Positions 1 to 49,323 of a stretch of DNA of 49,323 bases are shown here, in pieces. The notes below the pieces were generated by a model, which ran no database searches, was not told the DNA's origin, and was given only the letters and a program-made list of their open reading frames with translations. The number at the start of each line of letters is the position of its first letter. The first letter of the stretch is position 1. The DNA lies in NCBI GenBank assembly GCA_001767525.1, contig MELF01000001.1, positions 1 through 49,323 of the forward strand, written 5' to 3'. Source of the stretch: Acidobacteria bacterium RIFCSPLOWO2_12_FULL_68_19. Its GTDB lineage: Bacteria > Acidobacteriota > Vicinamibacteria > Vicinamibacterales > UBA2999. Made by a program: the position numbers and the translations under genes.

Positions 1-132
1 GCCAAGAAGTCCCTCAGCAAGGCCTCTTGTACCACGCGGAGGCGTTTCTGTTTCTACCGAAATCGGCCCCTTCGTGAATTTTCCGGGCTAACCCTCCGCC
101 ACCGGGTACTGAACACCAAATTCTTTGGCTCC

Positions 133-190
133 GTACGTAGTGTCCGGCTTCAGCCGGACCCCGGTACGTAGTGTCCGGCTTTAGCCGGAC
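133..190. repeat. REP-like palindrome, two tandem copies
   Basis: Two 27-bp copies (133-159 and 164-190), spaced 31 bp apart, each contain the palindrome GTCCGGC-TTNA-GCCGGAC preceded by GTACGTAGT. The same unit recurs at 1731-1757 and 2864-2890. The second copy supplies the last two codons and the TAA stop of the ABC-F gene that ends at 181. Read on the minus strand the unit encodes the peptide GPAEAGHYV. It looks like a REP/BIME-type element; no RAYT transposase is seen in the window. Confidence 0.85.
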
Positions 191-2040
191 CGCGACTCCA
201 GCTCGTGCCATCGCTCGTACGCCTTCGCCAGCTCCCGTCCCACCTCGGTGAGCCGCGCGAGCGTCGCGGCAATTGCCTCGCCCCCCTCCTTGTAGAACCC
301 GGGCGCGGCGATGCGCGCGTTCAGCTCCTGCTCCTCGGCCTCGAGCGCCTCGATGCGCGCCGGCGCCGCTTCGAGCTCGCGCTGCTCCTTGTAGGACAGC
401 TTCCTGGACGCCACCGCCGCGGAAGCTCCGAGCGCGTCCGGCTTGCCGCGCGAGTCGCCAGGCATCGCGCCAGATGCAGGCCGGGTCCTCCTGGACCCGG
501 CATCAGGCTTGCGCCGCTGCCGCACCCAGTCCTCATACCCGCCGACGTACTCCTGCACCTCGCCCCCGCCCTCGAACGCAAACGTCGTCGTCACCACGTT
601 GTCCAGCAGCGCGCGGTCGTGGCTGACGAGAATGAGCGTCCCCGGCCACTCGGCGAGCTGCTCCTCGAGGAGCTCGAGCGTCTCGATGTCCAGGTCGTTG
701 GTCGGCTCGTCCAGGATGAGCACGTTGGCGGGACGCGTGAACAGGCGCGCGAGCATCAGCCGGTTGCGCTCGCCGCCCGAGAGCGCCTTGACGGGCGAGC
801 CGGCGCGCGCCTGCGGAAACAGGAAGTCGGCCAGATACGCGTTGACGTGGCGCGTGCGGCCGTTCACGGTCACCGTGTCGTTGCCGTCGCCGATCGTGGC
901 GAAGACCGTCCGCTCGGGATCGAGCTGCTCGCGCTGCTGATCGTAGTAGGCAATCTCGACGTTCGCGCCGCGCCGCACCTCGCCGGAATCGGGCTGCAGC
1001 TCGCCGAGCAGCAGCTTCAGGAGCGTCGTCTTGCCGGCGCCGTTCGGCCCGAGCAGCCCGATCCGATCGCCGCGGATGATGCGCGCGGAGAATTCGCGGA
1101 TGACCGGCGTCCCGTCGTACGCCTTGCTGACCTGGTCGAGCTCGAACACCATCTTGCCGGACTGCTGCGCCCGTGCGCCGGCGATTGCGCTGTCGAGGCG
1201 CACCTGCCCGATCTCTTCACGCCGTGCGAGCCGTTCGGCGCGCATCGCCTCCAGCGCGCGGACGCGCCCCTCGTTTCGCGTGCGCCGCGCCTTGATCCCC
1301 TGGCGTATCCACGCTTCTTCTTCCGCGAGCTTGTCGTCGAATCGCGCCTGCTCGGCAGCCTCGGCCGACATCGCCTCCTCTTTCCGGCGCAGGTAGATCG
1401 CGTAGTCGCCCGGCCACGACGTGAGGCGGCCGCGGTCCAGCTCGATGATGCGCGTGGCGAGGTGCTGGAGGAACGCGCGGTCGTGCGTGACGAAGATGAC
1501 GGCGCCCTGGTAGCCGGCGAGGAACTCTTCGAGCCAGGTGATCGCCTCGATGTCGAGGTGATTGGTCGGCTCGTCGAGGAGCAGCAGGCCGGGCTGTCCG
1601 ACCAGCGCGCGGGCCAGGAGCACCCTGCGGCGCCAGCCGCCGGAGAGCGTGTCCACGATCGCATCGCCGTCGAGATTCAACCGCGACAGCACCATGTCCA
1701 CGGCGTGCTGCCGGCGCCACTCCTCGTCGGGTACGTAGTGTCCGGCTTCAGCGGGACCCGCCACGATGTGCCCTTCGGCGACGACGTCGGCGACGGAGCT
1801 GGCGGTGGAGAGCGGGATGTCCTGCTCCAGGCGGGCGGTGTGGAGGCCGGGCTCGCGCCAGACGGTGCCCGAGTCGGGCAGCAGGGCGCCGCTGAGGATC
1901 TTCAGGAGCGTGGACTTGCCGGTGCCGTTCCGGCCGATGACGGCGATGCGCTCGCGCGGCTCCACGCGGAGCGCGACCTCGTCCAGGAGCGGCAGATGGC
2001 CGAACGCGATCGAGACTGCGTCCAGCGTGACCAGGGGCAT
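181..2040 (-). CDS. ABC-F family ATPase (Uup/Ettx-like)
   Basis: A soluble tandem ABC ATPase of 619 residues without membrane segments, as in ABC-F proteins that act on the ribosome (Uup, EttA, antibiotic-protection types). Domain 1 has Walker A GRNGTGKST (residues 36-44), signature LSGGW and Walker B with DEPTNHLD. A charged linker helix follows around residues 240-300. Domain 2 has GPNGAGKTT, LSGGERNR and DEPTNDLD. The C-terminal ~100 residues are a Lys/Glu/Ala-rich coiled coil as in Uup. Two palindromic repeats sit inside the reading frame: residues 95-103 (GPAEAGHYV) come from a REP copy, and the linker before the coiled coil holds a 9-bp hairpin (about residues 513-520). The stop codon also comes from a REP copy. 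The frame stays open throughout, so the gene looks functional. The exact ABC-F subtype is uncertain. Confidence 0.93.
   Translation of the reverse strand: MPLVTLDAVSIAFGHLPLLDEVALRVEPRERIAVIGRNGTGKSTLLKILSGALLPDSGTVWREPGLHTARLEQDIPLSTASSVADVVAEGHIVAGPAEAGHYVPDEEWRRQHAVDMVLSRLNLDGDAIVDTLSGGWRRRVLLARALVGQPGLLLLDEPTNHLDIEAITWLEEFLAGYQGAVIFVTHDRAFLQHLATRIIELDRGRLTSWPGDYAIYLRRKEEAMSAEAAEQARFDDKLAEEEAWIRQGIKARRTRNEGRVRALEAMRAERLARREEIGQVRLDSAIAGARAQQSGKMVFELDQVSKAYDGTPVIREFSARIIRGDRIGLLGPNGAGKTTLLKLLLGELQPDSGEVRRGANVEIAYYDQQREQLDPERTVFATIGDGNDTVTVNGRTRHVNAYLADFLFPQARAGSPVKALSGGERNRLMLARLFTRPANVLILDEPTNDLDIETLELLEEQLAEWPGTLILVSHDRALLDNVVTTTFAFEGGGEVQEYVGGYEDWVRQRRKPDAGSRRTRPASGAMPGDSRGKPDALGASAAVASRKLSYKEQRELEAAPARIEALEAEEQELNARIAAPGFYKEGGEAIAATLARLTEVGRELAKAYERWHELESRSG
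480..501. repeat. Perfect hairpin inside ABC-F gene
   Basis: GCCGGGTCC-TCCT-GGACCCGGC forms a perfect 9-bp stem with a 4-base loop, and flanking GATGC/CATC extends it imperfectly (474-504). It lies in the Pro/Arg/Ser-rich linker before the C-terminal coiled coil of the ABC-F protein, where a translated insertion is harmless. Its core differs from the 133-190 palindrome, so it is probably a second REP family. Confidence 0.7.
1731..1757. repeat. REP-like palindrome inserted in-frame in ABC-F
   Basis: A 27-bp copy of the unit seen at 133-190 and 2864-2890, with one mismatch in the right arm (GCGGGAC for GCCGGAC). It is in frame in the first ABC domain between Walker A and the signature motif, adding GPAEAGHYV at residues 95-103 without disrupting the frame. 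Confidence 0.85.
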
Positions 2041-2106
2041 CTCTCCACCCTACTACGGCTTCCGGGCGCTTTGCGCGCTGCGTCTTCTGGCGTAACGTGG
2101 AAGCCT

Positions 2107-2433
2107 ATGGCGGAAATGAGGCAGATCGTGAAGCTGCTCGAGGAGCAGCGGCGTGCGCTGATGGATCAGCTCGCTGCCGTGGACAAGGCAATTGCGGCGC
2201 TCGACAGCGCCGACGATCCCGCCGAACCCGCGGCACGGCAGGTCAAGGCACGCCGCACGCAGACCGATTCGCATAAACATGCGATTGCGGTGGGAAAGCG
2301 CAAGGCCCGCAACGCGCGTGACGCCGCGAAGGGCCTGATGCGCGAGGTCCACGACGACGACTTCGTGCCCGCGGTCGGCCGGCGGGGCGACGGCGACGCC
2401 GACGCGCCAAGGCTCGTCAAGAAGAAACCCTAA
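2107..2433 (+). CDS. Small charged coiled-coil protein, unknown function
   Basis: A 108-residue protein starting at ATG 2107. Residues 1-35 are an amphipathic helix of coiled-coil type (MAEMRQIVKLLEEQRRALMD). The rest is rich in Lys, Arg and Ala with acidic patches near the C-terminus and ends in KKKP, so nucleic-acid or ribosome binding is possible. No known domain is recognised. It is transcribed divergently from the ABC-F gene (66 bp between the starts), and its TAA stop overlaps the TAG stop of the convergent arfB-like gene by two bases. It is real rather than a shadow because the codons show the expected strong GC bias at third positions and the start region is compact. Confidence 0.65.
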   Translation: MAEMRQIVKLLEEQRRALMDQLAAVDKAIAALDSADDPAEPAARQVKARRTQTDSHKHAIAVGKRKARNARDAAKGLMREVHDDDFVPAVGRRGDGDADAPRLVKKKP

Positions 2434-2852
2434 TCGTCGTCGCGCGAGCTGCGACCCCGCAGCGCCTTCACCTTCGCCCGCTTCTTCTTGCCTGTCAGCC
2501 GCTTCTCCTTCGCGGCCGCCTTCGGCTTCGTCGCCCGCCGCACGCGCGGCCTGACCAGCGCCTGCCGTATCAGCGCCACCAGCCGCTCGCGCGCGGCCTC
2601 GCGGTTCTGCAGCTGCGTCCGGTGCGCGCGGCTGTCGATGAGCAGCACGTCGCCCTGCGTGATCCGGCTTCCCGCCAGCGCGATCAGCCGCTGCTTCACG
2701 TCGTGCGGCAGCGGCGACGCGCCGACGTCGAAGCGGAGCTCCACGGCGGTGGCCACCTTGTTGACGTTCTGGCCGCCCGGCCCTGAGGCGCGCACGAACC
2801 GCTCCTCGACAAGATCATCATCGAGCGCGATGGCGTCACTGATCTGGATCAT
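2430..2852 (-). CDS. arfB: Peptidyl-tRNA hydrolase ArfB (ribosome rescue)
   Basis: A 140-residue release-factor-like protein. Residues 12-37 hold the catalytic GGQ motif in the context RASGPGGQNVNKV, the loop that hydrolyses peptidyl-tRNA in stalled ribosomes. The C-terminal ~40 residues form the basic tail (KPKAAAKEKRLTGKKK) that in ArfB/YaeJ inserts into the empty mRNA channel of a stalled ribosome. Length and architecture match ArfB rather than full release factors, which have extra domains. Start chosen at ATG 2850-2852; the frame stays open further upstream only through the REP element at 2864-2890. With the ABC-F and YciH genes it makes a small group of translation-related genes. Confidence 0.93.
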   Translation of the reverse strand: MIQISDAIALDDDLVEERFVRASGPGGQNVNKVATAVELRFDVGASPLPHDVKQRLIALAGSRITQGDVLLIDSRAHRTQLQNREAARERLVALIRQALVRPRVRRATKPKAAAKEKRLTGKKKRAKVKALRGRSSRDDD

Positions 2853-2863
2853 CAGTACAAGTT

Positions 2864-2890
2864 GTACGTAGTGTCCGGCTTTAGCCGGAC
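2864..2890. repeat. REP-like palindrome upstream of arfB
   Basis: A 27-bp copy identical to the unit at 164-190, with palindrome GTCCGGC-TTTA-GCCGGAC. It lies 11 bp upstream of the arfB start, between arfB and the divergent YciH gene, where it could affect either promoter. Confidence 0.85.
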
Positions 2891-2957
2891 CTGACAGACT
2901 CAATTCTAGGTTCGAATCCGGCTTGCGGCGGATGCGGCGCTCATCAATGATGGGGAC

Positions 2958-3314
2958 GTGCACGCCCGGGACAACTCCAGGACTGTCTACTCGACGACGG
3001 CAGGCCGAACCTGCCCTAAGTGCGGGTGGCCTGCGCGCGACTGCAAGTGCAGCCGCCCGGCGGAGGAGGCCGTTCCAGCGCGCCCGGTCGCGAAGCTGCG
3101 GATCGAGAAGAAGGCGCGAGGGGGCAAGACGGTCACGGTGGTTGACGGATTGCCACGGAACAGCGCCTTTCTGAGGAACTTGAGCCAGGAGCTGAAACGC
3201 GCGTGTGGCGCCGGCGGATCCGTCTTCGACACCGGCGTCGAAGTGCAGGGCGACATGCGCGAACGCGTGCGCGCCGTCCTGCTCGCCAGGGGATTCATCG
3301 TCAAAGGCGGCTGA
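2958..3314 (+). CDS. yciH: YciH/SUI1-family translation factor (eIF1-like)
   Basis: A 118-residue protein starting at GTG 2958. The N-terminus carries a small zinc-binding cluster CPKCGWPARDCKC (about residues 19-31) typical of bacterial and archaeal SUI1-type proteins. Residues ~45-118 form the SUI1 fold, with KLRIEKKARGGKTVTVVDGL and the basic loop, and the protein ends LLARGFIVKGG. YciH in E. coli resembles eIF1 and influences initiation fidelity. It is transcribed divergently from arfB. A short N-terminal extension before VYSTTAGR makes the exact start uncertain. Confidence 0.9.
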   Translation: MHARDNSRTVYSTTAGRTCPKCGWPARDCKCSRPAEEAVPARPVAKLRIEKKARGGKTVTVVDGLPRNSAFLRNLSQELKRACGAGGSVFDTGVEVQGDMRERVRAVLLARGFIVKGG

Positions 3315-3397
3315 GGGCTCGGCCATCCGGCGAAACCTCGGCGAATGACCTCGGTTGTCACCGCCGCTCGGTATCGTGGCCCTTTCGAGGAGGCCAC

Positions 3398-3736
3398 ATG
3401 TCGACCGCCGAACGCCGCCGCACCCGTGGGCCCCGGCATCTCTGCCAGCGCTGCCGCGACCGTAAAGCCCGGTTCAATTACCACGGCGTCGTCCGCGCCG
3501 ATTACGATCAGCCGCCTTCGCTCGAGCAGCTTCGGCGCCCAGGCACCGTTTGTTTCGAGTGCTACCGCCGCGAACTGAACAAGGCGCGGGCGCGGCGCCT
3601 CGCGGAGCGTGCGCGGATGCCGTCGCCGTTCACGGCCTCTGACGGAGGCCCCACACGAGTACTGGACACCCGTCAGGTCGGCCATCGCCGGCGGATGCTC
3701 GAGCACTTGGAGCACGAGGCTTCCGCGGCGTCCTGA
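3398..3736 (+). CDS. Small basic protein with two CxxC knuckles
   Basis: A 112-residue protein with a strong Shine-Dalgarno (GAGGAGG, ~3386-3393) five bases before ATG 3398. Two cysteine pairs, CQRC (residues ~17-20) and CFEC (~52-55), could make one zinc ribbon, and the protein is very Arg-rich. No family is recognised. It follows the YciH gene by 83 bp on the same strand. Nucleic-acid binding is a reasonable guess only. Confidence 0.7.
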   Translation: MSTAERRRTRGPRHLCQRCRDRKARFNYHGVVRADYDQPPSLEQLRRPGTVCFECYRRELNKARARRLAERARMPSPFTASDGGPTRVLDTRQVGHRRRMLEHLEHEASAAS

Positions 3737-3845
3737 CCGGGCTCATTTGAGGCCTGCACGCACTCACGTCGACACCCTTCGGCCTGCTGTGCGCTAACAC
3801 ATCAGGAGTTCCACCAGCGCCAGGGCGGCTGATAAGCTCTGCCGC

Positions 3846-4997
3846 ATGCCCGTGGAACTTGGCGTCTGGCGCATCGACGGTCAACTGTCTCGCGTCCAGG
3901 CCGGCCCGCTCGATCTCGAATCCAGGCTCGAGGACATCCTCGACAGTGAAATCGCGATTGCCAACCCGGATTGGATGATCATTGGCCGCCAAGTGATCAC
4001 GCCGCATGGCGGTAGGGTCGACCTCCTCGCGATTGATCGAGACGGCAACCTCGTGATTGTGGAATTGAAGCGCAACCACATGCCGCGGGACATCGTCACG
4101 CAGGTTCTCGACTACGGTTCCTGGGTCGGCACGTTGCGGGCAGAAGACATCGCCCCCATATTCAATGCGTACCGGAAGACGCGGTTTCCGAACGAGCCCA
4201 CACTGTCAATTGACGCTGCCTTCTGCCGACGATTCGGCCTCAAGTCGATGCCCGAGGAGCTCAACGAACGCCACGAGCTGGTCATCGTCGGCTCAGAGTT
4301 CGACGCCGACACAGAACGGATCGTGACCTACCTGTCGGATACCCACGGCGTCAACATCAACGCGGTGTTCTTTCGGGTCTTCAAGGATGGAGATCGTGAG
4401 TACCTGACCAGGGCCTGGCTCAGAGAGCCCGAGTCATCCGGGTCGTCGCCTGGCGCGTCAACGTCACTGAGGTCCGCGTCGTCGCCGAAAGGTGACTGGA
4501 ACGGCGAATACTACGTCTCGTTCGGTGACTTGGACGACTCCGGCAGGAGCTGGGAGGATGCGGTCAAGTACGGTTTCATCAGCGGCGGGGGCGGCGAATT
4601 CTACGTGAGAACGCTCTCACTCTTGTCACCTGGCGACCGGGTGTGGGTCAACGTGCCTGGAGAAGGGTATGTCGGAGTTGGCGAGGTTACGAAGCCGGTC
4701 GTGCGCATCGACCAGTTCCTCGTTCCTGGACCCGGCGGGCGAGATGTTCCGATCACGGAAGTCCCGCTCAAAGGGCCACGAATCGTCGAAAGCTTGAAAA
4801 CCGCCGAGGTGCCCGAACACCTCGTCGGCGTCCGCTGGCTCGCATCCGTTCCGAGGAACAAGGCAATCAAGGAGAAGGGGCTCTTCGGAAATCAAAACAC
4901 TGTCGCGCGGCCACGTGATCCAAAGTGGGCCTATACCATCGAACGCCTCCGAGAGCGGTTCGGTATCGTCGACGGCCGGCTTGGGCAGCAAGACTGA
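3846..4997 (+). CDS. DUF91/NucS-like PD-(D/E)XK nuclease
   Basis: A 383-residue protein. Residues ~20-160 match the DUF91 endonuclease family: GGRVDLLAIDRDGNLVIVEL followed by KRN gives the catalytic D...ExK set, and the following helix VTQVLDYGSWVG is typical of the fold. After a Ser/Pro linker (~200-220), residues ~225-345 form a second beta-rich domain (YYVSFGDLD, GDRVWVNVPGEGYVGVGEV) that resembles PUA/EVE-like modified-base-binding modules, though I am not sure of that. It lies just upstream of type I restriction remnants and a DUF4268 nuclease, so a role in phage or plasmid restriction is likely. Start at ATG 3846 fits DUF91 N-termini. Confidence 0.8.
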   Translation: MPVELGVWRIDGQLSRVQAGPLDLESRLEDILDSEIAIANPDWMIIGRQVITPHGGRVDLLAIDRDGNLVIVELKRNHMPRDIVTQVLDYGSWVGTLRAEDIAPIFNAYRKTRFPNEPTLSIDAAFCRRFGLKSMPEELNERHELVIVGSEFDADTERIVTYLSDTHGVNINAVFFRVFKDGDREYLTRAWLREPESSGSSPGASTSLRSASSPKGDWNGEYYVSFGDLDDSGRSWEDAVKYGFISGGGGEFYVRTLSLLSPGDRVWVNVPGEGYVGVGEVTKPVVRIDQFLVPGPGGRDVPITEVPLKGPRIVESLKTAEVPEHLVGVRWLASVPRNKAIKEKGLFGNQNTVARPRDPKWAYTIERLRERFGIVDGRLGQQD

Positions 4998-5009
4998 CCA
5001 CCTTGCCCG

Positions 5010-5310
5010 ATGGACAAGAAGCAGCTCAGCGAGCGTGACATCTGCACGAAGTTCATCACGCCGGCCCTGCGCCAGGCGGGCTGGGACGAGCTGACGCAGC
5101 TTCGCGAGGAGGTCAGCTTCACGAAAGGCCGGGTCATCGTTCGCGGCCAGATGGTCAAACGGGGCAAGGCCAAGCGCGCCGACTACATCCTGTACTACAA
5201 GCCGAACATTCCTCTCGCGGTCGTCGAGGCCAAGGACAACAACTGCAGCGTGGGCGACGGCATGCAGCAGGCGATGGAGTACGCCGAGACCCTGCAGCTC
5301 CCCTTCGTGT
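5010..5310 (+). pseudogene. hsdR: hsdR 5' fragment (type I restriction subunit R)
   Basis: The first ~100 residues are a clear type I restriction endonuclease R-subunit N-terminus: KKQLSERDICTKFITPAL, then the nuclease core KRADYILYYKPNIPLAVVEA followed by KDN (D...ExK), then DGMQQAMEYAETLQLPFVC. An intact HsdR continues for another ~900 residues with a helicase motor. Here homology stops at about 5310 and the sequence passes, in another frame, into the middle of hsdS. The stop in the original frame is at 5580-5582. The helicase part, hsdM and the start of hsdS are all missing, so the restriction activity is lost. Confidence 0.85.
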
Positions 5311-5325
5311 GTTCGCCCGTACCTC

Positions 5326-6558
5326 TTGAACGTCGCCATCATCGAAGACGATATCTCTCCGGCTCCTATAGCGAGTACCGCTTTTGCGGTGCTCAATGGC
5401 TTCGGACTCGTCGTACCGCGATACCAGTGGATCGTGCTGCGGAGCCCTTTCATGGTTGCGTGCGTCGAGACCAAGATGCGCGGGCAGGCCTATCCGGCCA
5501 TCAACGATTCCGACTTCGCGTTGTTGCTCTTTCCCCTCCCCCCTCTTGCCGAGCAGCACCGCATCGTGGCCAAGGTCGATGAGTTGATGGCGCTGTGCGA
5601 TCGGTTGGCGGCAGATCGGGCCGAGCGAGAGGCAACCCGCGACCGACTGGCCGCGGCAAGCCTCGCCCGTCTCAACGCCCCCGACCCCGTGACATTTCGG
5701 GACGACGCCCGCTTCGCGCTCGACGCGTTTCCGGCCATCACCACGCGCCCCGACCAGATCGCGCAGCTTCGCCAGAACATCCTCAACCTCGCCATGCGCG
5801 GCAAACTGGTGCCGCAGGCCGTGGGTGACGAACCTGCCACGTTAGAGCTTGCCCGCTTAGCCTCCAGTCAGGCCAAGACAAGGGTTGGCCGCGACTGGGT
5901 AGGCGATATGTCTGTTCCAATAGAGAGAGCCTTCCTATTACCTCGGGGGTGGGCCTGGACGCGAGTGGGGAACGCTGTCGAGCGCATAACAGTCGGGTTT
6001 GTCGGCCCAATGAAGGACCAATACGTCGAATCCGGCGTTCCGTTCCTTCGCAGTCAGAATGTTCGGGCGAATTGTTTCCGCAAAGACGGGCTGGTGTACA
6101 TCGCGCCGAAGTTCCATGAACGCATCATCAAGTCGGCACTACAGCCAGGCGATGTCGTCGTCGTTCGCTCGGGCAACGTTGGAACGGCTTGTGTGATCCC
6201 CTCGTCGTTGACTGAAGCGAACTGTTCGGATCTTGTCGTCGTCAAGAGACCGAGGGCAGTGCTTTCAGCCTACCTTTGTTATTACCTAAATTCTCTAGCG
6301 GCGTCTCACATAGAGGTTGGTTCCGTTGGCGTTGCCCTGACCCATTTCAATACGAAGTCGGTCGCGACCCTGCCTCTTCCTCTCCCACCCCTCGCCGAGC
6401 AACGCCGCATCGTGGCCGAGGTCAATGAGCTGATGGTGCTGTGCGACCGGCTGGAGGCAAGCCTTGCCACTGGCGAAGACACTCGTCGCCGCCTGCTTGA
6501 CGCGCTCCTGTTCGAAGCGCTCGCGCCGGCCTCACGTACTCTGGAGTCAGTTGTATGA
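5326..6558 (+). CDS. hsdS: Type I restriction specificity subunit HsdS, 5'-truncated
   Basis: A 410-residue product from TTG 5326; homology already begins near 5312 in the same frame (RPYLLN). Residues 1-65 are the end of the first target-recognition domain, followed by the conserved LPPLAEQHRIVAKVDELMALCD helix (coiled-coil spacer 1). Residues ~160-345 are a complete second target-recognition domain (FLLPRGWAWTRVGNAVERI ... LRSQNVR), closed by the second conserved helix LPPLAEQRRIVAEVNELM. Most of the first domain is gone, and no hsdM is present in the window. It may be expressed but cannot act alone. The stop overlaps the next gene's start (ATGA, 6555-6558). Confidence 0.85.
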   Translation: MNVAIIEDDISPAPIASTAFAVLNGFGLVVPRYQWIVLRSPFMVACVETKMRGQAYPAINDSDFALLLFPLPPLAEQHRIVAKVDELMALCDRLAADRAEREATRDRLAAASLARLNAPDPVTFRDDARFALDAFPAITTRPDQIAQLRQNILNLAMRGKLVPQAVGDEPATLELARLASSQAKTRVGRDWVGDMSVPIERAFLLPRGWAWTRVGNAVERITVGFVGPMKDQYVESGVPFLRSQNVRANCFRKDGLVYIAPKFHERIIKSALQPGDVVVVRSGNVGTACVIPSSLTEANCSDLVVVKRPRAVLSAYLCYYLNSLAASHIEVGSVGVALTHFNTKSVATLPLPLPPLAEQRRIVAEVNELMVLCDRLEASLATGEDTRRRLLDALLFEALAPASRTLESVV

Positions 6559-7541
6559 CACAGAATCTGGGTCGACTAGAACGCGTCGAGCTGCGCGACA
6601 TCTGGACCACCGAGGCGACTGACTTCACGCCGTGGCTGGCCCGTCCGGAGAACCTGTCGGTGCTGGGCGAGACGCTTGGCATTGACTTGGAACTGGAGGC
6701 ACAGGAGCGCGCCGTCGGACCGTTCCGGGCTGACATTTTGTGCAAAGAAATCGGGGCCGATCGCTGGGTGTTGATTGAGAACCAGCTCGAGCGAACGGAC
6801 CATAGCCATCTCGGACAACTCCTGACCTATGCGTCGGGGCTTGAAGCCGTCACGATTGTCTGGATCGCCGCGCGTTTTACCGAGGAGCACCGGTCGACGC
6901 TCGACTGGCTGAACCGGATCACGGATGACAGCTTCCGGTTCTTCGGCTTGGAAGTGGAGCTGTGGCGGATAGGAGCGTCGCCGGCAGCCCCGAAGTTCAA
7001 CATCGTTTCAAAGCCCAACGACTGGTCGCATTCCGTCGCGCAGGCCGCCCGCGCGATTGACGACGCGGAACTGTCTGAGACGCGAATCGCGCAGAGGGCG
7101 TACTGGGCGGCGCTGCATCCAGTGCTCAATGCGGCGGGGGGACCAGTGTCCGGCAATCGGAAGCCACAGCCACAGGCGTGGATGGTCTACCCGATCGGCC
7201 GCACCGGCTTCTGTTTGGCCGCTGTCATGATCCGGCCGAAAAAGCAGGTGCGTGCCGAACTTTACATTTCGGGCGACCAGGCCAAGGATCTTCTGGCGTC
7301 ACTCAAGGGCGAGCGTCAGGCGATTGAGCATGAGCTTGGCTATCCGCTCGAATGGGAGGAGTTACCGTCGCGGCGTGACTGCCGGATCGCTTCTTATCTC
7401 AATGCCGCAGACCCCGAGGACGAATCCGACTGGCCGCGTCAGCACGCGTGGCTGACGAAACGGCTGAACGACCTGCATCGGGTTCTCTCCCAGAGGGTCA
7501 AGGCGCTGGCTGGGGCTCCGCATTCACCCGATAGCGAGTGA
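6555..7541 (+). CDS. DUF4268 PD-(D/E)XK-like nuclease, RM-associated
   Basis: A 328-residue protein. Residues ~30-110 form a restriction-endonuclease-like fold with FRADILCKE and VLIENQLERTDHSHLGQLLT, the usual place of the D...ExK site; here the last position reads ENQ, as in several members of this family. Residues ~195-300 are the DUF4268 domain (AWMVYPIGRTGFCLAAVM, RAELYISGDQAKDLLASLK). It starts inside the hsdS stop codon (ATGA overlap), so it is translationally coupled to the specificity subunit. Genes of this type are common riders of type I RM operons. Its substrate is unknown. Confidence 0.85.
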   Translation: MTQNLGRLERVELRDIWTTEATDFTPWLARPENLSVLGETLGIDLELEAQERAVGPFRADILCKEIGADRWVLIENQLERTDHSHLGQLLTYASGLEAVTIVWIAARFTEEHRSTLDWLNRITDDSFRFFGLEVELWRIGASPAAPKFNIVSKPNDWSHSVAQAARAIDDAELSETRIAQRAYWAALHPVLNAAGGPVSGNRKPQPQAWMVYPIGRTGFCLAAVMIRPKKQVRAELYISGDQAKDLLASLKGERQAIEHELGYPLEWEELPSRRDCRIASYLNAADPEDESDWPRQHAWLTKRLNDLHRVLSQRVKALAGAPHSPDSE

Positions 7542-7590
7542 CCACCCTCTGCCCCGGGCCCACCTGAAGAGAACAGAGGACTTCGGATGT

Positions 7591-8013
7591 TCAGGTTTTC
7601 GGGTACCAGAGTTCAACGTGCCCGGGGTCCGCTGCACTATCTGGTGTGCTGGTCGTCGATCCCCGGTACACCTTCCCAATAACAGGGGGTGGATTGGCGT
7701 CCAAGAATCGGAGAATGGGATCCAGTGTCGCTACGAACGAACGCGCCAGTTCCGCATAGGGCGCTTTGCCGACGATCACGAGCAGTGTTGCGTTGTGGGC
7801 GATGATCGCAGCGAGCTCATTGGGTTTGTACCGAATGCGGCTGTCATGCGTGAGTGCGACCCATCCGCGGGCCGCCACCGCGGCAAGCCACACGTCGTCA
7901 GGACAGTTGTGAGGAAAGTGGTCGGCGTGTCGCTCTACGGTAAGCCCTGCGTCGCGAAGAATCTGAGGGAACTGCAGGCCAAGATCGCGGTCGGTGAAGA
8001 AAACAACACTCAA
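7591..8013 (-). CDS. PIN-like toxin (VapC45-type)
   Basis: A 140-residue protein starting with TTG at 8013. The conserved acidic residues of a PIN-like nuclease are visible in FFTDRDLG, CPDDVWL and LTHDSRIRYKPNE. The family is a distant PIN-like RNase known as VapC45 in mycobacteria, always next to a DUF433-type antitoxin, as here. The start overlaps the antitoxin stop (TTGA, 8010-8013), giving translational coupling, antitoxin first. Confidence 0.8.
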   Translation of the reverse strand: MSVVFFTDRDLGLQFPQILRDAGLTVERHADHFPHNCPDDVWLAAVAARGWVALTHDSRIRYKPNELAAIIAHNATLLVIVGKAPYAELARSFVATLDPILRFLDANPPPVIGKVYRGSTTSTPDSAADPGHVELWYPKT

Positions 8014-8711
8014 GCCGCTCGCTCGTACAGGACGGCGTGCTCTACCTCCTCCTGACTCAGCTCATAATCGGCGGCTACCTCCGGTAGCGGTTCGCCCGCA
8101 TCGATGCGGGCGACAATGGCGGCAGTCGACACTCCGCGACTCGCCACAACGGGTCGGCCGAAAGCGATCCTGGGATCGATTGCGATCGGCATCGTCGCGT
8201 CTGCTGGTTGACCCGATACGAACGGATACAGGCGGATCGGAAGCTTGTGCTCCCAGACGACGCGCCTCAGGTGGGCGTCCAGCACGTGGCGCATGGCGAG
8301 TTGCCCCGACGCCGACAGGTTGATCAGCTCTCCATAGCGGTCCAGGAAGATATCGCCGGCCTTGGTGCGAAGCTCCTGGCTCAGGAGCAATCGATTGATC
8401 TGCAGCTTACGCTCAGCAAAGCGGGCGGCGTCTCGCACCGCCTTGACGGACACGCCATGTTCCGTGCGCAGCGCCCGAAGGACGTGCGCTTCGATCAAAT
8501 TGGAAAACGAGAGGAGCGGAGGACGACTCGATGCGGGCCGGATGAGGGGAGGGAAGTGACCTTCACCGCTCGCGGTCGGGTACGGCCGGCCGAACGTCCA
8601 CGCGCGAAGCGTGGCCGGAGGCAACTTCAGATATCGGGCGGCTTCAGCCAACCCGTAGGCGGGCTGGTCTCGATGGCTATTCTTCGCGGCGAACCTCCCT
8701 TCGGTCGACAT
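8010..8711 (-). CDS. DUF433 antitoxin (VapB45-type) with N-terminal HTH
   Basis: A 233-residue antitoxin. Residues ~18-45 are a winged HTH of MerR/excisionase type (AYGLAEAARYLKLPPATLRAW). The C-terminal ~65 residues form the DUF433 domain (DPRIAFGRPVVASRGVSTAA, ADYELSQEEVEHAVLYERAA) that contacts the toxin. Start chosen at ATG 8709-8711. Open frame continues upstream but the longer N-terminus shows no conserved sequence. It probably represses its own operon through the HTH. Confidence 0.82.
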   Translation of the reverse strand: MSTEGRFAAKNSHRDQPAYGLAEAARYLKLPPATLRAWTFGRPYPTASGEGHFPPLIRPASSRPPLLSFSNLIEAHVLRALRTEHGVSVKAVRDAARFAERKLQINRLLLSQELRTKAGDIFLDRYGELINLSASGQLAMRHVLDAHLRRVVWEHKLPIRLYPFVSGQPADATMPIAIDPRIAFGRPVVASRGVSTAAIVARIDAGEPLPEVAADYELSQEEVEHAVLYERAA

Positions 8712-8788
8712 CGATGATTGTACCCATTCCTGACCGATCAGGCGATTGAGTACGGGCTGCCGTTCAGACCGCCGGCCGGCTGGATCAG

Positions 8789-8974
8789 CTACTCGGAGCC
8801 GTCCGCGCGAGCGAGGCTGACGAAGCGCTCGCCGCCTTCCCGCACGACCTGCACCCGCCACGGGTTGCAGCACACTTCGCAGTCCTGGACGAAGCTCCCC
8901 GTGACGTCTGGCTCGATGTAAATCTCGACCTCCTCGCCGCAATACGGGCAGGTCACCGTCCACTGGTCGTCCAT
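8789..8974 (-). CDS. CPXCG-motif cysteine-rich protein
   Basis: A 61-residue protein. CPYCG (residues 9-13) and CEVC (32-35) make a single zinc ribbon, with IYIEPDVTGSFVQDC between them, the signature of the small CPXCG family. Function is unknown for the family. Start at ATG 8972-8974. It lies between the antitoxin start and the 80-bp repeat at 9007. Confidence 0.85.
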   Translation of the reverse strand: MDDQWTVTCPYCGEEVEIYIEPDVTGSFVQDCEVCCNPWRVQVVREGGERFVSLARADGSE

Positions 8975-9006
8975 GGGAGCATTATCGGTTCGGCTGACCG
9001 CCTTCG

Positions 9007-9089
9007 CTGTGCCGGCGGGAGGGCGGGGCCGCATCGGCGGCATTCCGTCAACCAAGGGCGCGAAAACCGTTAATCGTTCCTATCGTCTC
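9007..9089. repeat. 80-bp junction repeat, copy A
   Basis: One of three copies (also 10433-10507 and 17326-17407) of an ~80-bp element. Read on the minus strand it begins GAGACGAT and ends CCGGCACAG. This copy begins at the stop codon of fic. Copies A and B are in the same orientation and bracket the Fic gene and its operator. Confidence 0.8.
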
Positions 9090-10206
9090 AATTCTCTGTG
9101 AGCGAATAGCTCGTGCTGCGTCCGCCGCCTTCGTCCTTCTTCAGAATCCCGTGGCCAATCAGATCCTGGATGTCGCGTAGCGCCGTGTCATGAGAACACT
9201 TCGCCAGCTTGGCCCACTTCGTCGTCGTCAGCGTCCCGTCGAATCCATCGAGAAGTCTGTTCAGGATTCCGCGCTGCCGCTCATTGATCGCCACCTGCGC
9301 ATGGCCTTCCCAGAACCGCGCCTTGCGAAGCACCGAGCCAAGCGTGGTTTCGGTTCCGTCGAAGGCGCGCCCGAGGCATCCCAGGAACCATTCCATCCAG
9401 GGGGTGACGTCAAGCGTTCCCTTCTGTGTCCTCTCAAGAATCTCGTAGTACTCGTTCCGTTCCTGACGGATCTGCGCCGACATGCTGTAGAAGCGCTGCG
9501 GGCTGCCTTCCGAGCGCGCGAGCGCCCGGTCGGCGATCGCGCGCGCGATCCGGCCATTGCCGTCATCGAACGGGTGGATAGTCACAAACCACAGGTGAGC
9601 GAGCGCGGCCCTGAGAACCGTATCCGTCCTGTCACTCGCGTCGTTCGCCCAAGTGAGGAACGCGGCGATCTCCCGCTCGATCAGGGAAGCAACCGGCGCC
9701 TCGTAATGCACGTTCTCTTTTCCAACCGGCCCGGACACCACCTGCATCGGCCCGTCGGAATCGTTTCGCCACGCGCCGACGATGATCTTGCGCATGCCGC
9801 TGCGCCCTGTCGGAAACAGCGTCGCATGCCATGCGAACAGCCGCTCTTCGCTCAGAGGCTTGCTGAAATTCTGCGTCGCGTCGAGCATCATCTCGACAAC
9901 GCCTTCAACATCCCGTTCGGCAGCAACAGTTCCGCCCGTCTCTAGCCCCAGGCGCCGGGCAATTGAGGACCGTACCTGGTCGGGAGGCAGCGTTTCGCCC
10001 TCGATTTCGCTCGACTTGAGAACGTCAAGGGTGAGCGTCTCGAGTTCGGCCTCTTTCTGGAGCGAAAAGCCGAGGCCCTCCATCCGTCCCAGAAGGCGGC
10101 CCTGCCTGTGGCGAATGTCGGCGAGAGGTGCAGCGAGCGCCTCCCGATCCCATCGAAATTTTGGCCAATCGGAAAGCTGATGAATATAGCGGGTCAATTC
10201 ACGCAC
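9088..10206 (-). CDS. Fic family AMP-transferase with DUF4172 N-terminus
   Basis: A 372-residue Fic protein that transfers AMP (or a related nucleotide) to target proteins. Residues ~5-85 are a DUF4172-type N-terminal helical domain. SSEIEG (about residues 66-71) fits the inhibitory motif [S/T]xxxE[G/N], whose Glu blocks ATP binding. The core motif HPFDDGNGRIAR (about residues 212-223) is complete. The last ~70 residues form a winged HTH (LTTTKWAKLAKCSHDTALRD). Full length and intact. The HTH and the repeated operator just upstream (10209-10294) suggest autoregulation. It lies between direct copies A and B of the 80-bp repeat. Confidence 0.92.
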   Translation of the reverse strand: MRELTRYIHQLSDWPKFRWDREALAAPLADIRHRQGRLLGRMEGLGFSLQKEAELETLTLDVLKSSEIEGETLPPDQVRSSIARRLGLETGGTVAAERDVEGVVEMMLDATQNFSKPLSEERLFAWHATLFPTGRSGMRKIIVGAWRNDSDGPMQVVSGPVGKENVHYEAPVASLIEREIAAFLTWANDASDRTDTVLRAALAHLWFVTIHPFDDGNGRIARAIADRALARSEGSPQRFYSMSAQIRQERNEYYEILERTQKGTLDVTPWMEWFLGCLGRAFDGTETTLGSVLRKARFWEGHAQVAINERQRGILNRLLDGFDGTLTTTKWAKLAKCSHDTALRDIQDLIGHGILKKDEGGGRSTSYSLTEN

Positions 10207-10208
10207 TC

Positions 10209-10294
10209 TATGCGTAGATTATGGGGTCTATTCGACGCGGAGTCAAGACACACGACGCAGTATATGCGTAGATTATGGGCCTCATTCTACGCAT
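10209..10294. promoter_or_regulatory. Three-site operator upstream of fic
   Basis: Two 17-bp direct repeats TATGCGTAGATTATGGG at 10209-10225 and 10263-10279, 54 bp apart, plus an inverted half-site TCTACGCAT at 10286-10294 that forms a perfect 9-bp inverted repeat with ATGCGTAGA at 10264-10272 (13-bp spacer). They cover the first 90 bp upstream of the fic start. The protein's own C-terminal winged HTH is the obvious candidate binder. Confidence 0.75.
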
Positions 10295-10432
10295 GGCCCA
10301 GATGAAGGAGACCGCAGAGATTTCAGGCTTTTCCCGTCCGCCGGGCAGCGCCGAATTCGGCAAGTCCTTCGAGCACTACCTGCTGATGGAACTGAAGGCC
10401 TACCAGGCGTACCGACGGCCGGACCTCGGCCT
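10293..10432 (+). pseudogene. DUF4143-type ATPase C-terminal fragment
   Basis: About 47 codons reading ISGFSRPPGSAEFGKSFEHY and then LLMELKAYQAYRRPDL. The spacing FGKSFEHYLLMELKAY matches the start of the DUF4143 C-terminal domain of AAA+ ATPases, which would continue with a YWR...EVDF motif. It is cut off exactly where repeat copy B begins (10433). The remaining parts of the ATPase are absent. Probably a deletion relic. Confidence 0.5.
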
Positions 10433-10507
10433 CTGTGCCGGCCGGGAGGGCGGGGCCGCATCGGCGGCATTCCGTCAACCAAGGGCGCGAAAACCGTTAA
10501 TCGTCTC
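10433..10507. repeat. 80-bp junction repeat, copy B
   Basis: Copy B of the element at 9007-9089, with one extra C and a 9-bp deletion (TTCCTATCG) relative to copy A. It overlaps the 3' end of lpd: the last eight residues INGFRALG and the TGA stop of lpd are read from the repeat. Its other edge truncates the DUF4143 fragment. Confidence 0.8.
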
Positions 10508-11880
10508 CATCACTGACTCGGAGAGCGTGGGATGCGGATGGATCGTCAGCTTCAGATCCTCCGCGGTGGCGCCCATCTCGACCGCGAGCACGCCCTCCGC
10601 AATCAGCTCCCCGGCGCCGGAGCCGGCAATGCCGACGCCCAGGACGCGGCCGGAGTCCGGCTCGAGCACCAGTTTGGTGAGCCCGTCTGGCCGGTCCACG
10701 GTCACGGCGCGACTCAGGGCGCCCCAGGGAAACTTCGCAACCTCGATCGGAATCCCGCGCGCCACGGCCTGCGCCTCCGTGAGCCCGCACCACGCAATCT
10801 CTGGATCGGTGAACACGACGGCGGGGATGGCGCGAGGCTCGAACTCCGCCTTGTGGCCGGCAATCGCGTCAATCGCCACTCGCGCTTCATGTGACGCCTT
10901 GTGCGCCAGCATCGGCTCGCCGGCCACGTCTCCGATCGCGACCACGGACGGCTCGGCGGTCCGCCGCTGCCCATCGGTCTCGATGAAGCCCTGATCGGTG
11001 ACTCTGACGCGGGTCGTGCCGAGCCCGGGAATCTTCGAGTTGGGCCGGCGGCCGACGGCGACCAGCACCCGGTCGAAGACCTGTTCCGGAGGACTTGAAG
11101 GTCCGCCGCCCTCGGCGGCCTCGAAGGTGACGCGGACACCACTCCGCTCCTCCGCCAGCCTGACAACTCTGGTGCTCAGCATGATGGCGGCGCACCGCTT
11201 CTCGAGCCGCTTCTGCAGCACCTGGACGAGGTTGCAGTCGGCGCCCGGCAGCAACCCGGCGGTCATCTCGACCACCGAGACCGCGCTGCCGAGCATGGCG
11301 TAGACGGTGCCAAGCTCCAGCCCGACATAACCGCCGCCGATGACCAGCAGCGAGCCGGGAATGTCCGGCAGGTCGAGGGCCGTCGTCGAGTCGAGCATCC
11401 GGGCGCTCTCGAGCGACAGCGAGGGAATGCGCGTGGGATGCGACCCGGTGGCCAGGACACAGTGCTCGAACTGCAGCTCGGTCTCGCCGCTGCTGCCGGT
11501 GATCGCCATCGAATGCGGACCGGTCAGCGTGGCCCGTCCCTGCAGATATTTCACCTTGCGCAGACGGGCGATCTGGCCGACCCCGCCCGTCAGTTTGTCG
11601 ATCACGCCCTGCTTGAACGCCCGGAGCCGGGCCACATCGACGGTCGGCTCGGCGAATGTCACACCCCAGGCGCCGGCGTGGCGGGCGTCGTCGATCACCC
11701 GGGCGACGTGCAGCAGCGCCTTGGAGGGGATGCAGCCGCGGTAGAGGCAGACGCGCCGCCCGGATTCTTCTCCTCGTCAACGAGCGCCACCTGCATGCCG
11801 AGATCGGCGGCGTAAAAGGCCGCCGCGTAGCCGCCAGGCCCGGCGCCGAGCACGGCCACCTGTGTGGATTCGCGCGCCAT
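10475..11880 (-). CDS. lpd: Dihydrolipoyl dehydrogenase (E3), frameshifted
   Basis: FAD-dependent E3 of the pyruvate dehydrogenase complex, which reoxidises dihydrolipoamide with NAD+. The N-terminal FAD motif VAVLGAGPGGYAAAF starts at ATG 11880. The frame then breaks near 11752-11760, where two extra bases (GC) in a GGCGGCGCG run shift it; the correct continuation VCLYRGCIPSKALLHVARVI with the redox pair CxxxxC follows in the next frame. The remainder (GTG at 11698 onward) is full length, with NAD motif GGGYVGLELG and the His-Glu site HPHPTLSE. The last residues INGFRALG come from repeat B. The break could be a real mutation or a base-calling error in a GC run. The ATG overlaps the aceF stop (ATGA). 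Confidence 0.85.
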
Positions 11881-13181
11881 CAACCGAGGAGCGACAGCAG
11901 GAAGGGTTGCTCGATCGCCTCGACGACCCAGCGCAGGAAGCGCATGGCGTCGGCGCCGTCGATGACGCGGTGGTCGTATGACAGCGAGAGCGGCAGGAGC
12001 CGGCGAGGTTCGACGGCGTCGTGGCGCCACACGGGCTCGATGACCCCGCGCGACACGCCGAGAATGGCCACCTCCGGCCAGTTCACGATGGGCGTGAAAT
12101 ACGTGCCGCCGATGCCGCCGAGGTTCGAGATCGTGATGCCGCCGCCGCTCATCTCCTCGAGCGTCAGCTTGCGGTCGCGTGCCTTCTGCGCCAGCTCGTG
12201 CACCTCGACGGCGATCCGGGTCAGGTTCTTCCGGTCCGCGTTCCGAACCACGGGCACCAGGAGCCCGCGATCGGTGTCGACCGCGACGCCGACATTCACG
12301 TACTTCTTGTAAATGATCTCATCCCTCTCGAGATCGAGCGACGCGTTGAACTGCGGAAACTGCGCGACCGCCACGGCGAGCACCTTCACCAGCATCGCCG
12401 TCACCGTGAGGTCGCCGCCGGCCTGCCGCACCTGCTCGCGGTACCTCTGCCGCAGTTCCTCCAGCGCGGTGATGTCGGCCTTGTCGCCCTGCGTGACGTG
12501 CGGGACCGCATTCCAGGCATGGCTGAGGCGCGTGGCCGTGGTGCGGCGGAGGTTGCTCATCGGCTGTCGCTCGACCTTCCCCCATTTTTCGAAGTCCGGC
12601 AGCGGGAACACCAGCGCCGCCGCGACGCCCCGGCCGGCGCCTGCCCCGAGCGGCGTCGAGGGGCCCATGCTGCTCAGCATCCGCCGGGCGTACTCCTTGA
12701 CGTCCTCATCGGAGATGCGGCCGCCAGGACCGGTACCCGGCACGTGATCGATGTCGACGCCGATTTCACGGGCGAGCCGGCGAACGCCCGGTGAGGCTGG
12801 CGCCGCTGGTCGATCGGGCCTGAGATCCGGACGGGCAGGCATCGGCACAACCTTCTGCTCGGCGTTGGGACTTGGGACTTGGACGCTGGGACTTGGGCCT
12901 TGGGCCTTGGGACCCGGGCTTTGGGCCTCGGGCTTTGCCGGCCCGGCGCCGTCTTCAACCGTGAGAACCACGGCGCCGACCTTCACCTTGTCGCCGGGCT
13001 TGACCTGGATGTCCTTGACGATCCCCGTGACTGAGGAAGGGACCTCGATGGTCGCTTTGTCGGTTTCGAGCTCCACGACGGGCTGATCGCGCGTGATGGT
13101 ATCGCCGACGCTGACGAGCACGCGCACCACGTCGCCGCCGGTCACGCCTTCGCCCAGTTCGGGGATGGTGAGCTCGGTCAC
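11880..13181 (-). CDS. aceF: Dihydrolipoamide acetyltransferase (E2 of PDH)
   Basis: A 433-residue E2. Residues 1-75 are one lipoyl domain with the lipoylated lysine in ETDKATIEVPSS. A linker rich in Pro, Ser, Gln and Lys (about 82-105) is encoded by a 7-bp tandem repeat. Residues ~128-165 are the E1/E3-binding domain (SPGVRRLAREIGVDIDHVPG). The catalytic domain runs from ~205 and contains the active-site motif SYDHRVIDGADAMRF. It starts with GTG 13181 overlapping the aceE stop (GTGA) and ends overlapping the lpd start, so the three genes form one translationally coupled operon. One lipoyl domain only, versus three in E. coli. Confidence 0.95.
   Translation of the reverse strand: MTELTIPELGEGVTGGDVVRVLVSVGDTITRDQPVVELETDKATIEVPSSVTGIVKDIQVKPGDKVKVGAVVLTVEDGAGPAKPEAQSPGPKAQGPSPSVQVPSPNAEQKVVPMPARPDLRPDRPAAPASPGVRRLAREIGVDIDHVPGTGPGGRISDEDVKEYARRMLSSMGPSTPLGAGAGRGVAAALVFPLPDFEKWGKVERQPMSNLRRTTATRLSHAWNAVPHVTQGDKADITALEELRQRYREQVRQAGGDLTVTAMLVKVLAVAVAQFPQFNASLDLERDEIIYKKYVNVGVAVDTDRGLLVPVVRNADRKNLTRIAVEVHELAQKARDRKLTLEEMSGGGITISNLGGIGGTYFTPIVNWPEVAILGVSRGVIEPVWRHDAVEPRRLLPLSLSYDHRVIDGADAMRFLRWVVEAIEQPFLLSLLG
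12865..12934. repeat. Heptanucleotide tandem array in aceF linker
   Basis: Ten consecutive 7-bp units of the form TTGGGAC, TTGGGCC or CCGGGCT. Because three heptamers equal seven codons, the array stays open and encodes a flexible Pro/Ser/Gln/Lys linker between the lipoyl and subunit-binding domains. It is one of several 7-bp-periodic arrays with different unit sequences in this window. Confidence 0.85.
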
Positions 13182-15859
13182 GCGGTTGCCGGGTTGGGCT
13201 TCTCCGGGTTGATCCCGAGATCCCTGATGGCCTTCTCAACCACGCCGGTGTCGAGCACCCCGCGGCGCGCGAGCTCGTCGAGCGCCGCCAGCGCGATAAA
13301 CCGGGCGTCAACCTCGAAAAAATCGCGCAGCGACGCCCGATTCTCACTGCGGCCGAAGCCGTCGGTGCCGAGCGACACCAACCGCCCCGGCAACCAGCGG
13401 TCGATCGCATCCGGCAGCGCTCTCACGTAATCCGACGCCGCGACGATGGCGCCTGTGGCGTCGCCCAGGCACTCGGTCACGTACGGCACGCGCGGCGGCT
13501 CCCCCGGGTGCAGCCGGTTCCAGCGCTCAGCGGCGTGGCCGTCGCGATAGAGCTCCTGATAGCTCGTCACGCTCCAGACATCGGCCGCCACGTGGTACTG
13601 CTCCGACAGCAGCTGCTGTGCCTTCAGGGCCTCGTTCAGGATGGCGCCGCTGCCAAGCAGGTGCGCGCGCAGCTGTCCCTTCCCGGGCTCCGAGGCGCGC
13701 AGCCGGTACATCCCCCTGAGGATGCCTTCGCGCGCGCCCTCGGGCATCGGCGGCATCTCGTACTGCTCGTTCATGAGCGTGATGTAGTAGAAGACGCTCT
13801 CGCCCTCCGTGTACATCCGCCGGATGCCCTCCTCGATGATGACCGCGATCTCGAAGGCAAACGCCGGATCATAGGAGATCAGGTTCGGTACCGCCAGGGA
13901 GAGCAGGTGGCTATGCCCATCCTGGTGCTGCAACCCCTCGCCCGCCAGCGTCGTCCGGCCCGCGGTTCCACCGAGCAGAAACCCCCGCGCCCGCGAATCG
14001 GCGGCCGCCCAGACGAGGTCGCCAACCCGCTGCATGCCGAACATCGAGTAGTAGATGAAGAAGGGGATGGTGTTGATGCCGTGCGTCGCGTACGCGGTGC
14101 CGGCGGCGATGAACGAGGCGATCGAGCCGGCCTCGGTAATGCCCTCTTCGAGGATCTGCCCTTCGGTCGCTTCCTTGTAGTAGAGGAGCGTGTCCATGTC
14201 GACCGGATCGTAGAGCTGGCCGACGTGCGAGTAGATGCCGACCTGCCGGAACAGCGCCTCCATGCCGAAGGTCCGCGCCTCATCCGGCACGATCGGGACG
14301 ACGAGCTCGCCGATCGCCTTGTCGCGCAGGAGCTTGGCGAGCATCCGGACAAAGGCCATCGTGGTCGACGCCTTCCGCCCCTCGCTGCCTTTCTGAAATT
14401 CCGCAAACAGCTCGGGACGCGCGTCCGTCGCGAGCGGCTCAACCTGGACGATCCGCTGCGGCACGAAGCCGCCGAGCTTCTTCCGCCGCTCGAGCAGATA
14501 CGTCGTCTCCGGGCTGTTGTCCGGCGGCCGGTAGAACGGCGCCTCCGCGATCTCGTCGTCGCCAATCGGGATGCCGAAGCGGGTCCGGAAGGCGCGCAGC
14601 TCGTCTTCGTTGAGCTTCTTCTGCTGGTGGGTGACGTTCCGCCCCTCACCCGCTTCACCGATGCCGTATCCCTTGACGGTGCGGGCCAGGATCACGGTTG
14701 GCTGTCCGGCGTGCCCCACCGCGGCGTGATAGGCGGCATAGACCTTCATCGGATCGTGGCCGCCCAGGGTGAGCTTCTTCAACCCCTCGTCCGACAGGTG
14801 CTTCACCATCTCGAGGAGCCGCGGGTCGACGCCCCAGAAATGCTGGCGGACGTAGGCGCCGCTTTCGGCCGCGTATTTCTGGTACTCGCCGTCCACGATC
14901 TCGCCCATGCGCCTGACCAGCAGGCCGTCGTGGTCCTTCTCGAGCAGCGCATCCCATTCGCTGCCCCAGATCACTTTGATGACGTTCCACCCGGCGCCGC
15001 GGAAGACCGCCTCGAGCTCGTGGATGATCTGTCCGTTCCCCCGCACCGGTCCATCGAGGCGCTGCAGGTTGCAGTTGACGACGAAGATGAGGTTGTCGAG
15101 CTTCTCGCGGGAGGCCAGGGTGATCGCACCGAGCGCCTCGGGTTCATCGGTTTCACCGTCGCCGACAAACGCCCAGACCTTGGAATTGGTCCGCTTCTTC
15201 AGCCCGCGGTCTTCCAGATACCGCATGAAGCGCGCCTGGTAGATGGCACAGATGGGCCCGAGCCCCATCGACACGGTGGGAAATTCCCAGAAGTCGGGCA
15301 TCAGCCACGGGTGCGGATAGGATGACAATCCGCCACCCGGCTTCAGTTCCCTCCGGAAGTTTTCGAGCCGCTCGACGTCGAGGCGCCCTTCGACGAAGGC
15401 GCGCGCGTAGATGCCGGGCGCCGCATGACCCTGGAAGTAGATAATGTCGCCGTCGTGATCCTCGCCCTTGCCCTTGAAGAAGTGATTGAAGCCGACCTCG
15501 TACAGGGTGGCGGCCGACGCGTAGGTGGAAATGTGTCCCCCGATCCCCTCATCGAGCTTGTTGGCCCGGACGACCATGGCCAGCGCGTTCCAGCGCACGA
15601 GGCTCTTGATGCGGCGTTCGATCTCGCGGCTGCCCGGAAACGGCGACTGCGCGGATGCGGGAATGGTGTTGACGTAGGGGGTGTTGGCGGTGAACGGGAG
15701 CGTGACGCCGTGCCGGCTGGCATGGTGACCGAGGTCCGCCAGCAGTGCCCTGACCCGGGCCGGCCCTCCGGACTCGAGCACGTAATCGAGCGACTCAAGC
15801 CATTCGCGGGTTTCAAGCGCTTCGAGCGCGGGCGTGTCTTTCGGGGCTGTACTACGCAT
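13178..15859 (-). CDS. aceE: Pyruvate dehydrogenase E1, homodimeric type
   Basis: An 893-residue thiamine-diphosphate enzyme that decarboxylates pyruvate and acetylates the E2 lipoyl group. Length and sequence match the homodimeric AceE family (~890 residues). The ThDP/Mg motif is GDGETDEPEALGAI followed by NCNLQRLDGPVRGN. Other hallmarks are YFQGHAAPGIYARAF and the pyrimidine-domain stretch TEAGSIASFIAAGTAYA. First gene of the aceE-aceF-lpd operon. Start at ATG 15857-15859 gives the usual N-terminus (DTPALETREWLESLDYV-like). Confidence 0.96.
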   Translation of the reverse strand: MRSTAPKDTPALEALETREWLESLDYVLESGGPARVRALLADLGHHASRHGVTLPFTANTPYVNTIPASAQSPFPGSREIERRIKSLVRWNALAMVVRANKLDEGIGGHISTYASAATLYEVGFNHFFKGKGEDHDGDIIYFQGHAAPGIYARAFVEGRLDVERLENFRRELKPGGGLSSYPHPWLMPDFWEFPTVSMGLGPICAIYQARFMRYLEDRGLKKRTNSKVWAFVGDGETDEPEALGAITLASREKLDNLIFVVNCNLQRLDGPVRGNGQIIHELEAVFRGAGWNVIKVIWGSEWDALLEKDHDGLLVRRMGEIVDGEYQKYAAESGAYVRQHFWGVDPRLLEMVKHLSDEGLKKLTLGGHDPMKVYAAYHAAVGHAGQPTVILARTVKGYGIGEAGEGRNVTHQQKKLNEDELRAFRTRFGIPIGDDEIAEAPFYRPPDNSPETTYLLERRKKLGGFVPQRIVQVEPLATDARPELFAEFQKGSEGRKASTTMAFVRMLAKLLRDKAIGELVVPIVPDEARTFGMEALFRQVGIYSHVGQLYDPVDMDTLLYYKEATEGQILEEGITEAGSIASFIAAGTAYATHGINTIPFFIYYSMFGMQRVGDLVWAAADSRARGFLLGGTAGRTTLAGEGLQHQDGHSHLLSLAVPNLISYDPAFAFEIAVIIEEGIRRMYTEGESVFYYITLMNEQYEMPPMPEGAREGILRGMYRLRASEPGKGQLRAHLLGSGAILNEALKAQQLLSEQYHVAADVWSVTSYQELYRDGHAAERWNRLHPGEPPRVPYVTECLGDATGAIVAASDYVRALPDAIDRWLPGRLVSLGTDGFGRSENRASLRDFFEVDARFIALAALDELARRGVLDTGVVEKAIRDLGINPEKPNPATA

Positions 15860-15915
15860 GTAGGCTCATCGTCGGTCCTGCCGCCTGCCTCCTTCTATTA
15901 TCCGCCGAATCTGCG

Positions 15916-16026
15916 ATGAAACCCTTCAACCTGCTCGCCCACCACACGCTGCTCGCGGCGGCGCTCACGCGCGCCAAACTCGCCACCGCCGATCACGTCC
16001 AGGCCGCCCTTCCCGAAGTCGCCTGA
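15916..16026 (+). CDS. Possible 36-residue ORF
   Basis: ATG 15916 to TGA 16026 encodes MKPFNLLAHHTLLAAALTRA and then KLATADHVQAALPEVA. It is divergent from aceE (56 bp between the starts) and is followed after 19 bp by a hairpin. No family is recognised and no clear ribosome binding site is seen. It may be a leader peptide or a chance ORF. Confidence 0.3.
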   Translation: MKPFNLLAHHTLLAAALTRAKLATADHVQAALPEVA

Positions 16027-16045
16027 CCCAGGCACCCACCGTACC

Positions 16046-16069
16046 GGGCCGGCTGCTGATGGCCGGCCC
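16046..16069 (+). terminator. Hairpin downstream of small ORF
   Basis: GGGCCGGC-TGCTGATG-GCCGGCCC gives a perfect 8-bp stem with an 8-base loop, followed by TCTCCATC without a clear T-tract. It may terminate plus-strand transcription after 15916-16026. REP-like origin is also possible. Confidence 0.4.
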
Positions 16070-16227
16070 TCTCCATCACTCCGCTACGCCGGCCCTGCCG
16101 CCGCCCGCACCCGCATCAGCCACGGAGCAATCAGAGAATCGCGCGCCCGCGCGTCTCGAAAGAGCGTGAGAAACCCTCAGTGGAATAACGTGAGAGCTAA
16201 CACCGGGCCGCCCGGTCGATCACGAGA

Positions 16228-16653
16228 TCAATGTTGTATCGACTCGATGTACGCGAGCAGGTTTGTGATTCGGGCACGCCCCAACGTGGGACTGCCATCG
16301 ATGGCCTGAAACGTCGGCCCCCACAGTGGCATTTGCGACCCATGTGCCGGTGTCTTCGGGTGAGCCGTCTGCGCCAACATCGCTGCAAGGGCCTCCACTG
16401 GGAACTCCCCTTGGCTGCGGCGTTTCAACTGGGTGAGATCGAGCAGAGGACTGGCAGTGACCATGGAAGCGATCGGCCCGTCCCCTTTGCCCAGCCCGTG
16501 GCACGGAGCACAGAACTGTCGAAATATTTGACGCCCGGCGGACAGGGCCAGCGTCACCGCGGACTCGTCGGTGGCTTGGCCCGCGGTGGACGCCGGTGGC
16601 GCGAAGGCTGTCAGTGTGAGGGTGAGGGCGGCGGCAATGAGGGTGCGGGACAT
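16228..16653 (-). CDS. Small secreted c-type cytochrome
   Basis: A 141-residue protein with an N-terminal signal peptide (LIAAALTLTLTAFAPPASTA) and one haem-binding motif CAPCH (about residues 48-52), followed by GLGKGDGP as in class I mono-haem cytochromes. SQMPLWG (about residues 106-112) holds a likely axial Met ligand. AGAGAGGAA upstream of ATG 16653 is a good ribosome binding site. It stands alone, with no oxidoreductase partner adjacent. Electron transfer in the periplasm is the expected role. Confidence 0.88.
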   Translation of the reverse strand: MSRTLIAAALTLTLTAFAPPASTAGQATDESAVTLALSAGRQIFRQFCAPCHGLGKGDGPIASMVTASPLLDLTQLKRRSQGEFPVEALAAMLAQTAHPKTPAHGSQMPLWGPTFQAIDGSPTLGRARITNLLAYIESIQH

Positions 16654-17060
16654 TGTTGGTTCCTCTCTCGGGTGGCGCACAGGATTGGGCGCCACGCCTC
16701 GAGACGAATCAAACGGGGTGCCGCCCCTGGCCAAATTCGGTAAGGCACTGAAAGCAAATCTCTTACGGCGAATGCGTGTGCGGCCGTCGCCCCGTGCGCT
16801 GTGCGGGCAACCTGTGCACCCGTCCCGAAGCGCACAGTCCCATGGCAGCAGCCCAGAGCGCGTCCTTCTAGAATCGGATAGCTTGGATCGGGGCTCCGAT
16901 GACGGACTCACTTCCCGGTGATCCTTTCTGAAGGCCATGACAACGTCGTCCCCCCGTAGGCTCTCGACCGTGGCTTGCGTCGTCGATAGTGACATTTGCC
17001 GTCGTTCCGCGCGCGAGGACGTCATCACCACCCTGGGCCCCTCTAGAGTGGCTGGACGAG
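16654..17060. other. No gene recognised (406 bp)
   Basis: Between the cytochrome start and the TctC remnant there is open frame on the minus strand (about 16654-17000) but no recognisable domain, no good start region and no codon bias that stands out. It may contain the promoter of the cytochrome gene and further decayed sequence. Confidence 0.4.
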
Positions 17061-17325
17061 GGGTACGCGCGCGTCCTCGTGCAGAACGGCACCGCCCGGC
17101 ACCCGGACTTGCCGGACGCGCCGCTGGCACTCGACTTCCGCCCGGGACGAGCAGAGCCGGGTCCTGCTGCGGCTGCTGGACGCGCCGAGCGCGATGGCCA
17201 AGCCATTCACGCTGCCGCCGGGCGTGGACGCGCGCCGGGTGCGGGTGATGCGCCGCGCGCTTTCGGCCGTCCACCGCGACGCCGCCTTCCTGGCCGACGC
17301 GGAGATGCTGCGGCTTCGGTTCCAG
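17061..17325 (+). pseudogene. TctC/Bug-type solute-binding protein remnant
   Basis: Two frames joined by one shift near 17142-17147 read YARVLVQNGTARHPDLPDAP, then EQSRVLLRLLDAPSAMAKPF and TLPPGVDARRVRVMRRALSA, then HRDAAFLADAE. This matches the C-terminal third of tripartite tricarboxylate transporter substrate-binding proteins (LP-[DE]-[LM]-PD-x-P ... PP-GV-...-R-x-A ... D-x-x-F-L-A-D-A). The N-terminal two thirds are missing, and the 3' end is cut exactly where repeat copy C begins. It is a dead fragment. Confidence 0.6.
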
Positions 17326-17407
17326 CTGTGCCGGCGGGAGGGCGGGGCCGCATCGGCGGCCTTCCGTCAACCAAGGGCGCGAAAACCCCGTTCGTTCCTA
17401 TCGTCTC
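17326..17407. repeat. 80-bp junction repeat, copy C
   Basis: Third copy of the 9007/10433 element, with a few substitutions (for example CCCCGTTCG in place of CCGTTAATCG). It separates the truncated TctC remnant from the 3' end of the IS256-type transposase remnant, so both neighbours end at its edges. Confidence 0.8.
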
Positions 17408-18271
17408 GGACGATCCCGCGGCGCCGCCGAGCAGCGCCGACATCCGCGCGCACGAAGCGCAGCGACGAGCCTGGGCATATCGGCATGCCCCGTCAGCCGC
17501 CGGAAGCCTTTGACGGCTTCGAGCACGCCCGCGGCGACCCAGCGCAGCATCATCTGCCCTCCGCGCCAGCGCTTCACATTCCGCTTCACGTGGCGAGTAC
17601 GACTCAGCAGACTCTCGGCGGCGTTCTTGGTCGCGCCTTCCCACAGTCCCAGCGCGTGTGTCTGGCCATCCGCCGCGATCCCGAGCGCCACCGCGAGGCA
17701 GTGCTCCCCGATGTGCACGCCGTCGAGGATCAGCGCGACGAGGTCGAGGCCGTCGAGCGGGGCGGCTTGCCGCGCCCGCAGCTGCGCCGTCGTCTTGGCC
17801 ACGAACCGCCGGCTGACGCTGCTCTTGCTCGTCCCCCGACTCACGACTCCGGTCGGGACCGGCTCCAGGCTCCGCGCGTACTGGCGGGTCGCCACGCCCA
17901 CCAGCATCTGGTCGACGACGCGCCGATTCAACGGGTCCGTGTGCGCCAGGGCTTGGAATGTCGGCAGCGGGACTTCCCGCCCGTCGGCGCGCACGCGCGG
18001 CCGCTGCACGGCCACCTTGCGTCCGCCCAGCACCACTTCGCTGGGCACCGTGCCCGCGCGGGACTCGGGACGCTCGGGCTAATGCGCGTATCGGGGACCG
18101 CAGAGCGCCGTGCGGTCCTCCTCCAGCATCGCGTCGAGCACGCGGAGGCCCGAGCGGACCATCAGCTCGAAGAGTTCCGCTTTCGTGTCGACCAGGAGTT
18201 CACCGAGCGGCAGGGACCGGACAGCGGGAGATTCAACAGCAACGATCGGACGGGCTATGCGACTTCTTCAT
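17408..18271 (-). pseudogene. IS256/Mutator-type transposase, internally deleted
   Basis: Reading down the minus strand: a frame without start near 18240 gives SLPLGELLVDTKAELFELMV and LCGPRYAH, then an in-frame TAG at about 18081. The frame continues as SEVVLGGRKVAVQRPRVRAD and LILDGVHIGEHCLAVALGI (first catalytic Asp). After GLWEGATKNA the sequence jumps to AESLLSRTRHVKRNVKRWRG, the normal C-terminus of this family. About 200 residues with the second Asp and the Glu of the DDE site are missing. The likely junction is a short homology around AACGCC. It is inactive, with a nonsense codon, an internal deletion and a probable frameshift near the start. Its 3' end meets repeat C. Confidence 0.8.
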
Positions 18272-18458
18272 GGCGGCTCCTTGTTGGCCGGGCTTGCGCC
18301 CGGGGCTAGTCACCACTCGTGTGCCACGAGCAGTGAGGAGCCGCCGCTCTCAAATGTCAACAGTCAGTGGGACATCCCCGTGGTCGAAACAGCGCCGGCG
18401 CCAGGCCGCTCACTCATATCTCTCTGAACGTCCGACCGGTTCGAAATGTTGGTGTTGA

Positions 18459-18881
18459 CTACGGCCTCTCCGCCTCGAAACCCTCGAAACGGACGAGGAA
18501 CGCTGCGACGGTCAAGAGGGGAATACCGCGGAACGTGCTGAGCTGCAACAGGTCGGAGTCGCCCGACACAATCACCTCCGAAGCAGCGGCGACGGCGCAT
18601 TCGAGAACTCGGTTGTCGTCAGGATCGGCTGTCACAGTGTCGATGCGTTCAGCGGGAATCACATGCGTGGTGATTTCGCGGAGGTGCGTCTCGGCGTTCT
18701 GAAGCCATTCGGTCGTTCGGTGGAACTTGTCGCGCAGTACCCGCAGCGTCTCGGTCAGAATGTCGTCGGAGATTGCGAGCGCCACGCGGCCCTCCTGGGC
18801 CATGTCCAGGAGGGTCAGGGGCTTGCCGCCGTATTGCAGGGCGGAGATCAGGATGTTGCTGTCGGCAGTGACGCGGCGCAC
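18459..18881 (-). CDS. PIN-domain toxin (VapC-like)
   Basis: A 140-residue PIN-domain RNase of the 'PIN family toxin' group: TADSNILISALQ near the N-terminus (first Asp), ADPDDNRVLECA (middle acidic pair) and VSGDSDLLQL (last Asp). It starts at GTG 18881, immediately abutting the antitoxin stop codon with no gap. It follows the antitoxin 18882-19127 in the same operon. Confidence 0.88.
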   Translation of the reverse strand: MRRVTADSNILISALQYGGKPLTLLDMAQEGRVALAISDDILTETLRVLRDKFHRTTEWLQNAETHLREITTHVIPAERIDTVTADPDDNRVLECAVAAASEVIVSGDSDLLQLSTFRGIPLLTVAAFLVRFEGFEAERP

Positions 18882-19127
18882 CTACCGGCCGCGCTGTTCG
18901 TGGCGCCACTCTCGGACCGCGGTGTCGACGGTGGCCTCCACCTCTTCGTCGCTCATGCCGCCGCGGCGAATGTCGGCTTCGCGACGAGCGCGCTCGAGCC
19001 ATCGGCGGGCGAGCTCGCGCTTCACGGCCTCGGTGGCCACTTCGTCGACTGTTTTCCCCTCCCCCTTGGCCTCTTGCTGGACTCGCTCATAAAGGTCCGC
19101 AGGGAGGGTCACGGTCTTGGGCGTCAT
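18882..19127 (-). CDS. Antitoxin, RHH/VapB-like
   Basis: An 81-residue protein. TPKTVTLPADLYERVQQEAK is a typical ribbon-helix-helix N-terminus used for DNA binding and toxin neutralisation. The C-terminal part (RWLERARREADIRRGGMSDE) is the likely toxin-binding tail. Start at ATG 19125-19127. Paired with the PIN toxin immediately downstream. It presumably represses its own promoter. Confidence 0.8.
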   Translation of the reverse strand: MTPKTVTLPADLYERVQQEAKGEGKTVDEVATEAVKRELARRWLERARREADIRRGGMSDEEVEATVDTAVREWRHEQRGR

Positions 19128-19208
19128 CGTGGTTTCCGGCCTGCGAATAGTATAGCGCCCGCGGTTACTGCCGAGGACTCGCATCGGGACACCGGATGAC
19201 GACTGACA

Positions 19209-19630
19209 TCACGGTTTCACCCCGACAATTCTGGACAAGGCATAACGGTAATCCCGCTCGCGGTGGGCGTCGTAGGCCAGGTAGCCGACCTCGTCGATCG
19301 CGAGAAGGCTTGGACGCAGATAGCTCCGGAGACGATGTTGGAGCGCGCGAGCGGTCTCTTGCCGGGTGAGATCGAGAATCAGGTCGGCGGCGGTCATGAA
19401 ACGAGCCGAGTGCCCGGCGAGGATCGCTTCGTGGACGAGGTTCTTGGCGATCATCGTCTTGCCCAGGCCGTGCGGGGCGACGACGATCACGTTTTCGCGC
19501 TGGGCGAGGAAGTCGAGCGTGAGGACGCGGTCGACGGTTGGGCGGTGGATGGCTTTCGGCCAGTCCCATTCCCAATCGGCCATCGGGTTGAGGCGGCCGA
19601 GGCGCGCGTCGGGATTTGCGAAGGTGTCGC
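19209..19630 (-). pseudogene. IstB-like ATPase fragment (IS21-type helper)
   Basis: Conserved blocks of the IS21-family helper ATPase: NPMADWEWDWPKAIHRPTVD, then ENVIVVAPHGLGKTMIAKNL (Walker A GLGKT), ILAGHSARFMTAADLILDL and LLAIDEVGYLAYD (Walker B). The first ~60 residues and everything after the Walker B region are missing, and the frame ends in unrelated sequence at 19209. No IstA transposase is nearby. A relic of an IS21-like insertion. Confidence 0.75.
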
Positions 19631-19637
19631 CTGAGCG

Positions 19638-20072
19638 TCAGCCGACCAGGGGGTTTCGGACGCGAAGCGTCGGGAACAACGAGAAGTCGCGGTCGGCCGT
19701 CCACAGCTCGCGCACACCGTGGCGCAGACAGAGCGCGGCCACGCGCGCGTCGTGCACACGGGGACCGTCGATGCGGGCCTGGCCGATCAGCACGCGGAGC
19801 GTCGCCCAGTAGTCATCGTCCTCGGCCAGCGTCACGACTGACGGCGACTCGAACCAGGCGTCGAGCTGGTCGAGCGCGGCAGGAATGGGCGTGGGCGTGC
19901 GGAAGATTCGCGGGTGCGTCGCGATCGCGAGGAACTCGTGGACGCAGGGCCACGGAATGGCCCACGCGCCCGCCCCCTCGGCGAGTTCCCGCACCGCGTG
20001 CTCAGCCCGTTCGTGCCATTCGGAGTCCTCTCTGTGGGCGTAGATGAGGACGTTCGTATCGATCGCGATCAC
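19638..20072 (-). CDS. vapC: PIN-domain toxin VapC
   Basis: A 144-residue classic VapC RNase: VIAIDTNVLIYAHRED (first Asp), the Glu in PWPCVHEFLAIA, then HDARVAALCLRHGV (third acidic) and LWTADRDFSLF (fourth). It starts with GTG 20072 inside the antitoxin stop (GTGA overlap), so it is coupled to vapB upstream. VapC enzymes cleave specific RNAs such as initiator tRNA; the target here is unknown. Confidence 0.92.
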   Translation of the reverse strand: MIAIDTNVLIYAHREDSEWHERAEHAVRELAEGAGAWAIPWPCVHEFLAIATHPRIFRTPTPIPAALDQLDAWFESPSVVTLAEDDDYWATLRVLIGQARIDGPRVHDARVAALCLRHGVRELWTADRDFSLFPTLRVRNPLVG

Positions 20073-20314
20073 GCGCCGCGCCCGGAGTAGCTCAGATCGC
20101 GTAGCGCCTCCCAATCGCGGAGCGACCGGCCTGCCACCAGGCCGTCACCGCGGAATCCGGCCTTCCGAAGGCGGAACCGGGCCGCCGGCGATCGACGGCT
20201 CACCACCCCGCGGAGGCCGCGTTCGATGAGCGTACGCACCGTCGTCCGCTCACGCAGCGCGATCCGCTTGGCCTCACGGAGCAGGCTGTCTGGCAGTTCT
20301 ACGGTTGTCTTCAT
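20069..20314 (-). CDS. vapB: VapB-type antitoxin, RHH
   Basis: An 81-residue antitoxin. KTTVELPDSLLREAKRIALR is an RHH-type DNA-binding N-terminus with RTLIERGLR as helix B. The C-terminal tail ends GRSLRDWEALRDLSYSGRGA, which usually occupies the VapC active site. ATG at 20312-20314 follows an AT-rich palindrome (20337-20348) that is a good candidate operator. Confidence 0.88.
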   Translation of the reverse strand: MKTTVELPDSLLREAKRIALRERTTVRTLIERGLRGVVSRRSPAARFRLRKAGFRGDGLVAGRSLRDWEALRDLSYSGRGA

Positions 20315-20336
20315 ACGGGCAACTGTATCATATGGG

Positions 20337-20348
20337 CCATATATATGG
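20337..20348. promoter_or_regulatory. AT-rich palindrome upstream of vapB
   Basis: CCATATATATGG is a perfect 12-bp palindrome 23 bp upstream of the vapB start, next to a second ATATGGG block (20330-20336). AT-rich sequence is rare in this GC-rich window, so this is probably the vapBC promoter/operator bound by VapB. Confidence 0.5.
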
Positions 20349-20410
20349 GTTGGCGAGGCGGCGATGCGGGGGTTGGCTCGGTCGAAGGCGCCGGGACGCA
20401 TCTGCCGTGC

Positions 20411-20458
20411 ACGACGTGGGATCCGGAACCGGGACGGAGCGCGTGGAACAGCTGCCGC
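20411..20458. repeat. Short dispersed repeat, also at 29584-29631
   Basis: About 48 bp matching 29584-29631 with roughly 80% identity, including identical AGCGCGTGGAACAGC. On the minus strand both encode LFHAL-PGS-SH-V-, and on the plus strand W-PEPG-SAWNS. The nature is unknown; it may be the remnant of a common gene or another dispersed element. Confidence 0.5.
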
Positions 20459-20470
20459 AGTTCACACTGC

Positions 20471-20516
20471 TGACTTCTCGGTTCTCGGTTCGTGTTCACG
20501 TTCGGTTCCGTCTTCG
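20471..20516. repeat. 7-bp-periodic array
   Basis: Units ACTTCTC, GGTTCTC, GGTTCGT, GTTCACG follow one another with 7-bp spacing. The array is related in sequence to those at 21838-22015 and 35491-35565. It lies in the ~300-bp gap between vapB and the recQ remnant, which holds nothing else recognisable apart from the repeat at 20411-20458. Confidence 0.65.
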
Positions 20517-20618
20517 GGGTTCGGCGGTCTAGGTTCGTCGGCCGCCTCCTGCCGTCACGCGTCCGCCGCGGCGAGTGGTCCCCGGGGCTGACGACGGTAG
20601 ACTTGCCTCCTAGCGCGA

Positions 20619-21056
20619 ATGGTCGAAGCGATCGAAGCCCTTCGGCGGCATTTCGGACACGCGTCATTCCGTCCCGGCCAGGAGGCCGTGGTGCGCGCCG
20701 TCCTCGAGGGGCCGCGGCCTCCTATCGCCGGGCCGACGGGCAGGCCGGCCGTCCGCCCCTCGCCGCGTTGACGGCCACGGCCACGCCGGAAGTCCGCGAT
20801 GACATCGTCCAGCTCCTCGGCCTCTCCGAGCCGGAGGTGATCGTCGCCGGCTTCGATCGGCCCAACATCCACCCGGCGGTCCGGCCGGTGTCGGGCGAGG
20901 CCGAGAAGCAGCGCCTGCTGCCGTCGCTCGTGGGCGGTCGGCGGGCGCTCGTCTACACGGCGCTCGGACACGAAGAAGCGAGCTGGACGCACGATCCCGT
21001 GTTCCGTGCGCATCTGACCGGCGGGATCCGCTGGGCGCTCGGCCTGGAAGACATTC
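20619..21056 (+). pseudogene. recQ::thuA mosaic remnant
   Basis: Three gene pieces are stitched together. 20619-20711 reads VEAIEALRRHFGHASFRPGQ and EAVVRAVLEG, the N-terminus of RecQ helicase. In another frame, about 20718-20955 reads LAALTATATPEVRDDIVQLL, then GLSEPEVIVAGFDRPNIH and RALVYTA, the middle of RecQ (motif III and beyond). From about 20955 it continues in frame as YTALGHEEASWTHDPVFRAH followed by GGIRWALGLED, the C-terminus of a ThuA-like (trehalose-utilisation type) protein. The Walker motifs are deleted. The last junction falls on the shared residues YTA, consistent with deletion at a short homology. Confidence 0.72.
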
Positions 21057-21115
21057 AGGTGTCGCCGCACCACGTTGAGTGGTTGACCGGACCATCCCTG
21101 CGGCGCCGCGTCACC

Positions 21116-21430
21116 CTACGACAAGTCGAGTGAAAACGTGATCGCCCGCTCCAGGCCCGCGATCTTCTCTGGAGCGAGCGTCGCGAGATACTCCACGACG
21201 CGGGCCTTCGGAACGGTGGCGATGTTGTCGGCATTGGCCACGCTCGCCTTCGGCACGCCGTCGGCAGGCCCAAGGGAGACTTCCGACGCAATGCTCCTGA
21301 TCGTGCGGGTCAGGGGAACGACCGTGACAGCGGCGCGCACGCGATATGCCTGATTGCGCGAAACGAGGACGGCGGGCCGCCGGCCGATCGGGGCCGGAAA
21401 CTCAACCCACCAGATCTCGCCGCGCTTCAC
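21116..21430 (-). CDS. mazF: MazF/PemK-type toxin endoribonuclease
   Basis: A 104-residue MazF-family toxin. KRGEIWWVEFPAPIGRRPAV is the typical N-terminus (RGxIWWxxFP...G-RPAV), followed by VVPLTRTIRS and VANADNIATVPK. GTG 21430 overlaps the antitoxin stop (GTGA, 21427-21430). MazF enzymes cut RNA at short sequences; specificity cannot be told from sequence. Confidence 0.92.
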   Translation of the reverse strand: MKRGEIWWVEFPAPIGRRPAVLVSRNQAYRVRAAVTVVPLTRTIRSIASEVSLGPADGVPKASVANADNIATVPKARVVEYLATLAPEKIAGLERAITFSLDLS

Positions 21431-21675
21431 GACCAGTCCTCGTCGTCCAGCACTTCCGCGGCGGCGCGTCCGTAGCTCCTGGACTCCGACCCCTGCTCCG
21501 GCTTGCGACGATACGCCTCTTCGTACGCCCGGACGTCCTCGGCGTGTCCCGCATGAGCGAAGTAGAAGCGCAAGGCCTGCTGGACGACCCGGCTGCGTGG
21601 CAGGCGTTGCTTGCGGCGAACGCGTTCGAGGGTCCGCATCTGCTCGTCGGGTATCGTGATGGCGATCTTGCTCAT
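21427..21675 (-). CDS. MazE-like RHH antitoxin
   Basis: An 82-residue antitoxin with an RHH fold at residues 1-45 (SKIAITIPDEQMRTLERVRR, RSRVVQQALRFYF) and an acidic C-terminus ending AAAEVLDDEDWS, suited to fill the MazF groove. Start at ATG 21673-21675. First gene of the mazEF pair. Confidence 0.87.
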   Translation of the reverse strand: MSKIAITIPDEQMRTLERVRRKQRLPRSRVVQQALRFYFAHAGHAEDVRAYEEAYRRKPEQGSESRSYGRAAAEVLDDEDWS

Positions 21676-21813
21676 ACCGGAATCATACCCTGATATCCCC
21701 TGGAGCTGGCAGCGACACCCACGGCCGCGGTCCTGCCGCGGACCGCTGCCGGCGAGATCGGTCCCTTCGTGCGGGACAAGGACCTCTGGAGCCTCTTGGA
21801 TCCAGCCTGGATT

Positions 21814-22028
21814 ATTCACGAACGCGTCGTTCACGCTGCTGGGTTCTCCCTTCTCCGCTCGTGTTCCGGTTCGGTTCTGCCGTTCCTCGTTCCCCGTCGA
21901 GCCGGTTCGAGGGGTTCCGGCGAGGACGAGCCAGAGACCTCCGGCCAGTGAACCGCGAACCCGCGAACCGACCGTGAACACGAACCGAGCACCGAGCACC
22001 GAGAAGCGTGAACGACTGATTCATGAAT
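21814..22028. repeat. 215-bp inverted repeat built of 7-bp-periodic arms
   Basis: The ends are 24-bp imperfect inverted repeats (21814-21837 and 22005-22028, four mismatches) sharing GTCGTTCACGCT. Inside, both arms consist of related 7-bp-periodic sequence (left CGCTCGTGTTCCGGTTCGG, right ACACGAACCGAGCACCGAG) in opposite orientation. The whole could fold into a long hairpin. Its right edge abuts a truncated nucleotidyltransferase gene. Confidence 0.75.
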
Positions 22029-22045
22029 AGTGCGGGCCAGTGACC

Positions 22046-22168
22046 ATGCAGGAGGAGTTGGCCACACTGCCGGGTCGTCCGGTGGATCTCGTCGAAGAAG
22101 CGGCGCTCAGGAATCCGAACCGCCGCGCCGCGATACGGCGCTCGACGCACGTCCTCTGTGCGGCCTGA
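22046..22168 (+). pseudogene. Minimal nucleotidyltransferase C-terminal fragment
   Basis: Forty codons read QEELATLPGRPVDLVEEAAL, then RNPNRRAAIRRSTHVLCAA. This is the end of MNT-type nucleotidyltransferases (antitoxins of HepT/MntA pairs): L-G-R-PVDLV-...-L-N-P-RR-AI-R. The catalytic GSF...D-D part upstream is absent; the 215-bp inverted repeat lies there instead. No HepT partner is seen. Confidence 0.6.
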
Positions 22169-22243
22169 CGAGCGTGATTCGAGGAGACGGGCACTCGTAC
22201 ACACCAGGGGCAGCGCCCGTCCCTCGCGTTCTGCGTGCTGTCC

Positions 22244-25200
22244 TTACAACCCCGCCGCGATGCCGTTCGCGTCGGCGATCAGTCCGGTCGCAACCTCCTC
22301 CGACAGCAGCCCGCGCCGCTGCAGCGCTTCCACCTGCTGGACGAACGCCCCGAGCTGAGCCTGAGCGGCCGCCGTATTGCCGCTCTCGATTGCGCGGTTC
22401 ACGTTCGTCATGGTCGTCGTCAGAAGCCGCTCGGATGCCGCCGCCAGATCGAGCGCGCTGATTTCGTCCTGCAGGTTATCGACCGCCTGCTCGGGACTGC
22501 AGCCGTTGGCCGGTCCCGGTACCAGCGGACACCCGTCCACGATGTCCAGGAAGCCGTCGTTGTCGTCGTCCTGATCCGCGTTGTCGCCCGTGCGGTCGCC
22601 GTCGGTGTCGACCGATTCGCTGGCGTCGAGCGGGAACGCATCGGTGACATCCGCCACCCCGTCTCCGTCGTCATCCGGGTCGGCGTTGTTGCCGGTGCCG
22701 TCGCCGTCGGTGTCGGTCGTCTCCGAGGCGTCGAGCGGGAACGCGTCGGCATCATCCGCCACTCTGTCACCGTCGTCGTCGGTGTCCGCGTTGTTCCCAG
22801 TCCCGTCGTGATCGGTGTCGACCGATTCGGCGGCATCCAGCGGGAACGCATCGCTGCCGTCAGCGACTCCGTCGTTGTCGTCGTCCCCGTCGCAGGCGTC
22901 TCCAGGCCCGTCGGCGTCGGTGTCGATCTGGTCCGCGTTCGGCACCGCCGGACAATTGTCCCCGGCTGAGGCCGGCACAATGAACTGGCCGAAGACGTGT
23001 GGCAGAGTTCCTACGGCGATCGTCGCGAGAACCGTGTTCGCGTCCGTGTCGATGACTGACACATCGTTGCCATTGATGTTCGCCACGTAGGCTCTGGTTC
23101 CCGCCGGAGTCAGTGCGACACCAAGCGGCCCGAGGCCGACAGGAACCGTTGCGATCACGGTATTGGTGGCGGTGTCGATCACGGAGACCGTATTCGACAC
23201 GTTGTTGGTCACGTAGAGTCGCGTTCCGGTCGGGTTCAGTGCGACGCCGTGTGGCGCCGACCCGACAGAAATCGTCTCGATCACCGTGTTGTCGCCCGCA
23301 TCGATCACCGACACGCTGTTGCTGTTGATGTTTGCCACGTAGACTCGTGTGCCCGCCGGATCCACGACGACACCCCATGGATAGGCGCCTACGGGAACCT
23401 GTGCGAGGAGCGTGTTGGTGGTGAGGTCGACCACCGAAAGAGTCCCGCCAAGCGTGTTGGCGAGGTACACTCGCGTCCCTGCCGGGTTGACGGCAATTCC
23501 GGATGCGCCACCATACTCTCCCGCCGGTACGGTCGCAATCGCAGCATTGGTGGCTGTGTCGATCACGACGAGATCGAAGGCGCCTGGACCTCCCGCACAA
23601 GCGGGAATGGTCGATACATAGAGCTGCGTTCCCGACGCATTCACGGCGATCCCGCTGATGCCACAGAGCGCTCGACCAAGGCTGTCGACACCGATGGTGG
23701 CGACCTGCGTATTGCTCGTCGTGTCAATGACGGAGACGCCCCCGCACCCGCGCACGGAATTCCCGACATCGGCCACATAGACCCGCCGCCCCGAGGGATG
23801 CGCCGCCACGCCGAAGGGACGCGGCGCGGTTCCCCGACACGGCCCGCTCACCGGGAGCGTCGCTATCACCCTGTTCGTCACCGTATCGATTACCGACACG
23901 GTCTGGCCATGGTGGTTGCTGACATAGGCAAAGCCACCGAGGTGGGCCATGGCGTTGGCGCAGGCGCCGTCGCCATCCGCGTCGTTTGCTGGATCCAGCG
24001 GACATATGTCCGCGTTGCTGCCGATGCCGTCGCCGTCGGTATCCGCCGACTCCGCCGGATCGAGCGGGAACGCATCCGTGACGTCCGGCGCGCCATCTCC
24101 GTCGGCGTCGGCGTCGGCGTTATCGCCGGTGCCGTCGCCATCGGTATCGACCGACTCGGTGGGATCGAGCGGGAACACATCCGTCGCATCAGACACGCCG
24201 TCGAGGTCGCCGTCCGGAATGCCCATCGCAATGAATTCGCCGTACGCGAACTGAGAGCTCCCCCCGGCCACGGACGCGACTACCGCGCCCGTACGGGTAT
24301 CGATCACGGAGATGCTGGTGGGCCCGATGAGCTGCGGATCGCGCCTTCCCGTCCAGGCGTCATCGCTGCCAGAGTTCACGACATACGCCCGCGTTCCCAA
24401 GGGGTTGAAGGCCACCCCAACCGGCCCCACCCCGACCGCGACCGTTGCGATCACGGTTCTGAGCGCGGTATCGACCACCGACACGGTGTTCGCATACGTG
24501 TTGGTCACATACAGCTGGGTCCCATCGCGATTGACCGCCACGGCCGATGGCCCGATTCCCACGGGGATCGTCGCGATCACCGTATTGGAGGCGGTGTCGA
24601 TCTCCGACACGGTGTTGTCGTCGAGATTCCCGGCGTACACCTTCGTGCCAGCCGGGTTCACGGCGACGCCATAAGGGAACCGCCCGACGGGAATCCGAAC
24701 CGTTGCGTGCGTCGCCGTGTCGAGCGACCACACGGCGTTGTCGAATTCCACGGCCATGTACACCTTTGTCCCGGCCGGGTTGACGGCAATACCCGTCGGC
24801 ACGCCCGATCCGGCCGGCACCGTGGCAATGACGGCCTGGGTCGCCGTATCGACGACCACGAAGTTCGTGACGTTTGGTCCCCCGCCGCACGCCGGAACGT
24901 GTCCGAAGTACAACCGCGTCCCCTCGCGATTGACCGCCACGCCGTGCACACCGCAGAAGAGGGCCGGGAACGTGTCGGCGGTCCCTGCGATGCGCGCAAC
25001 GATGGCATTGGTGGCGGCGTCGACGACGGACACATACCCAAAGCCGCGCAGGAAGTTCCCGGCATGGGCCACGTAGACCCGGTCCCCAGCACGCGGAACC
25101 GCCACGCCGAGCGGCCGCGTGGCGGCGCCAAACGGGAATCCGAACGGCACCGTCGTGGTGACCGTATTCGTGGCCGTGTCGAGCACTCTGAGGGTCTCTC

Positions 25201-28156
25201 CGCCGCGGTCGCTGATGTACGCGGGTGTCGGACCGACGTTCAACGGGTCGAGTGGAAACGGATCATCGTCGTCCAGCGCCCCGTCGTTGTCGTCGTTGGT
25301 GTCCGCGTTGTTCCCGATCCCGTCGCCGTCAGCATCGGCCGTCTCGGATGCATCGAGCGGGAACGCGTCGCTCCCGTCCGTCACGCCGTCGCCGTCGTCG
25401 TCGGTGTCTGTGTTGTTCCCCGTGCCGTCGTCGTCGGTGTCGATCGACTCGGCAGCGTCCAGCGGGAAGGCGTCGTCGACATCCAACGCGCCGTCGCCAT
25501 CGGTATCGGCGGTGATGCCGACGCCCTCGATGGCCCCGATGTCGCACCGCGCGAGACCATCGCCGTCGCCGTCCACCGCGCGCGGGAAGCCCGCGCCGCG
25601 TTGATCGTCGACCAGCGCGGCGCCGGTCGTGTCGGTGCACCCCGCCGGAGTGCCCGCGTCGACGGCGGGGCTGCTGCCCAGGAGGGTATGCGTCAACGTC
25701 GGCCCGCCGTTGTTGGCCAGCGGCCCCAGGGCCGGGTCCACGCTGCTGAGGTCGCCGGTACCCGTAAACCCGCACGAGGCGTCGCTGCTCAGGTTGTAGC
25801 CGAGCGAGGTGACGCTGCCGCCGCCCGTGATCGCGCAGTTCGCGCCGCCGGCGCCGCCCACAATCGTATTCCTGACGGCGATGTTCGCGCGTGCGTGAAT
25901 CGCCGCGCCGATCGTGCCGGAGGTGTTCCCGCTGAACGTCACGCTCGCCAGCTGCACCGGCGCGTCGGCGAAGATCGCACCGCCGCCGATGCCTGGATCG
26001 GTGCCTTCGACGAGGTTGCCGCTGAAGGTCGTGTTGGCCACCCGGTACGGGCCGCCGCCGTTGACGCTGATCGCGCCGCCGTCGTACGCGGCGGTGTTGC
26101 CGCTGAACGTGCTGCCGGTAATCGTGAAGGACGTGACGGCCGACCCGGAATTGGTGAAGATCGCGGCTCCCGCGACGGCTACGTTGCCGCTGAACGTGCT
26201 GTTCGCGATGCGCAGTGTCGTCCCGGGACTGGCGAGAATGGCGCCGCCGTAGGGAAATCCGCCGTGCGGCCCGCCGACACGGTTGCCGGCAAGGCGTGCG
26301 TTGGTGATCGTCACGCTGCCGACGGAGAAGATCCCGGCGCCGCCCGTGCTATTGAGCACGGCCGCGTCCGTCAGGATCAGGCCGGCCCGGCCGACCCGGA
26401 CGCCGCCGGCGCCGTTGCGCAGCGTGAGCTGGCGAAGAGTGAGAGTGGCTCCATCCCGTACGTCGAACAGCCAATCGCCGCCGACACAGGAAGGCTCGGC
26501 GTCCGCGTCACATCCTTGAATGATGGTGGCCGCGGCGCCGTTGCCCGTGATCGTGAGCGCGCCGACAACGTCGAGGTCCCCGGTCGCCGCGGCGTCTTCA
26601 CCCGCCCCGGCCATCGTCAGCGTGATGGTCGTGCCGGCGAACTGAATGACGTCGGCACCTGCCAGGGCGTTGGATTCCTGCACCGCCGCTCGCAGCGTGC
26701 ATACCCCGGTTGCGGCCGCGCACACGCCGTTGCCCGGCGCCGCATCGGCCAGGTCGGCGGTGCTGTCGACCAGGAAGATCGGGTGAATGTTCAGCGGATC
26801 GAGCGGAAATGGATCACTCGTATCGGGCGTCCCGTCGTTGTCATCGTCCGGGTCGGCGTTGTTCCCGATCGTGTCGCCGTCGGTGTCGACCGACTCCGCG
26901 GCATTCAGCGGGAAGGCGTCGTTGCCGTCGGTGACGCCGTCGTTGTCATCATCCGGGTCGCTGTTGTCGCCGATCGTGTCGTGGTCGGTATCGAGCCATT
27001 CGAGCGCATCACGGGGAAACGGGTCGGCCCCGTCAGCGACGCCGTCGTTGTCGTCGTCGGCATCGCAGGCATCGCCGTCGCCGTCGCTGTCCGTATCGAG
27101 CTGATCGGCGTTGTCGATGGCGGGGCAGTTGTCCACGTCGTCGGCAACGCCGTCACCATCGGCATCCGGAGGCTCGCGGAACGGCGTGAAGGCGAAGTTG
27201 GTCGCCGCGGGCGGATTGCCGGTGGCGCCGCTCACCCCGCCGATGACATAGAGGACGCCGCCGAGAACAGCCTCGCCCGTCATAGTCCGACCCGCGGGGA
27301 GCGACGGTGCAACAACCCACGTGTCGAGCCCCGGGTCGTACATCTCGCCGACGTCGACGATGCCGAACGCGTTGGAGCCGCCGAAGGCATACAGCAACCC
27401 GTCGATCGCGGCCACCGCCGGCGCGCGGCGCGGGGTCGACAGCGACATCACGCTGCTCCACCCGTCGGTGGCGGGATTGTAGGCCTGGACATCGGCCAAG
27501 GGTGCGCCGGTCGACGACATGCCTCCGACGACATAGATCTTGTCGTCGATGACGGCGACGCCAGGATCGATGCGAGGCGTCGGAATCGCCGGCTGAGGGG
27601 TGAACGTCTGGTTGACCGGGTCGTATTCCAGCGTCGGCGCCATCGACGTGGCCGAGCTCGACGGATTGCTGTATCCCCCAATCAGGTAGATCTTGCCCCC
27701 CACGACGGCCGCCGCGCCGTGTGCCCTGCGTCCGGGCATCGGGTCCTTGACTGTCCACGTGTTCGTGGTGGGGTCGTAGACCTGTACGTCGCTGAAGAAC
27801 ACGCCGCTGCAGTTGCCTCCGCCGAACGCGTAGATCCGGCCGTCCATGACAGCCGTTGCAAACGCGGTGCGCTGCTGGCTGCCCGGAGAGCCTGCCGGCG
27901 CCGGAAGCGTCGCTTTCGGCGTCCAACTGTTCGACGATGGGTCGTACGCCTCGGTCCCCAGGGCGGCCACCGGACATCCCCCGGCCGTGCCGCCGATCGC
28001 ATAGACCAGCCCGCCGAGGGCCGCAGCCTGGAGTGTGCTGCGCGGCCCGGATGTGAGGGGGGCTTGTGCCTCCCAGGTACCCACCTGGGCATGTGCGCCG
28101 CCCGCCAGGGCCAGCACGAGCGACACGGAACCGGTGAGAGTGCGGGGGGAGATCAT
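22244..28156 (-). CDS. Giant secreted multidomain repeat protein (1970 aa)
   Basis: ATG 28154-28156 is preceded by CAGGAGGCCACG, a good ribosome binding site. Signal peptide about 1-23 (LTGSVSLVLALAGGAHA). Then, in order: Kelch propeller (25-330); calcium-binding TSP3 repeats of the D-D-D-G--D--D type (330-453); a CSLREXTC-type segment (VCTLRAAVQESNALAG, ~480) leading into a right-handed beta-helix with NSTFSGN-type coils (to ~875); TSP3 (875-972); a YVTN-type beta-propeller (974-1310, TVIATIPVG- and VAVNPAGT-like repeats); TSP3 (1315-1390); a second YVTN propeller (1405-1725); TSP3 (1730-1870); a helical tail (1875-1970). No transmembrane anchor, LPXTG or PEP-CTERM signal is seen. A secreted or surface structural/adhesive protein is likely; specific function unknown. 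Divergent from the HTH membrane regulator at 28245. Confidence 0.9.
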   Translation of the reverse strand: MISPRTLTGSVSLVLALAGGAHAQVGTWEAQAPLTSGPRSTLQAAALGGLVYAIGGTAGGCPVAALGTEAYDPSSNSWTPKATLPAPAGSPGSQQRTAFATAVMDGRIYAFGGGNCSGVFFSDVQVYDPTTNTWTVKDPMPGRRAHGAAAVVGGKIYLIGGYSNPSSSATSMAPTLEYDPVNQTFTPQPAIPTPRIDPGVAVIDDKIYVVGGMSSTGAPLADVQAYNPATDGWSSVMSLSTPRRAPAVAAIDGLLYAFGGSNAFGIVDVGEMYDPGLDTWVVAPSLPAGRTMTGEAVLGGVLYVIGGVSGATGNPPAATNFAFTPFREPPDADGDGVADDVDNCPAIDNADQLDTDSDGDGDACDADDDNDGVADGADPFPRDALEWLDTDHDTIGDNSDPDDDNDGVTDGNDAFPLNAAESVDTDGDTIGNNADPDDDNDGTPDTSDPFPLDPLNIHPIFLVDSTADLADAAPGNGVCAAATGVCTLRAAVQESNALAGADVIQFAGTTITLTMAGAGEDAAATGDLDVVGALTITGNGAAATIIQGCDADAEPSCVGGDWLFDVRDGATLTLRQLTLRNGAGGVRVGRAGLILTDAAVLNSTGGAGIFSVGSVTITNARLAGNRVGGPHGGFPYGGAILASPGTTLRIANSTFSGNVAVAGAAIFTNSGSAVTSFTITGSTFSGNTAAYDGGAISVNGGGPYRVANTTFSGNLVEGTDPGIGGGAIFADAPVQLASVTFSGNTSGTIGAAIHARANIAVRNTIVGGAGGANCAITGGGSVTSLGYNLSSDASCGFTGTGDLSSVDPALGPLANNGGPTLTHTLLGSSPAVDAGTPAGCTDTTGAALVDDQRGAGFPRAVDGDGDGLARCDIGAIEGVGITADTDGDGALDVDDAFPLDAAESIDTDDDGTGNNTDTDDDGDGVTDGSDAFPLDASETADADGDGIGNNADTNDDNDGALDDDDPFPLDPLNVGPTPAYISDRGGETLRVLDTATNTVTTTVPFGFPFGAATRPLGVAVPRAGDRVYVAHAGNFLRGFGYVSVVDAATNAIVARIAGTADTFPALFCGVHGVAVNREGTRLYFGHVPACGGGPNVTNFVVVDTATQAVIATVPAGSGVPTGIAVNPAGTKVYMAVEFDNAVWSLDTATHATVRIPVGRFPYGVAVNPAGTKVYAGNLDDNTVSEIDTASNTVIATIPVGIGPSAVAVNRDGTQLYVTNTYANTVSVVDTALRTVIATVAVGVGPVGVAFNPLGTRAYVVNSGSDDAWTGRRDPQLIGPTSISVIDTRTGAVVASVAGGSSQFAYGEFIAMGIPDGDLDGVSDATDVFPLDPTESVDTDGDGTGDNADADADGDGAPDVTDAFPLDPAESADTDGDGIGSNADICPLDPANDADGDGACANAMAHLGGFAYVSNHHGQTVSVIDTVTNRVIATLPVSGPCRGTAPRPFGVAAHPSGRRVYVADVGNSVRGCGGVSVIDTTSNTQVATIGVDSLGRALCGISGIAVNASGTQLYVSTIPACAGGPGAFDLVVIDTATNAAIATVPAGEYGGASGIAVNPAGTRVYLANTLGGTLSVVDLTTNTLLAQVPVGAYPWGVVVDPAGTRVYVANINSNSVSVIDAGDNTVIETISVGSAPHGVALNPTGTRLYVTNNVSNTVSVIDTATNTVIATVPVGLGPLGVALTPAGTRAYVANINGNDVSVIDTDANTVLATIAVGTLPHVFGQFIVPASAGDNCPAVPNADQIDTDADGPGDACDGDDDNDGVADGSDAFPLDAAESVDTDHDGTGNNADTDDDGDRVADDADAFPLDASETTDTDGDGTGNNADPDDDGDGVADVTDAFPLDASESVDTDGDRTGDNADQDDDNDGFLDIVDGCPLVPGPANGCSPEQAVDNLQDEISALDLAAASERLLTTTMTNVNRAIESGNTAAAQAQLGAFVQQVEALQRRGLLSEEVATGLIADANGIAAGL

Positions 28157-28190
28157 CGTGGCCTCCTGAGAGCTCGAACTCGTTGAAATC

Positions 28191-28208
28191 CTAGAAAGGC
28201 TTTCGTAG
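28191..28208. promoter_or_regulatory. Imperfect palindrome in divergent promoter region
   Basis: CTAGAAAGGCTTTCGTAG is an 18-bp near-palindrome in the 88-bp space between the giant protein gene and the divergent membrane-bound HTH protein. It is a candidate operator for either gene. Confidence 0.35.
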
Positions 28209-28244
28209 ACTCTCAACCGGCAACAGGCTGCACTCAGTAGTTTC

Positions 28245-29507
28245 TTGTCGCACGATCTCAGAATTGTGATCGAGAACGGCGATCGACTCGATTCGTGGAA
28301 GGCGATTGCGGAATATCTCGGACGCGATCGCACGACCGTCATGCGCTGGGCGCGCACGGCGGCTCTTCCCGTCCGCCGCATCGCCGGCGGACGCTCGGTG
28401 TTCGCGTTCAAATCGGAACTCGATCGCTGGCTGGTCGGAGGCGGGCGTGCGGCGGCAGAGATGCGGCCGCAATCCCCGCCCGTCGTCTCCGAGCCTCCAC
28501 CCCCGGTGGCGGCCGCGGAGCCGCGATTCCGGCGCCGAACGGCGTTCGGGCTGTCCCTTGCTGTCGGATGTGCGCTCGTCCTCGCCTTCTGGTGGCCAGG
28601 CAACGGCGTCCCCGTTACAACCGTTGCCGTTGTGGGTCGGCAGATCGTCGCGCGCGATGCCGCAGGCGCAGACCTCTGGCGCCACGAGTTGCCGGATCTC
28701 GATGGCGCCATCGCACCGGCACGGCTCCTCGTCGCCGACATCGACGATGACGGAGACCCTGACGTGCTTGCCGCGCTGCAGATCACGAGACGCGGCAAAC
28801 GTGGCGACGGCCTCCTCATGGCGTTCGACGGCCGCGGCCGTCTGCGCTGGCAGCGATCCGTGTCAGAGCGGTACCGCTTCGGCAATGAGGAGTACGCGCC
28901 GCCCTGGTTCCCGGAGGACGTCCTCGTCTACCGCACGGACGGGGCCGTGAGAATCGCCGTGGCGCTGCACCATCACACGTGGTGGCCGGGACTGGTGGCG
29001 ACCTACAACGCCGACGGGCAGACGATCGATCGCTTCGTCAATGCCGGGTGGCTTCGCCACCTGAACGTCACGGCGGACGGCCGGTATCTGCTGGCCGCCG
29101 GGGTGAGCAACGCGTTTGGCGGCGCGGCGCTGGCCGTCCTGGACGCGGCAAAGCCGGGCGGCGCGTCCCCTGCGCCGGAAGGCACGCTGCCGGCATGCGC
29201 CAATTGCCCAGCCGGCAGCCCGGTCGCCTATTTCGTCGCGCCGTGGTCCGCGCTCGCACGGCCGTCGGATACGCCCCACGCGGTCGTCGAGGTCGATGAG
29301 GCGGGCAGGATCGAATGGCATGCACTCCAGCGTGCCGGCGGCGAAGGCAAGGCGCCCGACATCATCTTCGGTCTCTCGCCGCGCCTGGAGTTGGTACGGT
29401 GGGACGTCAACAACTACTTCACGGAGCTGCAGGGGCCAATCGCCAGTCGTCCGGTCGTGCGCGAATGGACGCCGGCGCGCGGCTGGCGCGACGTTACAGG
29501 CAGGTAG
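28245..29507 (+). CDS. Membrane-anchored HTH regulator with sensor propeller
   Basis: A 420-residue protein. Residues ~10-62 are an excisionase/MerR-like HTH (DSWKAIAEYLGRDRTTVMRW ... GGRSVFAFKSELDRWL). Residues ~100-120 are one transmembrane helix (TAFGLSLAVGCALVLAFWW). The outside part carries an FG-GAP-like beta-strand motif (LLVADIDDDGDPDVLAAL) and beta-rich sequence, so it is a single-span membrane transcription regulator with an extracytoplasmic sensor. TTG 28245 is the longest start; GTG ~28266 is an alternative. It is divergent from the giant repeat protein, which also contains calcium-binding loops, and is a plausible regulator of it. Confidence 0.75.
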   Translation: MSHDLRIVIENGDRLDSWKAIAEYLGRDRTTVMRWARTAALPVRRIAGGRSVFAFKSELDRWLVGGGRAAAEMRPQSPPVVSEPPPPVAAAEPRFRRRTAFGLSLAVGCALVLAFWWPGNGVPVTTVAVVGRQIVARDAAGADLWRHELPDLDGAIAPARLLVADIDDDGDPDVLAALQITRRGKRGDGLLMAFDGRGRLRWQRSVSERYRFGNEEYAPPWFPEDVLVYRTDGAVRIAVALHHHTWWPGLVATYNADGQTIDRFVNAGWLRHLNVTADGRYLLAAGVSNAFGGAALAVLDAAKPGGASPAPEGTLPACANCPAGSPVAYFVAPWSALARPSDTPHAVVEVDEAGRIEWHALQRAGGEGKAPDIIFGLSPRLELVRWDVNNYFTELQGPIASRPVVREWTPARGWRDVTGR

Positions 29508-29583
29508 CGACGCTTCTTCCGCCGCCGCCGTCCGCCGAGGGCCTCTGGTTGCTGTGCCGGCGACCCACAGTCGCCTCGCGTTC

Positions 29584-29631
29584 ACGGCGTGGGATGCCGA
29601 GCCCGGGCACAGCGCGTGGAACAGCGACCGC
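29584..29631. repeat. Short dispersed repeat, partner of 20411-20458
   Basis: See 20411-20458: about 80% identity over 48 bp, with AGCGCGTGGAACAGC identical. It lies in the 287-bp gap between the HTH regulator and the next toxin-antitoxin pair; nothing else is recognised in that gap. Confidence 0.5.
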
Positions 29632-29786
29632 GACTCGAGCCGGTAGGCCATCGCGTGAGAGCTTCAGCGGTTGCAGCATGCAGTAACAGCGCATCGTGCG
29701 ATCGAGTCCCTTCGGGCCGCAGTTCTTCTCGCCGGCCTCAGGGTGGCTGGGGACGCAAGTCGCGTGGTCGACGGAAATGTGTCACA

Positions 29787-29796
29787 ATGTGCACAT
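29787..29796. promoter_or_regulatory. Palindrome over antitoxin start codon
   Basis: ATGTGCACAT is a perfect 10-bp palindrome overlapping the ATG of the antitoxin gene at 29795, with TGTGTCACA just upstream (29778-29786). It is a likely autoregulation site. Confidence 0.4.
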
Positions 29797-30031
29797 GAAG
29801 ACGATCTCCATCCGTGAGCTCCACCTCACGACCGGTCGCTGGGTTCGCCACGCCGCCAGTCGGGGTCCGATCGTGGTCACCGATCGCGGTCGTCGCGTCG
29901 CGGCACTGCAGCCGTTTGATGCCTCGGTCGCCGGCCGGCCCCTCCCCAATCGAGAGGCCGCCATTCGGAGACGGTCGAAGGTCCCGGTCGATTCCGCCGT
30001 GTACCTGTCGGAACTGCGCGAGGATCGGTGA
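29795..30031 (+). CDS. Phd/YefM-type antitoxin
   Basis: A 78-residue antitoxin: KTISIRELHLTTGRWVRHAA, then IVVTDRGRRVAALQPF, the Phd/YefM N-terminal fold with its typical VTDRGRRVA strand. The C-terminal residues RSKVPVDSAVYLSELREDR are the toxin-binding tail. Start at ATG 29795; a longer frame upstream lacks similarity. The stop overlaps the next gene's start. Confidence 0.88.
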   Translation: MKTISIRELHLTTGRWVRHAASRGPIVVTDRGRRVAALQPFDASVAGRPLPNREAAIRRRSKVPVDSAVYLSELREDR

Positions 30032-30471
30032 TCTACTTCGACGCGGCGTATATCGCCAAGTGCTACCTCAATGAACCGGGCGCGGATCGAGTGCGCGAAG
30101 TGGCCTACGGTGCGATGGGCATCGCATCGTGTGAGCTGGCCCGACTCGAGTTTGCATCGATCCTCAAGCGGCACGTCAGAGAGCATGATGTGACGCGCCG
30201 CGAGATGACGGCAATCTTGAAGGAATTCAAAGACGATGAGAAGAACGGTGTGTGGCGGTGGCTGAGCGTGACATCTGAGCTGCTGGAGAAGGCCCGTAAG
30301 GCCGTCCTCGACATTCCGAGCAGCGTCTTCGTCCGATCCGGCGACGCGCTGCACCTGGCGTGCGCCGAGGAGCATGGTTGTGACGAGGTGTATACGAACA
30401 ACCGTCACATGCTGGAGGCTGCGCGCTACTTCCACGTGACCGGGGTGAACGTCCTCGTCGACAACGGTTGA
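30028..30471 (+). CDS. vapC: PIN-domain toxin VapC
   Basis: A 147-residue VapC: IYFDAAYIAKCYLNEPGADR (first Asp), ELARLEFASIL (Glu), RSGDALHLACAEEHG (third) and VYTNNRHMLEAA, where Asn replaces the usual Asp of the fourth position, a common variant. GTG 30028 lies within the antitoxin stop (GTGA). Confidence 0.9.
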   Translation: MIYFDAAYIAKCYLNEPGADRVREVAYGAMGIASCELARLEFASILKRHVREHDVTRREMTAILKEFKDDEKNGVWRWLSVTSELLEKARKAVLDIPSSVFVRSGDALHLACAEEHGCDEVYTNNRHMLEAARYFHVTGVNVLVDNG

Positions 30472-30724
30472 CGTATTCCACGCTGGAGCCCTCGTCGTCG
30501 ATATCCAGGTTGTCGTGCGCCGATGACTGGCCCGCGGGAACCCGCCGCGACAGCCCATGACGCGAATCTGCGCTCCGGAGTCCGTGGGCGCCCCCCCCGT
30601 GTCTCCACGGGCCAAGGATCGTGTCTACAGTTCGCGAGGCCGTCTCGCGTAGTCCGGAAAGGCGCGGAGCAGCGCTCCTTGGCAGAGGGTGGCGGTCGGA
30701 ACCGACTCGATTCATGTGAAGCCC

Positions 30725-32944
30725 ATGGGACACGTCAGGGCCTGGCTGCTGGCCGGCACCTTCACGCTCGTCATCACCCCTTTTGTTCACGCCGGCCAGG
30801 ACGCCACCATCTCCCGCGATCCGTCCGGCCGTACCACCGTCCGGGCGGTTCGGGTCACGCGTCCGCTGAAGATTGACGGTGTGCTCGACGAGCCGCTCTA
30901 TGCGAGCGTGCCGCCGATCTCGGACTTCGTCCAGCAGGAGCCGGACGAAGGCGAGCCGGCGACCGAGAAGACCGAGTTATGGCTGTCGTTCGACAACGAC
31001 AATGTCTACGTCTCGTTCCGCTGCTGGGAGAGCGAGCCGGATCGGCTCGTGGCCAACGAGATGCGCCGCGACGGTCCCAATATGTGGCAGGGCAACGACA
31101 TCGTCGGGGTCAGCTTCGACACCTTTCACGACGGCCGCAACTCGTTCAACTTCATCACCAACGCGCTGGGTGCGCGCGAAGACGGGCAGGTGACGAACGA
31201 GCGGCAGTGGAACGGCGACTGGAACACGGTGTGGGAGGTGAGGTCCGGACGCTTCGAAGGCGGCTGGACCGTGGAGGCCGCCATTCCGTTCAAATCGATT
31301 CGGTATCAGCGGGGACGCGATCAGCGCTGGGGCTTCAACGCGCTCCGCACGAATCGATGGAAGAACGAACTCTCGTACGTCACCCACGTGCCGGCCGCGC
31401 GCGGCCAGTCCGCCCTGTATCAGGGGTCGGTGGGTGCGACGCTGGAGGGAATCGAGGCGCCATCGGGATCGAAGGTCCTCGAGCTGAAACCGTACGCGAT
31501 CTCCGATATCCGGACGGATCGCCCATCCGCCGTTTCGAACGACATGAGCGGCGACGCCGGCCTCGACGTGAAGTACGGGCTGACGCAGAACCTCACCGCG
31601 GACTTCACCTACAACACCGACTTCGCGCAGATCGAGGCGGACGAGCAGCAGGTCAACCTCACCCGCTTCAGCCTTTTCTTTCCCGAGAAGCGCGAGTTCT
31701 TCCTGGAGAACCAGGGAACGTTTGCCTTCGGCGGCGCCGCCGCCGGCGGATTTTCAGCCGCCAACAGCGACGTTCCGATTCTGTTCTACAGCCGGCGCAT
31801 CGGCCTCAATGACGGACGGCCGATTCCGATCGTCGCCGGGGGCCGGACGACGGGCCGCGTCGGCCGCTACACCCTCGGGTTGATCGACATCCAGTCGGGA
31901 GAGGATCGCCGCGTCCGGTCCACGAATTTTTCCGTCGTCCGTCTGAAGCGCGATCTGTTCCGGCGGAGCAATATCGGGCTGCTGCTGACCGGTCGATCCG
32001 TGGGGCAGAGCGGCAGCGGCACCAACGCGCTCTACGGCTTCGACGGCACGTTCGGCTTCTACGACAACCTGAACGTCAACACGTACTGGGCGCGGTCGGC
32101 CACCACCGCTCGCACGCGCAACGACACCAGCTACCGCGGCCAGCTCGATTACCAGGGCGACCGCTACGGTGCGCAGCTCGAGCATCTCGTGGTCGGCGAC
32201 GATTTCAATCCCGAGGTCGGTTTCGTGCGGCGGCGCGACATGCGGCGCAGCTCCGCGATGTTCCGATTCAGCCCGCGGCCGAAAGGCATTCGTTCGGTGC
32301 GGAAGTTCTTCTACTCGGGCTCCATCGACTACATCGAGAACGGCACGCGGCGCCTCGAGACGCGCGAATCGAGGGGCGAGTTCGCCATCGAGTTCCAGAC
32401 GAGCGACCGCCTCAGCGCCAGCGTCGCCCGCAGCTACGAGTTCCTGCCGCGTCCGTTCGACATCGCGCCCTCCATCACGCTGCCGATCGGCGGCTATCGC
32501 TTCGACAACGTGCACGTGCAGATGAATCTCGGGCAGCGCCGGAGGATCAGCGGCCAGTTCGCGCTCGACCGCGGCACCTTCTACGATGGCCACAAGACGA
32601 CGATCGGTGTGAGCCGGGGACGGATGAACGCCGGCTCCCAGTTGTCGCTCGAGCCCACCTATCAGCTCAACGTCGTCGATCTGAGGGAAGGGGCGTTCAC
32701 CAATCAGCTCGCCGGTTCGCGCATCACCTACACGATGACGCCGCTGATGTTCGCGAGCGCGCTGCTGCAGTACAGCTCGACCAGCCACGCCATCAGCGCC
32801 AACGTGCGGCTGCGATGGGAGTACCGACCCGGCAGCGAGGTCTTCGTCGTCTACAACGAGGACCGGGACACGCTGGCGCGCCGATTTCCTGCGCTCAGCG
32901 GCCGGGCGTTCATCGTCAAGATCAATCGGCTGTTCCGGCCGTAG
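30725..32944 (+). CDS. Secreted DUF5916/CBM9-like outer-membrane protein
   Basis: A 739-residue protein with a signal peptide (HVRAWLLAGTFTLVITPFVHA). Residues ~30-210 are a CBM9-like domain (LKIDGVLDEPLYASVPPISD, WLSFDNDNVYVSFRCWE, VGVSFDTFHDGRNSFNF, VEAAIPFKSIRY). Residues ~230-739 are DUF5916, a likely outer-membrane beta-barrel, with DFAQIEADEQQVNLTRFS and FPEKREFFLENQG, ending in an aromatic KINRLFRP-type terminus. ATG 30725 is preferred because it starts the signal peptide. A clear paralogue lies at 47260-49323. Function is unproven; the family is abundant in Acidobacteriota and Gemmatimonadota. Confidence 0.9.
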   Translation: MGHVRAWLLAGTFTLVITPFVHAGQDATISRDPSGRTTVRAVRVTRPLKIDGVLDEPLYASVPPISDFVQQEPDEGEPATEKTELWLSFDNDNVYVSFRCWESEPDRLVANEMRRDGPNMWQGNDIVGVSFDTFHDGRNSFNFITNALGAREDGQVTNERQWNGDWNTVWEVRSGRFEGGWTVEAAIPFKSIRYQRGRDQRWGFNALRTNRWKNELSYVTHVPAARGQSALYQGSVGATLEGIEAPSGSKVLELKPYAISDIRTDRPSAVSNDMSGDAGLDVKYGLTQNLTADFTYNTDFAQIEADEQQVNLTRFSLFFPEKREFFLENQGTFAFGGAAAGGFSAANSDVPILFYSRRIGLNDGRPIPIVAGGRTTGRVGRYTLGLIDIQSGEDRRVRSTNFSVVRLKRDLFRRSNIGLLLTGRSVGQSGSGTNALYGFDGTFGFYDNLNVNTYWARSATTARTRNDTSYRGQLDYQGDRYGAQLEHLVVGDDFNPEVGFVRRRDMRRSSAMFRFSPRPKGIRSVRKFFYSGSIDYIENGTRRLETRESRGEFAIEFQTSDRLSASVARSYEFLPRPFDIAPSITLPIGGYRFDNVHVQMNLGQRRRISGQFALDRGTFYDGHKTTIGVSRGRMNAGSQLSLEPTYQLNVVDLREGAFTNQLAGSRITYTMTPLMFASALLQYSSTSHAISANVRLRWEYRPGSEVFVVYNEDRDTLARRFPALSGRAFIVKINRLFRP

Positions 32945-33268
32945 CCGGTGCCGCGCCCGAAGAAACTCCAGGATGCCCTGCTGGATCGTGCCACTCGCAT
33001 CTAACTCCACGAGCCCCTGTGACTCTTCTGCTGTCGGGTGCGGCTCCTTCAGACAGACGATTCCTGGCGCAATCGGTCCCACCAGCGGTCTGCGTGACCA
33101 CTTCACAACCAGGAGTTGTGCGCGTTGATCGCCACCTGTTGGCCACCAGCAGCTCGATGCCCGAGAAGGTGGGTGGACCCTGCGCGCTCTTGTGCGCCCG
33201 GAACTCGACGGTCGAGGGTCGCTTTCGGCCCACAGGCGGGACGGCCTGGAGGTGCTGCCTGAAGGCGT
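32945..33268. other. No gene recognised (324 bp)
   Basis: The gap lies between two convergent stop codons. Short open frames on both strands show no recognisable domain and no ribosome binding site. No strong hairpin stands out. Confidence 0.4.
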
Positions 33269-34534
33269 TCAGTGGGCCGCGATGCCGATCCAGAACAGGA
33301 GCCGTCCGGCCTCCGGCTCGGCCGCGACTTCGTAGGTCCGCACGAAGGTGAGCCGGCCGTCCGGACCGATGGTGAACGTCGAAAGGCTCGCAGGCACCGT
33401 GCGGACGCGCTGCCCGTCGCGCACGGCGAGTGCGGTTTGATTGCCGACGACGAGCACGCGGCCGCCCGGGTCGAGGGCGAAGGCGCGCGGCTGGAAGCCG
33501 CGTGTGTCGGCGGTCTGGATGAGCGTCGGCTCGCCCGTGGTCCGATCGATGGCGAACACGGCAATCGTGTTCTCCCCGCCGGCCGAGACGCGGGCACCCT
33601 CAAACGCCACCGTCGCGCTCGCGCGGTTGCCCACGTAGACGACGCGGCCGTTGGGGTGCACGTGGATGCTGCTCGTCGTCTGCCCCGGCCTCACGTTCCC
33701 CGGCTCGGCCAGCGTGGTCTTCACGAACCGCGGCGCCGCCGAGAGCGACTCGCCGGCGACGTCAAAGACGGCGATCCGATTCTGACGCTCCAGCGTCAGG
33801 TACGCCCACGGGCGCGTCGGATGGAAATCGAGGTGGCGCGCCTGAAAATCGTAGCCGCCGTTCGGCGCAATCGACGCGCGATTGGTCAGGGCGCCGTCGG
33901 CGTACGCGAAGACCTTCAGCGCGCCGGGATCTTCCGGCGAGGCCGCGGTGGGCGCGTTGCCGCGCGTCACGAGGACGACGCCGCGGTTCGATGGCAGCAC
34001 GCGAACGTGATGGGCGTAGATGCCGGCATCGAGCGCGCGCGGCTGCTCCACCTCCGCGCCGATCGTCCCGTCGCGCTCGAGGCGGTGCACGCTCACGCCG
34101 CTCGGCAGGTTGTAGGCCGCCAGCAGATGCCGGCCGTCGCCGTCGGTCGTCAGGTGAATCGGCCGCGCCCGGAGCGGGATCGGAGCGCCGTGCGGTGTCA
34201 GCGCTCCGGAGGCGGCGTCGATGCGAAAGGCGGTCACGCCGTGCCGCGGCGCCTGTCCCGGCGCGCCGCCCAGCTCGCCGTAGCTCGCACCGGCGCTGCT
34301 CCAGCCGACATGGAGGTAACGTCCCGACGGATGGAGCGCCGCCTCCTGGACGTTGGCGGGAAGCGTCACCGCGCCGCGTCTGGTCAGCGTCCCCGGGGTG
34401 GCGTCGAGGTCGTACTGCCTCAGCTCCGCCCCGACCGCGGCGTACACGGCGGTGCCGGGTGCTTGCGCAGCCGGACCATGCCACGCGGTGGCGAGCAGCA
34501 GCCCCGCTCCGGCCAGGACGATCGATCGACGCAT
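33269..34534 (-). CDS. Secreted lactonase-fold seven-bladed propeller
   Basis: A 421-residue protein of the 6-phosphogluconolactonase (YbhE/lactonase_2) family. Signal peptide at 1-22 (RRSIVLAGAGLLLATAWHGP). Typical blades are GRYLHVGWS, YDFQARHLDFHPTRPWAYLT, SIHVHPNGRVVYVGNRA and RGFQPRAFALDPGGRVLVVG. Start at ATG 34532-34534 matches the signal peptide. Export makes a cytosolic pentose-phosphate role unlikely; in this group the substrate is usually unknown. Confidence 0.88.
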   Translation of the reverse strand: MRRSIVLAGAGLLLATAWHGPAAQAPGTAVYAAVGAELRQYDLDATPGTLTRRGAVTLPANVQEAALHPSGRYLHVGWSSAGASYGELGGAPGQAPRHGVTAFRIDAASGALTPHGAPIPLRARPIHLTTDGDGRHLLAAYNLPSGVSVHRLERDGTIGAEVEQPRALDAGIYAHHVRVLPSNRGVVLVTRGNAPTAASPEDPGALKVFAYADGALTNRASIAPNGGYDFQARHLDFHPTRPWAYLTLERQNRIAVFDVAGESLSAAPRFVKTTLAEPGNVRPGQTTSSIHVHPNGRVVYVGNRASATVAFEGARVSAGGENTIAVFAIDRTTGEPTLIQTADTRGFQPRAFALDPGGRVLVVGNQTALAVRDGQRVRTVPASLSTFTIGPDGRLTFVRTYEVAAEPEAGRLLFWIGIAAH

Positions 34535-34719
34535 GGTCGAGGACGCCGCCAACCGTATCACAGCGCGGTGATGATGGGGTCGTGGCGACTCGACGCGCAC
34601 GGCCACCTGCGGCTCGAGCGTCGGGACGAGACCGCCGCCCTCCTGGCGCGCGTCGCGGCGGATCCCATGCCGTCAGCGCGGTATTGCCACCTGTTACGCG
34701 TGGTAGTACACTGCTCTTG

Positions 34720-34995
34720 ATGACGGCGATCTCACTGAAGCTCCCCGAGGAGCTGCTGCGCGAGATCGAGCGCGAGGCGGCCGCTCGCGGCGTGCCGAAG
34801 TCGGCCGTCATCCGCGGTTGCCTCGAAGGAATGCTGCGCAAGGGGCGGACACGGAAGCCCACGGCGTCGTGCCTCGACCTCATGGGCAATCTCGTCGGCT
34901 CGTTCCGAGGCCCGCGGGATCTCTCCAGCAATCGACGGTATCTCCAGAATGCCGTTCGCGCCGATGCCAAGCGGGGCCGAACGAGTACTCCTTGA
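34720..34995 (+). CDS. RHH antitoxin of VapBC pair
   Basis: A 91-residue antitoxin. TAISLKLPEELLREIEREAA and KSAVIRGCLEGML form the RHH. The tail (CLDLMGNLVGSFRGPRDLSS) is the common 'DL-G-GP-DLSSN' toxin-binding C-terminus of this antitoxin class. Start at ATG 34720. It overlaps the downstream toxin by 47 bp. Confidence 0.85.
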   Translation: MTAISLKLPEELLREIEREAAARGVPKSAVIRGCLEGMLRKGRTRKPTASCLDLMGNLVGSFRGPRDLSSNRRYLQNAVRADAKRGRTSTP

Positions 34996-35395
34996 TACGG
35001 GGCCGCTGGTCGCCGTGCTCAATGGGGCGGACGAGCACCATGGGTGGGCCCGTGAGTGCTTCGGTCGGCTCGCCCCGCCCCTGTTCACGTGCGAGGCGGT
35101 CCTGTCCGAAGCGCAATTCCTCCTGGCGGATCGAGGCGGCGACCCGCTGGCCGTCCTGGCCATGGCGCGACAAGGTGTCCTCGCCCTGGACTTCGACGCC
35201 AGAGAGGAAGTGGAGCGGCTGCACGATCTGCAGCGGTCGTATCGGAACCTTCCGATGTCGTTCGCCGATGCCTGTCTGGTCCGGATGAGTGAGTTGCACG
35301 AGCGGTCGCGTGTGTTCACGACGGATGCACACTTTCGTCTGTACCGGCGGCACCGACGTCGCGTGATCCCACTTCTGACACCAACGAGCACCTGA
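34949..35395 (+). CDS. vapC: PIN-domain toxin VapC
   Basis: A 148-residue VapC: VLLDTGPLVAVLNGADEHHG (first Asp), FTCEAVLSEAQFLL (Glu), LPMSFADACLVRMSEL (third Asp) and VFTTDAHFRLYRRH (fourth Asp). ATG 34949 is the longest start; ATG 34964 (PSGAERVLLDTG) fits better with usual VapC N-termini. It overlaps the antitoxin gene upstream. Confidence 0.88.
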   Translation: MPFAPMPSGAERVLLDTGPLVAVLNGADEHHGWARECFGRLAPPLFTCEAVLSEAQFLLADRGGDPLAVLAMARQGVLALDFDAREEVERLHDLQRSYRNLPMSFADACLVRMSELHERSRVFTTDAHFRLYRRHRRRVIPLLTPTST

Positions 35396-35490
35396 CCGCC
35401 GCGACGAAGGCCGACCGCCTGTGTCGCGCCTCACCCCGCCGCGCTCGACGCCGCGCGCGCCGGCGCCCTGCGGCGGAACATCGAACGCAG

Positions 35491-35565
35491 GACCCCGAAC
35501 CCCGAACCCCGAACCCCGAACCTGAACACGAACCGAGAACCGAGAAGGCAGAAGGGTGAACGACA
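35491..35565. repeat. 7-bp-periodic array
   Basis: Four exact ACCCCGA units followed by degenerate units (ACCTGAA, CACGAAC, CGAGAAC, CGAGAAG, and so on), all in 7-bp register, ending with GGTGAACGAC. The unit series resembles the right arm at 21950-22015. It ends about 7 bp before the stop codon of the molybdopterin oxidoreductase gene. Confidence 0.8.
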
Positions 35566-35572
35566 GATCTTC

Positions 35573-38356
35573 TTATCGCTCGAGCCGATACGCCTCTCTC
35601 GACGGCTTGAGCGGCCGCAGCAGCCAGTAGGGCCGGCGCGTGCCGTCGGGACTGTGGCGGCTGGCCGGCCGCGTGCGCTCGAGCCACTCCCGGTAGACTT
35701 CGCGGGCCCGGGCGGTGTCAACGTGGACGTCGCCGTCACGGTCGCCGGCGTGCGCCCGTTCGACTCTCACCGCCTGATGCCAGCAGTGCATGCCGGAGAT
35801 CGGGTCCGGCTGTGCCGGAAACGTCAGGTTCTGGTGCACGCCGGCGTCGTTCCACCAGATGCGGCTCGTATCGGGGTCGGCCGACTCGAACGGCTGTACG
35901 TCGCGCCTCGTCGTCAGCGTCCACAGGCTCCCTTGCCGGTCGAGGCCGACGGTGCGCATGAACTGACGCTGGCCCTCGGCGTCGGACAATCTCCAGCGTC
36001 CCATGTGGTGGCTACAGGCGACCACCCCGGGCTTGATCCCTTCGGTCACCCATGCCTTGACGACGAAGAACCCGATGCGGGTGGCCACGCGGACCAGATC
36101 GCCCGTGCCGGCGCGGATCCGCTGCGCATCCTCCGGATGCATCCAGAGCGGATTGGTGTGCGCGATCTCGTCGAGCCACTTGGCGTTGGCGCTGCGCGTG
36201 TGGATGTGCACCGGCAGCCGGAAGGTCGAGATGAGCGGCATCTCGCCAGGCCCGAGCGCCGACGGGTGAACGTGGCTGCGGATGTACCCCGGCAGCGCGT
36301 GCTCGGGCCAGCCCCAGCCGGCAAGCGTGCTCGAATAGAACTCGAGCCGTCCGCTGGGCGTCGGGAAGCCGTGCACGATCCGCCCGTCGACGTTCACGCC
36401 AATCGCGCGGCGCCCCTCGCCGTCCGGCTCCGGCGTTGGGAGCGGAACGACGTTCGCGTCGAACGGGCGCGGCGTCGACGTGTACACGCGGCCGAAGCGC
36501 GACTGGGCGACGTCCTTCAGTTCCTCGGGCGGCACCGACTGCTCGTGGCGCGGACCGACCCGCGTCCGAATCTCGAAGGCGCCGTACCGGCGCATGTACT
36601 CGAGCGGGGTCAGCCCTTCCTTCGCCGCCGTCTCCGGCAGGCCCGGCACCGACCGCTCGAAGATATGGCGGTAGTACTCGTCGACGGTCAGCTTCGTCCC
36701 TGGCTGCAAGGCCGACTCCACGTGATGGCGGATGCCAAGGTCGCCCTCCGGATCGATTCTCCACGTCAGATCGATCCAGAATTCGTTTTCCTCCCACACT
36801 TCACCTGGATTGGTCTCGCGGGTGTCGGCCACCGGCTGCCCTTCACGATTCCGGAGCGCCCGGACGACGGGCTGACGGAAGCCGATCCACTGCGCGTCGT
36901 GCGTCTCGTAGGAGTGGATGTCGTGCCGCTCCGAGGCGTGCCCCATCGGCAGCACGTAATCGGCGAAGTACGCCGTCTCGCTCCATGTCGGGGTGAGCGC
37001 CACGTGCAGTCCGACCAGCGACTCGTCGGTCAGCGCTTCGATCCACGAGAAGCCGTCCGGGTTGGTCCAGACCGGGTTGTACACGCGCGTGAAATAGACG
37101 TCGAGCCGCCCGCGCCCCTCGCCGAGCAAGTGGGGCAGCAGGAACGACATCTCGTGCATGGCGAGCGGATACTCGTCCGGCCAGCTCAGGCCGTTCCAGA
37201 CGTTCGGATGCGGCGGCACGTGGATGGGACGGGGCACGTACTTCGTCCAGGCGTTGGGGTAGGTGCCCCCCTCGGTCGCAATCGCCCCGACGAGCGCGTT
37301 GAGCATGAACAGGCAGCGCGCCACCTGCCAGCCGCCGAGGTTGCCGGAGCCTGCGCTCCGCCACGTGTGCGTCGCCAACCGCGTGCCGGCGGTCGCCACC
37401 AGCCCCGCCACCGCTTCGATGGCCCCGGCGTCGACGCCCGACTCGTTCGCGGCGAATTCGAAGGTGTACTCGCCGTACCGGCGCTTCAGCGCCTGCTCGA
37501 ACTCTTCGAACGGCGCGAACGGCCGCCCCTCGACCGCCTCCATGTACTCCGACCAGTTCCACCAGCGCCGGACGAACTCGCGGTCGTACAGCCCGTTCTG
37601 AATCAGGTGGTTGGCGATCGACAGGAGGATGGCCGCCTCCGAGCCCGGCTGCGGCGACAGCCAGTGGTCCGCGTGCGTCACCGTGTTCGACATCCGCGTA
37701 TCGAAGACGATGACCTTGGCGCCGTTCTGCTTCGCCTCCATGATCCGCTGGGCGTGCGGGTTGAAGTAGTGGCCCGACTCGAGGTGCGCGCTGATCAGAA
37801 GGATGACGCTCGCGTGCGCGTGGTCGGGGCTCGGCCTGTCGAGCCCCATCCAGTGCGCGTAGCCGACGCGCGCGCTCGCCGAGCAGATGTTGGTGTGCGA
37901 GTTGTGGCCGTCGACGCCCCACGCCGCCAGGATGCGCTCGACGAAGCCATCCTCGCCGGGACGCCCGACGTGGTACATCACGCTGTTCGGACGCTTCTCG
38001 CGCAGCGCCCGGCGGATGCGCCCAGCGATGTCGTCGAGCGCCTCGTCCCAGCTCACGCGCGCCCAGCTCCCGTCGCCGCGGCGGCCGGTGCGCTTCAGCG
38101 GGTACAGGATGCGGTCGGCGTCGGTGACCTGATTGATCGTCGCCGGCCCCTTCGCGCAGTTGCGGCCGCGCGAGCCGGGATGCTCGGGGTTCCCCTCGAA
38201 CTTGCGGAGCTGCAGCGTCTCCTTGTCAATGTAGGCGAGCAGTCCGCAGGCCGACTCGCAGTTGAAGCACGTCGTCGGCACGAGCGCGTAGCGCCGCGGG
38301 ACGCGCTCGGGCCACGCGCGCGAGTCGAGCTCCGTCCAGTCGTCCCAGCGGTCCAC
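35573..38356 (-). CDS. Molybdopterin oxidoreductase catalytic subunit
   Basis: About 927 residues of the DMSO-reductase superfamily. The N-terminal 4Fe-4S binding block is CFNCESACGLLAYID followed by GSRGRNCAKGPAT (four Cys). Then VSWDEALDDIAGRI and VGRPGEDGFVERILAAWGVD; NICSASARVGYAHWMG holds the probable molybdenum-ligand Cys. The C-terminal molybdopterin dinucleotide domain is recognised by MPLISTFRLPVHIHTRSANA and the His/Asp-rich end. It is downstream of the FeS/NrfD subunit on the same strand. No twin-arginine signal is visible, although the start is uncertain: GTG 38356 begins conserved sequence, while the frame stays open through a repeat region to GTG 38572, 11 bp from the previous stop. 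Substrate unknown. Confidence 0.88.
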   Translation of the reverse strand: MDRWDDWTELDSRAWPERVPRRYALVPTTCFNCESACGLLAYIDKETLQLRKFEGNPEHPGSRGRNCAKGPATINQVTDADRILYPLKRTGRRGDGSWARVSWDEALDDIAGRIRRALREKRPNSVMYHVGRPGEDGFVERILAAWGVDGHNSHTNICSASARVGYAHWMGLDRPSPDHAHASVILLISAHLESGHYFNPHAQRIMEAKQNGAKVIVFDTRMSNTVTHADHWLSPQPGSEAAILLSIANHLIQNGLYDREFVRRWWNWSEYMEAVEGRPFAPFEEFEQALKRRYGEYTFEFAANESGVDAGAIEAVAGLVATAGTRLATHTWRSAGSGNLGGWQVARCLFMLNALVGAIATEGGTYPNAWTKYVPRPIHVPPHPNVWNGLSWPDEYPLAMHEMSFLLPHLLGEGRGRLDVYFTRVYNPVWTNPDGFSWIEALTDESLVGLHVALTPTWSETAYFADYVLPMGHASERHDIHSYETHDAQWIGFRQPVVRALRNREGQPVADTRETNPGEVWEENEFWIDLTWRIDPEGDLGIRHHVESALQPGTKLTVDEYYRHIFERSVPGLPETAAKEGLTPLEYMRRYGAFEIRTRVGPRHEQSVPPEELKDVAQSRFGRVYTSTPRPFDANVVPLPTPEPDGEGRRAIGVNVDGRIVHGFPTPSGRLEFYSSTLAGWGWPEHALPGYIRSHVHPSALGPGEMPLISTFRLPVHIHTRSANAKWLDEIAHTNPLWMHPEDAQRIRAGTGDLVRVATRIGFFVVKAWVTEGIKPGVVACSHHMGRWRLSDAEGQRQFMRTVGLDRQGSLWTLTTRRDVQPFESADPDTSRIWWNDAGVHQNLTFPAQPDPISGMHCWHQAVRVERAHAGDRDGDVHVDTARAREVYREWLERTRPASRHSPDGTRRPYWLLRPLKPSREAYRLER

Positions 38357-38366
38357 CGGCGGAAAA

Positions 38367-38570
38367 GGTGCGAGGTGCGAGGGTGCGACGGTGCGAGGGT
38401 GCGTCCGAGGGTGCGAGGGTGCGACGGTGTGGGCGGGGACGGCGCTCTCTTGCAGAGTGATACTGTCGCTCTCTTGCCCCGTCGCACCGTCGAACGTACT
38501 GCTGCACTGTCGCACCGTGGCACCGTCGGACGCCCCGTCGCACCCTCGCACCGTCGCACCGTCGCACGCC
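38367..38570. repeat. 8-bp-periodic arrays in inverted orientation
   Basis: Left arm 38367-38432 is built of units GGTGCGAG/GGTGCGAC; right arm 38478-38570 of CGCACCGT/CGCACCCT. A perfect 22-bp inverted repeat links 38382-38403 and 38539-38560. The pair can fold into a ~200-bp hairpin exactly between the FeS/NrfD subunit stop and the conserved start of the catalytic subunit. The molybdoenzyme frame reads through it as a low-complexity sequence. Confidence 0.85.
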
Positions 38571-38582
38571 ACGTCAATGGCC

Positions 38583-40118
38583 TCACGCAAGCGGCACCGC
38601 CTGACCGGCCTGCACGTACGCGTGCTCGTAGGCCAGGAGTCCGAGAAGCGGCAGCGGGGCGGCGGCCGCGCCGACCCATGGAGCCGACAGCCCGGCGGCG
38701 ACCGCCGCCGCGCCCGCCCAGTAATAGGAGCGGTAGCGCCCGGCCACCATCTCGTGCACGCCGAGGCGCACGTGCGCCGTCGTGTGCGAGGCGCCCGCCT
38801 CGCCGGCGACGAGCAGCAGATGCGCGGCCGCGCTCCCGGCAAGGGTCCACAGCAGCGGCACCACCGCGTCGGGCGCCACCGCCGCGGCCGCCGGCGCGAG
38901 CACGCTGGCGCCGGCCACGAGCGCCTGCACGAGCAGGTGCGCCGGCAGCAGCGCGTTCTGCCAGAGGTCACGCGCCTTCGCCTGCGCAAAGAGGTACGCG
39001 GTGTAGACGGCCGTGGCCGCGGCCAGCGGGATCCCCACGGCCGAGAGCGGCAGTTGGTACCCCACCGCGCCGGCGATCGACAGCCCGAGGTGCAGCAGCA
39101 GCACGACGGAATAGGCGCCGATGATGAACGCGCCGCGCACCAGCCAGCTCCGCCACTGGGGCCGCGTGAAGATCAGGTAGAACCGTTCGGGGTGTTCGAG
39201 GTCGGCCACGAGCAGCAGCCCTGTGACGCCCATGAATGCCAGCGAGCCCGCCGGCGCCATCCAGCGCCAGAGCCCGTCGTCACCATCGAAGGCGCCCGCG
39301 AGCGCCAGGAGCGCGGCAATCATGTAGACACCCGCGGCGATGCTCTTGGTCCAGGTGTAGAGGCTCACGCGCCAGTCCCACGGGGCGCGGTGACCCACGT
39401 CGTACGACAGCACCGCCGCCGCGGCGCTCGCCGAGCCCTGCGGGTGACCCGAGACGACCGCCTGGGGGCCGCGGGGCTGCTGACTCCACATGAAGAGCCC
39501 GCCGGCCGGCCGTGCCGCCGCCAGCGGGTCGAGCGTCGCGGCGTGCGCGCCCTTGTAGAAGAGCTGCGGCCGCGTCTCCTTCTCGGGACGGCGCACCGCG
39601 ACGCTGTCCCGGTGCAGGATGTGCGCGGCCCGTCCTGCCGGATCGTGCCGGTCGCCGACGACGATCGCCTGCGTCGGACAGACGACGACGCAGGCGGGCT
39701 CGAGGCCGATGTCGAGGCGGTGCGCACAGAGATTACACTTTTCCGCCGCATGATCGTCGGGATTGATGAAGACGGCGTCGTACGGGCAGGCCGCGATGCA
39801 CGCCTTGCAGCCGATGCAGATCGTCTTGGCGAAATCGACGATGCCGTCGCGGCGCCGGAACATGGCGCCGGTGGGGCAGGCCGCCACGCACGGCGGGTTG
39901 GCGCACTGGTTGCAGCGCGTCACCTGGAAGAGGCGCCGCGCCTGCGGGTGGCGGCCGACGTCGACCGACTTCACGTACGTGCGGTTGACCGAGAGCGGCA
40001 CCTGGTTCTCGGACTTGCACGCCGTGCTGCACGCGTGGCAGCCGATGCAGCGCGTCTGATCGATGACCTTGATCCAGCTCGGCTCGGGGCCGGTTTCGAG
40101 GGCGACAGCGAGGTTCAT
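38583..40118 (-). CDS. Fused FeS (PsrB-like) and NrfD-type membrane subunit
   Basis: A 511-residue fusion. Residues ~15-200 form an electron-transfer FeS subunit with several 4Fe-4S clusters: TRCIGCHACSTACKSEN, TRCNQCANPPCVAACP, CIGCKACIAACPYDA and CNLCAHRLDIGLEPACVVVCP. A ~60-residue linker follows. Residues ~235-511 have about eight membrane helices of the NrfD/PsrC type (WTKSIAAGVYMIAALLALAG, FYLIFTRPQWRSWLVRGAFI, LPAHLLVQALVAGASVLAP), which exchange electrons with quinone. Normally these are two genes. Start at ATG 40118; ATG 40157 is an alternative. It is the first gene of the pair with the molybdopterin subunit. Confidence 0.92.
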   Translation of the reverse strand: MNLAVALETGPEPSWIKVIDQTRCIGCHACSTACKSENQVPLSVNRTYVKSVDVGRHPQARRLFQVTRCNQCANPPCVAACPTGAMFRRRDGIVDFAKTICIGCKACIAACPYDAVFINPDDHAAEKCNLCAHRLDIGLEPACVVVCPTQAIVVGDRHDPAGRAAHILHRDSVAVRRPEKETRPQLFYKGAHAATLDPLAAARPAGGLFMWSQQPRGPQAVVSGHPQGSASAAAAVLSYDVGHRAPWDWRVSLYTWTKSIAAGVYMIAALLALAGAFDGDDGLWRWMAPAGSLAFMGVTGLLLVADLEHPERFYLIFTRPQWRSWLVRGAFIIGAYSVVLLLHLGLSIAGAVGYQLPLSAVGIPLAAATAVYTAYLFAQAKARDLWQNALLPAHLLVQALVAGASVLAPAAAAVAPDAVVPLLWTLAGSAAAHLLLVAGEAGASHTTAHVRLGVHEMVAGRYRSYYWAGAAAVAAGLSAPWVGAAAAPLPLLGLLAYEHAYVQAGQAVPLA

Positions 40119-40258
40119 CAGGCCGGGTGACGCCAACGTACCGGACCGCCCTCGCATCGTCAAATGAATAATGGCCGCAGGTCCCATGAAGAATGCCGAC
40201 CTGGGACGTGCGAGAACACCGCCCTCTTCGTGATTCCGGATTCCGGGTTCGCGATTAT

Positions 40259-40287
40259 CATGGGAGCCGCATATGGGGGCTCCCATG
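40259..40287. promoter_or_regulatory. Inverted repeat over MetX-like start codons
   Basis: CATGGGAGCC-9 bp-GGCTCCCATG is a perfect 10-bp inverted repeat. The ATG at 40273 lies in the loop and the ATG at 40285 lies in the right arm. In mRNA it would form a hairpin that hides the GGGAG ribosome binding site at 40262-40266. A translational control element or an operator is possible. Confidence 0.45.
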
Positions 40288-41331
40288 CGGCTGCTTGCCG
40301 CGCTCCTGCTGGCGCTGGCGACTGCTGCGCCGGCCGCGTCGGGCCAGGCCGGCTGGCCGAACCAGCGCGAGGGCGATTTCCTCATCAGGGACTTCCGGTT
40401 CGAGAGCGGCGACACGCTTCCCGAGCTGCGGCTGCACTACATCACCATCGGCACCCCGCGGCCGAACGCCGCGGGCGACATCGCCAACGGCGTCCTGCTG
40501 CTGCACGGCACGAGCGGCTCGAGCACGTCGTGGCTGCAGGCGTCGCTCGCCGGGGAGCTGTTTGCGCCCGGGCAGCCGCTCGACGCGGCGAAGTACTTCC
40601 TGATCATCCCCGACGGCATCGGCGCCGGACGGTCGAGCAAGCCGAGCGACGGCCTCCGGGACCGGTTTCCGCGCTACCGGTATCGCGACATGGTGCGGGC
40701 GCAGTACCGCCTGGTGACCGAAGGGCTCGGCATCCGCCATCTGCGCCTCGTTCTCGGTACGTCGATGGGCGGCATGCAGACGTGGATGTGGGGCGGGATG
40801 TACCCGGATTTCATGGACGGCCTCGTGCCGCTCGCGAGCCAGCCTGTCGCGATGAGCGGCCGCAATTGGCTGACCCGCCGTATCCGCATCGAAGCGCTCC
40901 GGAACGCGTCCGACGCCGCCGCGTACAGCCTGCCGCTGGCGCAGCTGATGACCGAGAGCGTCGTACGGCTGCAGGAGATGGCGCCGTCGCGGGAAGCGGC
41001 CGACGAGCTGTACCGGAAGCTCGTCGAAGACGCCCGCCGGACCGATCCGATCAATCAGCTGTACGCCATCGAGTCGGTGATCGACTACGATCCGACGGCG
41101 GATCTCCACAAGATTCGCGCGCGGCTCGTGGCCATCAACTTCGCCGACGATGCGCTGAACCCGCCCGAGCTGGGGGTGGTCGAGCCCGCGATCCAGCGGA
41201 TTCCGCGGGCGACATTCGTGCTCGTTCCGGCGGGGCCGGAGACGCACGGACACTACACGTACTTCAGGGCGGCGATGTGGAAGCCGTATCTGGCCGAACT
41301 GATGAGGAGTCTGGAGGCGCGGCAGCCATGA
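40273..41331 (+). CDS. Exported MetX-like alpha/beta hydrolase
   Basis: A 352-residue protein of the homoserine acetyltransferase-like alpha/beta hydrolase group. Signal peptide about 5-25 (RLLAALLLALATAAPAASG). LRLHYITIGTP and GVLLLHGTSGSSTSW form the oxyanion region. LGTSMGGMQTWMWGG holds the nucleophile Ser, INFADDALNPPE the Asp and ETHGHYTYF the His. True MetX is cytosolic, so an exported member probably acts as an esterase or acyltransferase on an unknown substrate. ATG 40273 has a better ribosome binding site (GGGAG) than ATG 40285, which begins at the signal peptide. The stop overlaps the next start (ATGA). Confidence 0.85.
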   Translation: MGAPMRLLAALLLALATAAPAASGQAGWPNQREGDFLIRDFRFESGDTLPELRLHYITIGTPRPNAAGDIANGVLLLHGTSGSSTSWLQASLAGELFAPGQPLDAAKYFLIIPDGIGAGRSSKPSDGLRDRFPRYRYRDMVRAQYRLVTEGLGIRHLRLVLGTSMGGMQTWMWGGMYPDFMDGLVPLASQPVAMSGRNWLTRRIRIEALRNASDAAAYSLPLAQLMTESVVRLQEMAPSREAADELYRKLVEDARRTDPINQLYAIESVIDYDPTADLHKIRARLVAINFADDALNPPELGVVEPAIQRIPRATFVLVPAGPETHGHYTYFRAAMWKPYLAELMRSLEARQP

Positions 41332-41741
41332 GAGGCATGGCGGCGTTGATGCTGGCGGTGACGGCGGGGATCGGTGCTGCGGCTCAACCGCCGCGGACGA
41401 TCTGGGACAGCGTCTACAGCGACGCGCAGGCCGGGCGTGGGAAGAAGGCGTACATCACCCACTGCGCGTCGTGTCACAACGAAGGGCTGCAGGGCGGCGA
41501 CCTCGCCCCCGCGCTGAAAGGGGAGGAGTTCCTGCTGCGGTGGAACGACAAGCCGTTGTCCGAGTTCTTCGATCGCACGCAGAAGACGATGCCGCAAGAC
41601 AATCCGGGCGGCCTGAGCCCGCAGGAGACCGCCGACATCATCGCCTACGTCCTTCAGGTCAATAAGGCTCCTTCCGGCGGCGGCGATCTGCCGTCGGAGA
41701 GCGCGGCGCTCGGGGCGGTCGCGATGACGAAGGGCCAGTAG
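41328..41741 (+). CDS. Secreted mono-haem cytochrome c
   Basis: A 137-residue protein with a short signal peptide (residues 1-19) and one haem motif CASCH (about 48-52), followed by GLQGGDLAPALKGEEF, as in class I cytochromes. KTMPQDNPGGLSPQET supplies a likely Met ligand. It is translationally coupled to the MetX-like hydrolase (ATGA overlap), suggesting that the hydrolase acts on a redox-coupled substrate. Confidence 0.9.
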   Translation: MRGMAALMLAVTAGIGAAAQPPRTIWDSVYSDAQAGRGKKAYITHCASCHNEGLQGGDLAPALKGEEFLLRWNDKPLSEFFDRTQKTMPQDNPGGLSPQETADIIAYVLQVNKAPSGGGDLPSESAALGAVAMTKGQ

Positions 41742-41808
41742 GTACGCAGGGCGGGCGCCGCGAAGCGGTTCGACGCCGCGGGCCGCGGACCCGCCGGAGG
41801 ATGTCCGA

Positions 41809-42843
41809 ATGTCGTATGTCAGGACCGCAAGCGTCGTTCTGTCCCTCGTGGCGCTGGCCGTGCACCTCGACGCCCAGGGGCGCGGGGGGCGCGGCGGCGG
41901 ACGCGGCGCGCCGGAGACGCCGACCGAGCAGCAGTGGTCCTCGAACGGCGAGACGCGGGAGCGCGTGGCCGCGGCGATGACGATTGCCGGATCGGATCTG
42001 CTCCCGCAGGCGAAGATGTTCTGCACGCCGACGGGGCCGCAGCGGATGGCGGTCGCTCGGCAGGCCGCCGGCCTTCCGCCGATGCCAAACGTCGTCGTCG
42101 AACCGACGCGCGTGTTCGACAACATGTGGTGGATCGGGATGACGTCCCAGAACGTCTGGGCGATCACGACGAGCGACGGCATCATCCTGCTCGACACGAT
42201 GAACAGCGCTGAAGAGGCGCGGGATGTCATTGTCGCCGGCATGAAGAAGGCGGGGCTCGACCCCGCGCGGATCCGGTACATCGTCATCGGCCACGGCCAT
42301 CCCGGACAGTCGGACCACACCGGCGGCGCGCTCCACCTGCAGAAGACGTACGGGGCGAGAGTCGTCATGAACCCGATCGACGCGAAGCTGGTGCTTCCCT
42401 CTCAGCGCCCCGATCGCCCGCTGGCGGTTCCGGACCTCGACGCGTTTCACGGGCAGAAGCTCACGCTCGGCGACACGACGTTGACGCTGGTCCACACGCC
42501 CGGCCATACGCCGGGCACGATGGGCGTCATCGTGCCGGTGAAGCTTCGCGGCGCGTCGCATACGGCGATCGTGCTGGCTGCGACCCAGCTGCCGACGCGG
42601 GAATCGCTCCTTCAGTTCGAACGCGTCTTCAACGAGTTCGCGAAGCCGATGAAGGTGGAAGCCTCGCTCAACATGCACGCCAACGGCGTGCAGGAGGATC
42701 TGCCGTTCCTCGAGACGATCCGGAAGAACCCGGGCGGGCCGAACCCCTATCTCTACGGGCCCGAGCGGTTCGCCCGGTGGATGGACATCATGATCGAGTG
42801 CGGGCGGGCGAGGCTGGCCGCCCTGGGGATTCCGACGAGCTGA
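41809..42843 (+). CDS. Secreted MBL-fold metallohydrolase, altered metal site
   Basis: A 344-residue protein with a signal peptide (YVRTASVVLSLVALAVHLDA) and a Gly/Arg-rich segment. The MBL fold is clear from VWAITTSDGIILLDTMNSAE, VIGHGHPGQSDHTGGALHLQ and VHTPGHTPGTMGVIV. The usual HxHxDH metal motif is expanded by three residues to HGHPGQSDH, and the normal Asp of the next ligand block is not evident (AIVLAATQLPT). The second metal site may be weakened. It lies 67 bp downstream of the cytochrome and may share its operon. Confidence 0.85.
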   Translation: MSYVRTASVVLSLVALAVHLDAQGRGGRGGGRGAPETPTEQQWSSNGETRERVAAAMTIAGSDLLPQAKMFCTPTGPQRMAVARQAAGLPPMPNVVVEPTRVFDNMWWIGMTSQNVWAITTSDGIILLDTMNSAEEARDVIVAGMKKAGLDPARIRYIVIGHGHPGQSDHTGGALHLQKTYGARVVMNPIDAKLVLPSQRPDRPLAVPDLDAFHGQKLTLGDTTLTLVHTPGHTPGTMGVIVPVKLRGASHTAIVLAATQLPTRESLLQFERVFNEFAKPMKVEASLNMHANGVQEDLPFLETIRKNPGGPNPYLYGPERFARWMDIMIECGRARLAALGIPTS

Positions 42844-42869
42844 CCTTCGGTCGGCGGCAGGCGACGGGC

Positions 42870-42935
42870 GGCGCGCGACTGGTGACTCGTGACCGGGCGC
42901 CCGGTCGCACGTCACCAGTCGCACGTCACCCACGA
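42870..42935. terminator. Hairpin between convergent MBL genes, 7-bp periodic
   Basis: GACTGGTGAC-TCGT-GACCGGGC meets its inverted copy GCCCGGTC-GCAC-GTCACCAGTC (42877-42920), giving two stem blocks of 8 and 10 bp. The sequence is also 7-bp periodic (GTCGCAC, GTCACCA, GTCGCAC, GTCACCC). It lies between the stops at 42843 and 42946 and probably serves as a bidirectional terminator. Confidence 0.6.
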
Positions 42936-42945
42936 CCGCCCGGGC

Positions 42946-43980
42946 TCAGTTGGTCGGCGTGGCGCCCGAGCGCGGGGTTCCCTTGAGAAGCTGGTACACC
43001 TGGGCGATGTGCACTGTCCGGTGCGTATCCCACCGCTCGAAGCTCTTGTACGCGTCGAGCATCAGGGTCTTCTGGATCTCCGCCAGACTCCGGCCGGCGC
43101 CTATCCCGGCGGCCACGCCCGTCGACAGGTCTTCCAGGTACTGCAGCGACATGGCCGCGTCCTTCCTGGTCCCCATCAGCGCGTGGCCGGTTGCCGCATG
43201 GTCGAAGTCGAGCGACAGGATCGTCCGCAGGGCGTCGATGTAGGCGCCGACGGTCGGCGTGATGTTCTGCGGCAGACGTTTGATCTGCATGACGTCGGCG
43301 CTGAACACCGCTCGTTCGTCCGGGAAATAGAGCGCGCTGCTGTCGTCGGTGTGTGCGGCGCCGAGGTGCACCATGATGACGCGCTTGCCGCCGAGCGTCA
43401 CCGTGTGGCGATCGCGAAACGTCGTGCTCGGCAGGTAGACATCGTTGACCGGCCCGCGAATCAGTTCCGCGGCGCTGAGGATGCCGTTCCGGTTCTCGTC
43501 GAACAGGTCGAAGCGTTCTGAGGTGGCGCCGGTCGCCTCGCTGCGCTCGATGAGCCCGTTGCGATTGGCGTCCATCTTCACCGCATCGGCGGGCAGCGCC
43601 GGGGTTCCGGGAGGCAGCGCCACCCCGGCGCGCATGTTCGCGTGGCCGACAAATTCTGCCGTATCCGCGAACACCGCGCCGCCGGAGGCATGGTCCCAGT
43701 CCTTGTGCGTGTACAGGAGGTAGCGCACCGGCACTTTGAAGCGCGTGGCGAACTCCGCCTTGAGCCAGCGCGAGAAGTCGCGGTTGATCGGGTCGCTCAT
43801 GATGATGCCCTCGGGCGTCACCAGGAACACGGTGTAGTGGTTGTCGTTCTGCGCCCGGTACAGCTGGCCCGTGACGTTCACGATGCCCCGGGCCGGCGGC
43901 TTCTGCTGAGCGAAGGCGCTCGAGACGATTCCGGCCAGCGCGGCGATGACGATCAGGCTAGAGGTCAGACGATGGTTCAT
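42946..43980 (-). CDS. Secreted MBL-fold hydrolase with EF-hand insert
   Basis: A 344-residue protein with a signal peptide (SSLIVIAALAGIVSSAFA). MBL elements are VFLVTPEGIIMSDPINRD, YTHKDWDHASGGAVF (metal motif HxDxDH, with Asp in place of the second His) and MVHLGAAHTDDSSALYF. Between them sit two calcium-binding EF-hand loops, DANRNGLIERSE (about 147-158) and DENRNGILSAAE (about 169-180). An EF-hand pair inside an MBL fold is unusual. Start at ATG 43978-43980. It is convergent with the other MBL gene. Confidence 0.85.
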   Translation of the reverse strand: MNHRLTSSLIVIAALAGIVSSAFAQQKPPARGIVNVTGQLYRAQNDNHYTVFLVTPEGIIMSDPINRDFSRWLKAEFATRFKVPVRYLLYTHKDWDHASGGAVFADTAEFVGHANMRAGVALPPGTPALPADAVKMDANRNGLIERSEATGATSERFDLFDENRNGILSAAELIRGPVNDVYLPSTTFRDRHTVTLGGKRVIMVHLGAAHTDDSSALYFPDERAVFSADVMQIKRLPQNITPTVGAYIDALRTILSLDFDHAATGHALMGTRKDAAMSLQYLEDLSTGVAAGIGAGRSLAEIQKTLMLDAYKSFERWDTHRTVHIAQVYQLLKGTPRSGATPTN

Positions 43981-44068
43981 GAGGCACTCCTTGCGGCGCA
44001 TAGCCTACTCCAATTCGCGCCGGCGCGCAGGCACAGCGCAGCCGGGCAGCGGTTCGGGAAGCGAACGG

Positions 44069-44887
44069 TTACTGCACCTGCGGTCCGAGCGGCGCCCGCT
44101 CGACGATCTCGATGCGCGTCCCCCACGGATCGGTGATGTACGTGATGGTGCTGCCGGTGGGACTCTTGCGTACCGGCTCGTCAAGCGTGATGGCTTCCGC
44201 CTGGATCTTCTTCACGAAGGCGGCATGGTCCTTCACGTCGAACCCGATGTGGTCCAGCACGCGCCCCCGGGTCACCGCCTGCCGGCTGTCCGCCCGTCCG
44301 AACCGGACCTGCACTCCCGGCACGTCCACGACCGGAGCTCCGTTCCTGGTGCCGGTCTTTCCGCCGAAGGTCTTCGCGTACCAGGCCTGCGCCCTGGAGA
44401 TGTCGGCGTCCGGCAGGAACAGGTGGACATGTTCGTGGCGGATCGGCATCGACTGCGCCTTGTCTTCCAGGATCTCCATGCGCACGCCGTCCGGCGTCAC
44501 GACGTAGGCCTGGTCCAGCCGGTTGTTGTTGCCCGGGAGCACCGTCACCCCCGCGGCCTTCCACTGGGCGACCCGCTCCTGCACGTTGTCGACGATGAAC
44601 CCGACGTGATTCACCACCGAACCCTCGGTGCCGCCATCGCCCTTTTCGGTCCCGAGGTTCAGATTGATGTAGAGCCCGGGAAACATGATGAGCGGGTTCC
44701 CGCCGGGCATGAACAGCTTGCCGCCCATGGCGAGGAAGAGCTTCTTGTTCGCGTCGACGTCCTTCGACGCGATGTGCCAGTGCCCCATGGTCACGCCGAT
44801 GTCGTTGAAGGGCGCGGGCTGCGCAGCGGCGGCGCCAGCGGCCAGCACCCACACGAACCAGAACGCGACGAATACGCGAGCCTGCAT
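44069..44887 (-). CDS. Secreted protein with two VOC domains
   Basis: A 272-residue protein with a signal peptide (RVFVAFWFVWVLAAGAAAA). Two glyoxalase/VOC domains follow, about 28-135 (IGVTMGHWHIASKDVDANKK, VVNHVGFIVDNV) and 145-265 (HEHVHLFLPDADISRAQAWY, VLDHIGFDVKD, YITDPWGTRIEIVE). Metal-binding His and Glu positions are kept in both. It is upstream of the EF-hand MBL gene on the same strand (88 bp). Substrate unknown. Confidence 0.88.
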   Translation of the reverse strand: MQARVFVAFWFVWVLAAGAAAAQPAPFNDIGVTMGHWHIASKDVDANKKLFLAMGGKLFMPGGNPLIMFPGLYINLNLGTEKGDGGTEGSVVNHVGFIVDNVQERVAQWKAAGVTVLPGNNNRLDQAYVVTPDGVRMEILEDKAQSMPIRHEHVHLFLPDADISRAQAWYAKTFGGKTGTRNGAPVVDVPGVQVRFGRADSRQAVTRGRVLDHIGFDVKDHAAFVKKIQAEAITLDEPVRKSPTGSTITYITDPWGTRIEIVERAPLGPQVQ

Positions 44888-44962
44888 GGATGCCTCCTCA
44901 GTGTGCGGTGATCGGCGAGTGGCCGTTGGCGCCGCTTTCATCGAACCTCCAAGAACGCGAGA

Positions 44963-44984
44963 GGCGGGTCCGACAGGACCCGCC
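44963..44984 (-). terminator. Rho-independent-like terminator
   Basis: GGCGGGTCC-GACA-GGACCCGCC is a perfect 9-bp stem with a 4-base loop. On the minus strand it is followed by TCTCGCGTTCTT, weakly T-rich. It ends transcription from the gene at 45041-47206, 57 bp after its stop. Confidence 0.6.
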
Positions 44985-45040
44985 CCACGTGCGATGAACG
45001 CTCGAGGAACCCGCCCTGCGACGTCAGCGTAACGCGAGAG

Positions 45041-47206
45041 CTACTTCGCCAGCGGATTGGGACGCATCTGGAACTTGTAGACCTTCGGCAGCGTCCCCTT
45101 GCCGCCTTCCAGGTGCCACGGCGTGCGGTTCGCCGAGGTGGTCCACAGCCCCTTGCCCTTCCAGCCCGCCCGCGGATCGTCGATGCGGCCGTCGATCTGC
45201 TTCACGAAGAAGCCGACCGGGTACGGCACGCGCGCCACCACCCAGCGGCCGTTCTGCAGCAAGAGCAGCGCGTCGGAGAGATTGCCCGTGGCAATCGGCA
45301 CGTTCTTGCCCGCGCCGAGCGAGTCGTACTTGTCCACCCAGTTGTAGTAGTTCGAGTCGGCGGCGCCCGATTCGGGGGTCCCCTTGAAGTTCGGGCCCGG
45401 CACCGGATAGAAGGCCCACCCCTCGGGGCAGTGCTTGCCGGTGGCCTTCGGGCCGTTCAGCGGCGCCTTGCACGTGCGCCGGTCGAAGCTGGCGTAATGG
45501 CCGCTCGCCAGCACGGTCCACGCGACGCCGTTTGCGTCGATGTCCATGCCGCGCGGCGTGTAGACGTGCTGCCCGGGCACCGCGCCGTACGGGACCTCGT
45601 AGATCTCCGCCAGCGCCGTGCTCGGCGGATTGGACCCGAGCGACACCCGGACGAGCGCGCCCGGGAATTCGTTGGCGTCGCCCCAGACCGCGCCGTCCGA
45701 CGGGCTCACCGCAATCGCGTAGAAGCTCGTGTCGATCCGCTTGTCCTTGGCCGGATCCACCGGCTGGTCGGGTTCCACCCACGCATCCTGCCTGCCGTTG
45801 CCGTTTGTGTCGAGGACGAGCGGCGCCCACCCTTGGGCCTTCTGCTCGTCGCCGGTCTCGTCGAGCACCTTGGTGTCGACCCAGCCGACGACCCCACCGT
45901 TGCCCGACCAGATCGTGTTGTTGGCGTCGTGCGCGAAGTTCAGGTGGAACGTGCCGAAGCAGGTGTTGACGATGCTCCACTGCTTCGTCTTCTGGTCGTA
46001 GACGGTGTACTGCCGGCCGCTGTTGTTGATGGGGAAGAGCCTGGCGGAGGGATGGGTCGAGCCCTCCTTGCAGAACGCCGGCTGGGCGGCGGGTGCGCGC
46101 GTGCGCGTCGTGTTCCAGACGCGCCCTTTCTGGTCCATCACGTTGCTGTGCCCGATCACCCGGCTCGTCCAGTAGACCTCCTCACCCCAGTAGGGCGACG
46201 GCACGCCGATTTTCGACGGCTGCGGCTGGAGCTTTTCGTCGAGCACCGGGACCTTCACCTGCGCGACCCTGTGCTGCAATGGATCGAGGATGGTCATGTT
46301 GTCCGAGCTGTTCTCGTGCAGCCCGAACACCGGGCCGTTGGCGTTGACGGTCGGATTGCGCTTGTCGCTCGCCACCGCGTCGTGGAAGTACTCGCGGTCG
46401 GTCGCCCAGTCCCACACGGTGACGACCAGGTTGCGCTCGACGCCCTGCGGGCGCGGCGGCGCCTGCGGCGGAATCTCGCCGCCGGCGACCCGATCGGTCC
46501 AGTCGGCGAACATCCTCAGCACGCGCTCGCGGCCGAATCGGTTCGTGTTGGCGTACATCCCCGCGCCGCCGTCGATGCCCGCCTGCAGCCGGTGGTTCCA
46601 CGCCTCGACCGAGGAGCTGAACTTGCCGAGCGCCGGCGGTAGCTCGCGCGTCGCCTTGTTGCCCATCTGGTGGCACGGCGTGCAGGTCGACGTCTTGATG
46701 TTGTTGATCCACATCGCTTGGCTGCGCATCGCCTCGGAGATGCCGTTCCCCTTGACGCCGGTCCCGGGGAATTCGCTCCGGTCGGGCGGCTGCACCAGCG
46801 CGTACCAGTAGTTGGCCGGGTAGTACTCGGCCGCCGCGCGGGGGGTCGGCGCCGGCGTGGCGCCGAGGTTCACGACGCGGCCGGGCGCGCTCGCCACCTT
46901 TGGCGAGTCGACGAGCCCGTAGCCGCGCACCCACACGGTGTAGTTCCCCTTGGGCAGGTCGGGGACGAGGTAGCGGCCGCGGTCGTCGGTCACCACAATC
47001 CGGGCCATCTTGGTCGGCAGATCGGTGGTTTCCGCGATGACCCAGACACCCGCCTCGGGACCTCCGGGGCCGGTCACGACGCCGCCGATGTCGTCGTTGT
47101 CGATGCTGGGGGCGCCGCCGCCCTGGGCCATGGTGCCGGCAATCGAGAGCGCCGCGAGCAGGGCGACTGCGGCACCCGAGGCCGCCAGTGAGAATCTCTT
47201 CTGCAC
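45041..47206 (-). CDS. Secreted carboxypeptidase-regulatory-like cytochrome protein
   Basis: A 721-residue protein. Signal peptide 1-28 (KRFSLAASGAAVALLAALSI). Residues ~38-120 are a carboxypeptidase regulatory-like beta-sandwich (GGVVTGPGGPEAGVWVIAET, DDRGRYLVPDLPKGNYTVWV). One c-type haem motif CTPCH lies at 175-179 in a cytochrome-like segment (SQAMWINNIKTST before it). The rest is beta-propeller-like (FGLHENSSDNMTILDP, SNVMDQKGRVWNTTRTRA, DANNTIWSGNGGVVGW), similar to streptogramin-lyase-type propellers. It is placed between a hairpin and the DUF5916 protein on the same strand. Substrate unknown; probably a periplasmic redox enzyme. Confidence 0.82.
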   Translation of the reverse strand: MQKRFSLAASGAAVALLAALSIAGTMAQGGGAPSIDNDDIGGVVTGPGGPEAGVWVIAETTDLPTKMARIVVTDDRGRYLVPDLPKGNYTVWVRGYGLVDSPKVASAPGRVVNLGATPAPTPRAAAEYYPANYWYALVQPPDRSEFPGTGVKGNGISEAMRSQAMWINNIKTSTCTPCHQMGNKATRELPPALGKFSSSVEAWNHRLQAGIDGGAGMYANTNRFGRERVLRMFADWTDRVAGGEIPPQAPPRPQGVERNLVVTVWDWATDREYFHDAVASDKRNPTVNANGPVFGLHENSSDNMTILDPLQHRVAQVKVPVLDEKLQPQPSKIGVPSPYWGEEVYWTSRVIGHSNVMDQKGRVWNTTRTRAPAAQPAFCKEGSTHPSARLFPINNSGRQYTVYDQKTKQWSIVNTCFGTFHLNFAHDANNTIWSGNGGVVGWVDTKVLDETGDEQKAQGWAPLVLDTNGNGRQDAWVEPDQPVDPAKDKRIDTSFYAIAVSPSDGAVWGDANEFPGALVRVSLGSNPPSTALAEIYEVPYGAVPGQHVYTPRGMDIDANGVAWTVLASGHYASFDRRTCKAPLNGPKATGKHCPEGWAFYPVPGPNFKGTPESGAADSNYYNWVDKYDSLGAGKNVPIATGNLSDALLLLQNGRWVVARVPYPVGFFVKQIDGRIDDPRAGWKGKGLWTTSANRTPWHLEGGKGTLPKVYKFQMRPNPLAK

Positions 47207-47223
47207 GGTACCTCCTCAAGGCA

Positions 47224-47252
47224 CCCCAGCGCGCACAGTCCGCGCGCTGGGG
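47224..47252 (-). terminator. Strong hairpin between DUF5916 and the next gene
   Basis: CCCCAGCGCGC-ACAGTCC-GCGCGCTGGGG is a perfect 11-bp stem. It lies 8 bp after the DUF5916 stop and just before GAGGAGG, the ribosome binding site of the gene starting at 47206. No T-tract follows, so it may act as a terminator or as an attenuator that lowers expression of the downstream gene. Confidence 0.55.
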
Positions 47253-47259
47253 ACCCCGC

Positions 47260-49323
47260 TCAAAAGCGGAGAAGACGGGTCATTTTGACCGCGACGGAGC
47301 GATTCTGCAACCCGGGAAAGCCGCCGACGGCCGTGTCGCGGCCGTCGCCGTAGACGACGAACAATTCGCTGCCCGGGACGTATTCCCAACGCATCCGCAC
47401 GCTCGAGGTCAGCGACCGCGCGGCGGGGTTGAACTGGCTGAACGCCGAGAAGGAGAGCCGCGCGGTGGGCGTGACGCTGGCACGGAGGCCCCCGAGATGA
47501 GCCGTGAAGTCGCCGTACGGCAGGCTGACCCAGTTCAACGTGACGATCGGCTCCAGCGTGAAGTGCGGCGAAAGGCCCAGGCGTCCGGTATAGCCGGCCG
47601 AGGTCCGCGTGCCGCCGTAGAAGGACCCGTGCGACGCCGAGAGGTCGCCCGACATGGCGCGCTGCTGGCCGAGCCTGTAGGTCGCCCGGACGGTCTCGTA
47701 CGAGTAGGGGCCGGAGGGCACCACCACGCCAGGCGCAATCGTGAAGTCGGCCGGGAGCCGCTCGTACTGCCGCGTGAGCAGGAGCGTCACCTCGTCACTG
47801 CTGTCGAACTCCACGCCGAACCGGCCGGTGACAACCCGGTCTTCGAGGACGTCTCCGGCGGCGTCGGTCACGTACTCGAGATCGGCCTGCCAGGTCAGCA
47901 TGCGGACGGCGCGGCCGCGTCTCAGGCGTGGACTGAAGCGCGCCGTCGCCGAGTTGAGCGCGAAATCGGTGCGCCGCACGAACCCCACCTCCGGGTTGAA
48001 GTTCGACTCGACGACGAGGCGGTCGGCTTCCAAGCCGTAGCGATCGCCGGCGTAGTCGAAGCGCGCCCGGTAGCTCGTGTCGCGGCCGCGGCGCGCCGGC
48101 GAGGCGGTGCGCGCCCAGTACAGGTTGGCCTGGACGTTGTCGAAGAAGCGCAGGTCGGCGTCGGCGCCCGCCGCCGTGTTCTCGTCGCGGCCGGAGGCGG
48201 CCGGCCACCGCCCGGTCGCGATCATTCCGATGCTGCTGCGGCGAAGGATGTTGCGCCGCAGCCGCAGCGCCGAGAACGTCGTCTTCGCGGCGCCGGCCGA
48301 CGGTGTGTCGTCGGTGGCGATCGCCAGGGCGCCGACGTCGAACCGCCCGGCCTTGCCGGTCACGCGGCCGCCGGCGACGACCGGCACCGCCTGGCCGGCG
48401 CTCAGGCCGATGCGCCGGCTGAAGAACAGGATCGGGTTGACGCCGGAGGCGCGCTGGCCGGACACGCCGCCGAAGTCGAAGATACCCTGGCCCTCGAGGA
48501 AGAAGTCGCGCTTCTCGGGGAAGAAGAGATTGAACCGCGTCAGATTGACCTGCTGCTGGTCCTCCTCGACCTGCGCGAAGTCGGTGTTGACGGTGAGGTC
48601 GGCTGTCAGGCTGCGCGTCAGCCCGTATTTGACGTCGATGCCGGCGTCTGCGCTCACGTCGTTGCTGAACGGCACGCGGGCGACGCGGTCCGTCGTCAGC
48701 GACGCCACGGCGTACGGCTTGAACTCGAGGTTCAGCGACCGCGCGGGTGTCTCGACGCCGACGAGCGTGGCGGCCACCGCCATCTGCGCCACCCCGTTGC
48801 CCCCGTAGGAGGCGGGGACGCGCGTCAGCGTGGACGTCTCGTTCTTCGACTTCACCTGGCGCCTGATGTTGATCCCCCAGACCTGGGGCCCCGGCGCGCG
48901 GTACCGCAGCGACTTGAACGGGATCGCCATCTCGACCGTGTACCCGGCGTCGACGCGCGAGGTCCTGACGTCCCAGACGGTGTTCCAGTTGACATTGAAG
49001 GTGCCGTCGGCGATCGCCTGGTCCCGCATGGCGCCGATGGCGTTGGTCTGGAAGAAGAGGGCGTTCCGCTGGTCGTAGAAGGTGTCGAGGGCGATGCTGA
49101 GGTTGTCGTTGACGAAGAAGATGTTGTTGTTGTCGCGGCGGAGCTCGTTCGCCGCGATGCGATCCGGCTGGCTGTCGCGGCAGCGTGCCGAGATGTAGAG
49201 GGTGTCCTCGTCGAAGAAGATCCAGATCTCGGTCGGCTCGGTCGCCGGTACGCCCTCGACCGGGAGCTGCTGGATGAACCCGTCGATCGGCGGCACCGAG
49301 GCGTACACCGGCTCGTCGAGCCG
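47260..49323 (-). CDS. DUF5916/CBM9-like protein, cut by window edge
   Basis: About 687 residues are visible; the frame is open to the last base (reading RLDEPVYASVPPID), so the signal peptide and first CBM9 strands lie outside the window. The CBM9 part is seen in IWIFFDEDTLYISARCRDSQ and LSIALDTFYDQRNALFFQTN. DUF5916 is seen in DFAQVEEDQQQVNLTRFNLF and FPEKRDFFLEGQG, ending VKMTRLLRF with a terminal Phe, typical of outer-membrane barrels. It is a paralogue of the protein at 30725-32944, with the same domain order and length. Confidence 0.9.
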   Translation of the reverse strand, partial: RLDEPVYASVPPIDGFIQQLPVEGVPATEPTEIWIFFDEDTLYISARCRDSQPDRIAANELRRDNNNIFFVNDNLSIALDTFYDQRNALFFQTNAIGAMRDQAIADGTFNVNWNTVWDVRTSRVDAGYTVEMAIPFKSLRYRAPGPQVWGINIRRQVKSKNETSTLTRVPASYGGNGVAQMAVAATLVGVETPARSLNLEFKPYAVASLTTDRVARVPFSNDVSADAGIDVKYGLTRSLTADLTVNTDFAQVEEDQQQVNLTRFNLFFPEKRDFFLEGQGIFDFGGVSGQRASGVNPILFFSRRIGLSAGQAVPVVAGGRVTGKAGRFDVGALAIATDDTPSAGAAKTTFSALRLRRNILRRSSIGMIATGRWPAASGRDENTAAGADADLRFFDNVQANLYWARTASPARRGRDTSYRARFDYAGDRYGLEADRLVVESNFNPEVGFVRRTDFALNSATARFSPRLRRGRAVRMLTWQADLEYVTDAAGDVLEDRVVTGRFGVEFDSSDEVTLLLTRQYERLPADFTIAPGVVVPSGPYSYETVRATYRLGQQRAMSGDLSASHGSFYGGTRTSAGYTGRLGLSPHFTLEPIVTLNWVSLPYGDFTAHLGGLRASVTPTARLSFSAFSQFNPAARSLTSSVRMRWEYVPGSELFVVYGDGRDTAVGGFPGLQNRSVAVKMTRLLRF

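What the first reader, a model, noticed from the sequence alone, without database searches (positions are those of the whole stretch)
1731..1757. REP palindrome translated inside an ABC-F ATPase and supplying its stop codon
The 27-bp unit at 133-159, 164-190, 1731-1757 and 2864-2890 is a genomic repeat, yet one copy sits in frame in the ATPase (GPAEAGHYV, residues 95-103), and another provides the final Ser-Gly codons and the TAA of the same gene. This single gene shows three modes of repeat use: insertion, 3' capping and 5' proximity (arfB). It suggests a mobile palindrome tolerated, or selected, within coding sequence.
Basis: partly seen in the sequence, partly recalled or inferred. Interest (0 to 1): 0.66.

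Follow-up and report, generated by a model that had tools for sequence, protein, structure and literature searches.

The report
Mobile DNA palindrome tolerated inside genes
A short mobile palindrome of a known kind (a GTAG-type REP sequence) sits in frame inside a bacterial translation-factor gene without breaking it and also forms that gene's end, which is ordinary behaviour for such repeats, seen here in a new repeat family of soil and groundwater Acidobacteria.

Summary
Four copies of GTACGTAGTGTCCGGCTTYAGCCGGAC lie at 133, 164, 1731 (one mismatch) and 2864. They are GTAG-tagged REPs. The 1731 copy is read in frame as GPAEAGHYV in an Uup-like ABC-F protein. It is absent from 80 of 80 named homologues and lies in a low-confidence loop of a predicted structure. 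The 164 copy supplies Ser-Gly-TAA, is identical in G109, and a third genus also ends this gene on a REP stop.

The tagged core is rare in its own genome (3 exact copies) but reaches 338 in relatives. In several of these its RAYT transposase sits between inverted copies. The own genome's single RAYT belongs to another clade, so the repeat looks orphaned.

In sampled DNA of two repeat-rich relatives, 8 of 81 clusters are read through inside genes, in all four stop-free frames. Of 18 gene ends that reach into a unit, 15 stop in its two stop frames. REPs inside ORFs and REP-supplied stops are already published (PMC3733652). Tolerance plus purging is supported; selection for the peptide is not. New member of a known kind.

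The parts
1731..1757 (+). GTAG-REP unit (family A), one stem mismatch; read on the minus strand as GPAEAGHYV (residues 95-103) inside the ABC-F gene
164..190 (+). GTAG-REP unit (family A); on the minus strand supplies Ser-Gly and the TAA stop of the ABC-F gene; identical unit at the same place in G109
133..159 (+). GTAG-REP unit (family A), second unit of the tandem beyond the ABC-F stop; G109 has only a diverged remnant there
2864..2890 (+). GTAG-REP unit (family A), 11 bp upstream of the arfB start; a diverged counterpart exists in G109
480..501 (.). Second palindrome family (family B, GCCGGGTCC-NNNN-GGACCCGGC), in frame in the C-terminal linker of the ABC-F protein (about residues 514-521)
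181..2040 (-). ABC-F ATPase gene, Uup-like (best NCBIfam model is Uup, 785 bits, below its cut-off of 900)
2430..2852 (-). arfB, alternative ribosome-rescue hydrolase (NCBIfam ArfB model, 173.6 bits over a cut-off of 100)

Best explanation
The unit is a GTAG-tagged REP, a non-autonomous palindrome spread (inferred) by a RAYT/TnpA-REP transposase. Shown: in several related genomes the RAYT gene sits between inverted copies of this unit, and genomes with that RAYT type hold more copies. Shown: the window's genome has no close match to that RAYT and few, mostly imperfect copies. Inferred: the copies here are relics of past activity. The unit is 27 bp (nine codons) and free of stops in four of its six frames, so a copy can sit in a gene in frame as a nine-residue peptide. 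It survives where the protein has a flexible loop, here the short loop between Q-loop and signature motif of an Uup-like ABC-F. In the other two frames the unit carries a stop (GTAG, or Ser-Gly-stop), and gene ends that reach into a unit mostly stop there. Purging of harmful insertions plus tolerance of harmless ones accounts for the in-gene copy, the cap and the copy upstream of arfB.
For: GTAG tag, 7-bp stem and 4-base loop. 20 own-genome copies at up to 3 mismatches, control 0. 38 of 162 genomes of the order have the exact core, up to 338 copies, control 0 in the genomes listed. RAYT between inverted units in 7 of the 14 best RAYT loci examined (three of them also). The five unit-flanked RAYTs form one side of a branch (94/97) apart from the own one. 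Thirteen genomes with a full-length RAYT hit of at least 54% identity have median 36 copies, the other 149 median 0 (p 5e-12). In-gene copy absent from 80 of 80 named homologues. pLDDT below 50 exactly at 94-103. 8 of 81 clusters read through inside genes in all four open frames, six of seven scanned with a Pfam domain spanning the unit.
Against: Transposition is not shown, and the junction of the 1731 insertion is ambiguous: net gain 21 bp, not 27. Of the 14 RAYT loci, three had units on one side only, three none, and one a distant weak match. Two of the 13 genomes with this RAYT type have 0 or 1 copy (G019, G017), and 26 of the other 149 genomes have copies, five of them 20 or more. The identity threshold for the 13 was set after seeing the list. 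Four of the own genome's 20 copies lie within 2.8 kb, which chance hardly gives (about 1e-5) and the explanation does not account for.
Confidence: 0.82

Rival explanations
1. Co-option: the in-gene copy was kept because the peptide or its RNA hairpin usefully changes the ABC-F loop or its translation.
For: The conserved THH loop of close homologues was replaced. The one change from the consensus is synonymous and weakens the stem, so the peptide is intact. The 3' unit is identical in G109 although the region is 87% identical.
Against: Low-confidence loop; in-gene copies in relatives use all four open frames, not one peptide; the in-gene copy is absent in all relatives examined; a single synonymous change proves little.
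Confidence: 0.1
2. Import: the first 3 kb, with its four copies, came by recombination from a REP-rich relative such as the G109 lineage.
For: All 3 exact own-genome cores are here; gene order as in G109 with 87% identity.
Against: Other regions are 70-84% identical to G109, so the excess is small. The in-gene copy and the 133 copy are not in G109. G+C at 1-3500 is close to that of 10.5-12 kb.
Confidence: 0.12
3. Assembly artefact: the repeats at the contig end come from misassembly or a foreign contig.
For: The window begins at base 1 of contig C1, and bases 1-91 recur at the start of C28 at 99%.
Against: Gene order and two of the four copies recur in the independent genome G109, and the reading frame is intact.
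Confidence: 0.03

Closest known systems
GTAG-tagged REPs and REPtrons (PMC3733652; abstract, outline, sections 5, 15, 16 and found passages read)
   Same: GTAG tag, short stem, small loop, RAYT flanked by inverted units, copies inside ORFs, and TAG of the tag used as stop of neighbouring genes.
   Different: The families there were not compared letter by letter here (Figure 1 is not held). New here: a family in this Acidobacteria order, stop supply also from the opposite orientation (Ser-Gly-stop), and frame counts. That paper mentions Acidobacteria only for TIR-flanked transposases.
TIR-flanked tyrosine transposases (TIRYT; PMC3733652 section 16)
   Same: The own genome's only Y1_Tnp protein is flanked by GGGGTCAGACCC, which fits the published GGGGWSAS motif.
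   Different: Not associated with the unit of this finding.
Rickettsia palindromic elements (RPE; from PMC3733652 section 15, the rest recalled)
   Same: Palindromes translated in frame inside proteins.
   Different: That paper files RPE-4 and RPE-6 with CGTC-type repeats, which have no transposase link; this unit is GTAG-type with a RAYT link.
REPINs (abstract of PMC3116915 seen in a search listing; the rest recalled)
   Same: In G111 two inverted units form one 116-bp element.
   Different: It has extra outer arms with CTAG-like ends; the copies in the window are single or in direct tandem.

Membership tests
GTAG-tagged REP | Unpaired GTAG (or close variant) at one end | tested here: met
   GTAG at bases 5-8 of all four units
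GTAG-tagged REP | Short stem (6-13 bp) with small loop | tested here: met
   7-bp stem, 4-base loop; the 1731 copy has one broken pair
GTAG-tagged REP | High-copy interspersed repeat | tested here: inconclusive
   Met in some relatives (up to 338 copies), weak in the own genome: 3 exact cores, 20 units at up to 3 mismatches
GTAG-tagged REP | Cognate RAYT flanked by inverted units | tested here: met
   In 7 of 14 RAYT loci of relatives examined; not in the own genome, whose RAYT has other flanks
GTAG-tagged REP | Processed by its RAYT | not testable with these tools
   Needs an in vitro assay such as that of PMC8266576 (abstract and sections 17 and 29 read)
RPE (CGTC-type) | CGTC end motif | tested here: not met
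   The tag is GTAG
TIRYT (own transposase) | Y1_Tnp protein flanked by non-REP terminal inverted repeats, often with GGGGWSAS | tested here: met
   GGGGTCAGACCC on both sides; motif from PMC3733652 section 16

The most novel reading that the evidence does not exclude
In this order the REP unit behaves as a frame-neutral nine-codon cassette, open in four frames and carrying a stop in the other two, and its retention differs by place: open frames inside genes, stop frames at gene ends. In G111 a 116-bp derivative with CTAG-like ends has become a routine gene terminator, its edge TAG being the stop of 13 of the 21 coding 3' ends that face it in the sampled DNA.
Probability: 0.25. Interest if true: 0.55.

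Novelty: new member of a known kind. Interest (0 to 1): 0.36.

Why it matters
It extends the known GTAG-REP and RAYT pairing to a well-sampled Acidobacteria order, gives a clear case of a REP present in one conserved gene and absent from its relatives, and offers counts of how often and in which frames such elements are tolerated. That makes the question of neutral passenger versus useful terminator testable. For annotation, recurring peptides such as GPAEAGHYV or VRLKPDTT can mark REPs and not protein homology.

Tried and rejected
Import of the segment from the G109 lineage: weakly supported and not needed. The own RAYT as mobiliser: rejected, other clade and other flanks. A single clean 27-bp insertion with target duplication: not demonstrable, the three alignments place the gap differently. 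Enrichment of stop frames at gene ends: 15 stopped against 2 read-through gives p 4e-6, but if the 8 interior read-through clusters are pooled (15 of 25) p is 0.006, and 6 of the 15 have same-strand coding beyond the unit, so some may be truncated genes. A first RAYT tree failed on row names and missed 12 of the 20 loci from relatives; redone. No tRNA gene was found in the window. Literature: full-text searches of open-licence papers; among the papers listed I saw no report of REPs in Vicinamibacterales, but only the listings were seen for most of them, and subscription papers are not covered.

Full report
What is there. The window is the first 49,323 bases of contig C1 of a 4.21-Mb, 52-contig genome. 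Many record titles of homologous contigs name Acidobacteria; one family member's contig (G107:C112) matches by length a record titled Vicinamibacterales, so the order is probably Vicinamibacterales (inference). Four copies of GTACGTAGTGTCCGGCTTYAGCCGGAC lie at 133-159, 164-190, 1731-1757 and 2864-2890, all in one orientation. At up to 3 mismatches the palindrome has 6 matches in the window against 0.78 expected; 0 of 100 shuffles reach that.

The unit. It has a 7-bp stem, a 4-base loop and an unpaired GTAG tag. That is the form of the GTAG-REP superfamily (PMC3733652; abstract and sections 5, 15, 16 read). In the own genome the tagged 23-base core occurs exactly 3 times, all in this window, and the 27-base unit 20 times at up to 3 mismatches, with 0 in the reversed-pattern control. 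Of 162 genomes of the order, own included, 38 have at least one exact core, with up to 338 copies. A second GTAG-tagged family, GTAGGSCGGGTCCNNNNGGACCCGSC, is more frequent here: 41 palindrome sites, control 0; flanks were printed for 18 sites only, several of which show the tag.

The transposase. The own genome has one Y1_Tnp match. It is flanked by GGGGTCAGACCC repeats, with no unit nearby. The 14 RAYT loci examined fall as follows: units on both sides, inverted, in G028, G014, G111, G094, G047, G020 and G010; on one side only in G027, G109 and G032 (G032 also has a 4-mismatch unit on the other side); a distant weak match in G096; none in G099, G017 and G019. On a tree of 21 RAYTs the five labelled as unit-flanked form one side of a branch (94/97), and the nine labelled as TIR-flanked, the own one included, form another (100/100). 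The labels are mine; two rows flanked by other-stem REPs do not group and five were left unlabelled. Thirteen of 162 genomes have a full-length hit to this RAYT at 54% identity or more, a threshold set after seeing the list (G010's split hit is not counted). Their copy numbers have median 36, 10 of 13 having 20 or more. The other 149 have median 0, with 26 not zero and 5 at 20 or more (p about 5e-12). The best own hit to this RAYT is 29% identical. The copies in the window are therefore most likely relics.

The ABC-F gene. It encodes an Uup-like ABC-F ATPase (the NCBIfam Uup cut-off is not reached). Between VVAEGH and DEEW the closest homologues have THHTAA where the window protein has IVAGPAEAGHYVP: 6 against 13 residues, a net 21 bp. 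None of 28 same-family homologues aligned over the site and none of 80 named homologues has the peptide; the two sets overlap. This place lies between Q-loop and signature motif, where other homologues carry a longer insertion (that this is the Arm subdomain is recalled). AlphaFold on a 25-row alignment gives pLDDT below 50 at 94-103, the inserted peptide, and at 511-544, the linker that holds the family-B palindrome, besides three stretches within 250-294 (mean pLDDT 78.5, pTM 0.41). The one difference from the unit consensus is synonymous (Pro) and weakens the stem, from -8 to -4.3 kcal/mol as DNA.

The gene end. In the window genome and in G109 (another genus, 87% DNA identity over this block) the gene ends TCC GGC TAA inside the unit, and the 27 bases of that unit are identical. 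In G094 the gene also ends on the unit's Ser-Gly stop (TCC GGC TGA), after seven further residues. In G093 no unit is found at the gene end, although GGTCCGG is present there. The arfB-upstream copy has a slightly diverged counterpart in G109. So the cap and the arfB copy are older than the split from G109, while the in-gene copy is known from this genome alone.

How general. In 511 kb of G014 and 400 kb of G111, 81 clusters (137 units) had usable flanks on both sides. With a codon-usage score of my own, 8 of 81 clusters are inside a gene and read through: GPAEAGHY frame 2, VRLKPDTT frame 2, YVVSGFSRT frame 3, VRSVRLEPD frame 1; 7 of the 8 are in G014. Seven of these eight proteins were scanned with Pfam. 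In six a domain spans the unit: beta-lactamase, Maf, protein kinase, ketopantoate hydroxymethyltransferase, NrfD, penicillin amidase. In the seventh the FtsX domain lies elsewhere. The eighth holds masked bases and was not scanned. Random insertion into a genome assumed to be 85% coding would put far more inside genes. Gene 3' ends face clusters more often than 5' ends (62 against 30). Of the 62, 44 stop before the cluster, 15 stop within the unit (7 at the GTAG; 8 in the opposite orientation, 7 of them after Ser-Gly and one after Ser-Ala), one stops at a TAG overlapping the edge, and 2 beyond. Against a one-third chance of a stop frame, 15 of 17 gives p 4e-6; pooled with the 8 interior clusters, 15 of 25 gives p 0.006. 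Six of the 15 have same-strand coding beyond the unit, so truncation cannot be excluded for them.

A side finding in G111. Twelve complete elements were extracted, eight of them 116 bp, in which two inverted units lie between arms ending in CTAG or close variants. Of 30 element ends, 21 face the coding 3' end of a gene; in 13 the edge TAG is that gene's stop, in 6 the gene stops earlier, in 2 later. Whether the element brings the stop or targets it was not resolved.

Reading. The unit is nine codons long and free of stops in four frames, so it can sit silently in a loop; in its other two frames it ends the gene. Purging plus tolerance explains what is seen. This agrees with the published statements that GTAG REPs often provide TAG stops to flanking ORFs and lie inside ORFs of several species (PMC3733652, section 15). 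[quoted passage not shown] by analogy the 1731 copy may no longer be mobile. What is added here is a further family with its RAYT type, an ordered series of insertions around one gene, stop supply from both orientations, and frame counts. Transposition itself and the insertion junction are not shown. The tight clustering of four copies in 2.8 kb of an otherwise repeat-poor genome remains unexplained.

Noticed in passing
L281-L300 (G111), e.g. L289:11596-11711 and L300:14368-14483: 116-bp inverted-repeat element built around two inverted units with CTAG-like ends; its edge TAG is the stop codon of 13 of 21 facing coding 3' ends.
   Followed up: partly
480-501: Family-B palindrome in frame in the ABC-F linker; also a palindrome in G109 and G093, with one paired change in G093 (GGGTCT/AGACCC) that keeps the stem.
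   Followed up: partly
L121, ABC-F linker: The ABC-F linker of another genome holds VRLEPDTT, resembling the unit's VRLKPDTT frame; no unit was matched there at up to 3 mismatches.
   Followed up: no
L255 and L258: RAYTs flanked by GTAG/GTGG-tagged palindromes with other stems (GCAGACC, CGCACGACT) but a similar TTTA-type loop, suggesting that stems change along with the RAYT.
   Followed up: no
3750-10500: Stretch of lower G+C (about 0.58-0.65 against about 0.69 on either side), with ORFs that look like type I restriction genes (recalled, no family search).
   Followed up: no
9016-9084, 10443-10511, 17335-17403: A 69-base direct repeat in three copies, 96% and 78% identical to the first.
   Followed up: no
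1-91: Bases 1-91 recur at C28:2-92 at 99% identity, so the contig starts at a repeat.
   Followed up: no
L050:1040-1155, 7250-7325, 11625-11725: Other hairpin-forming repeats (CGGTAGGTGGTAG type and GTTGGGAGTTG type) with many matches in G110 and G109.
   Followed up: no
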